Of a stretch of 35,100 bases of DNA, positions 1-35,100 are shown one piece after another. The notes beneath the pieces are model-generated. The model searched no databases, had not been told where the DNA came from, and saw only the letters and a list, made by a program, of their open reading frames with translations. Source of the stretch: a virus; IMG/VR virus record IMGVR_UViG_3300032116_000701, positions 1-35,100 of that record. One strand, 5' to 3'. The translations under genes were made by a program, and so were the position numbers. Numbering within the stretch: the stretch's first letter is position 1; each line of letters begins with the position of its first letter.

Positions 1-191
1 AAGATAGAGGTTTTATAAACAAATGGGTAGTAAACTCTTTCTTAGCAAGAGATACAAAAGCATTCAGAGTATTTGTAAAAGATATATCACCTGATTTAGA
101 TATGAAATTTGAGTTTGTTTCTAAAGCAACTGGCGAAACGGAGGCGCTAGATATTCCCTTTGGGATTAACTTTTTTTACCCTTCCAACTGA
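1..191 (+). CDS. C-terminal part of a T4 gp26-like baseplate/tail-assembly protein (5' truncated)
   Basis: This reading frame (codons from base 3) is open from the window edge to TGA at 189-191 and shows about 62 residues, so the N-terminus is outside the window. The visible part has the sequence RDTKAFRVFVK, then SPDLDMKFEF, and it ends IPFGINFFYPSN. The arrangement 'arDtkaFR..., PDlDm.f.f, IP...FF-P at the C-terminus' is what I remember for the T4 gp26 family of baseplate hub-assembly proteins. Its position just before the tape measure unit fits a tail or hub assembly chaperone. The next ORF overlaps it in the +1 frame through a run of seven T (171-177), so a frameshifted fusion product is possible. 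The family call comes from recalled motifs and context, not a search. Confidence 0.55.
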   Translation, partial: DRGFINKWVVNSFLARDTKAFRVFVKDISPDLDMKFEFVSKATGETEALDIPFGINFFYPSN

Positions 192-390
192 TTATAAGAT
201 TCAACTTCATACGCAGATTTGGGAAATGGTTCAATTCGGTAATGGATTTACTTGGACAGAAGTGTATCATATGCCAACATATCTTCGTAAATTCTATTTC
301 AATAAATTAATTGAATTAAAGAAAAAAGAAGCTGAAGAGCATAAAAAAGCTCAATCTAAAATGAAAATGCCAAAAGTGAGGATGCGTTAA
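160..390 (+). CDS. Small tail-assembly/baseplate-associated protein, start uncertain
   Basis: The frame is open from 151 (after a TAG at 148-150) to TAA at 388-390. It has no early ATG: the options are TTG at 160 (76 residues), ATG at 226 (about 54 residues), or entry by frameshift from the upstream gp26-like frame at the T run 171-177. The protein reads FGNGFTWTEVYHMPTYLRKF followed by a very basic, charged tail rich in K and E. The 'FTW.EVY.MP..LRKFY..KL' pattern resembles the small ORF that follows the hub-assembly chaperone in other T4-like phages, and a tail-chaperone role is inferred from that and from the tape measure downstream. The stop codon lies in the loop of the terminator at 372-405. 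The existence of the coding frame is likely; its start is not settled. Confidence 0.6.
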   Translation: MGLTFFTLPTDYKIQLHTQIWEMVQFGNGFTWTEVYHMPTYLRKFYFNKLIELKKKEAEEHKKAQSKMKMPKVRMR

Positions 391-405
391 TATCCTCACT
401 TTTTT
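372..405 (+). terminator. Rho-independent terminator after the tail-chaperone genes
   Basis: A perfect 12-bp stem (372-383 with 392-403, AAAAGTGAGGAT against ATCCTCACTTTT) encloses an 8-base loop and runs into a T tract. The stop codon of the preceding ORF is inside the loop, so coding and termination overlap. It separates that gene from the next late unit, whose motif lies at 415-422. Confidence 0.85.
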
Positions 406-414
406 GTTTGCGAA

Positions 415-422
415 TATTTATA
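415..422 (+). promoter_or_regulatory. Putative late promoter motif TATTTATA, tail operon
   Basis: TATTTATA (context AATATTTATAG) ends 21 bases before the ATG at 443, directly after a terminator. The same box precedes the nuclease gene at 10737 and the endolysin unit at 17001 at similar distances. The spacing suits a -10-like element with a short leader. No -35-like partner is evident, as in T4 late promoters. The role is inferred. Confidence 0.5.
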
Positions 423-442
423 GAATATAAAAGGGAAATACT

Positions 443-691
443 ATGCCAAACGATAAAAAACAATTAAAAGAAGGAATTCCATCAATGTTAAAGAAGTTTA
501 CAGATAATTTTTTTGATGGATTAAAATATGGAGCAATCAATAAAGCACTTAAAGATGCTGAAAAAAATAAAAGAATGCCACCTCCTATTGTTCAAGATTT
601 AAGAGATTTGCAAAAAAAGAGAGATGAATTGATTAAAAAGATTCAAAAATATGACCCATCCTACCAAGCTCCTGAAATGGATGAATTATAA
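443..691 (+). CDS. Small charged helical protein of unknown function, first gene of the tail operon
   Basis: This 82-residue protein starts at ATG 443 behind an AAGGGA stretch (431-436), one of the few plausible Shine-Dalgarno sites here. It is rich in lysine and looks mostly helical, with a short PPP turn near residue 50 and a C-terminal segment (LQKKRDELIKKIQKYDP) with coiled-coil character. No signal peptide or membrane segment is visible. It lies 17 bases before the tape measure gene and should be on the same transcript, so a part in tail assembly is plausible. I do not recognise a family. Confidence 0.75.
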   Translation: MPNDKKQLKEGIPSMLKKFTDNFFDGLKYGAINKALKDAEKNKRMPPPIVQDLRDLQKKRDELIKKIQKYDPSYQAPEMDEL

Positions 692-708
692 TAAATAAGA
701 ATTAAGTA

Positions 709-3285
709 ATGGCAAAAGATGCAGGATTATTTGGTAAGCAACTTGTAGAACAGGAACAAAAATTACAAGCAGAAAAAGAAAAAACAGCAAAAGCAATAGA
801 AAATATTACTAATGCTGAAAGGAACAGGTATGTATCTGCGGAACTTAAACAAAAAGCAATAACTGCTCTAACAGAAAAGCAAGCAAGAACTGAAAAAGAA
901 CTGATAGCTAATCAAACTAGACAGGCAAATATAAGAATACAAAATTTAAAATCTTTAGGACAGCAAGAAGCATCTCTAAAAAGTTTAAGTGGTATCTATG
1001 ATGGATTAAAAGAAATAGATAGAGAAAGACTAACACTCCAACAAAGTATGGCAGAGTCTGACCCTAAAAGAGTAGAAGCTTTTAATAAAATAGCAGGATT
1101 AAATAGAGATTTAGCACAATTAAGTTCAGAAGATACTATACAAAGAGAAATAATACTTGAACGTATTAAAGCTACCGAAACTTCGATGGGTGCAATGTCA
1201 GCCGAAGAACAGGCAGTATTAGATAAATTAAAAGAAGGTACAACTTACGCAAATCAAATGTCTTATATGACTGAAGAGCAAAAGGCTCAATTAGAAGCTT
1301 CAGTCAAAGCATATGAAGGTATAAAGAAAACACTTGGTGGTATATTAGGAACAGCAGGATTGTTATTTAGTGGATGGAGAGGATTTGCTAGAGTAACTTT
1401 ATTAGGAGCGGGTAAAGCACTTACAGAGTTAGGAAAAACTACAAGAGAATTAGGTGGTTTCTTAGGTGGGGCAACAGTATCAGCTACAGCTTTAGGTGCT
1501 GTATTTAAAGATGCAACAGGCACAGCGAAATCATTATCATCTGAATTTGGGGGATTAAATGATATTTCATTTAAAAATCAATTGAATACAAACCTTATGG
1601 CTACTAATATGGGTATTAGTGGTGATGAGGCTGCAAAATTAACTGGTAACCTTGCTCGTTTGAATGGTAATAGTATTGAAACCGCACAAAATTTAGCTGA
1701 AGGTACAAAAGAATTAGCAAAACAAAATGGTTTAGTTCCAGCCGATATAATGAAAGATATGGCTGGTTCAGCTGAAGCATTTGCTTTGTTTGGAAAGGAT
1801 GGTGGAAAAAATATTGCACAAGCTGCTGTACAAGCTGCTAAGATGGGTACTAGTCTTAAAACTATGACCGGTATAGCAGATAATCTATTAGATTTTGAAA
1901 ATTCTATTACAAAAGAATTAGAATTAGGAGCTATGCTTGGTAAAAATATCAATTTAGATAAAGCTAGACAATTAGCTTATTCTGGTGATATTGCAGGAGC
2001 AACGCAAGAAACATTAAGAGCATTGGGTGGAGTTGAAGAATTCAATAAAATGGATTACTTCCAAAAGAAAGCAACTGCTGATTTGATGGGAGTATCTGTT
2101 GATGAACTTCAAAAAATGGTAACTCAACAGGAAAAAGCAGCAACAATTAGTGGTCAGATAGAAGGTGGATTCAATACAATGACTGAAACACTAAGCGCTC
2201 TAACTACTGGTCCTTTAGGTGGGTTTGTTAGTGGCTTGAGTGGTGCTATCGGAACTTCAAAAGAAATAGCAGGTAACTTTAAAGATGCTGGTGGATTTCT
2301 AAAAGATATGGGTGGTAAAATAAAATCCATGTTTGGTGGTAAAAAGCCAGAATTGCCTGGACAAAGTTCCGTGGGTTCAACTGCACCAAAACCAACAGCA
2401 GCACCACAATCGCAAGCAGGTCCATCGGACCAAGCAAATAAAATGTCTAAAGTTAATGCAAACGCATTAATTAAAGGTGCAGTGGCATTATTAATATTAG
2501 CTGCAGCATTATTTGTAGCAGCAAAAGCATTCCAAGAATTTGCAGAAGTTACTTGGGAATCTGTTGGTATGGGATTAGCTGCATTAGTTGGTTTAGCCGG
2601 TATTGCTTTCTTATTAAGTAAAATACAAGGTGAAATGATTAAGGGAGCATTGGCAGTGGCAATATTGGGATTAGCATTAATTCCTTTTGCATACGCTCTA
2701 AATCTAATGTCAGCTGTTAATGGTGATGGATTGATAGCAGCCGGTATAGCTTTGGTTGCATTTACAGCAGCTGTATTTGGTTTAGGACTTTTAATGATGG
2801 GACCTGCGGCAATCGTATTTGGAGCAGGTATTTTAGCATTAACAGCTTTGGGGGCTGCATTGGTTGTATTTGGAGCAGGATTATTAATGGTTGGAAATGG
2901 AATGTCAGCACTGACTGGTGCATTACCTTCTATGGTTGAACAAATAGCAGCATTATCTACTATCAACTTCTTACCAATATTTGGATTAGCTGGAGCATTA
3001 ATGGCGTTATCAGTTGCATTAGCAGCTGTGGCTATCTCTGGTATGTTAGCATTACCTGCTTTATTGGCATTGGGATTAGTAGCTGGTGGTGCCGCGGCAT
3101 TGATGGGTGGTGGTGATGAAGGTGGTGAATCTGCAAAAATGGATGAATTGATTACTGAAATCAAAGCATTAAGAGGTGATTTATTAGCAGGTAAAATAGC
3201 TGTAAATATGGATGGTCAGAAAGTAACGTCTGGTGTTGGAAAAATTGTTTCAAGAACTAGCTCAAATTCATACGCTAAAACTTAA
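709..3285 (+). CDS. Tail tape measure protein
   Basis: At 858 residues, this protein has the architecture of a phage tape measure, which sets tail length and fills the tail tube before DNA ejection. Residues 1-210 are charged and coiled-coil-like (rich in E, K, Q, A). A first hydrophobic stretch follows at about 205-265. The middle (300-500) is helical, and residues 555-590 are a P/Q/S-rich linker. The C-terminal third (590-830) holds a long series of Ala/Leu/Gly-rich hydrophobic segments, as expected for parts that interact with the host membrane. It sits between the tail-assembly genes and the baseplate hub genes, the usual position. It is longer than T4 gp29 (about 590 residues). The large antisense ORF opposite the hydrophobic region is a composition shadow. 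Confidence 0.85.
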   Translation: MAKDAGLFGKQLVEQEQKLQAEKEKTAKAIENITNAERNRYVSAELKQKAITALTEKQARTEKELIANQTRQANIRIQNLKSLGQQEASLKSLSGIYDGLKEIDRERLTLQQSMAESDPKRVEAFNKIAGLNRDLAQLSSEDTIQREIILERIKATETSMGAMSAEEQAVLDKLKEGTTYANQMSYMTEEQKAQLEASVKAYEGIKKTLGGILGTAGLLFSGWRGFARVTLLGAGKALTELGKTTRELGGFLGGATVSATALGAVFKDATGTAKSLSSEFGGLNDISFKNQLNTNLMATNMGISGDEAAKLTGNLARLNGNSIETAQNLAEGTKELAKQNGLVPADIMKDMAGSAEAFALFGKDGGKNIAQAAVQAAKMGTSLKTMTGIADNLLDFENSITKELELGAMLGKNINLDKARQLAYSGDIAGATQETLRALGGVEEFNKMDYFQKKATADLMGVSVDELQKMVTQQEKAATISGQIEGGFNTMTETLSALTTGPLGGFVSGLSGAIGTSKEIAGNFKDAGGFLKDMGGKIKSMFGGKKPELPGQSSVGSTAPKPTAAPQSQAGPSDQANKMSKVNANALIKGAVALLILAAALFVAAKAFQEFAEVTWESVGMGLAALVGLAGIAFLLSKIQGEMIKGALAVAILGLALIPFAYALNLMSAVNGDGLIAAGIALVAFTAAVFGLGLLMMGPAAIVFGAGILALTALGAALVVFGAGLLMVGNGMSALTGALPSMVEQIAALSTINFLPIFGLAGALMALSVALAAVAISGMLALPALLALGLVAGGAAALMGGGDEGGESAKMDELITEIKALRGDLLAGKIAVNMDGQKVTSGVGKIVSRTSSNSYAKT

Positions 3286-3287
3286 AG

Positions 3288-6029
3288 ATGGGAAGAACAT
3301 TAGAAGAATTATTTAAGACACAACGTTTAGCAGACGGGCAAACTGCTCAACAAAAATACGAAATTCGTGATAGTAAGAAAAATCCTATTACGCCAGGTAA
3401 TTCTTTACTTGAACTATCATTTAAAGGAGCGTCTGGAATACGAAAAGGTTCTTCTAGTAACAATAATAGATTAAAAGAAACATTTGTAGAAAGTGAAATA
3501 AGAGGATTGAGAATGATACATAATTTATCAGCTCCTGTTGTATATGGAACTGATATTATTCGCTTTCAAAAAAAATCAACTAAGTTGGTTGATACAATGA
3601 AAGATTCAATAAATCCTGGTCAATCTAGCGGAATTATAGGTAATTTATATAATAAGATAGAAAACTTTGGATTAAGAACACTATCTAAAATAGGTGTTGT
3701 GTTTCCTGACCATTTAATACCAACTAAAATTTCTTTAAATGATAAATTTAAATCTGGTAAAGAACCAGATACAATGACCACTTTAGCAGAAATTAAAAAA
3801 GATGGTAAAGGAACAATATCTGGTCAAATTATAAAAAATGTAAAAGGTACTCCAAAACAAATATTAAATGGTGTTGTTGGTACAAGTGTAGATTTATTAA
3901 AAAAAGAAGTAAGAAAAAAACTATTTGGTGCACCAAAGCAAGGAGCACAAAATTTAGCAAAAAAGAATGAATACGAAACTCAGTACGATAGTTTTGCAAG
4001 ATACACATCTACAATTGATGCATATAGTGAGGATATAGCAAAAAGAAATGATTTATCGAGTTTACAACTTGAAAAAATAAGATATAAAAAGAAAACCGAA
4101 AGAGAAACAATTGCTAAAATAGCAGAAAGTGCACCAAAATATGAACCAAAGGGGTTACCATCCACTACAAACTTAGGTGGAAAACTAAATTTGGATGTAA
4201 GTAGATTTAACATAAAAGGTAAAGTATCAACTGTAAAAGAAGGTGTAACATCTCAATTAACATCTGCTAGAAAAGAAGGACAGCAATTTTTATCATCTGG
4301 TAAATTTAAAGTAGGCGATGTAAAACCCAACGCTGAATCAGACTTAGCACCAGATCCAATTATAAGATATTCTGAAACTGTAGATGAGCAAGCTGACGAT
4401 GTTAAATTAAGGAATGATTTATCTTCAAAATTAAATACTTTAATAGAAAGTAAAAAAGAATTTTCCAAAGATAAAAAAGAAACAGAATCTGCAATTCCTG
4501 GTTCACCAAAAAAAGGTGATTTAAGTTCTACTGGAAAATTATTGGGAGAATCACAAAATCCTTTTGATAAAAAAAGTAAAGAAAAATTAAAAGAAGGTAG
4601 AAAAGAAGCACAGCAAAATGCAGAAAATAAAGATGAAACTGCAATAAAAGCAAACGTAATTAATAGATACGATAACGAAATAAAATACTCTGGTACAGTA
4701 GATGCAACGCAAGATGATATAACTTTAAGAAATGATACATCGGCAAAGTTAGAACTATTAATGGAGGCAAGAAAGGAATTATCCGAAGGTGATAGAAAAG
4801 GATTAGCACCTTTGACTAGAGAAAATGTTTCAAAAAATCAATATTCAAGATTTAAAAATACTTTAAAAGAAAGTAATAGAGCAGTATCTTTAAAAAATAG
4901 ATATGGTATAGAAAGTAAAGATAAATTAGATTTTGTAAATGAAAAAACACCATATGCAGGTGAATCATTAAAATTAAAAGATGGAACTATATTAGATGAT
5001 TATGATTTTGTAACTTTAAAATTTAGGTCAAAAGCAACAGGGCAATCTGTAAATTTCAGAGCAACAGTAACTGGTATAAGTGAAACTGTAAGTCCGAGTT
5101 GGGATTCTGGAAAATTTATTGGTAATCCATTTAATTATTACACTTATACTGGTATCGAAAGAAGCGTAAGTTTTAATTTTAAAGTTTATTCAACAACTCC
5201 TTTACAGCACGTAGCAGCATGGCAAAGAATAAACTTCCTAACAGGTTTAGCTTATCCACAAGGTTATAGTGGTGCATATGCAATCCCACCATTCGTAACG
5301 TTTACTTTAGGCAACTTATATAAAAGCAAAAATTGTTTTATAGAATCATTAAGTTATACAGTAGATGAAAATGGTGGTTGGGAAATTGGTTCTGTTGGTG
5401 TTGGTGAAGATGGTGTTGTTGGTATAGAGGGAGCTACAATTAGTATGAAGGATTATAAACTTCCAATAATTATTGATGTGAACGTAACACTTAAATTTGT
5501 TGAATCAGTTGGAACAAGTCAGGGAGGTCAATACTATGGATTTGAAAAACTTCCTAAAGCACAGCAAAATACTGGTGATTCAAATGCAACTGCACAAAAA
5601 ATAGATGATTCAAATAATAATGAGAGTTTACAAACTTCAAGCGATGATGCTGAAGTTCCTACACTCAAAAAGAAATTACCTGCAAAAAAATTAGAACCAG
5701 CTGGACAAACTAATACACAAACAAACGAACCAGCTAGCGTAAAAGAAAATGAATCCACAATAGAAAAACCAAAATTACCTTCATATAAAGTAAATGTATT
5801 TACAGATGGTGATGGTATTAAAGGTCAAGTATTTGCAGATGGTGAAATGATTGATGAGGTTAGTTATTATTCTGGGTTTAGTCGAACATTCACAGACCAA
5901 ACTGGAAAAACTACAACAACTGTAGGGGAAGCTGCTGTAAAAGAAAATTTAATATATAAATTAACTAATATGGGATACTATTCTCCAACAAAAGGTAAGT
6001 TTTATCCTGAAAGTCCAAACGTAAGTTAA
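3288..6029 (+). CDS. Baseplate tail-tube-initiator-like protein (gp48/gp54-type domain) with three internal repeats
   Basis: This 913-residue protein starts two bases after the tape measure stop codon. The N-terminal 540 residues are lysine-rich and low in hydrophobic content. They contain three copies of a motif of the form Y(S/T)xTVDAxxxDIxxRNDxSSKLE, beginning near residues 239, 361 and 467. Residues about 575-735 form a compact region (SPSWDSGKFIGNP..., then TYTGIERSVSFNFKVYS and PPFVTFTLGNLYKS, ending IIIDVNVTLKFVE) that reads like the tube-like domain of the gp48/gp54 tube initiators and LysM-associated baseplate proteins. A Ser/Thr/Lys-rich linker and a small C-terminal domain (835-913) follow. 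In the baseplate it would join hub to tube. The placement between tape measure and gp53-like wedge supports this; the family assignment is from pattern recall. Confidence 0.6.
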   Translation: MGRTLEELFKTQRLADGQTAQQKYEIRDSKKNPITPGNSLLELSFKGASGIRKGSSSNNNRLKETFVESEIRGLRMIHNLSAPVVYGTDIIRFQKKSTKLVDTMKDSINPGQSSGIIGNLYNKIENFGLRTLSKIGVVFPDHLIPTKISLNDKFKSGKEPDTMTTLAEIKKDGKGTISGQIIKNVKGTPKQILNGVVGTSVDLLKKEVRKKLFGAPKQGAQNLAKKNEYETQYDSFARYTSTIDAYSEDIAKRNDLSSLQLEKIRYKKKTERETIAKIAESAPKYEPKGLPSTTNLGGKLNLDVSRFNIKGKVSTVKEGVTSQLTSARKEGQQFLSSGKFKVGDVKPNAESDLAPDPIIRYSETVDEQADDVKLRNDLSSKLNTLIESKKEFSKDKKETESAIPGSPKKGDLSSTGKLLGESQNPFDKKSKEKLKEGRKEAQQNAENKDETAIKANVINRYDNEIKYSGTVDATQDDITLRNDTSAKLELLMEARKELSEGDRKGLAPLTRENVSKNQYSRFKNTLKESNRAVSLKNRYGIESKDKLDFVNEKTPYAGESLKLKDGTILDDYDFVTLKFRSKATGQSVNFRATVTGISETVSPSWDSGKFIGNPFNYYTYTGIERSVSFNFKVYSTTPLQHVAAWQRINFLTGLAYPQGYSGAYAIPPFVTFTLGNLYKSKNCFIESLSYTVDENGGWEIGSVGVGEDGVVGIEGATISMKDYKLPIIIDVNVTLKFVESVGTSQGGQYYGFEKLPKAQQNTGDSNATAQKIDDSNNNESLQTSSDDAEVPTLKKKLPAKKLEPAGQTNTQTNEPASVKENESTIEKPKLPSYKVNVFTDGDGIKGQVFADGEMIDEVSYYSGFSRTFTDQTGKTTTTVGEAAVKENLIYKLTNMGYYSPTKGKFYPESPNVS

Positions 6030-6031
6030 TT

Positions 6032-6319
6032 ATGGCAAGATATACAAATAACAAAACTAAAAAAACATTTGATGGCAGAGAAGTATTTAAACCAAAAATA
6101 TTTCCAAATATCCCATTAAGTGATACGGATGTGTATGTAATGACTGAAACTGGAGATAGATTGGATACATTAGCTTATCAATACTATGAAGATGCTTCCC
6201 TTTGGTGGATAATTGCAGCAGCAAACAATATACACGATGCACCAATGGGATTAAAAGATGGTACAATATTAAGAATACCATTAAACTATATTCAAATAGA
6301 AAATAATTTTAGTCAATAA
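6032..6319 (+). CDS. Baseplate wedge protein, gp53-like with LysM-type fold
   Basis: This 95-residue protein starts two bases after the preceding stop. Residues 33-75 (VYVMTETGDRLDTLAYQYY, then LWWIIAAANN) match the pattern 'D..RLD.LA..YY.D..LWW.IA..N', typical of gp53-like and LysM-like small baseplate wedge proteins. The C-terminus (KDGTILRIPLNY) is the usual LysM end, 'G..LrIP'. In T4, gp53 links wedges around the hub. Its size and its place among hub and tube-initiator genes fit. No catalytic residues are expected in this family. Confidence 0.8.
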   Translation: MARYTNNKTKKTFDGREVFKPKIFPNIPLSDTDVYVMTETGDRLDTLAYQYYEDASLWWIIAAANNIHDAPMGLKDGTILRIPLNYIQIENNFSQ

Positions 6320-6322
6320 TTT

Positions 6323-8599
6323 ATGTCAAGTTTTCCAAATTTTTCAAATATCGCAGGATATGTTCAAACCGAACTTAATTCTAGAAAAAGAAATATAGAA
6401 AAAATTTCTGGATTAAACGCTTGGGTAAGAGTTTCATCTGGAGTTGGTGATGGTTTAATAATTTTATCAAACCCAAATTTTAAACTCTTTGGAGCAGCTG
6501 GTGAGGGTTCTATTTATGGTGGTGGTAAGAGTAGTGGAACTTTAGGAAAAACTTGGGGTGGTGGGTTTGTATCAGCAACAGCAAATGATTCTGTTTTCAG
6601 ACCAAAACCAAATATAAGTTCTATCGAAGTTGATGAGGGTAGTGGTACTCTTAGTAGAAAAGCAACATTTACAATTACAGCTTATACAAAAGGTCAATTA
6701 GATAGTTTGTGTGAATATTTTTTGGAACCTGGTTATTCTATTTTTATAGAATGGGGTTGGAATGTTAAAAGTTCATTAAACAAATATAAAAATACATTAG
6801 ATGTTGATAGTGTAGCGAATTACCAAACATTTGATAATGTAAATGCAGCTAGAGAAGCATGTGGTGGTATGTACGATAACTATTTGGGATTTATAACAGG
6901 AGGAAGTATATCATTAAATGGAAATAGTTACGAAATAACTGTTAAGTGTACAGGCTTTACCGAATTACCTGCATATTTTATGGGAGCGGATAATTCTGAA
7001 GAAAAAGGTACAGAAAGTGAAAAGAAAACTGCAGCAGAATATAGTACATCTCAAATATCAGCAGAAACTGATTTAGGTAAGAAAAGATTTATGATGGCTT
7101 TTAATAGATTACCATCAAACAGAAGAACAGAAAGAGTTTCAGCATTGAGAACAGAAGCAGATGTTGCAAACGCCGTAAATTTTATAAATATTGATGAAAC
7201 TGTAAAAGCAAAGGTAAATAAATGTACAACTGGTACTCAAATATTAGGATTTACATTAAATAATGAAGAAGCAACATTTGAAAGCGGTGGTAAAAAAACG
7301 GATGTGGAATTTCCTGCTGGTAGTGAAATTATTAAAGATGATGCATTTATAAAATTTAGTGCTTTAATTAGAATTATAAATCAAATAGGAATTGAAGGAT
7401 TTATGATTGGTGGAAAAGAAGTTAAAACACAAATAAGAACAGATAATACGGCATGTACAGCATTCCCAAAAATATTTAGTACAGATAAAACAAAACTATT
7501 CATACCAAATAAAACAGCACCTAAATTTGATATTGTTAAGGCAGCAAATAGTGAAACTGATAATGGTGTATCGAATGAAGAAGTAGATGATTGTTCGGTA
7601 TCGGGTACAGATGGTACAATAGTACAATTTCCTGCTGCAGGTGCAATCGTAGATGGTTCGGCTAATGGTGTAGTTATACAAAATAAAGTTGATAGTAGTT
7701 TTATAGGATTAAATAAACCAGAAGGACAGTGGGGATTCTTAAATGATTTATATGTAAATTTGGACTTTGCCAAAGGTATATTGGAAACTAAAAACTTTTC
7801 AATAAAAGATGGGTTATATCAGATACTAAATGGTATGGCTGGTGCAGCTGGTGGTATATGGGATTTTCAAATAATTCCTGGTGAAAATAATGATGAATTA
7901 AGAGTTGTGGATTTAAATTTAACAGCAACTGGAAAAGAAAAACCATTTGAATTTGAATTACATGGGGTAAGTTCTATTTTTATAGATGCCTCTTTGGATT
8001 TAGATATTAGTGGTGCAAAAATGAATCAAATAATTGGTAATAGAATAGGACAGAATATAAATGGAAGTCAAAAAGATATTACATCAAAAAAGAAAGGATT
8101 ATTTACTGATAAAGAAGACAAAATACTTACAACAATACGAAGAAGGGAAGAACCACCACCAAGCGATGATAGTCCGCCAGAAGGACCAACAGCTGATGAA
8201 ATAGAAGAAGCAAAACAAAAAAATTTACAACTATTTTTAGATAAGGTTGGGTTTATGCCAAGACCTGATAAAGATGATAAATTTGATTTTGCTGCAAATT
8301 TATCAGCAGCATGTTTTATAGTTGCTTACAATGACCAAGCGGTTTTTGAATTTTTTAAAAAACAAAATGATGTTACAGATGTTCAAACTGAATCTGATGG
8401 TACTGGTCCTATAATGCCAATTAAATTTAATTTTAGTATTCATGGTGTGAGTGGTATCAAAAGAGGTGATAAGTTTATGGTTACTGGATTACCGGCTGGT
8501 TACCAAAATGGATTCTTTCAAGTAACTTCTGTAAAACATACTATAAGTGAAATGATGTGGAAAACAGAAATAGAAGGAAGTTATAGACAAGCTAGATAA
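6323..8599 (+). CDS. Baseplate hub protein (gp27/gpD-like)
   Basis: This 758-residue protein begins three bases after the wedge gene. The N-terminal half contains FRPKPNISSIEVDEGSGTLS and SRKATFTITAYTKGQLDSL, then FLEPGYSIFIEWGW, a beta-rich domain I associate with T4-like hub proteins. The C-terminal end, GIKRGDKFMVTGLPAGY followed by GFFQVTSVKHTISEMMWKTE, reads like the last domain of gp27/gpD-family hubs, where the ring under the tail tube is formed. A Pro/Glu-rich linker lies near residues 610-640. No lysozyme domain is visible, so cell wall cleavage by the spike must come from another protein. Tight spacing with the preceding baseplate genes indicates one operon. Confidence 0.7.
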   Translation: MSSFPNFSNIAGYVQTELNSRKRNIEKISGLNAWVRVSSGVGDGLIILSNPNFKLFGAAGEGSIYGGGKSSGTLGKTWGGGFVSATANDSVFRPKPNISSIEVDEGSGTLSRKATFTITAYTKGQLDSLCEYFLEPGYSIFIEWGWNVKSSLNKYKNTLDVDSVANYQTFDNVNAAREACGGMYDNYLGFITGGSISLNGNSYEITVKCTGFTELPAYFMGADNSEEKGTESEKKTAAEYSTSQISAETDLGKKRFMMAFNRLPSNRRTERVSALRTEADVANAVNFINIDETVKAKVNKCTTGTQILGFTLNNEEATFESGGKKTDVEFPAGSEIIKDDAFIKFSALIRIINQIGIEGFMIGGKEVKTQIRTDNTACTAFPKIFSTDKTKLFIPNKTAPKFDIVKAANSETDNGVSNEEVDDCSVSGTDGTIVQFPAAGAIVDGSANGVVIQNKVDSSFIGLNKPEGQWGFLNDLYVNLDFAKGILETKNFSIKDGLYQILNGMAGAAGGIWDFQIIPGENNDELRVVDLNLTATGKEKPFEFELHGVSSIFIDASLDLDISGAKMNQIIGNRIGQNINGSQKDITSKKKGLFTDKEDKILTTIRRREEPPPSDDSPPEGPTADEIEEAKQKNLQLFLDKVGFMPRPDKDDKFDFAANLSAACFIVAYNDQAVFEFFKKQNDVTDVQTESDGTGPIMPIKFNFSIHGVSGIKRGDKFMVTGLPAGYQNGFFQVTSVKHTISEMMWKTEIEGSYRQAR

Positions 8600-8609
8600 T
8601 TTTAAAATT

Positions 8610-8981
8610 ATGATTGACATAAACAGATTTAAAAAAGTTGGAAATCCTGATTTAAAGTTTGATTCGGTCAAAATAAAAACACATGTCATTACACCAACGC
8701 CAATAGATTATAAAAAAGGATATATAACAAGATACTTTATTCAAAAAGCAAATGATACAGAATCACAAATATATGAAGTTGATTTTATTGGTTTTAGTAA
8801 AGTAATTGATAATCCATTTTTTGCACAAGCAACTCTTAATTGGAGAGTTAAAGGAAGTGATGATGAAATAAAAAACTCCAATTATAAAGCGGTACAATTA
8901 GTAATGCCAAAAATACCAAAATTAAATTTGTACCTACCAAATCTTCTTCAATTTAAAGAAAAGAAAGATTTGGAAATCTAA
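8610..8981 (+). CDS. Small unknown protein at the end of the baseplate operon
   Basis: This is a 123-residue protein with start ATG 8610, eleven bases after the hub gene. It looks beta-rich with no signal peptide or membrane segment. It includes ITPTPIDYKKGYITRYFIQK and DFIGFSKVIDNPFFAQATLN. Being last in the baseplate operon suggests a structural or assembly role, but I do not recognise the family. Its stop codon at 8979-8981 overlaps the spacer of the tmRNA promoter, whose TTG box (8970-8972) is inside the coding sequence. Confidence 0.75.
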   Translation: MIDINRFKKVGNPDLKFDSVKIKTHVITPTPIDYKKGYITRYFIQKANDTESQIYEVDFIGFSKVIDNPFFAQATLNWRVKGSDDEIKNSNYKAVQLVMPKIPKLNLYLPNLLQFKEKKDLEI

Positions 8982-9000
8982 TTATTTTTTCTTATATTTG
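8970..9000 (+). promoter_or_regulatory. Bacteroidota-type promoter of the tmRNA gene
   Basis: TTG at 8970-8972 and TATATTTG at 8993-9000 are separated by 20 bases, the TTG-N19-TAnnTTTG form of Bacteroidota housekeeping promoters. The -7 box ends 13 bases before the tmRNA 5' end. Confidence 0.8.
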
Positions 9001-9013
9001 TATTTATTGATAT

Positions 9014-9391
9014 GGGGATGCTTTGGAATTGATTGCGATGAGAGGCATAGTATCACACGTAGTGGGAAGGTTCTCAAACCACTTTAATAAAGGAATCAAA
9101 CAATAACTGACGTAGAATTATCTACTTGGACCTTCGAAGATGCTATGGCATTCGTAGGTGCTGATTACGCTGTAGCAGCCTAATCACCTCTCGCATCACT
9201 CGTGAGATTTTAAAAAGAAGTGAAACCTAAGTTTACCGAAACTATAAATCGGTTGGTGGTAGCGCTGAACTAACCATTCGGCCCCAATTATTTTGGAAGG
9301 TGAATAAGATTAAACCTTATCCTAAACGTGTGAAAAGCTGGTATTATGGTTACTTCGTAAGACACCGGTTCGAGTCCGGTCATCTCCACCA
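9014..9391 (+). ncRNA. ssrA: Transfer-messenger RNA (tmRNA)
   Basis: The 5' end GGGGATG pairs with CATCTCC at 9381-9387 to form a 7-bp acceptor stem, followed by A73 and an encoded CCA (9388-9391). The third pair is G.U, the alanine identity signal expected of tmRNA. A T-arm CCGGTTCGAGTCCGG lies at 9365-9379. A tag reading frame ends GADYAVAA-stop (stop at 9181-9183), matching the C-terminal '..YALAA' degron consensus except for V in place of L. The AATAACT before the first tag codons matches the usual resume-site context, which would give a tag of about 24 residues, longer than most bacterial tags. tmRNA with SmpB frees stalled ribosomes and marks the peptides for ClpXP. About 378 nt is a normal size. 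It has its own promoter and terminator. Confidence 0.93.
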
Positions 9392-9398
9392 CTTTTTT

Positions 9399-9435
9399 AA
9401 TCCCCATTTTACATTTGGTAATTTGGGGATTTTTT
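9399..9435 (+). terminator. Terminator after tmRNA, overlapping the next promoter
   Basis: AATCCCCA (9399-9406) pairs with TGGGGATT (9424-9431), followed by TTTT. The loop contains the TTTGG box of the next promoter, and the next -7 box (9438-9445) starts three bases after the T run. Confidence 0.75.
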
Positions 9436-9445
9436 CGTATATTTG
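9415..9445 (+). promoter_or_regulatory. Bacteroidota-type promoter of the polymerase A-like gene
   Basis: TTG 9415-9417, 20 bases, TATATTTG 9438-9445 (context TTCGTATATTTG). The start codon is at 9450, only four bases after the -7 box, so the transcript should be leaderless or nearly so. Confidence 0.8.
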
Positions 9446-9449
9446 TGTT

Positions 9450-10730
9450 ATGAGAATTGTTGAGTCTATTGATGAGTTAAACGAATTAAAGGTAAAGCTG
9501 GAAACCGAACCATCCATTTGGTATCCGCTTTGGGTGGATAATGATAAGCACCCATTAAACACCACCATTTCGTTTATATTCGTAAGAACCCTATCGGACA
9601 GGTATATTGTACCACAACAACACACAGACGCTCTATCACTCTCTAATGAGCAAATAGGGGGGTTGTTGAATACCGCCGGTGATAAGTGGGTATTTCAAAA
9701 GAAAAAGCTACTCCAATCTTTTGTTACACTTAGGGAAGGACTGAATGATGTTGACACCGCCTATTTCTTAAAGACCGGTGAAACAATAGACTACTCTCAA
9801 CCATTACAACACTTAGTAGCTCCTTTATTACACAAAGGTTACAAAGAGGACATCATTCAATCCATTCCCATTCTTAAACTTGCGGAAGCAATAGAACCAC
9901 AATTACTTAAACATAGAAACCAAAAGAGTAAAACTTATAATTGGTATAACGATATATTCTTACCAACCCTTTCAGATATTGAACGATATGGGATCCGGGT
10001 CGATGGGAAAAAATTTATTGATAGATGGCCTCAAGCTTCCAAACATCTCAAAGGTGACTTAGTGTTCACCGAATACAATCCATTTACGGTGACGGGTAGA
10101 CCATCCAATAGACATGGTGGTGTGAACTATGCCGCCCTTAACAAATCGGATGGTAGTAGAGATTGTTTCATAGCCGATGGGATATTCCTACAAATGGACT
10201 ACAACGCTTATCACCCACGACTAATTGGTAAGTTAGTGGGATACCAAATGCCGGATGGAAACGTACACCAATGGTTAGCTGACCAATATGGATGTGGAAT
10301 TGATGAGGCTAAGGGTGTAACTTTCCGATTACTATATGGTGGTATTGATGATGAGTTCCGCCAAATACCATACTTTGATAAGGTTGCCCATTTCATAGAC
10401 CGCTTTTGGGATGATTCGGTAGAGTGTGATTGTATCCGTACTCCAAACCGATTGATTCCACTAAGTTGGGTAGAACAAGCCAATCCACAAAAGGTATTCA
10501 ACTATCTTCTTCAGGCATTTGAAACGGAAGTAAATGTTGAGAAAATGAGGAAGGTGTTGGAGTATATAAAAGGTACTGAAATACGTTTGACCCTTTACAC
10601 CTATGACTCGTTCTTATTTGATGTACCTATGGATGTGGATACGGAATTAATTAAGGGATTGAAAGGTATATTGGAAGATGGTGGGTTTCCTATTAAAGCA
10701 AGCTGGGGAAAAACTTACGGAAACCTTTAG
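9450..10730 (+). CDS. Divergent family A DNA polymerase-like protein
   Basis: I place the start at ATG 9450, just after the promoter; the longer frame from 9300 begins inside the tmRNA. The 426-residue protein has the family A polymerase signatures in order. TVTGRPSNRHGG near 212-223 corresponds to the TGR region. Motif A is MDYNAYHPRLIGKL with Asp250. A motif B/O-helix-like EAKGVTFRLLYGG follows with Lys288 and Tyr296. Motif C is YTYDSFLFDV with Asp386, where the usual HDE has become YDS. Both metal-binding aspartates are therefore retained. The N-terminal 170 residues may be a degenerate 3'-5' exonuclease domain without clear acidic residues. It is about half the size of Pol I. The phage also carries a full family B polymerase, so this is more likely an accessory enzyme than the replicase. 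Confidence 0.75.
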   Translation: MRIVESIDELNELKVKLETEPSIWYPLWVDNDKHPLNTTISFIFVRTLSDRYIVPQQHTDALSLSNEQIGGLLNTAGDKWVFQKKKLLQSFVTLREGLNDVDTAYFLKTGETIDYSQPLQHLVAPLLHKGYKEDIIQSIPILKLAEAIEPQLLKHRNQKSKTYNWYNDIFLPTLSDIERYGIRVDGKKFIDRWPQASKHLKGDLVFTEYNPFTVTGRPSNRHGGVNYAALNKSDGSRDCFIADGIFLQMDYNAYHPRLIGKLVGYQMPDGNVHQWLADQYGCGIDEAKGVTFRLLYGGIDDEFRQIPYFDKVAHFIDRFWDDSVECDCIRTPNRLIPLSWVEQANPQKVFNYLLQAFETEVNVEKMRKVLEYIKGTEIRLTLYTYDSFLFDVPMDVDTELIKGLKGILEDGGFPIKASWGKTYGNL

Positions 10731-10736
10731 TGGGTA

Positions 10737-10744
10737 TATTTATA
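10737..10744 (+). promoter_or_regulatory. Putative late promoter motif TATTTATA, nuclease unit
   Basis: TATTTATA (context GTATATTTATAGTATATAC) ends 25 bases before ATG 10769 and begins seven bases after the polymerase-like gene's stop. It is the second of four copies. Confidence 0.5.
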
Positions 10745-10768
10745 GTATATACAAAAATATGCTATAAT

Positions 10769-11377
10769 ATGAGAAAAATCTCCGTTTTATTATTGTTCCT
10801 TTTAGTTTCGGTAACATCTTTGGCGCAATTGCCTGATGTTAGAATTAAAAATGAAGTATTTGATGTACTTTACTCACAATCTTTAGAACAACCCCTAATC
10901 ATTAAGTATCGTTCTACAAACAGGCCTACAAATGTTAATAGAGGTCATATGGATTTCTATACTGAAAAGGGAATTAAAACATCGGATGGTGAAGATTACA
11001 AAGCAAATATCTACGATAAAGGACATGGTGCTCCAGCAGCAACATTCTCTGATAACGAAGTGAACTTAAAGCAAACATTCTCATATTTAAATTCAATAAT
11101 GCAAGACCAATACCTTAATAGAGGTGAGTGGAGAATGTTGGAAGAGCAAGAAAGAAAATGGGATGATGTAGAACCTTTGACTGTTTTAATAAAATCATTC
11201 TTTGATACTCCAGCAAAAAAAGTAGCAACGGGTGCAGCAGTTCCATCACACATTCAAAAACACATCTACTTTGAAAAACAAAAAAAGTGGAAGTGTTTTG
11301 TTTTCCTTAACGAAAGACCAAAATTTCATTGGTATGAGTTAGAAATGATATGCGAAGAAGCTGACCACAAATTTTAA
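10769..11377 (+). CDS. Secreted DNA/RNA non-specific endonuclease (NucA/Serratia nuclease type)
   Basis: I use ATG 10769 because it gives a classical signal peptide (MRKISVLLLFLLVSVTSLAQ); the GTG at 10730 lies before the promoter motif and would bury it. The 202-residue protein contains DKGHGAPAA at 83-91, the counterpart of the catalytic DRGH motif with His86. It then has YLNSIMQDQYLNRGEWRMLE, closely matching the family pattern 'lsNi.PQ...LN.G.W..LE', with Asn108 as likely metal ligand. These enzymes cut DNA and RNA without sequence preference through one Mg2+. The signal peptide implies action in the periplasm or outside the cell, so it should not attack phage DNA in the cytoplasm. No disulfide pattern is evident. 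It is followed five bases later by the giant 1861-residue gene. Confidence 0.85.
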   Translation: MRKISVLLLFLLVSVTSLAQLPDVRIKNEVFDVLYSQSLEQPLIIKYRSTNRPTNVNRGHMDFYTEKGIKTSDGEDYKANIYDKGHGAPAATFSDNEVNLKQTFSYLNSIMQDQYLNRGEWRMLEEQERKWDDVEPLTVLIKSFFDTPAKKVATGAAVPSHIQKHIYFEKQKKWKCFVFLNERPKFHWYELEMICEEADHKF

Positions 11378-11382
11378 TCATT

Positions 11383-14300
11383 ATGAGTGTATCTGAATTA
11401 ATTAATGAAATAGTATCCGAATGGGCATACAGAGTAAACGATGGTATGCCTGATATTAAAAACCCAACCCATATTACGGAGTTGGGTATTGTACTTTCTG
11501 AAATGGGATTATCCAACATCAAAAAAGAAATTATAAAGACACTTACTGAAGCAGAAGATGGTAATTTTAAAAATCCTGCTCTTAATAAAAAGATTAATTA
11601 TAAAAATACTAAAGGTGAAGATGCAGAAGGTATTGTTGGTAACCTTTTAAGATTACCAAAAGAACATCCTGGCCGTAAAGCCGCAGAAAAAATGTTACCA
11701 CCAGAAGGTTCACCAGAAAGAGATGCTCTTAATAAAGATTTGGGTGGTGAAGGACAACCAACAAAACCTGAAGATGAAAAGGGTAAAGAAGGTGGTGATG
11801 CTGGTGGTGAAGAAGATAAAGCAAAAGCTGCTCAAGCTATGTTTGACCCAAAGGTTGACCCGGCTATGGCAGCACGAATGGACAAAGAAAAAGAAGTTCA
11901 AGCTCAATTAGCAAAAGATGCTCAAAAACAAAGCCAACAACCAGAAACTCCAGCAAATCAAAAAACAAATAAAGAATTAGCAAAGGCAGCTGGGTTTGAT
12001 AATGTAGGTACTTGGTATAATGACCTTAATAAAAAAGCAATGTCGGATGATCCTGAAGTAGCATCTCAGGCTCAACAAGATTTAGATACATACGAAAAGA
12101 ATAAAGAAAAAGATTCAAAAACAAATGAACCATCGGCTAGCGATACCGAAAAAGCTACGGGTCCTGAAGGTGGGGATACTACAGAACTACCAGTTCAAGA
12201 ACCTGGCAGAACCGATACAACACCAGCTAGTGATTCTGAAACATCTAAAAAAGATGATACTCAATTATCTGCACAAGAAAAATATAAAAAAGAAAAAGCT
12301 GAATTAAAAAGAAAAGAGGAAGAAAAAGCAGCTTTAGAAAAACTTAAAGCAGATAATCCTGATGCTTTTATGACACCTGAAAAGCAAAAAAGATTTGCTC
12401 AACTGAAAAAAGATTTAGAGGTTGGTACTGAAAAAATGAAAAAAGCAAAAGAAGAAGCTGATAAACAAACAAAAGAATTTGTATCAAAGTTTAAACAAAG
12501 AAAATCTTCTGAAGGAGAAAATTTAGATGCGGAAAGTACTGAAAATGGTTCTTTACTCATTGGAGTAGAACATGGTGAAGGAACTCAAAGCACAAAAGAA
12601 ACTATTAATCAAATTACATCACTTCCAAAAGATGCAAAAGTAATGTTTGTTGGCGAAGGTGGTGTTGGTAAAGATGATAGTGGTAAGATTGATTTTGTAG
12701 GAGAGCAAGCTGAAATTAGAGATGCATTTTTAAATCACTTTGAAAATGGTGTAGAAGCAAGTTGGGATGAAAATGGAGATGTAAGAAATTCAGATTCTCC
12801 TATATTTGATGAAATTGCAAAAACATTTGGCGGTGATAAAGATAAAGCATTAGCATCGGTTTGGACTAATATGATTGGGCAGGGAGATGATTTAGCTGCC
12901 GAAGATTATCTTACCGATAAAACAAAGGAATGGATTGTGGGGGAAGCTAAAAAAGGTGGTAGTAAAGAATTTGATGGTGATGTAGATTGGGAAAACCTTT
13001 CTGATGCTCAAAAGAAAGACCTTTATGAGTTAAACTTTAGAGATGACCAAAATTATGGTGAAACCGAATTATCAAAAGGTCAACAATCATTTAATGATTA
13101 TAGACAGAAAGAAATAGATAGAAAAATAAAAGAGGGTGAGGAGCAGGGATACACTGTAATTGCAACAATGGGTAATTCTCACGTTGATATGTGGAGAGAA
13201 AGAAATAAAGGTGAACAAAAACCTGAGCAACCATCCGTTGAACCAAAACAACCATCAGCTGAAAAGCCTGAAGAGCCAACTAAAGAGCCCGAGCAACCAA
13301 AAAAACCTGATGTAACAATTCCTGGTAAAGAACCTGGAAGTGTTGTTAAAAAAAGTGATGGTAAACCAGATGTAACATTACCTACTAAAAAAGAACCATC
13401 TGCAGAAAAACCTTCTGATACTGAAAAGCCGGAGGACAAAAAAGATGATGAAAAAGATATCAAAAAAGAAAAACCTGGACAAGAGGCTACATCATCTTCT
13501 GGGCAAAAAATTTATAGTTTAGGTGGTGGGTATTATTCTGATAAACCAAATGGTAAAGCAAGATATGTAAGAACCGAATGGATTGTTGATTTGGCATTTT
13601 CTGATATTATAACTGAAGATGTATTTGCATTGTTTGAAAAGACAATTTCAGCAACTTTATCAAATGGTAAAAAAATTAAAGTACAAGAATTACCACCAAG
13701 AGCACAAAAGAAAGCAACATACAAAGCTAGAAAAGCGGCAGCGGCATATAAAGAGCCTGAGCAAACACCTCAAGCTCCAAAAGGTGAAACTCCACCAACG
13801 GATAAAAAAGTTCCACCGCCACCGCCTGTACCACCTAAAAAAGCAGAAGTTCCACCACCACCTCCGCCACCACCAACGGCGAAGAAATCGGATGAACCAA
13901 AAAATACATTTGAACCAATCCCAGCACAAGATGTAAAATCGGAAATTCCACAAGCTGACCCAGAAACATTTGGAGCTCCTTCTGATATTCCGGATGGTAT
14001 TGATAAAGCAGATTTAGATAAATTTAATACTGATATAAGTAAAGTGCAACAAATGGTTGCTGATGCAAAAGCTAAAGGTGAAAAAGCACCTGATATAAAT
14101 TTGTGTGATGTAACTGTACCTGGTACTAACTTATATTGTGATGATAACTTAGGTATTCCAAGAAACCAAATGCCACAATTCAAAGGTAGACCGGTTCCGG
14201 GCAGTAAGGCAGAAAAAATGCCACTAAACAAAGATGGTGAAGTAGATACCGAACCGGTGTTTAGAGAAATGCTAAAAGAAAAAGGAATTACAACAACTCA

Positions 14301-16968
14301 AACTGAGGTGGCTGCTGATAAATTGAAAGCAACACAATCAGAATTGGGTGGTGATAAAGTAGTTGGAATGATGGGAGCTTTGGAAAAAGACCCTAATAAT
14401 CCGGGCATAACAGGTCCTATATATGTTAGTAGGGATGGATTTGTAATTGATGGGCATCATAGATGGGCTGCAATAGCAGCATACAATGCAAAATATCCGG
14501 AAAAACAAATACCAATGAAATGCGAAGTTATTGATATGGATATTAAAGATGCAATTCCAATGTGTAATAAGTTTGCAGAAGAAATAGGAATTGCAGCTAA
14601 AAAGCAAGGTGAAACAACTGGTAAAGCTGGTGAAGAACAACCAAAAGGTGAAACCCCACCTAAAAAAGTAAGTTCAATAAAAAACTTTTCTGAAAAAATT
14701 AAGCAAAAAATATCCAAATGGAAAGAAGATGAAAAAGAATATTTTAAAAAAGGATATTACAAAGCAGGGTCAGAACCACGTAGAACAATAGCTCAAACAG
14801 TAAAAGATAAAGCAAGAGGTGCATGGAAGGCTGTAAAAGATGGATTTAAACATGAGGTAGAAGAATTCAAAACTGCTGGAAAAGCTATTGGGAACTTATT
14901 TAGTAAACCTGGTGGCTGGAATGATTTATCACATCACGAAAAAGATGCCCTTAAATCTGTTGGTGTTAAGATAGTAACTACTGCACTTTTTGGTGCAGCT
15001 TTGGGTGGATTATCCTATGGAGCTGTTGGATTTGCTAAGCACGTTGCTATTGAATTTGTTCCTCACGTTGTTGCTGAAACTTTCTTAAAAGGAGCTGGTA
15101 GAGCTGCATTATTTGCAGATGCGGAAGGTGAATCGGAAATGGATGCACAATTTGTTAAATTCGCTGAAATAATAGCGGATGGTTTGGAAAACATGAAAAT
15201 CAGTCCTGAACAAATGGATGCGATGATTGATTCGTATAATAAAAAGAAAGAAGAAGATAATATGAAAAAAGAAACTTCAGTAATTGATGAGATAATGTTA
15301 GAAATTTTTAACGAAGCAAATAATGACCCAAAGTTAGCAGCTAGAAGTAAAGAAACTGGAAAGATAGTTTACTTCAAAACAAAGCAATCTAAAGATGCGG
15401 CAATTAAATCAGGTTCTCACGAAGACCCTAAAAATAAAACTTCTAAACCATCTAAGCAAGAACCAGCGGGCGCAGCATTATTTAAAGGAGATGCGGAATA
15501 TCAAAAAAGATTAGCAAAAGAAAAACCAGCAAAAGTAGAACCAACCAAAGGTTCTAGAATTATAGGTGGTAAAGATAAAACGCTTTCTAAAGTAGATACT
15601 TTAAAATCAAAAGAATTTACACAAAAGCAAGTTCCGGACGATGTAAAGTTTTCTGATAAAAATAAAAAATTCCAAGTAGGGCCACCACCACAACCATATA
15701 AATTGCCAAAAGAAATGTATGCCGGTGCAAAAGTTCCACCAAGACATTTGAAAGCATTGGAAAGAATGATGAACACTAAATTTAGTAACGAAACAGCTAA
15801 ATGGTCACATTTCTCCGATTTGCCAGGTGGGGCAGGGCAGATATCAGCACAAGCTGGAGAATTAATGACAATGATTGGTACAACTTTAGATGATAAACAA
15901 GCCGAAGCATTTTATAATTCATTAATAGAGCATGAACAAAAACAAATACAATCAAATCCAGATTTAAAAATAGAAGGAAAACGAATTGTAACAAAAAGTT
16001 GGATTCAGGCAGCTATGAATAATAGAAAAGCAATTAGAAATAGATTAGCTAAGGAATACCCTGGTGCAACAATTGAAGCTGGTAGTTGGGATACTCAAGG
16101 TGAAGTTGAAGCAATGGGATTAAAAGATTATAAAAAGAATAAAGGATTTTCAACAGACGCATATTTTAAAATAAAAACAAAAGATGGTAATCAGATTTTA
16201 GATGAAGTATCTCTAAAAAAATCAACAGCCGTAAACTTTTTAAATTCTGGCACAGGTAAACTATCTGAATGGGATAGTAATATTTCTGATGAAATTAATC
16301 CTGTTGTATATCAAAAAAATCAAAGAAAAGCATTATTTGATTTTGGTTCAAAAAATTTGAAAAATTTACAAAAATTAGCTGCTAAAGATCCTGAATTTCA
16401 AGCAATAGTTAAATCTAAAAAAATTACATTAGAACAAGCATTAGAGAAATTAAAAGTAGGTAAAGGTAGTAGAGATATTAATAAAGTAGTATTATCAGCT
16501 ATTGCATCTGCAGCTAAAAAAGGAGATAAAGCATCTACAAAATATCTTCAACAAGTTCAAGAAACTCATAAAAAGCATCAAAAAGATGTAATTACTGCAT
16601 TGGGAAGTAATAATAAGTTAAAGCAAGGTATGTTAGCATCAATTAGGGAGGAATTTCCATTAAAAGCAGTTGGTGAGGGTGAAGAATCAATGGCTATTGG
16701 ACCTAATTCATTAGATAGAGCAGTATTAAAGAATATATTTGATACGTCTGATTTTGAACAAATTAAAGAAGGTTTATTTGCTGTAACAAACGAAGAACCA
16801 CCTTATTTGGCATATAAAGCTGGTAAAAAAGGTAGAGTAATTCCTATTGCAACTATTGGTGTGAGAGAAGATGGTGTAGGATATGGTGGCCAAATTAAGT
16901 TTGAAATGCAATTAGATAGACGATTTGCAAAAATATTAGAAGCGGCTAATAAAAATATTTACGGATAA
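11383..16968 (+). CDS. Giant multidomain 'polyvalent' protein: TraB/Tiki-like, ParB-like and PD-(D/E)XK-like regions
   Basis: At 1861 residues this is the largest gene here. Residues 1-60 (LINEIVSEWAYRVNDGMPDI...) form a small helical domain I associate with large T4-like virion proteins. A long K/E/Q/P-rich linker (70-380) follows. Residues 385-610 resemble the TraB/Tiki superfamily, with two GX2H motifs (G394-VE-H397 and G597-NS-H600) and Glu425. Proline-rich linkers (620-720, 785-845, with a run of eight prolines) lead to a ParB-like region with VSRDGFVIDGHHRWAA (Asp1023, His1025, His1026, Arg1027). A hydrophobic Gly/Ala segment lies at 1190-1240. The C-terminal domain (about 1470-1861) includes Asp1592 and DEVSLKKS at 1607-1614, like a PD-(D/E)XK fold. 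Domains joined by linkers, in the late region, suggest a packaged protein injected with the DNA. This role is inferred. Confidence 0.6.
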   Translation: MSVSELINEIVSEWAYRVNDGMPDIKNPTHITELGIVLSEMGLSNIKKEIIKTLTEAEDGNFKNPALNKKINYKNTKGEDAEGIVGNLLRLPKEHPGRKAAEKMLPPEGSPERDALNKDLGGEGQPTKPEDEKGKEGGDAGGEEDKAKAAQAMFDPKVDPAMAARMDKEKEVQAQLAKDAQKQSQQPETPANQKTNKELAKAAGFDNVGTWYNDLNKKAMSDDPEVASQAQQDLDTYEKNKEKDSKTNEPSASDTEKATGPEGGDTTELPVQEPGRTDTTPASDSETSKKDDTQLSAQEKYKKEKAELKRKEEEKAALEKLKADNPDAFMTPEKQKRFAQLKKDLEVGTEKMKKAKEEADKQTKEFVSKFKQRKSSEGENLDAESTENGSLLIGVEHGEGTQSTKETINQITSLPKDAKVMFVGEGGVGKDDSGKIDFVGEQAEIRDAFLNHFENGVEASWDENGDVRNSDSPIFDEIAKTFGGDKDKALASVWTNMIGQGDDLAAEDYLTDKTKEWIVGEAKKGGSKEFDGDVDWENLSDAQKKDLYELNFRDDQNYGETELSKGQQSFNDYRQKEIDRKIKEGEEQGYTVIATMGNSHVDMWRERNKGEQKPEQPSVEPKQPSAEKPEEPTKEPEQPKKPDVTIPGKEPGSVVKKSDGKPDVTLPTKKEPSAEKPSDTEKPEDKKDDEKDIKKEKPGQEATSSSGQKIYSLGGGYYSDKPNGKARYVRTEWIVDLAFSDIITEDVFALFEKTISATLSNGKKIKVQELPPRAQKKATYKARKAAAAYKEPEQTPQAPKGETPPTDKKVPPPPPVPPKKAEVPPPPPPPPTAKKSDEPKNTFEPIPAQDVKSEIPQADPETFGAPSDIPDGIDKADLDKFNTDISKVQQMVADAKAKGEKAPDINLCDVTVPGTNLYCDDNLGIPRNQMPQFKGRPVPGSKAEKMPLNKDGEVDTEPVFREMLKEKGITTTQTEVAADKLKATQSELGGDKVVGMMGALEKDPNNPGITGPIYVSRDGFVIDGHHRWAAIAAYNAKYPEKQIPMKCEVIDMDIKDAIPMCNKFAEEIGIAAKKQGETTGKAGEEQPKGETPPKKVSSIKNFSEKIKQKISKWKEDEKEYFKKGYYKAGSEPRRTIAQTVKDKARGAWKAVKDGFKHEVEEFKTAGKAIGNLFSKPGGWNDLSHHEKDALKSVGVKIVTTALFGAALGGLSYGAVGFAKHVAIEFVPHVVAETFLKGAGRAALFADAEGESEMDAQFVKFAEIIADGLENMKISPEQMDAMIDSYNKKKEEDNMKKETSVIDEIMLEIFNEANNDPKLAARSKETGKIVYFKTKQSKDAAIKSGSHEDPKNKTSKPSKQEPAGAALFKGDAEYQKRLAKEKPAKVEPTKGSRIIGGKDKTLSKVDTLKSKEFTQKQVPDDVKFSDKNKKFQVGPPPQPYKLPKEMYAGAKVPPRHLKALERMMNTKFSNETAKWSHFSDLPGGAGQISAQAGELMTMIGTTLDDKQAEAFYNSLIEHEQKQIQSNPDLKIEGKRIVTKSWIQAAMNNRKAIRNRLAKEYPGATIEAGSWDTQGEVEAMGLKDYKKNKGFSTDAYFKIKTKDGNQILDEVSLKKSTAVNFLNSGTGKLSEWDSNISDEINPVVYQKNQRKALFDFGSKNLKNLQKLAAKDPEFQAIVKSKKITLEQALEKLKVGKGSRDINKVVLSAIASAAKKGDKASTKYLQQVQETHKKHQKDVITALGSNNKLKQGMLASIREEFPLKAVGEGEESMAIGPNSLDRAVLKNIFDTSDFEQIKEGLFAVTNEEPPYLAYKAGKKGRVIPIATIGVREDGVGYGGQIKFEMQLDRRFAKILEAANKNIYG

Positions 16969-17000
16969 AAACTGAAAATACCCTTTCATCCGAATTTTCA

Positions 17001-17008
17001 TATTTATA
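17001..17008 (+). promoter_or_regulatory. Putative late promoter motif TATTTATA, lysis unit
   Basis: TATTTATA (context CATATTTATACA) ends 26 bases before ATG 17034. A purine-rich AAGGGAAGAAAGGA just before the start may be a ribosome binding site. It is the third of four copies. Confidence 0.5.
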
Positions 17009-17033
17009 CATAAGAAAAAAAGGGAAGAAAGGA

Positions 17034-17462
17034 ATGAAAACACAGTTATTATGTACGTTTACAACTAAAGGTGAGTTACAGAATACATTACAATTAATCC
17101 GTGAAACTTATCACATAGTTTATAATTACATTTATATTCTCCAAAATAAGGCGAATTTAGATGAGTTATTTATCACGTACAACATTGATACCGCATTCCA
17201 ACCGGATACACCGTTGGAAAACACTATTTTAATACATAGAAAGAAAGAATCAAACACATTATATACTATTAACGCACTAAATGAACTTGTAAAAGAAGAA
17301 AATGGTGGTGTATTAGATAATTCATTTGTCATTAATTGGCAGAAGTTTAAAAATTCAATCATATTAACAAACGCCGAAGGTACTAAGAAAATTCAGACAA
17401 GAGTTTTTGAAGTAATTGATTTTGGTGATGGAAAAGAAGTTATAACTAACGAAACTAAATAA
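17034..17462 (+). CDS. Unknown 142-residue protein upstream of the endolysin
   Basis: The start is ATG 17034, preceded by one of the strongest purine-rich binding sites in the window. The protein (MKTQLLCTFTTKGELQ...) looks like a mixed alpha/beta cytoplasmic protein, with no membrane segment and no signal peptide, so it is not an obvious holin. It includes FVINWQKFKNSIILTNAEGT and ends in a charged tail. It lies seven bases before the endolysin gene and shares its late promoter motif. I do not recognise a family; a virion or lysis-related role would be guessed only from its position. Confidence 0.75.
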   Translation: MKTQLLCTFTTKGELQNTLQLIRETYHIVYNYIYILQNKANLDELFITYNIDTAFQPDTPLENTILIHRKKESNTLYTINALNELVKEENGGVLDNSFVINWQKFKNSIILTNAEGTKKIQTRVFEVIDFGDGKEVITNETK

Positions 17463-17469
17463 TTGTATA

Positions 17470-18303
17470 ATGTTATTAAAAAAAGGTGATAATAACGAAA
17501 ACGTTAAATTAATGCAGGAGAAATTAGGAATCTCTCCAGCAGTTACTAACTTTGGACCTAAAACTGAAGCAGCTGTAAAAGAATTCCAAGCTAAGCATGG
17601 TTTACCTGCGGATGGTATAGTTGGTGATGCAACTTGGGCTAAAATAATGGGAGAAGGAACTCCGGCTCCAGCACCTGCAGCTCCAATAGCACCTGTTGGT
17701 GGATTAAAATTGGACAAACTTAAAGGACATATTCCTGATGCAGTAATTCAAATGATTCCTGATACTGCGGCAAAATTCCAAATCAATACTCCCCTAAGAT
17801 TGGCACACTTCTTAGCACAATGCGGACATGAGAGTGGTGGATTTAGAGCAACACAAGAAAACCTAAACTATTCAGCAAAAGGTTTAATGGGTATATTCAA
17901 AAAGTATTTCCCAACCGAAGCAATTGCAAATGCATACCAAAGAAACCCACAAAAGATTGCTAACAAAGTATATGCATCTCGTATGGGTAATGGTGATGAG
18001 GGAAGTGGTGAAGGCTACAAATTTAGAGGACGTGGTTATATCCAATTGACAGGAAAGGATAACTATACTGCATTTGGTAAAGCAATCGGTGAAGATATCC
18101 CATCTAATCCTGATGTAGTAGCATCTAAATATGCTTTACTTTCAGCAGCATGGTTCTTCAATAAGAATAAATTACACATAATGGCTGATGGTGGAGCAAC
18201 TGATGCAGTAGTAACATCTATTACTAAAAGAGTAAATGGTGGAACTATCGGATTGGCAGACCGTATAAAACACTTTAAAGAATATTATCATTTGTTAGCA
18301 TAA
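17470..18303 (+). CDS. Endolysin: peptidoglycan-binding domain plus GH19 chitinase-like catalytic domain
   Basis: This 277-residue protein has a PG_binding_1 domain at about 1-58 (GDNNENVKLMQEKLGI..., FGPKTEAAVKEFQAKHGLP, DGIVGDATW). A Pro/Ala linker (60-75) precedes a GH19 domain at about 80-277. The catalytic region has AHFLAQCGHESGGF with Glu121 as the likely general acid, then GEGYKFRGRGYIQLTGKDNY, the family's second signature. GH19 enzymes of phages cut the glycan strands of peptidoglycan. There is no signal peptide, so release through a holin would be expected, but no holin is recognisable nearby. It is the last gene of the late block and is followed directly by a terminator. Confidence 0.92.
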   Translation: MLLKKGDNNENVKLMQEKLGISPAVTNFGPKTEAAVKEFQAKHGLPADGIVGDATWAKIMGEGTPAPAPAAPIAPVGGLKLDKLKGHIPDAVIQMIPDTAAKFQINTPLRLAHFLAQCGHESGGFRATQENLNYSAKGLMGIFKKYFPTEAIANAYQRNPQKIANKVYASRMGNGDEGSGEGYKFRGRGYIQLTGKDNYTAFGKAIGEDIPSNPDVVASKYALLSAAWFFNKNKLHIMADGGATDAVVTSITKRVNGGTIGLADRIKHFKEYYHLLA

Positions 18304-18306
18304 AAG

Positions 18307-18332
18307 AAAGGGAGTTAAATACTCCCTTTTTT
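18307..18332 (+). terminator. Terminator closing the late region
   Basis: AAAGGGAGT (18307-18315) pairs with ACTCCCTTT (18321-18329) around a 5-base loop, followed by T's. It separates the endolysin from the early promoters directly downstream. Confidence 0.85.
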
Positions 18333-18334
18333 AT

Positions 18335-18365
18335 TTGGCATTGTAACAAATTTTTCGTATATTTG
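18335..18365 (+). promoter_or_regulatory. Bacteroidota-type promoter, first of a tandem pair before the SSB gene
   Basis: TTG 18335-18337, 20 bases, TATATTTG 18358-18365, context TTCGTATATTTG. A second copy of the same promoter begins 40 bases further on. Confidence 0.8.
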
Positions 18366-18404
18366 TTACATCTTTTACCATAGAAAATATACTGAAAAAA
18401 AGAT

Positions 18405-18435
18405 TTGGAAGTCTGAGAAATTCTTCGTATATTTG
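18405..18435 (+). promoter_or_regulatory. Bacteroidota-type promoter, second of the tandem pair before the SSB gene
   Basis: TTG 18405-18407, 20 bases, TATATTTG 18428-18435. The leader to ATG 18541 is about 100 bases and contains a hairpin (AGTGT 18466-18470 with ACACT 18478-18482) and a second AT-rich one (18494-18500 with 18507-18513). Confidence 0.8.
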
Positions 18436-18446
18436 TATTTCCATTA

Positions 18447-18454
18447 TATTTATA
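18447..18454 (+). promoter_or_regulatory. Putative late promoter motif TATTTATA in the SSB leader
   Basis: Fourth copy of the motif (context TATATTTATATG), 87 bases before the SSB start and just after the second early promoter. It would allow continued SSB expression late in infection. Weaker evidence than the other three because of the longer distance. Confidence 0.35.
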
Positions 18455-18540
18455 TGTGTAACGGAAGTGTAGGAAAGACACTATAATCCAACCTTAAAAC
18501 ATAAACGTTTTAAAACTTAAACTCTTAAAATTTAAAAGAC

Positions 18541-19362
18541 ATGGCTATTAATTTAGACGCAATTAAGAGCAGACTTAACAAACTGCAAAACACCCAAAGA
18601 ACTTCAGTAGAACTTTGGAAGCCAGCACCAGGCAAACACACAATCAGATTGGTGCCGTACAAATTCAATAAAGAAAATCCTTTTATTGAACTTTATTTTC
18701 ACTACAACATCAACAACAAAACTTACTTATCTCCAATGAGTTTTGGCAGACCTGACCCTATCGTTGAGTTTGCTGACAAACTTAAAAGAATGGGTGATAA
18801 GGAAGATTGGAAAGCTGCTAAGAAAATGGAGCCGAAACTTAGAACATTCGTACCAGTATTGGTAAGAGGTGAAGAAGGTGAAGGCGTAAGATTTTGGGGC
18901 TTTGGAAAAACTGTATATCAAGAAATTCTTGGTTATATGGCAGATCCTGATTATGGTGATATTACTGACCCAAATGAAGGTAGAGATATTACTGTTGAAG
19001 TAGTATCAGCTGAAGACAGTGGTACATCTTACCCTGTAACAACAATCCGTGTTAAACCAAAAGAAAGCCCATTGGCTGCATCAAAAGCAGAAGTGGACAA
19101 ATTCCTTAACGAACAAAAGGAAATTACCGAACTTTATTCTGAATTAACTTATGCAGAATTGAAGAACGTATTAGAAGGTTGGTTGAATCCATCAGCAACT
19201 TCCGATGAAGAAAAATCAGTATCCGCTGAAACTCTTTCTTCTACCGCAAGTGATGAAGATGAAGCACCATTTGATACAACTCCATCAAAGAAAGCAGCAC
19301 CTGCGCCAGCTAAGAAATTAGATGATGTAGCAGCAGCATTTGATGACCTTTTCAATTCATAA
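18541..19362 (+). CDS. gp32-like single-stranded DNA-binding protein
   Basis: This 273-residue protein begins with the basic N-terminal segment typical of gp32 (AIKSRLNKLQNTQRTSVELW), used for cooperative self-binding. The OB-fold core follows (KPAPGKHTIRLVPYKFNKEN, PFIELYFHYNINNKTYLSPM). The C-terminus is Ser/Ala-rich and acidic, ending DDVAAAFDDLFNS, like the tail that recruits recombination and replication partners. Unlike T4 gp32 it contains no cysteine in the core, so the zinc site is absent. It heads a replication/recombination gene run (SSB, UvsX, exonuclease, helicase). Two early promoters, a late-type motif and a structured leader suggest multiple levels of control. Confidence 0.9.
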   Translation: MAINLDAIKSRLNKLQNTQRTSVELWKPAPGKHTIRLVPYKFNKENPFIELYFHYNINNKTYLSPMSFGRPDPIVEFADKLKRMGDKEDWKAAKKMEPKLRTFVPVLVRGEEGEGVRFWGFGKTVYQEILGYMADPDYGDITDPNEGRDITVEVVSAEDSGTSYPVTTIRVKPKESPLAASKAEVDKFLNEQKEITELYSELTYAELKNVLEGWLNPSATSDEEKSVSAETLSSTASDEDEAPFDTTPSKKAAPAPAKKLDDVAAAFDDLFNS

Positions 19363-19379
19363 AATAAGTTATAAAGAAT

Positions 19380-20501
19380 ATGGCAAAAGCAACTAAAGAA
19401 GTTGATTTGGCAGCAGTGCTTGCTGAATCACTCAACAAACAATCAAAGGACCAAAGAGTAGCATTCTTTTTGGATTCTGATGAAGCACCTACAAATGTGG
19501 ACGGTTGGATTTCAACTGGAGCATCATTGTTGGATGTTGCCATCTCCAATAGACCTTATGGGGGTTTGCCTGTTGGTAGAATTGCCGAAGTGACAGGACT
19601 TGAACAAAGTGGTAAATCATTATTATCAGCACACTTACTCGCCGAAACACAAAAGTTAGGTGGTATCGCTGTGTTGATTGATACTGAAAACGCCGTAAGT
19701 AGAGAGTTCTTAGAAGCTATCGGAGTTGATGTATCTAAGATGTTGTATGTAGCAGCTGAGACTGTTGAACAATGTTTTGAGTACACCGAAACAATCATCG
19801 AAAAAGTAAGAACACAATCCAAAGATAAGTATGTTACGATTGTAGTGGATTCCGTTGCCGCTGCATCAACAGAAAAAGAAATGGAAGCTGATTACGGCAA
19901 AGATGGTTACGCTACTGATAAGGCAATCATTATCTCCAAAGCAATGCGTAAGATTACTAACTTAATTGGTAGACAGAAAATCACATTGGTTTTCACAAAT
20001 CAACTAAGACAGAAAATGAACGCAATGCCTTTCTCTGACCCTTGGACAACTTCGGGTGGTAAAGCAATCGCTTTCCATGCATCGGTTCGTTTGAGATTAA
20101 AGAGTATGGGTACTATTAAGGCGAAGGAGAATGGTAATGAGAGAATCGTAGGAATCAAAGTACGTTGTCAAGTAGTAAAGAATAGGATGGGACCACCGTT
20201 ACGTTCCGCCGATTTCGATATTTTCTTTGATAGAGGTATTGATAACTATGGAGCTTGGTTATCTATAATGAAGGATAATGGTATTGTAAAACAAAGTGGA
20301 GCTTGGTATGAGTATGTAGATACTGATTCTGGCGAAGTGATTAAATTCCAATCCAAAGATTTTCCTTCAACATTAGAAACCAACAACGAAGTAAAAGAGC
20401 AAATTTATAAAAGAATTTGCGAAGCAACAATCTCACAATACAAAAAAGATTCACTTGATACTGATAGTTTGATTTCAGACTCAGAAGTAATAGGTGATTA
20501 A
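19380..20501 (+). CDS. uvsX: UvsX/RecA-like recombinase
   Basis: This 373-residue protein carries a Walker A motif GLEQSGKS (73-80, Lys79) and a Walker B-like VTIVVDSVAA near 155-165. An L2/motif region TLVFTNQLRQKMN near 205-215 is followed by WTTSGGKAIAFHASVRLRL. This order is that of RecA/UvsX strand-exchange proteins, and the length is close to T4 UvsX (391). It would catalyse homologous pairing in recombination-dependent replication, acting on DNA coated by the upstream SSB. It begins 17 bases after the SSB stop and is probably co-transcribed with it. Confidence 0.93.
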   Translation: MAKATKEVDLAAVLAESLNKQSKDQRVAFFLDSDEAPTNVDGWISTGASLLDVAISNRPYGGLPVGRIAEVTGLEQSGKSLLSAHLLAETQKLGGIAVLIDTENAVSREFLEAIGVDVSKMLYVAAETVEQCFEYTETIIEKVRTQSKDKYVTIVVDSVAAASTEKEMEADYGKDGYATDKAIIISKAMRKITNLIGRQKITLVFTNQLRQKMNAMPFSDPWTTSGGKAIAFHASVRLRLKSMGTIKAKENGNERIVGIKVRCQVVKNRMGPPLRSADFDIFFDRGIDNYGAWLSIMKDNGIVKQSGAWYEYVDTDSGEVIKFQSKDFPSTLETNNEVKEQIYKRICEATISQYKKDSLDTDSLISDSEVIGD

Positions 20502-20515
20502 AATGTTACAAACAA

Positions 20516-21559
20516 ATGAAAGAACTTTACAAAAAATTACTTAACGAAGTAGAGACAGAACATGAATCCAACATTCAAAGAGTGAGGAATGGTAGAGTTC
20601 TTGTCATTGATGGACTAAATACCTTCATCCGTAGTTGGACTACCAATCCTACAATGAATGAGGATGGGGAACATACGGGTGGAGTTATTGGTTCATTAAA
20701 TTCAATCGGAAGTCAAATCCGCCAATTCAATCCAACTAGAGTTATCTTAACCTTTGATGGTAAGGGTGGTTCTAAAGGTAGGAAAGAATTATTTGAAGGC
20801 TATAAAGCTGATAGAGGTAAGAATCGTTTTAGGGTGAATAGACAATATCCTGAAATGATGTCTCAAGAAGATGAGCAACTTTCAATGAAAAGACAATTTG
20901 TATGGTTGGTAGACCTATTAGATAGTTTACCAATTACAACAATGATATATGATGGTATTGAAGCAGATGACGTAATCGGACACATTGCTAAGCACGTATT
21001 AGCAGAAGATGAAGAATGTTATATTGTTTCAACCGATAAAGATTTTTTACAATTAGTAGATGAGAAAACATTTGTGTACTCACCAACTAAAAAGAAACTT
21101 TACAATAGAGAAATTGTAAAAGAGGAATATGGATTATATCCACAAAATCTCCTTTTATTCAGAACATTAGATGGTGATAACTCTGATAATGTACCTGGCG
21201 TAAAAGGTTGTGGGTTAAAGACAGTTCTTAAAAGATTTCCTGAATTATCCGAAGATAGAGAAATAACTTTTGATGAGTTCTTTCAAATATGTGAAGATAA
21301 AAAAGGAGATGCAAAAATCTATGAAGATATTCTTGCAGCTAAAGATGATGTGTTAAGAAACAAACAAATCATGCAATTGCAAGAACCACATATCAATACA
21401 AATACAAAGTTGAAAATAAATGATAGATTCGCTGAACCAAACCGAAAGTTTGATAAGATGGAATTTATTAAAGCCGCTATGAAGTATAAAATTCTTCAAA
21501 ACTGGAAAGACATAAACGATTGGTTAAAATCAACTTATACAAATATAATAGTAAAATAA
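20516..21559 (+). CDS. 5'-3' exonuclease / RNase H (T4 Rnh, FEN-like)
   Basis: This 347-residue protein shows the FEN/5'-nuclease pattern: VLVIDGLNTFIRSW (first metal Asp, near residue 25) and VILTFDGKGGSKGRKELFEG. It continues with DGIEADDVIGHIAKHVL and YIVSTDKDFLQLVD (clustered acidic ligands), then RTLDGDNSDNVPGVKGCGLKT, the helix-hairpin-helix. The usual T4 role is removal of RNA primers from Okazaki fragments, with flap cleavage. T4 RNase H is 305 residues; this one is somewhat longer at the C-terminus. It lies 14 bases after uvsX in the same replication operon. Confidence 0.92.
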   Translation: MKELYKKLLNEVETEHESNIQRVRNGRVLVIDGLNTFIRSWTTNPTMNEDGEHTGGVIGSLNSIGSQIRQFNPTRVILTFDGKGGSKGRKELFEGYKADRGKNRFRVNRQYPEMMSQEDEQLSMKRQFVWLVDLLDSLPITTMIYDGIEADDVIGHIAKHVLAEDEECYIVSTDKDFLQLVDEKTFVYSPTKKKLYNREIVKEEYGLYPQNLLLFRTLDGDNSDNVPGVKGCGLKTVLKRFPELSEDREITFDEFFQICEDKKGDAKIYEDILAAKDDVLRNKQIMQLQEPHINTNTKLKINDRFAEPNRKFDKMEFIKAAMKYKILQNWKDINDWLKSTYTNIIVK

Positions 21560-21560
21560 T

Positions 21561-21591
21561 TTGGTGATACCACCGAATTGTTGTATATTTG
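21561..21591 (+). promoter_or_regulatory. Bacteroidota-type promoter of the helicase gene
   Basis: TTG 21561-21563, 20 bases, TATATTTG 21584-21591. The start codon follows at 21607. Confidence 0.75.
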
Positions 21592-21606
21592 TAAACCAAT
21601 TAAATT

Positions 21607-23001
21607 ATGCACAGCGAAGATACACTTTCAAAATATGGGCAATCGTTTCAGACCAAAGTAATATCTGCTTTGCTTACCGATGAACGAATGATGGATACAC
21701 TTTCAGATGTAATCCATAAGAAGTTCTTTGAATCGGAAGCAAATAAGTGGATAGTGGAAGAAATTGCATCGCACCATAAAGAATATAATAAGGTGCCTTC
21801 GTTGGATGTATTTAAAGTTCAAGTCTCAAAGCTTGATAATCAAGCTCTCCAAAAAACAATCGTAACTCAACTCAAAGAAGTATATAATCAAATTGGTAAT
21901 ACTGATTTGGCATATATCAAAGATGAGTTCACATCATTTTGTATTAATCAAAACCTAAAGAATGTAATCGTACAATCAATTGATTTACTGAAATCAGGCA
22001 ACTATGATAAAATCAAAGACTTGGTTGATAAAGCAATGAAAGTTGGTGTTGATTCGGATTTGGGTATGGATTATCTTATTGATTTCGATAAGAGATATGA
22101 TGAAACAAAAAGAGATACGGTAGCAACTGATTGGGATTGTATTAATGAATTGATGAATGGTGGTTTGGGGCCAGGTGAATTAGGAGTGGTAGTTGCACCA
22201 TCTGGTGTTGGTAAGACGTGGGTATTATGTGCTTTAGGAGCAGCAGCTGTAAAAGCTGGAAAGACTGTAGTACATTACTCATTAGAATTATCGCAAGAAT
22301 ATGTTGGTTTAAGATACGATACTGTATTTTCTAATATCGCTTCGCATGAATTGGTAGATAGGAAAGAGCAAGTATTAACATCCTTAAAGAAACTTAGAGG
22401 TAAACTTAAAATCAAATACTTCCCACCTAAAGCAGCAAGTTCAAAAACAATTCAAGCTCACTTAGAAAAGATGGTAGCAGCCGGTAATAAGCCCGATTTA
22501 GTTATTGTGGATTACGCTGACTTATTACTATCACATTCAAATAAATCCGATAGTACATACGCTGAGCAAGGTGGTGTGTATATTGATTTAAGAGGAATGA
22601 GTGGTGAGTTAGGAATACCAATTTGGACAGCATCACAAACTAATCGTTCAGCAATTGATTCGGAAGTTATTGAAGCAGATAAGATTGCAGATTCTTACGC
22701 TAAAGTAATGAACGCCGATTTCATTATGAGTTTGAGTAGAAAGGCTAAAGATAAACTTAATAATACAGCAAGGGTGCATATTATGAAGAATCGTTTCGGA
22801 CAAGATGGTATCACCTTCCCAGCGAAGATGGATACAACGCATGGTACATTAGATGTCTACACAGCCACATCCGCTGATGGTATGATGGCAACTAAGGAAA
22901 GTGCAAATGGTGCCGAAATGGAAAGACAATTGTTACATAAAAAGTATATGGAAGCAATGCCGATTGGTAATAAAACAAATACCAATACGGGATTAGGATA
23001 A
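21607..23001 (+). CDS. Replicative DNA helicase (gp41/DnaB-like)
   Basis: This 464-residue protein matches the DnaB/gp41 family. An N-terminal helical domain (1-150, QTKVISALLTDERMMDTLSD...) precedes the RecA-like ATPase. Its Walker A is APSGVGKT with Lys203 (GELGVVVAPSGVGKTWVL). LVIVDYADLLLSHSNKSDST is the Walker B region, and IPIWTASQTNRSAID provides the sensor/Q motif. The C-terminal RVHIMKNRFGQDGITF is the usual arginine-finger region. It unwinds the lagging-strand template and pairs with a primase; no separate primase gene is visible in this window. It has its own promoter and is followed 19 bases later by the Hc1-like gene. Confidence 0.92.
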   Translation: MHSEDTLSKYGQSFQTKVISALLTDERMMDTLSDVIHKKFFESEANKWIVEEIASHHKEYNKVPSLDVFKVQVSKLDNQALQKTIVTQLKEVYNQIGNTDLAYIKDEFTSFCINQNLKNVIVQSIDLLKSGNYDKIKDLVDKAMKVGVDSDLGMDYLIDFDKRYDETKRDTVATDWDCINELMNGGLGPGELGVVVAPSGVGKTWVLCALGAAAVKAGKTVVHYSLELSQEYVGLRYDTVFSNIASHELVDRKEQVLTSLKKLRGKLKIKYFPPKAASSKTIQAHLEKMVAAGNKPDLVIVDYADLLLSHSNKSDSTYAEQGGVYIDLRGMSGELGIPIWTASQTNRSAIDSEVIEADKIADSYAKVMNADFIMSLSRKAKDKLNNTARVHIMKNRFGQDGITFPAKMDTTHGTLDVYTATSADGMMATKESANGAEMERQLLHKKYMEAMPIGNKTNTNTGLG

Positions 23002-23020
23002 ACATTTAAAAACAAAAACT

Positions 23021-23194
23021 ATGAACAGTCAAGAACTATTCGAACAAATGAAAGCTCTATTCACAACTTTTGAAACTGAGCACAATGGTACTAAAAAAGT
23101 AAACAAATCAAGAGCAAGAAAAGCTATTGGTGAGTTGAAGAAATTGGTAACTGCGTATAAGAAAGCTTCAACAGAAGAGCAAAAGGCAGCATAA
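23021..23194 (+). CDS. Histone H1/Hc1-like small basic protein
   Basis: ATG 23021 to TAA 23192-23194 encodes 57 residues that short-ORF cutoffs would miss. The sequence is MNSQELFEQMKALFTTFETE, then NKSRARKAIGELKKLVTAYK and KASTEEQKAA. It has the layout 'two helices, N.sRARKai.eLkkL...yrK.s' that I know from the small histone H1-like (Hc1/KfrA-like) proteins of Bacteroidota. These are DNA-associated basic proteins of about 55-65 residues. It sits between the helicase and RNR genes and is closed by a strong terminator. A role in compacting or protecting phage DNA, or mimicking a host nucleoid protein, is inferred. Confidence 0.75.
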   Translation: MNSQELFEQMKALFTTFETEHNGTKKVNKSRARKAIGELKKLVTAYKKASTEEQKAA

Positions 23195-23198
23195 TGAT

Positions 23199-23221
23199 AG
23201 GGGAGTAACTCTCCCCTTTCT
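23199..23221 (+). terminator. Terminator after the helicase/Hc1 unit
   Basis: AGGGGAG (23199-23205) pairs with CTCCCCT (23211-23217) around a 5-base loop, followed by a T-rich run interrupted by a C. Confidence 0.8.
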
Positions 23222-23270
23222 TATGTTTTAATAGAGTGGAGTTTTGACACTTAAAATTATTTTAAAAAAA

Positions 23271-23350
23271 GTGGATTTTTTATCCACAAACTTGTGGTGT
23301 TTGGTGAGTGACTCCATATTTATTTTTTTATTTTCAGGTTTTCCTGAAAA
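23271..23350 (+). promoter_or_regulatory. Hairpin-rich leader before the ribonucleotide reductase gene
   Basis: Three short hairpins lie here. GTGGAT/ATCCAC (23271-23276 with 23282-23287) and CCACAA/TTGTGG (23284-23289 with 23292-23297) share CCAC and cannot form together. TTTTCAGG/CCTGAAAA (23331-23338 with 23343-23350) has a TTTT loop. A TTTGG box at 23300-23304 followed by TATTTTTT could be a weak promoter. No cobalamin riboswitch B12 box is visible. The region from 23222 to 23385 holds no gene. A regulatory role is a guess. Confidence 0.35.
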
Positions 23351-23385
23351 AAATTACAAACTCACATTTTAACATTTAAAACATT

Positions 23386-25242
23386 ATGGACATTTCAACA
23401 AAGATTTTATCGGACATTACAGTCTATATGAAGTACGCAAAGTATAGACCAGAATTACAAAGGAGAGAGACATGGGAAGAATTAGTTACTCGTAATATGG
23501 AAATGCATATTAAAAAATTCCCAAAATTAGAAAAAGAGATTAGAGAAAATTACAAATTCGTGTACGATAAAAAGGTTTTACCTTCTATGCGTTCAATGCA
23601 ATTTGCTGGTAAACCAATTGAAATTTCCCCAAATAGAATTTATAACTGCGCATTCGCACCAGCAGATGATTGGAGAGTATTCTCTGAAATTATGTTCCTT
23701 CTATTGGGTGGAACTGGTGTAGGTTATTCAGTACAAAAACATCACGTTGACCAATTACCTGAAATCCGTAAACCAAACGCTGATAAGACAAGAAGATTTT
23801 TAGTAGGTGATTCTATTGAAGGTTGGGCAGATGCAGTATTGGTATTAATGAAAGCATACTTCTTTGGTGGAAGTAAACCTATGTTTGATTTCAGAGATAT
23901 TAGACCAAAAGGAGCACGTTTGATTACATCAGGTGGTAAAGCACCTGGTCCACAACCACTTAAAGAGTGCCTTATTAAAGTAGAAGGTATCTTAGATTCA
24001 AAGGGTGATGGTGACAAATTAGAACCAATTGAAGTGCATGATATTATTTGCCACATTGCTGATGCAGTATTAGCTGGCGGTATTCGTAGAGCAGCATTGA
24101 TTTCCCTATTCTCAGCAACCGATGAGAAAATGATTAGTTGTAAGAGTGGTGCTTGGTGGGAACACAATCCACAAAGAGGTAGAGCAAACAATTCAGCAGT
24201 ATTGATGAGACATAAAATCACAAAAGATTACTTTATGGATTTGTGGAAACGTATTGAAGCAAGTGGAGCTGGTGAACCTGGTATCTATTTAAGTAACGAT
24301 AAAGATTGGGGAACTAACCCTTGTTGTGAAATTGCATTAAGACCTTATCAGTTCTGTAACCTTTGTGAAGTAAACGTATCGGATATTGCAGACCAAACTG
24401 ATTTGGAAGCAAGAGTTAAAGCAGCAGCATTTATCGGAACATTACAAGCAGGTTATACCGATTTCCATTACCTAAGACCAATTTGGCAAAGAACAACTGA
24501 AAAGGATGCCCTAATTGGTGTATCTATGACAGGTATTGGTAGTGGTGCTATCCTAAAGCATGATATGAAAGCAGCAGCTAAAGTTGTAAAAGAAGAAAAC
24601 AAAAGAGTAGCTGAGATGATTGGTATCAACGCTTCAGCAAGATGCACAACCGTAAAACCTGCAGGAACTACATCATTAACGTTAGGTACATCATCTGGTA
24701 TTCACGCTTGGCACAATGAATATTATGTTCGTAGAGTAAGAGTTGGTAAGAACGAAAGTATCTATCAATACTTACATCTTAATCACCCTGAATTGGTTGA
24801 AGATGAGTATTTCAGACCGCATGATACTGCAGTAATTGGTATTCCACAAAAAGCACCAGAAGGTTCAATCTTCCGTACTGAATCTCCACTACAATTGTTA
24901 GAGAGAGTTAAGAAAGTACATGGTGAGTGGGTTAAGCCTGGTCATAGAAGTGGTAACAATACACACAACGTATCTGCTACAATTTCTATTAGAGAGCATG
25001 AGTGGAAAGCAGTTGGTGAATGGATGTGGGAAAATAAAGATTTCTACAACGGACTTTCAGTATTACCTTACGATGGCGGCACTTATATTCAAGCTCCATT
25101 TGAAGATTGTACAAAAGAAAAGTACGAAGAACTTCTAAAAACTTTATCAGATATTGATTTAAGTAAAGTTATTGAGATTGAAGATACAACTGACTTGAGT
25201 GGTGAGTTGGCATGTGCTGGGGGTGCTTGTGAAATTAAATAA
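23386..25242 (+). CDS. Class II (adenosylcobalamin-dependent) ribonucleoside-triphosphate reductase
   Basis: At 618 residues, this is a monomeric RTPR-like class II enzyme, which makes deoxynucleotides using a B12-derived radical. The active-site NPCCEI places Asn311, Cys313 and Glu315 exactly as N-P-C-x-E. Cys324 lies 11 residues after Cys313, the spacing of the redox partner in Lactobacillus RTPR. Cys88 in RIYNCAF is the likely other half of the pair. The C-terminus ends CAGGACEIK, with Cys610 and Cys615 in the C-x4-C arrangement used to shuttle electrons from thioredoxin, and a thioredoxin gene lies 167 bases downstream. VKPAGTTSLTLGTSSGIHAW is the family's phosphate/barrel motif. It needs no second subunit and works with or without oxygen, but needs cobalamin from the host. 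Confidence 0.92.
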   Translation: MDISTKILSDITVYMKYAKYRPELQRRETWEELVTRNMEMHIKKFPKLEKEIRENYKFVYDKKVLPSMRSMQFAGKPIEISPNRIYNCAFAPADDWRVFSEIMFLLLGGTGVGYSVQKHHVDQLPEIRKPNADKTRRFLVGDSIEGWADAVLVLMKAYFFGGSKPMFDFRDIRPKGARLITSGGKAPGPQPLKECLIKVEGILDSKGDGDKLEPIEVHDIICHIADAVLAGGIRRAALISLFSATDEKMISCKSGAWWEHNPQRGRANNSAVLMRHKITKDYFMDLWKRIEASGAGEPGIYLSNDKDWGTNPCCEIALRPYQFCNLCEVNVSDIADQTDLEARVKAAAFIGTLQAGYTDFHYLRPIWQRTTEKDALIGVSMTGIGSGAILKHDMKAAAKVVKEENKRVAEMIGINASARCTTVKPAGTTSLTLGTSSGIHAWHNEYYVRRVRVGKNESIYQYLHLNHPELVEDEYFRPHDTAVIGIPQKAPEGSIFRTESPLQLLERVKKVHGEWVKPGHRSGNNTHNVSATISIREHEWKAVGEWMWENKDFYNGLSVLPYDGGTYIQAPFEDCTKEKYEELLKTLSDIDLSKVIEIEDTTDLSGELACAGGACEIK

Positions 25243-25423
25243 AGAAAGAGAGGAGCTGTATTACTTTGAAGGTAGTAGGATAGTGTTTACACCACAATAC
25301 CACATAGAGCGTGGTTCTTGTTGTGGAAGTGGATGTAGACATTGTCCTTACGAACCAAAGCATGAAGCTGGAAATATAAACATAGAAGAACAATATAAAC
25401 ATTTAAAAAATGATAACAGTTAA
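25229..25423 (+). CDS. Small cysteine-rich protein, DUF5522-like
   Basis: I choose GTG 25229 (about 64 residues, MKLNKEREELYYFEGSRIVF...), which overlaps the RNR stop by 14 bases; GTG codons further upstream would lie deeper in the RNR gene. The centre reads YHIERGSCCGSGCRHCPYEP. 'RG.CCGsGCrHCPY' is the hallmark of DUF5522-type proteins, small likely metal-binding proteins common in Bacteroidota. Four cysteines and a histidine within ten residues suggest zinc or Fe-S binding. The function is unknown. It links the RNR and thioredoxin genes in one overlapping unit, so a redox or metal role near RNR is plausible but inferred. Confidence 0.75.
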   Translation: MKLNKEREELYYFEGSRIVFTPQYHIERGSCCGSGCRHCPYEPKHEAGNINIEEQYKHLKNDNS

Positions 25424-25676
25424 AAAATTTGGAGCAGAATGGTGTGGACCATGCAGAATGCTAAAACCTGTTTTGGAACAATTAAAAGAAGAATTTAATG
25501 GTAAGGCAACTTTCATTGAATATGATGTAGATAATTCTCCAAATGAAGCAGAGCAATACAATGTAACTTCTATTCCATTGGTTATTGTTGAAAAAGATGG
25601 AGTTGTTGTTGAAAGATTTCAAGGATTAACTTCAAAGGTAGCATATAAAAATGCTATTAATGAAGCAATAGGATAA
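25410..25676 (+). CDS. Thioredoxin
   Basis: This 88-residue protein has the active-site WCGPC at residues 11-15, the cis-proline region VTSIPLVIV near 51-59, and a complete short thioredoxin fold. It is a little shorter than E. coli thioredoxin (about 108). It overlaps the DUF5522-like gene by 14 bases and follows the class II RNR, whose C-terminal cysteine pair it would reduce. Phage thioredoxins beside RNR genes are common, and the context makes this role likely. Confidence 0.93.
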   Translation: MITVKKFGAEWCGPCRMLKPVLEQLKEEFNGKATFIEYDVDNSPNEAEQYNVTSIPLVIVEKDGVVVERFQGLTSKVAYKNAINEAIG

Positions 25677-25696
25677 AAAATATTAATAAAGGTTAC

Positions 25697-25900
25697 ATGG
25701 CTATTTTAAGAGGACAGACTCACCCAGCTGCAAAGTTGACAGATGAGCAAGTTCTAAACATCAGAAGATTATGGAGTATGGGTCACCGAAACGTAAAGGT
25801 GATAGCAAGAAACAATAAGGTTTCCCCAGCCAATGTAATGAAGATAATTCAACGTAAAACTTGGAATCATCTAAATGAATTTTGGTCTGGTAGTATATGA
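25697..25900 (+). CDS. Small helix-turn-helix DNA-binding protein
   Basis: This 67-residue protein is AKLTDEQVLNIRRLWSMGHR, then NVKVIARNNKVSPANVMKII and QRKTWNHL. It follows the pattern 'aKLT.eqV..IR.l...G.....iA...gVs...V..I..gktW.hl'. This HTH is seen alone or at the end of HNH homing endonucleases in phages, but no HNH motif is present here, so it is not an endonuclease. It overlaps the first Mom-like gene by the ATGA at 25897-25900, which suggests translational coupling. It could be a regulator of the Mom-like genes or a remnant of a homing element. Confidence 0.75.
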   Translation: MAILRGQTHPAAKLTDEQVLNIRRLWSMGHRNVKVIARNNKVSPANVMKIIQRKTWNHLNEFWSGSI

Positions 25901-26670
25901 AAGTAGAAGGAAAACAATATTGTGACATATCCAAATTCTCAATAAGAGAAATCAATAAAAATATTGCAAAGGATATCATTGTCAATAACCATTATAGTGG
26001 GATATGGACAAAGGTATCCTATGCCATAGGCTTATTTTATTTATCGGATGAAGAACATTCTTTCTTTAGTGGTGTAAACGAACAATTAGTTGGGGTTGCT
26101 TGTTATGGTGACCCGGTTGGTAGAAACGCAGGCGCATCAATATCTGAATTACTTCCGAGAGATGGAGTGTTAGAATTGACACGCCTGTTTGTTTTTGATG
26201 GGTATGGTAGTAACATTGAAAGTTGGTTTGTGGGTAGAACATTTGATTGGTTGAGAGAAAACGCACCACACATCAAAGCCCTAATATCTTATTCAGACCC
26301 AAACGCTGGACACTTAGGAACGGTATATCAAGCTACTAATTGGATATATCAGGGTAACAAAATCCGATGGTCAGATAGTTGGAGTTTTAAGTGGAGTGAG
26401 GATGATGAATGGCATCATAGTAGGACATCTTATGTGAAATACGGAACGAATGACCCGAAAATAATTCAGACAATGGTTACAAGCCCTTTCTGGATTAAAA
26501 GAGAACCCCGTAAGCACCGATATGTGTATATTCTAACCAAAGATAAAAAGGAGAAAAAAGCACTCTTAAAATCGCTTAAACATGAGGTATTCCCATATCC
26601 AAAGGTGGAGTTGGATATTATTGATGAAGTTTATAAAATGGACCCGGTAGATTTGGTAGTTTCAAAATAA
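25897..26670 (+). CDS. Mom-like DNA modification protein (GNAT fold), paralog 1
   Basis: This 257-residue protein begins MKVEGKQYCDISKFSIREIN. It contains KDIIVNNHYSGIW (His near 32) and YGDPVGRNAGASI, then ELTRLFVFDGYGSNIESWFV (from 93). After those come ISYSDPNAGHLGTVYQATNW (131-150). The order 'HY, (Y)GxPvg, EL.Rl, N..eS, SY.D...GH.G..YqA.nw' is what I recall for the Mom family. Mu Mom converts adenine to N6-carbamoylmethyladenine to block restriction. A second family member of similar size follows at 26939. The C-terminal 60 residues (PRKHRYVYILTKDKKEKKAL) are shared by the pair. The exact modification cannot be read from sequence. Confidence 0.7.
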   Translation: MKVEGKQYCDISKFSIREINKNIAKDIIVNNHYSGIWTKVSYAIGLFYLSDEEHSFFSGVNEQLVGVACYGDPVGRNAGASISELLPRDGVLELTRLFVFDGYGSNIESWFVGRTFDWLRENAPHIKALISYSDPNAGHLGTVYQATNWIYQGNKIRWSDSWSFKWSEDDEWHHSRTSYVKYGTNDPKIIQTMVTSPFWIKREPRKHRYVYILTKDKKEKKALLKSLKHEVFPYPKVELDIIDEVYKMDPVDLVVSK

Positions 26671-26683
26671 TTTCGTATATTTG
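26653..26683 (+). promoter_or_regulatory. Bacteroidota-type promoter inside the Mom-like cluster
   Basis: TTG 26653-26655 lies within the end of the first Mom-like gene; after 20 bases TATATTTG is at 26676-26683. ATG 26698 is 14 bases downstream, so the small gene and the second Mom-like gene can be expressed separately from the first. Confidence 0.75.
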
Positions 26684-26697
26684 TATAAATTTATTAT

Positions 26698-26949
26698 ATG
26701 GGAAGGTGGCCTGAAAAACCAATTGATAAACCTACGAAGTTTGAAATAACATATAAAGATGATGATGGAGTTGAATCCACTTGGAAGTATGATTTGAAGA
26801 AGTTTCCAAATGGACCAATTGAAGTGAGTAATAAGTTTCCAGCAGGTTATGATAAGATGATGAAGAAGCAAATGAAAGATGCTAGGTTGGAAAAGAAGCA
26901 ATCGGTATTAGAAAAGGCTATGGCCAATAAAAAGAAAAATGAAAGTTGA
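26698..26949 (+). CDS. Small unknown protein between the two Mom-like genes
   Basis: This 83-residue protein, MGRWPEKPIDKPTKFEITYK..., has a short beta-like N-terminal half and a lysine-rich helical C-terminal half (MMKKQMKDARLEKKQSVLEK). No signal peptide, membrane segment or known motif is visible. It has its own early promoter and overlaps the second Mom-like gene by 11 bases, so the two are likely translated together. A partner or regulator of that protein is possible, comparable in position to Com upstream of mom in Mu, though there is no sequence resemblance to Com that I can claim. Confidence 0.7.
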   Translation: MGRWPEKPIDKPTKFEITYKDDDGVESTWKYDLKKFPNGPIEVSNKFPAGYDKMMKKQMKDARLEKKQSVLEKAMANKKKNES

Positions 26950-27739
26950 AGGTAAACAATATTGTGATGTAAGTAAAGTGTATGTAGCACCAATAGCAAA
27001 GAATATCGCTAAAGATATTATTGTTAAGAAACACTACACTCACGCTTGGACTTCTTGCCGTTACGCATTGGGTATTTATTACAAAGCAGAAGATGCTAGT
27101 ACCTTCGATGGTGATAAACTAATTGGTTGTATCATTTATGGATTTCCTGTTGGGGCAAAAGCAGCAACTTCTATTTGTGAAGGATTGACGAAAGATAACG
27201 CATTAGAATTGACAAGATTATATTGTGATGATGGGTATGGTTCTAATATTGAATCATTCGCTATTTCACAATCTTTTAAGTGGTTGAAAGAAAATGATAA
27301 GAATATTAAGTTGTTACTATCTTATGCAGATGCCGGACAAGAACATTTAGGTGGAATATATCAGGCAACAAATTGGATATATCAGGGTATTTCATCTGAT
27401 ATAGCATTGATGCCTAATTGGGGTATTTCATTACAAAAAGAACCATACGATTGGATTCACAGCCGAACTGTATTTTCAATGTGGGGTAGTGGTAACTTAG
27501 ACCATCTTAAAAGAGAAATTGGTAAGCAGGGATATAAAGAGTTTTGGAGAAGAATGGAGCCACCAAAGCACCGATACATTCAGATATTGGCGCAAGATAA
27601 GAAAGAAAAGAAACAATTGATGAAGGCATTAAAGCATGAAATCAAACCCTATCCAAAAAATAGTGTAGATTTTAATACTGAAGTCGTACATCATCTTACT
27701 ACATACGAAGCACCTGAAGGGGCTGCAAATTTTTGGTAA
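26939..27739 (+). CDS. Mom-like DNA modification protein (GNAT fold), paralog 2
   Basis: This 266-residue paralog of the gene at 25897 has the same first residues (MKVEGKQYCD), KDIIVKKHYTHAW, YGFPVGAKAATSI, ELTRLYCDDGYGSNIESFAI (from 90), LSYADAGQEHLGGIYQATNW (127-146) and PPKHRYIQILAQDKKEKKQL. All Mom-type motifs are retained, so both copies look functional. The two differ enough (clear divergence at the N-terminal third and in the 180-210 region) to suggest different substrates rather than a recent copy. Expected function is acyl/carbamoylmethyl-type modification of DNA bases or a related reaction. Whether the two act on different bases, steps or sites cannot be decided here. Confidence 0.7.
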   Translation: MKVEGKQYCDVSKVYVAPIAKNIAKDIIVKKHYTHAWTSCRYALGIYYKAEDASTFDGDKLIGCIIYGFPVGAKAATSICEGLTKDNALELTRLYCDDGYGSNIESFAISQSFKWLKENDKNIKLLLSYADAGQEHLGGIYQATNWIYQGISSDIALMPNWGISLQKEPYDWIHSRTVFSMWGSGNLDHLKREIGKQGYKEFWRRMEPPKHRYIQILAQDKKEKKQLMKALKHEIKPYPKNSVDFNTEVVHHLTTYEAPEGAANFW

Positions 27740-27750
27740 TTTCATAACTC

Positions 27751-27815
27751 ATTGATAATCAATAAGTTATAAAACATTGATTTTCAACACGTTATGCAAC
27801 TCATTGATTTTCAAT
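27751..27815 (+). repeat. Three spaced near-palindromes ATTGAT(A/T)(A/T)TCAA
   Basis: ATTGATAATCAAT (27751-27763) is a perfect palindrome around its centre; ATTGATTTTCAAC (27776-27788) and ATTGATTTTCAAT (27803-27815) are close copies. Start-to-start spacing is 25 and 27 bases. The gene-free stretch 27740-27923 is AT-rich, and these repeats sit just upstream of the promoter at 27846. They could be operators or a replication initiation site. Confidence 0.6.
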
Positions 27816-27845
27816 AAAAAATTTATAAGAAAATACACTTATAAT

Positions 27846-27876
27846 TTGGCAGATTCATATATTTTTACTATCTTTA
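27846..27876 (+). promoter_or_regulatory. Bacteroidota-type promoter of the 612-residue gene
   Basis: TTG 27846-27848 (TTTGG context), 20 bases, TATCTTTA 27869-27876, which differs from TAnnTTTG in the last base. The gene starts at 27924. Confidence 0.6.
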
Positions 27877-27923
27877 CATAGTAAACAATTTGATAATAAA
27901 CAATAAACAAAACCCCTTTAATT

Positions 27924-29762
27924 ATGTCACAACAATTAGGACAAGTATTAGCTGAATTGGAAATCGCTAAATCAACTCAAGACTTACAAAAGATTGTAAG
28001 CATTCTTCACTTTAATCAAAAAGTTTTATCCAAAAGAGATAGCAAGATAATGGATGTTATCACTTTTGGTATTGTTGAATCCTTAATAAAGTCTGGATTC
28101 ATTTCAAACAAAATGAATAGAGAAGAAGAACTTGATAGTGTTACTTCATATACAAACAAACTTCACCACCTTATCAGATTTGTAGATGGTGTTAGTAGAA
28201 AAGCACACTTACAATTATCTTTTGTTCCAAAGAAAGGACAAAGTTTATTCATATCCGATGATGGTACTATGATGTCTTTGTGTTTTGGTATGTATAGAGA
28301 TGTTAAGAAATTAACAGCAGGTGATATTGATGAAATACTAGATGATATTCAGAACGAATATGAACTTGATGGAACTGAGGTACTCTTTAATTCATTGAGA
28401 GAATGGATTTCTAAATTGGATGAACAGCAAGTTTTACTAAAGTATTCTCTTACGGATTTGCTTAGAGAAACTGGAATGATTGATTATTTTGGTGCAACTA
28501 AAATTAATTATGAAATTAACACTTTCACAATTAAGCAACACATCAAAGACCAGCAAAATGCGAACCTGCAACCTAACCCTTGGATTGCACACAACTTCTA
28601 TAAAGCTCCCATCAAAGCTGAAGAAAGTTATGAAACTTCGTTTTGTGGTGATAGATTACAAAACGAATTGTTTGTAAACGTTCCGGGTGTTGGTTGTGAC
28701 CCTAAAACGCAAGGTGATAGATTGTTTAGAAACTATGCAACTGGTTCTAAGAAAACTGAAAAAGATATTCCGTTTTACACAACGTATGGTGCATTGTTGG
28801 CTACAAACAATTTAGATGATATTTTGGAAAACAACGAAATGTTCAGAAACTACATCAAACATGACCATCCAAAATTTGGAAATTGGTGGTACAAACGTTA
28901 CGCTCAATTGGTGAATGAAGTAACCTACCAAGATATGGTTGCTCATATCGAAAAATTCAGATTAATCCAAGAAGGTGGGTGGGCTGATATTGTTACCACA
29001 ATCAATAGAATTATTAAGAAGAACAACGCTACTTCTTGTAAAGCGTTTTCTGATTTGACTCCTTTTAAGGATGACTTTGGTATGTATGTAGTTTATGTGG
29101 TGTTAGCTTTGCATAAAGTTTATGGAAATGCATATAGTAGAACTGTTTCTACCAACATCAAAAGGATTAAAGAATCCTTAATAAAAAACCTAATTGATAT
29201 TCTTCAGAACGATAATACATTTGACATCTTTGCTGAAGATGGTAATACAAACTGGGATGCTCGTTATGAATCTGTTTGGAAGCCTGCTATAAAGCAGACT
29301 GTAGCAGATATGGGTAAGAAAACAAAATCAGAAAAATCCTTTGATAAGGAAGTACAGCATCAAAAGGATTCAATTCTGAAAATTGTTAGAGATAATAATT
29401 TGGGTAATTCTTGGACATGCTTTTCACATACAAGTGATAAGTTAATTCAGATTAACTTTAATGATTGGAGTAAGACTATGTCTGGGTTACATTGTGTACC
29501 GGTAGACATGGGTGGTACAGCAGAAGATGGTGTTATATTCGGATTAAACGCTGACCAAATGGGTGAATGGAAATACGCTAACCTTAATGATATGTTCACA
29601 AAACCATCGGATTATTGGGAATCATTAGCAAACAGAAACAGCAAAATGCTTGATATTCAAAAGAACGTTTTGACTGATAGTGAAAAAAGACGTGTTACTG
29701 ACTTCATTAGGTTGTGTGATACCATAGTAGCTGAGGGTATTGAGTACCTTTGTAAGAAGTAA
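27924..29762 (+). CDS. Unknown 612-residue early protein
   Basis: This large protein has no family I recognise. It starts MSQQLGQVLAELEIAKSTQD and is mainly alpha-helical in the first 200 residues, with no signal peptide or membrane segment. The middle contains FVNVPGVGCDPKTQGDRLFR and FGNWWYKRYAQLVNEVTY. The C-terminal third has NSWTCFSHTSDKLIQINFND and CVPVDMGGTAEDGVIFGL. No Walker motif, nuclease motif or HTH is evident. It is a single-gene unit: its own promoter with three near-palindromes upstream, and a strong terminator behind. Being between the Mom-like cluster and the polymerase region indicates early expression. Not a T4 rIIA or rIIB that I can recognise. Confidence 0.8.
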   Translation: MSQQLGQVLAELEIAKSTQDLQKIVSILHFNQKVLSKRDSKIMDVITFGIVESLIKSGFISNKMNREEELDSVTSYTNKLHHLIRFVDGVSRKAHLQLSFVPKKGQSLFISDDGTMMSLCFGMYRDVKKLTAGDIDEILDDIQNEYELDGTEVLFNSLREWISKLDEQQVLLKYSLTDLLRETGMIDYFGATKINYEINTFTIKQHIKDQQNANLQPNPWIAHNFYKAPIKAEESYETSFCGDRLQNELFVNVPGVGCDPKTQGDRLFRNYATGSKKTEKDIPFYTTYGALLATNNLDDILENNEMFRNYIKHDHPKFGNWWYKRYAQLVNEVTYQDMVAHIEKFRLIQEGGWADIVTTINRIIKKNNATSCKAFSDLTPFKDDFGMYVVYVVLALHKVYGNAYSRTVSTNIKRIKESLIKNLIDILQNDNTFDIFAEDGNTNWDARYESVWKPAIKQTVADMGKKTKSEKSFDKEVQHQKDSILKIVRDNNLGNSWTCFSHTSDKLIQINFNDWSKTMSGLHCVPVDMGGTAEDGVIFGLNADQMGEWKYANLNDMFTKPSDYWESLANRNSKMLDIQKNVLTDSEKRRVTDFIRLCDTIVAEGIEYLCKK

Positions 29763-29767
29763 AATTT

Positions 29768-29790
29768 ATGGGGAGTATTTCTCCCCATTT
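29768..29790 (+). terminator. Terminator after the 612-residue gene
   Basis: ATGGGGAG (29768-29775) pairs with CTCCCCAT (29781-29788) around TATTT, followed by T-rich sequence. Confidence 0.85.
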
Positions 29791-29793
29791 ATT

Positions 29794-29823
29794 TTGCCGT
29801 ATCAATAAAATTTCGTATATTTG
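29794..29823 (+). promoter_or_regulatory. Bacteroidota-type promoter of the glycosyltransferase/polymerase unit
   Basis: TTG 29794-29796, 19 bases, TATATTTG 29816-29823. The start codon is at 29828, four bases beyond the -7 box, so the message should be leaderless or nearly so, as for the gene at 9450. Confidence 0.8.
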
Positions 29824-29827
29824 TAAA

Positions 29828-30946
29828 ATGAAAGTATTAGTAATTCCGAATTATACAAACTTCGGACAAGAGAAGGACATCAATAGAGATTCATTCCTAT
29901 TGGTGTTCAAATCTTTTCTGGACAACACACAAATCGGTAAGGAGTGGCAGTGGATACTACCTTACCCAGACCTAAATAACCATCCTGGTATTATCAATCA
30001 ATTTGAATATCCAAATGTAACGTTAGTGAAAATGGATGGATTAGATTGCTTTCCACCAAAGATGAGAGTGGATTATCCGCATAAATTCTTTGATAGACTT
30101 ATTGAAAAATATAAAGGTGAATTCAATTTAATTTGGTCACATTTGCCTGAATGGACTAATGAGTTTAAAATCAGCCGTATCTATAATAAAACACAACCTA
30201 TCATTGGTTATTGCCATTGGTGGGAAATAAAAGATAATGGTGCTAGAGATGATAATTCATTTTGGAGAAACATAAAAGGTATGCTTCAAATGAAAGTGTG
30301 TGGTGTGAACTCACAATGGGTTAAAGATTTAGTATTACAAAGAGCATCCGCTGATTTCCAACCACACATTATTGAAAAGCTGGATAAGATTATACAACCT
30401 TGGTATTTGGGATGTGATACAGCAACCCCATCTAAAGGATTCAAACCTAAGACAATTGTATTCAATCATAGAGAAGGTATCTATACAGGTTCAGAATGGT
30501 TCTTTGAAACTATGGATGAACTATGGAAAGAAAGACAAGATTTTGAAGTATGGACATCTCTAAAACAATTGAATAAACCATATACTAAATACATAGGACA
30601 TGCTGATAGAAGTGTGTATATGAATCAGTTGGCTGAGGCACACTTTGGAGTTGGGTGTTTCCAAACATATTCTGCATGGAGTATGAGTACAACTGACGGT
30701 CTAAGTTTGGGTGTACCATATTTATTACCAAATGGGTTATGTTACCCTGAAATGGTTGGTAAAGACTACCCACTTCTTTACAATGGTAAAAAAGAATTTA
30801 AAGAGATGGTGGTTAAGTTATTAGATGGTGAAATAGAAAGACCGGATGTAACTCAAATTGCACAATCTTTATTGTGGGAGAACCAATTGAAAAGTTGGGA
30901 TATAGAAAATAACTTTGTGAATATCGCAAGAAAATCATTTGATTAA
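29828..30946 (+). CDS. Glycosyltransferase, GT-B fold
   Basis: I use ATG 29828, just downstream of the promoter; the in-frame codon at 29768 is inside the terminator. The 372-residue protein starts MKVLVIPNYTNFGQEKD and has a GT4/GT1-type C-terminal domain: TIVFNHREGIYTGSEWF (about 215-231), then AEAHFGVGCFQTYSAWSMST and DGLSLGVPYLLPNG near 280-310. The last of these is the usual nucleotide-sugar 'E..a.G.P' loop, although the acidic residue here is Asp. No membrane segment is visible, so it is cytoplasmic. Its stop shares one base with the DNA polymerase start codon, so the two are co-expressed. That favours DNA (hydroxymethylated base) glycosylation over a surface target, but this is inferred. 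Confidence 0.7.
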   Translation: MKVLVIPNYTNFGQEKDINRDSFLLVFKSFLDNTQIGKEWQWILPYPDLNNHPGIINQFEYPNVTLVKMDGLDCFPPKMRVDYPHKFFDRLIEKYKGEFNLIWSHLPEWTNEFKISRIYNKTQPIIGYCHWWEIKDNGARDDNSFWRNIKGMLQMKVCGVNSQWVKDLVLQRASADFQPHIIEKLDKIIQPWYLGCDTATPSKGFKPKTIVFNHREGIYTGSEWFFETMDELWKERQDFEVWTSLKQLNKPYTKYIGHADRSVYMNQLAEAHFGVGCFQTYSAWSMSTTDGLSLGVPYLLPNGLCYPEMVGKDYPLLYNGKKEFKEMVVKLLDGEIERPDVTQIAQSLLWENQLKSWDIENNFVNIARKSFD

Positions 30947-33462
30947 TGTACCAAAATTGTTATTATCAGAGGGAGAAGAATTTAGTCCACATTTGGGATG
31001 ATAAGTTAGGTTATAGAACCTTTCCTTATAGTAGATATGCTTATGAAAAAGCTGATAGAGGTGAATATGTTTCTCTTTATGGTGATAGGCTTACTAAGAT
31101 ATGGAAATTTAAAAAAGATGATCCCGAATTATTTGAATCAGATGTGCCCGAAACAACACGTGTATTAGTTGATACCTATACGGATTCCGATATACCATCG
31201 GAAGGGCATGTTACGCTCACATACGATATTGAGGTTGAGATGGAAAGTGGTCTGCCTGATATGGAAAAGGCAGAGAATGAATTAACCGCTATTGGTTTGC
31301 ATGATTCTGCTACTGACCATTTTTGGGTATTGATTATGGATAAGGCTGGTAAGATGAAAGAAAGTAATACCGGCAATCGAAGTGTAATTCCATTTAGAGA
31401 TGAGAGAGATATGATTCTAAAATATTTGGAACTATACGAAATGATTAATCCAACAATCGTAACTGGTTGGAACATTGATTACTTCGATACTCCGTACTTA
31501 TACAATCGTATTAAAAGATTATTGGGTGCTAAGCACGCTAATAGATTATCACCAATAGGTGAGTGTTTTTGGTCACCATATCGTAAAAGGTTCTTTATGG
31601 CTGGAGTATCTTATTTGGACTACCTACAACTTTATAGAACGTACACATACTCAGAATTGGATAATTACCGATTGGATAGTATCGCTATGAAAGAATTGGG
31701 TAGAGGTAAGGTTGAATATAAAGGTAATTTGGACCAATTATTCAAAGATGATATTGAAAAGTTTATTGAGTATAACTTGATTGATGTTGACCTGGTAGTT
31801 TCATTAGATAGGAAATTACAATTCATTGACCTTTGTAGAGGTATATGTCATGCCGGTCACGTTCCGTATGAAGATTTCGTTTATTCATCAAAGTATTTGG
31901 AAGGGGCACTTCTAACTTACCTTAAACGTAAGAATATTGTAGCACCTAACAAACCTGCGGATAGACAAGAACGTATGGAAGCTATTAGAGAGAATCACGA
32001 AGAGAAGTTTATTGGTGCATATGTTAAAGCACCTATCGTTGGTAAGTACGAATGGATTTATGACTTGGACTTAACATCACTATACCCATCAATCATTATG
32101 ACTGTAAACATCAGTCCCGAAACTAAGATTGGTAAGATTAACGATTGGGATGCCCAAAAGTTTATGAAGGGTGAGGTTGATATGTACACAATTGGTGATA
32201 GACAAATCACAAAAGAAAACCTAAAGAAACTATTTGAAGAAGCTAAATGTTCGGTAGCATCAAATGGTGTATTATATAAGAATGATAAGCCTGGTTGTAT
32301 ACCTGATATTTTGGATTTATGGTTCAATCAGCGTGTGGAGTTCCGTAAGTTGGAAAAGAAGTATGGTGAGGCTGGTGACAAAGATAAGTACGCATTCTAT
32401 AAGAAAAGACAGCTTGTACAAAAGATTCTTCTTAACTCACTTTATGGTGTGTTGGGTTTGCCCGCATTCCGTTTCTATGATGTGGATAACGCTGAGGCAG
32501 TAACACTAACAGGTCAGACCGTAATTAAATCAACTGCGGATATGGCTAACATTAAATACAACAAAGAGTTAGGAACTAAAGATGGTGATTATAATATCTA
32601 TATTGATACTGATTCCGTATTCTTTTCAGCAGTGCCTATTTTAGATTATAGATTTCCTGATTGGAAAACAAAAGAGGATTCTGAGATTGCCCTATTAGTG
32701 GATGGTATAGCTGGTGAAACGCAAGACTTCCTTAATAAGTTTTATGATGTGTTGGCTGAGAAGATATTCAATGTAGCAAAAGAAAAACATCGTTTCCAAA
32801 TTAAGAAAGAGTTTGTATCCCGTAGTGGTATATGGATTGCTAAGAAAAGATACGCTCAATGGATTGTGGCTGAGAATGGTATTCCTATGGATAGATTGGA
32901 TGTGAAAGGATTAGATGTTGTTCGTTCATCATATCCGGCTGAGTTCCGTAAATTTATGAGTGAGGTTCTTATTCAAATTCTAAAAGGTGATGGTGAAGAA
33001 ATTCTAACCGATAAGATTCAGGCTTTTAAGAAAGCATTAGCAGCGATGGATGTAACTTCTATTGCAAAGAACTCAGCAGTAAAAGAATTATCAAAGTACA
33101 TGCCTAAGAAACCAACGGCAATGTTCCAATTCGCATCAGCAACTCCGGCGCACGTTAAGGCAGCAATTGCACATAATCAATTATTAGTACACTTTAAATG
33201 TCCTTCTAAATACGAACCAATGAGAGATGGTGATAAAGTAAAGTGGGTATATCTAAAGCAAAACCCATATGGATTGGATGGCTTGGCATTTAAGGGGTAT
33301 AATGATGCACCTGAAATTATGGAATTAGTGACAAACTATGTTGATGTAGATAAGATTTTTGAAAGAGAGTTACTGAAGAAGTTAGAGGATTTCTATGGAG
33401 CATTGGGATGGGGTGAGGTATTATCCGCAGCTAAAACGGCTGAAAAATTCTTTTCATTTTAA
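30946..33462 (+). CDS. Family B DNA polymerase (gp43-like replicase)
   Basis: This 838-residue protein has the full set of family B motifs. The exonuclease region has LTYDIEVEM with Asp94 and Glu96, TGWNIDYFDTPYL (Exo II) and YNLIDVDLVV (Exo III). The polymerase region has YDLDLTSLYPSII (motif A, Asp373 or Asp375), KILLNSLYGVLGLP (motif B) and YIDTDSVFF (motif C, Asp554 and Asp556). Both proofreading and synthesis should be active. T4 gp43 is 898 residues, so the size is typical. It would work with the clamp encoded directly downstream and the helicase and SSB upstream. No intein or intron insertion is visible. Confidence 0.97.
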   Translation: MYQNCYYQREKNLVHIWDDKLGYRTFPYSRYAYEKADRGEYVSLYGDRLTKIWKFKKDDPELFESDVPETTRVLVDTYTDSDIPSEGHVTLTYDIEVEMESGLPDMEKAENELTAIGLHDSATDHFWVLIMDKAGKMKESNTGNRSVIPFRDERDMILKYLELYEMINPTIVTGWNIDYFDTPYLYNRIKRLLGAKHANRLSPIGECFWSPYRKRFFMAGVSYLDYLQLYRTYTYSELDNYRLDSIAMKELGRGKVEYKGNLDQLFKDDIEKFIEYNLIDVDLVVSLDRKLQFIDLCRGICHAGHVPYEDFVYSSKYLEGALLTYLKRKNIVAPNKPADRQERMEAIRENHEEKFIGAYVKAPIVGKYEWIYDLDLTSLYPSIIMTVNISPETKIGKINDWDAQKFMKGEVDMYTIGDRQITKENLKKLFEEAKCSVASNGVLYKNDKPGCIPDILDLWFNQRVEFRKLEKKYGEAGDKDKYAFYKKRQLVQKILLNSLYGVLGLPAFRFYDVDNAEAVTLTGQTVIKSTADMANIKYNKELGTKDGDYNIYIDTDSVFFSAVPILDYRFPDWKTKEDSEIALLVDGIAGETQDFLNKFYDVLAEKIFNVAKEKHRFQIKKEFVSRSGIWIAKKRYAQWIVAENGIPMDRLDVKGLDVVRSSYPAEFRKFMSEVLIQILKGDGEEILTDKIQAFKKALAAMDVTSIAKNSAVKELSKYMPKKPTAMFQFASATPAHVKAAIAHNQLLVHFKCPSKYEPMRDGDKVKWVYLKQNPYGLDGLAFKGYNDAPEIMELVTNYVDVDKIFERELLKKLEDFYGALGWGEVLSAAKTAEKFFSF

Positions 33463-33463
33463 T

Positions 33464-33494
33464 TTGGTGGATTGAATAATTTTTCGTATATTTG
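33464..33494 (+). promoter_or_regulatory. Bacteroidota-type promoter of the sliding clamp gene
   Basis: TTG 33464-33466, 20 bases, TATATTTG 33487-33494 (TTCGTATATTTG context), directly after the polymerase stop. A 30-base A/T-rich leader leads to ATG 33528. Confidence 0.8.
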
Positions 33495-33527
33495 TATTTC
33501 TAAACTTTAAACTTTAAAAAGTATATT

Positions 33528-34223
33528 ATGAACAAAAGTAAATTTGATGGTTTTATCAATCGTTATAACCTTGGTGGTGAGATTGAATCCGTTATGGTAA
33601 AAGCCGATGGTAAGAATCTTTCAGTAAGAATGATTTCAGATGACAAAACTTTATTAGGTGATGTTACTGTAGCTGAAAAGGATTTTCCTAATGGTGAATT
33701 TGGAATCTACACTACATCTCAACTAAAAGGATTATTGAGTGTATTAGATGAAGCAATTTCAGTTGAAGAAACAACTGGAGCAGTTAAGTTCTCTGATAAA
33801 GGAACTAAGGTACAATATATGTTAGCAGCACCATCTGTTATTCCAGCAGTACCTGATTTGAAAGCACTTCCACCATTTGATGCGGAAGTAACTTTGAATG
33901 ATGATTTTATTAATAAGTTCATTCGTTCTAAAGGTGCATTAGCTGATGCAGATACTTTTACTTTCACTGTAAAAGATAAAAAAGCAGAAATCATTTTGGG
34001 TTATTCTTCAATCAACTCAAACAGAATTTCAATCGCTGTAGAAACTTCAGCAAAAGAAGATATTGAACCAATTGCATTCTCTGCAAAGTATTTGAAAGCA
34101 ATCTTAACTGCTAACAAAGGTTCTAAATCATCTTCACTAAAAATTTCATCTAAAGGTTTAGCACATGCTTCCTTTACCGATGGAGACTACACTTCAAACT
34201 ATTACTTAGTAGAAATTAAATAA
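33528..34223 (+). CDS. Sliding clamp (gp45-like)
   Basis: This 231-residue protein lies directly after the polymerase gene and has the size of T4 gp45 (228). Its alternating short beta strands and helices suit a clamp monomer (GEIESVMVKADGKNLSVRMI, IYTTSQLKGLLSVLDEAISV, PIAFSAKYLKAILTANKGS, ending DYTSNYYLVEIK). Such clamps are trimeric rings that hold the polymerase on DNA, and in T4 they also activate late transcription together with gp55 and gp33. That link matters because of the late-type motifs in this window. No clamp loader (gp44/62) is visible within the window. Confidence 0.85.
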   Translation: MNKSKFDGFINRYNLGGEIESVMVKADGKNLSVRMISDDKTLLGDVTVAEKDFPNGEFGIYTTSQLKGLLSVLDEAISVEETTGAVKFSDKGTKVQYMLAAPSVIPAVPDLKALPPFDAEVTLNDDFINKFIRSKGALADADTFTFTVKDKKAEIILGYSSINSNRISIAVETSAKEDIEPIAFSAKYLKAILTANKGSKSSSLKISSKGLAHASFTDGDYTSNYYLVEIK

Positions 34224-34228
34224 TCACT

Positions 34229-35100
34229 ATGAGCTTTTGGGATACTGAACCACAAAAACCGGTCTTTGACTTTGATACTGAAAAAACAAAGTTAAAAGAA
34301 AATATGGACTATCTAATGACGATGTCTGTACAGGAGCAAACTTTATATAAAAAGTGGGTAGAGTTGCAAGACCCTACAATGATTCAGGCTAAATCCCAAA
34401 TAGCATCTTATTATGATTCTCAATGGAGGCCAACTAATATCAACGATAAGGAGCTAACGATAAAAGAAATTGAAGCGTTAGACCCTTACGTTGAAATCGT
34501 TGAAGACCCCAAAGAAGCTACTAAGTGGTCACAAATTCGTAGAATGATTCATACTATGGATTTTACCGCTAACCCTGGCCGTAATGTTAAGATTAATGTA
34601 AGGGATAGAGTAAGTGGAAAACTATTGGGGCAAATATCTTTAGCATCAGATGTAACCGCATTAGGTGTAAGAGATAACTACATTGGTTGGACTAAAGATG
34701 ATAAGTTTGTAAAAGGTAAATTAAACAATACAACTATTGCTTCTACAATCGTATGTACTCAGCCTTTAGGTTACAACTTTTTAGGTGGTAAGTTAATCGC
34801 TATGATGACTACGGTGCCTGAGGTAAGAGAGTATTGGAAAAAGAAATATGATAATGTACTTATAGCAGTAGGTACAACTTCACTATACGGAATTCATTCC
34901 CAATACAATGGTATTCCACTTTTCAAAACATTAGGTGAATCCGCTGGTAAGATTAGTATTAAGCCGGATGATAAGTATTATGACCCTTGGCATCAATGGT
35001 TAAAAGAAAATCGTGCGGAATGGTACAAAGATAATATTTCAGATGAGAGAGCCCGTAATGGTGCTAATATGGGATATGAAGCTAATGGACCTGTTAGTGG
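34229..35100 (+). CDS. DUF4338/DruA-like protein (3' truncated)
   Basis: ATG 34229 is five bases after the clamp stop, and the frame is open to the window edge (290 residues visible). Residues 115-165 contain GRNVKINVRDRVSGKLLGQI and VRDNYIGWTKDDK. After that come LGYNFLGGKLIAMM and REYWKKKYDNVLIAVGTTSL (from about 200), then YNGIPLFKTLGESAGK. This order, with 'v.v.d..sg.liG.i, RD.yIGW, ...L....W...Y...l....T..ly....Y.g..f..lGe..G', resembles DUF4338 proteins, the DruA component of Druantia defence. The match is partial and from memory. The C-terminus is missing, and the fold may be acetyltransferase-like. Function in phage unknown. Confidence 0.5.
   Translation, partial: MSFWDTEPQKPVFDFDTEKTKLKENMDYLMTMSVQEQTLYKKWVELQDPTMIQAKSQIASYYDSQWRPTNINDKELTIKEIEALDPYVEIVEDPKEATKWSQIRRMIHTMDFTANPGRNVKINVRDRVSGKLLGQISLASDVTALGVRDNYIGWTKDDKFVKGKLNNTTIASTIVCTQPLGYNFLGGKLIAMMTTVPEVREYWKKKYDNVLIAVGTTSLYGIHSQYNGIPLFKTLGESAGKISIKPDDKYYDPWHQWLKENRAEWYKDNISDERARNGANMGYEANGPVS

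Follow-up and report, generated by a model that had tools for sequence, protein, structure and literature searches.

Positions 25697 to 27739 of the window, the whole 35,100-nt stretch of IMG/VR virus record IMGVR_UViG_3300032116_000701 that was analysed, encode two tandem Mom-type proteins, Mom1 and Mom2. They are assigned to this family by sequence profiles and predicted models, retain its catalytic residues, and are conserved as a pair across a group of uncultured phages. The explanation that we consider probable is an anti-restriction cassette with two independent, active Moms that would perform the same chemistry in different sequence contexts.

Gene organization and phage context

The module contains four genes, all on the + strand: a helix-turn-helix (HTH) gene (25697-25900, 67 aa), the Mom1 gene (25897-26670, 257 aa), a small accessory ORF without known family (26698-26949, 83 aa) and the Mom2 gene (26939-27739, 266 aa). 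Coordinates and sizes of the four ORFs given in the first-pass annotation were all confirmed, as were the ATGA overlap between the HTH and Mom1 genes, at 25897-25900, and the overlap of the small gene with the Mom2 gene, which measures 11 nt. The regular 5' neighbour of the module is a thioredoxin gene (25410-25676, + strand; PF00085, E 7e-19), which is present in 75 of 80 related loci and is outside the proposed mechanism.

The Moms are surrounded by T4-like replication genes (ssb, UvsX, exonuclease and helicase), and further neighbours encode a B12-type ribonucleotide reductase, thioredoxin, a family B polymerase and the clamp. According to the polymerase, the closest isolated phage is Microcystis phage Mel-JY01, with 52% identity. 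Mom is neither annotated nor detectable in the 24-kb region around the polymerase of Mel-JY01, and this phage is absent among the Mom matches listed for GenBank phages. A scan with the Mel-JY01 polymerase gave mostly distant phages.

Two other proteins encoded 3' of Mom2 are of note. A 612-aa protein without known family (27924-29762) lies between Mom2 and a glycosyltransferase gene and is found in only two of 80 relatives. A DruA-like protein (34229-35098; PF14236, E 5e-16) is kept near the polymerase group-wide; it was considered as a hidden relative of Mom and rejected, with a profile comparison probability of 0.3%.

Sequence and structural analysis of Mom1 and Mom2

Mom1 and Mom2 match PF25680 with 149.7 bits (E 1.1e-43) and 156.5 bits (E 9.1e-46), respectively, the curated cut-off being 27.1, and both match phrog_1384, a 'Mom-like' DNA modification protein. 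Sequence identity between them is about 50%. The motifs HY, ELTRL, SY(S/A)D...(G/E)HLG and YQATNW, previously noted as shared, are borne out in both proteins. A distinctive C-terminal PKHRY tail had also been ascribed to the pair; PKHRY is found in Mom2, but Mom1 reads RKHRY, and in both the motif sits about 50 residues before the C terminus. Furthermore, KHRY is present in single-copy relatives too and is therefore no marker of the pair.

The check for a GNAT/Mom fold proposed in the first-pass annotation was run against the crystal structure of Mu Mom (PDB: 8bv8), which corresponds to the inactive mutant S124A, and supports the fold for both copies. Predicted models of Mom1 and Mom2, with pLDDT of 86.5 and 88.1, show Mu Mom as the top PDB match, with Z 20.6 over 181 aligned residues at 3.5 A for Mom1 and Z 21.6 over 186 aligned residues at 3.6 A for Mom2, while the next-best GNATs in PDB reach a Z of about 12 with both Moms. 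Foldseek comparison to 8bv8 gave E values of 2e-13 (Mom1) and 9e-14 (Mom2).

By profile alignment, the column of Mu S124, located by reading the printed alignment against the residue numbers (SEQRES index 115 plus 9), is occupied by S109 in Mom1 and S106 in Mom2, a serine conserved at 95% or more in the Mom1 and Mom2 clades. Conserved residues kept in both copies are H32/Y33, E93, D101, N106, E108 and S109, in Mom1 numbering. Across 45 diverse relatives the invariant residues are H32, Y33, G45, G66, E93, D101, N106, E108, D134, G141, Y144, Y151, G153, R208 and Y209, and all family-invariant residues are retained in Mom1 and Mom2. Neither of them gives the impression of a degenerated pseudo-enzyme.

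Sixteen alignment columns separate the Mom1 and Mom2 types at 90% or more, 14 of which fall in residues 34-41 and 160-211 of Mom1, and the central beta4-alpha3 part is common to both. In GNAT proteins, the alpha1-alpha2 region and the strands at the C terminus form the acceptor site, and beta4-alpha3 binds the donor. From this general GNAT knowledge, rather than from a DNA complex, the type-separating residues are presumed to lie on the acceptor side. By analogy, the differences would fit a changed acceptor, that is, the DNA context, with unchanged donor chemistry; acceptor-side divergence could also alter the chemistry or partner contacts instead of sequence choice.

Recurrence and evolution of the Mom pair

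The pair recurs in nearly every IMG/VR relative with room for it, although the IMG/VR records used for comparison may be fragments. Exactly two PF25680 genes were found in 16 of 16 long contigs of up to 245 kb, more contigs with the pair reach 271 kb, and both Moms are present in 204 fetched loci, a count in which loci sharing one contig can count more than once. Given this recurrence across contigs, the pair is not a chance arrangement. Mom1 without Mom2 was never found in this phage group where room existed. Four contigs have a third, divergent Mom copy. Contig L258 shows three Mom genes in tandem (2287-4535) of which the middle one is divergent, a third Mom-like gene lies elsewhere in L249 and L214/L215, and the short contig L093 has three Mom-like genes (268-1564 and 4001-4633), two of them very divergent.

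Among GenBank phages, 285 records match Mom1 and 259 match Mom2, with one place per record, and another query gave 329 places in 328 records. With about one Mom place per record, isolates seldom or never carry Moms in tandem, an arrangement that is common in this uncultured group, and no report of paired Mom genes was found in the open-access literature searched. Most Moms found by a genome scan were distant ones from Bacteroidota and other bacteria.

The phylogeny shows Mom1 and Mom2 as separate clades, each with 100/100 support, and groups Mom2 with the single-copy relatives (support 94/89); Mom1 and Mom2 as one clade were not rejected (AU p 0.14). Purifying selection on both Moms is as strong as on the DNA polymerase, with a median dN/dS of 0.122 for Mom1, 0.124 for Mom2 and 0.104 for polB.

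The HTH gene

The HTH protein matches the C-terminal part of the HNH endonuclease families phrog_20467 (E 1.4e-6) and phrog_6156, and some of its relatives match phrog_517, an HTH DNA binding protein. Only the C-terminal HTH part of the HNH families is matched, and their nuclease domain is not in this gene. The HTH profile gave no match in PDB. The protein has the invariant core G.HP..KLT..Q...IR.L...GHRN... and its gene a dN/dS of 0.11. In nearly all relatives the gene is directly 5' of Mom, with the ATGA overlap in 58 of 84 distinct junctions; the module of Moms and a coupled HTH gene, as first described, is thus real and conserved in relatives with the HTH gene upstream.

Small gene, promoters and host

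The small gene (dN/dS 0.07 over 37 pairs) overlaps Mom2 in the window but is no constant part of the module, being present in 43 of 80 loci. A sister clade shows mom1 and mom2 overlapping directly by 14-17 nt, and in part of the group Mom2 lies 200 nt to more than 2 kb behind Mom1.

A promoter of its own had been claimed for the small gene. The sigma-70 scan, with no more sites than in shuffles, did not sustain this; however, a Bacteroidota-type box, TTTGG-N-TTTCGTATATTTG, is present in the mom1 end (26652-26683, + strand), a candidate promoter whose position would suit expression of the small gene and Mom2. The pattern TTTG...TAnnTTTG has 13 matches in the window versus 3.1 expected (0 of 100 shuffles), while TAnnTTTG with other flanks shows no excess over chance. 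TAnnTTTG follows the mom1 stop in 38 of 78 distinct junctions, which, together with the motif in the window, upholds a separate promoter for the second Mom. Eight strong copies on the + strand, at 8969, 9414, 18334, 18404, 21560, 26652, 29793 and 33463, precede the tmRNA gene, the gene behind it, ssb (two copies), the helicase, the small gene and Mom2, the glycosyltransferase and the clamp. Because the pattern matches the Bacteroidetes promoter consensus TTTG/TAnnTTTG (PMC7366714), it suggests a Bacteroidota host. These promoters contrast with the closest isolated polymerase, which is that of a Microcystis phage. The tmRNA gene is complete (9014-9391; Rfam RF00023, 76.9 bits; ARAGORN tag DVELSTWTFEDAMAFVGADYAVAA), and a phage-type promoter motif at 8969-9000 ends 14 nt 5' of it.

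An exchangeable slot behind the HTH gene

A survey anchored on the HTH gene showed that it is mostly followed by the Mom pair; in four contigs (L319/L336, L337, L357 and L359), tandem PF01555 N6/N4 DNA methyltransferases follow it instead. These number three where the contig is long enough (L319 2251-4633, L357 675-3063 and L359 1885-4273) and run directly into the polymerase gene. The methyltransferase variants occupy two places among the pair-bearing phages in the polB tree, so the swap between Moms and methyltransferases happened twice or spread by recombination. The HTH gene stays when the Moms are replaced, so its product is more likely to regulate the slot than to be a subunit of Mom.

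Mom2 was also found without Mom1. One lineage (L379-L385, also represented by L250/L382) has a single Mom of Mom2 type, which falls within the Mom2 clade in the tree. In L250, a 504-aa protein with a DGQHR motif, an HNH-like tail and no Pfam match is encoded 3' of this gene (4794-6308). In L407 the gene order is HTH, HNH-like gene, PF01555 methyltransferase, small gene and Mom2, and there is only one Mom in the whole 266-kb contig; here, Mom1 is replaced by the methyltransferase and Mom2 is kept. Its presence without Mom1 in these relatives indicates that Mom2 works without Mom1.

Among 11 long pair-bearing contigs, a full-length PF01555 methyltransferase was found in none, although three of the 11 show partial or weak matches; L407 has two PF01555 genes. 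The slot swaps and the lack of full-length PF01555 genes in these contigs suggest that Moms and amino-methyltransferases can stand in for each other functionally. The known targets of both enzyme types are exocyclic amino groups of bases. Several tandem methyltransferases would most simply mean several target specificities, and the tandem Moms may be read likewise.

The linked glycosyltransferase

A member of a GT4/GT-B glycosyltransferase family is encoded downstream (29768-30946, + strand), its true start being probably the ATG at 29828, behind the promoter at 29793-29823. PF13439 and PF00534 are matched by 12 of 26 family members, with values up to 5e-6, and not by the window's own protein; the family profile gave nothing useful against PDB. 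Of 149 Mom-bearing polB loci, 147 contain the glycosyltransferase, which is lacking before polB in the methyltransferase variant and absent from the Mel-JY01 region; L319 has a remote homolog further on. In L306, L312 and L316 it is located apart from the Moms, with both in the contig, and in L078, which has the Mom pair, a gene at 4206-5432 that by eye resembles the DruA-like protein of the window is directly behind Mom2 instead of the glycosyltransferase. The glycosyltransferase types are strongly divergent, with 30-86% identity.

Since the glycosyltransferase co-occurs with the Moms, is lacking before polB along with them in the methyltransferase variant and diverges strongly, it might form one hypermodification pathway with the Mom pair, in which Mom-type groups are then glycosylated and the glycosyltransferase adds a fast-changing outer layer. 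We regard this as doubtful; linkage alone could explain the co-occurrence, because the glycosyltransferase stays next to the polymerase.

Discussion

Our proposal is that this locus of a T4-like phage, which probably infects Bacteroidota, serves as a DNA-modification cassette against restriction. Mom disguises phage DNA from host restriction enzymes, and Mu Mom attaches a methylcarbamoyl-type group to N6 of adenine. Each Mom described here, with its GNAT fold, would attach a Mom-type group to phage DNA, the exact product being presumptive, and the HTH protein, whose gene overlaps the first mom, likely regulates the cassette. We infer that Mom1 and Mom2 share their chemistry and recognise different sequence contexts, by which more sites would be shielded than by one Mom. 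They would act independently, each losable or exchangeable for a DNA amino-methyltransferase: Mom2 alone and Mom1 traded for a methyltransferase favour two independent modifications over an obligate heterodimer or two-step chemistry. Thus, of the two substrates or two steps suggested in the first-pass annotation, the former is favoured, as two target specificities, and the latter disfavoured.

A heteromer of Mom1 and Mom2, with both subunits needed for Mom1 activity and Mom2 perhaps also working as a homomer, is unlikely. Mom1 could depend on Mom2, because it was never seen without Mom2 where there was room, the direct mom1/mom2 overlap in one clade would also fit a complex, and such a paralog pair could arise from a homo-oligomer; a preprint includes the Mom-like PHROG 1384 among families modelled as homo-oligomers (PMC13232217). 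However, Mom2 alone persists in two settings and, in part of the group, it shows a separate promoter motif and a considerable distance to Mom1. One partner of a heteromer often decays, yet the full set of conserved residues is found in both copies.

Less likely still are two Moms of the same specificity that differ in timing or dose via separate promoters. The separate promoter motif that some members of the group have ahead of Mom2 is in line with it, but the clade with overlapping genes looks like one transcription unit and keeps both copies, and the consistent type-specific residues, about 50% divergence and separate clades also argue against it. That the two Moms act one after the other on a single base, or on separate bases, by two-step or different chemistry, is quite improbable: differences near the acceptor side and a co-occurring glycosyltransferase would fit multi-step hypermodification, but Mom2 occurs without Mom1 in two settings, and the exchange of Mom1 only for a DNA methyltransferase, with Mom2 kept, misfits a chain of mutually needed steps. 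Finally, that one or both Moms are GNAT acyltransferases of another substrate, not modifying DNA, is highly improbable, since the fold is common to many acyltransferases but Mu Mom is the clear top match by sequence and fold, and the Moms are exchanged with DNA methyltransferases in the same slot.

Mu Mom, a methylcarbamoylase of the same family (PF25680), resembles the proposed pair of independent Moms in fold and invariant residues, including S124. The layout is also like com-mom, with a small overlapping gene directly upstream of Mom, namely com in Mu and the HTH gene here. Com is a translational activator that Mu needs to express mom. Unlike Mu, with one Mom, this locus has two paralogs, its upstream protein is an HTH protein without cysteines, and its second promoter is of Bacteroidota type. 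The HTH protein is not recognisably Com but could still act like it via the gene coupling. Furthermore, Mu mom is under the control of the C activator (PMC4461284), which was not seen here. The single Mom of Polaribacter phage P12002L and single-copy IMG/VR relatives show 42-45% identity over most of the length and the KHRY motif, but they have one Mom as a rule and no adjoining HTH gene of the window's family. Jumbo phages, large phages too, have Mom domains fused to REase-type nucleases (PMC7824862), in contrast to the two stand-alone tandem enzymes described here. Microbacterium phage BarnCat has an annotated HTH gene directly 5' of Mom with their ends touching (genes 64-63); however, its Mom is single, and its HTH protein has no similarity to the window's evident by eye. 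The tandem PF01555 methyltransferases of close relatives share the slot and the HTH gene, and differ in methylation versus Mom-type modification.

Most work on Mom has concerned phage Mu, with its single enzyme. The widespread phage group described here keeps two adjoining Moms and trades Moms singly for DNA methyltransferases, and this pair of enzymes with the same fold and probably different targets is material for learning how Mom reads DNA. In these phages, one exchangeable slot would supply several ways of disguising DNA, and methylation and Mom-type modification may replace each other there.
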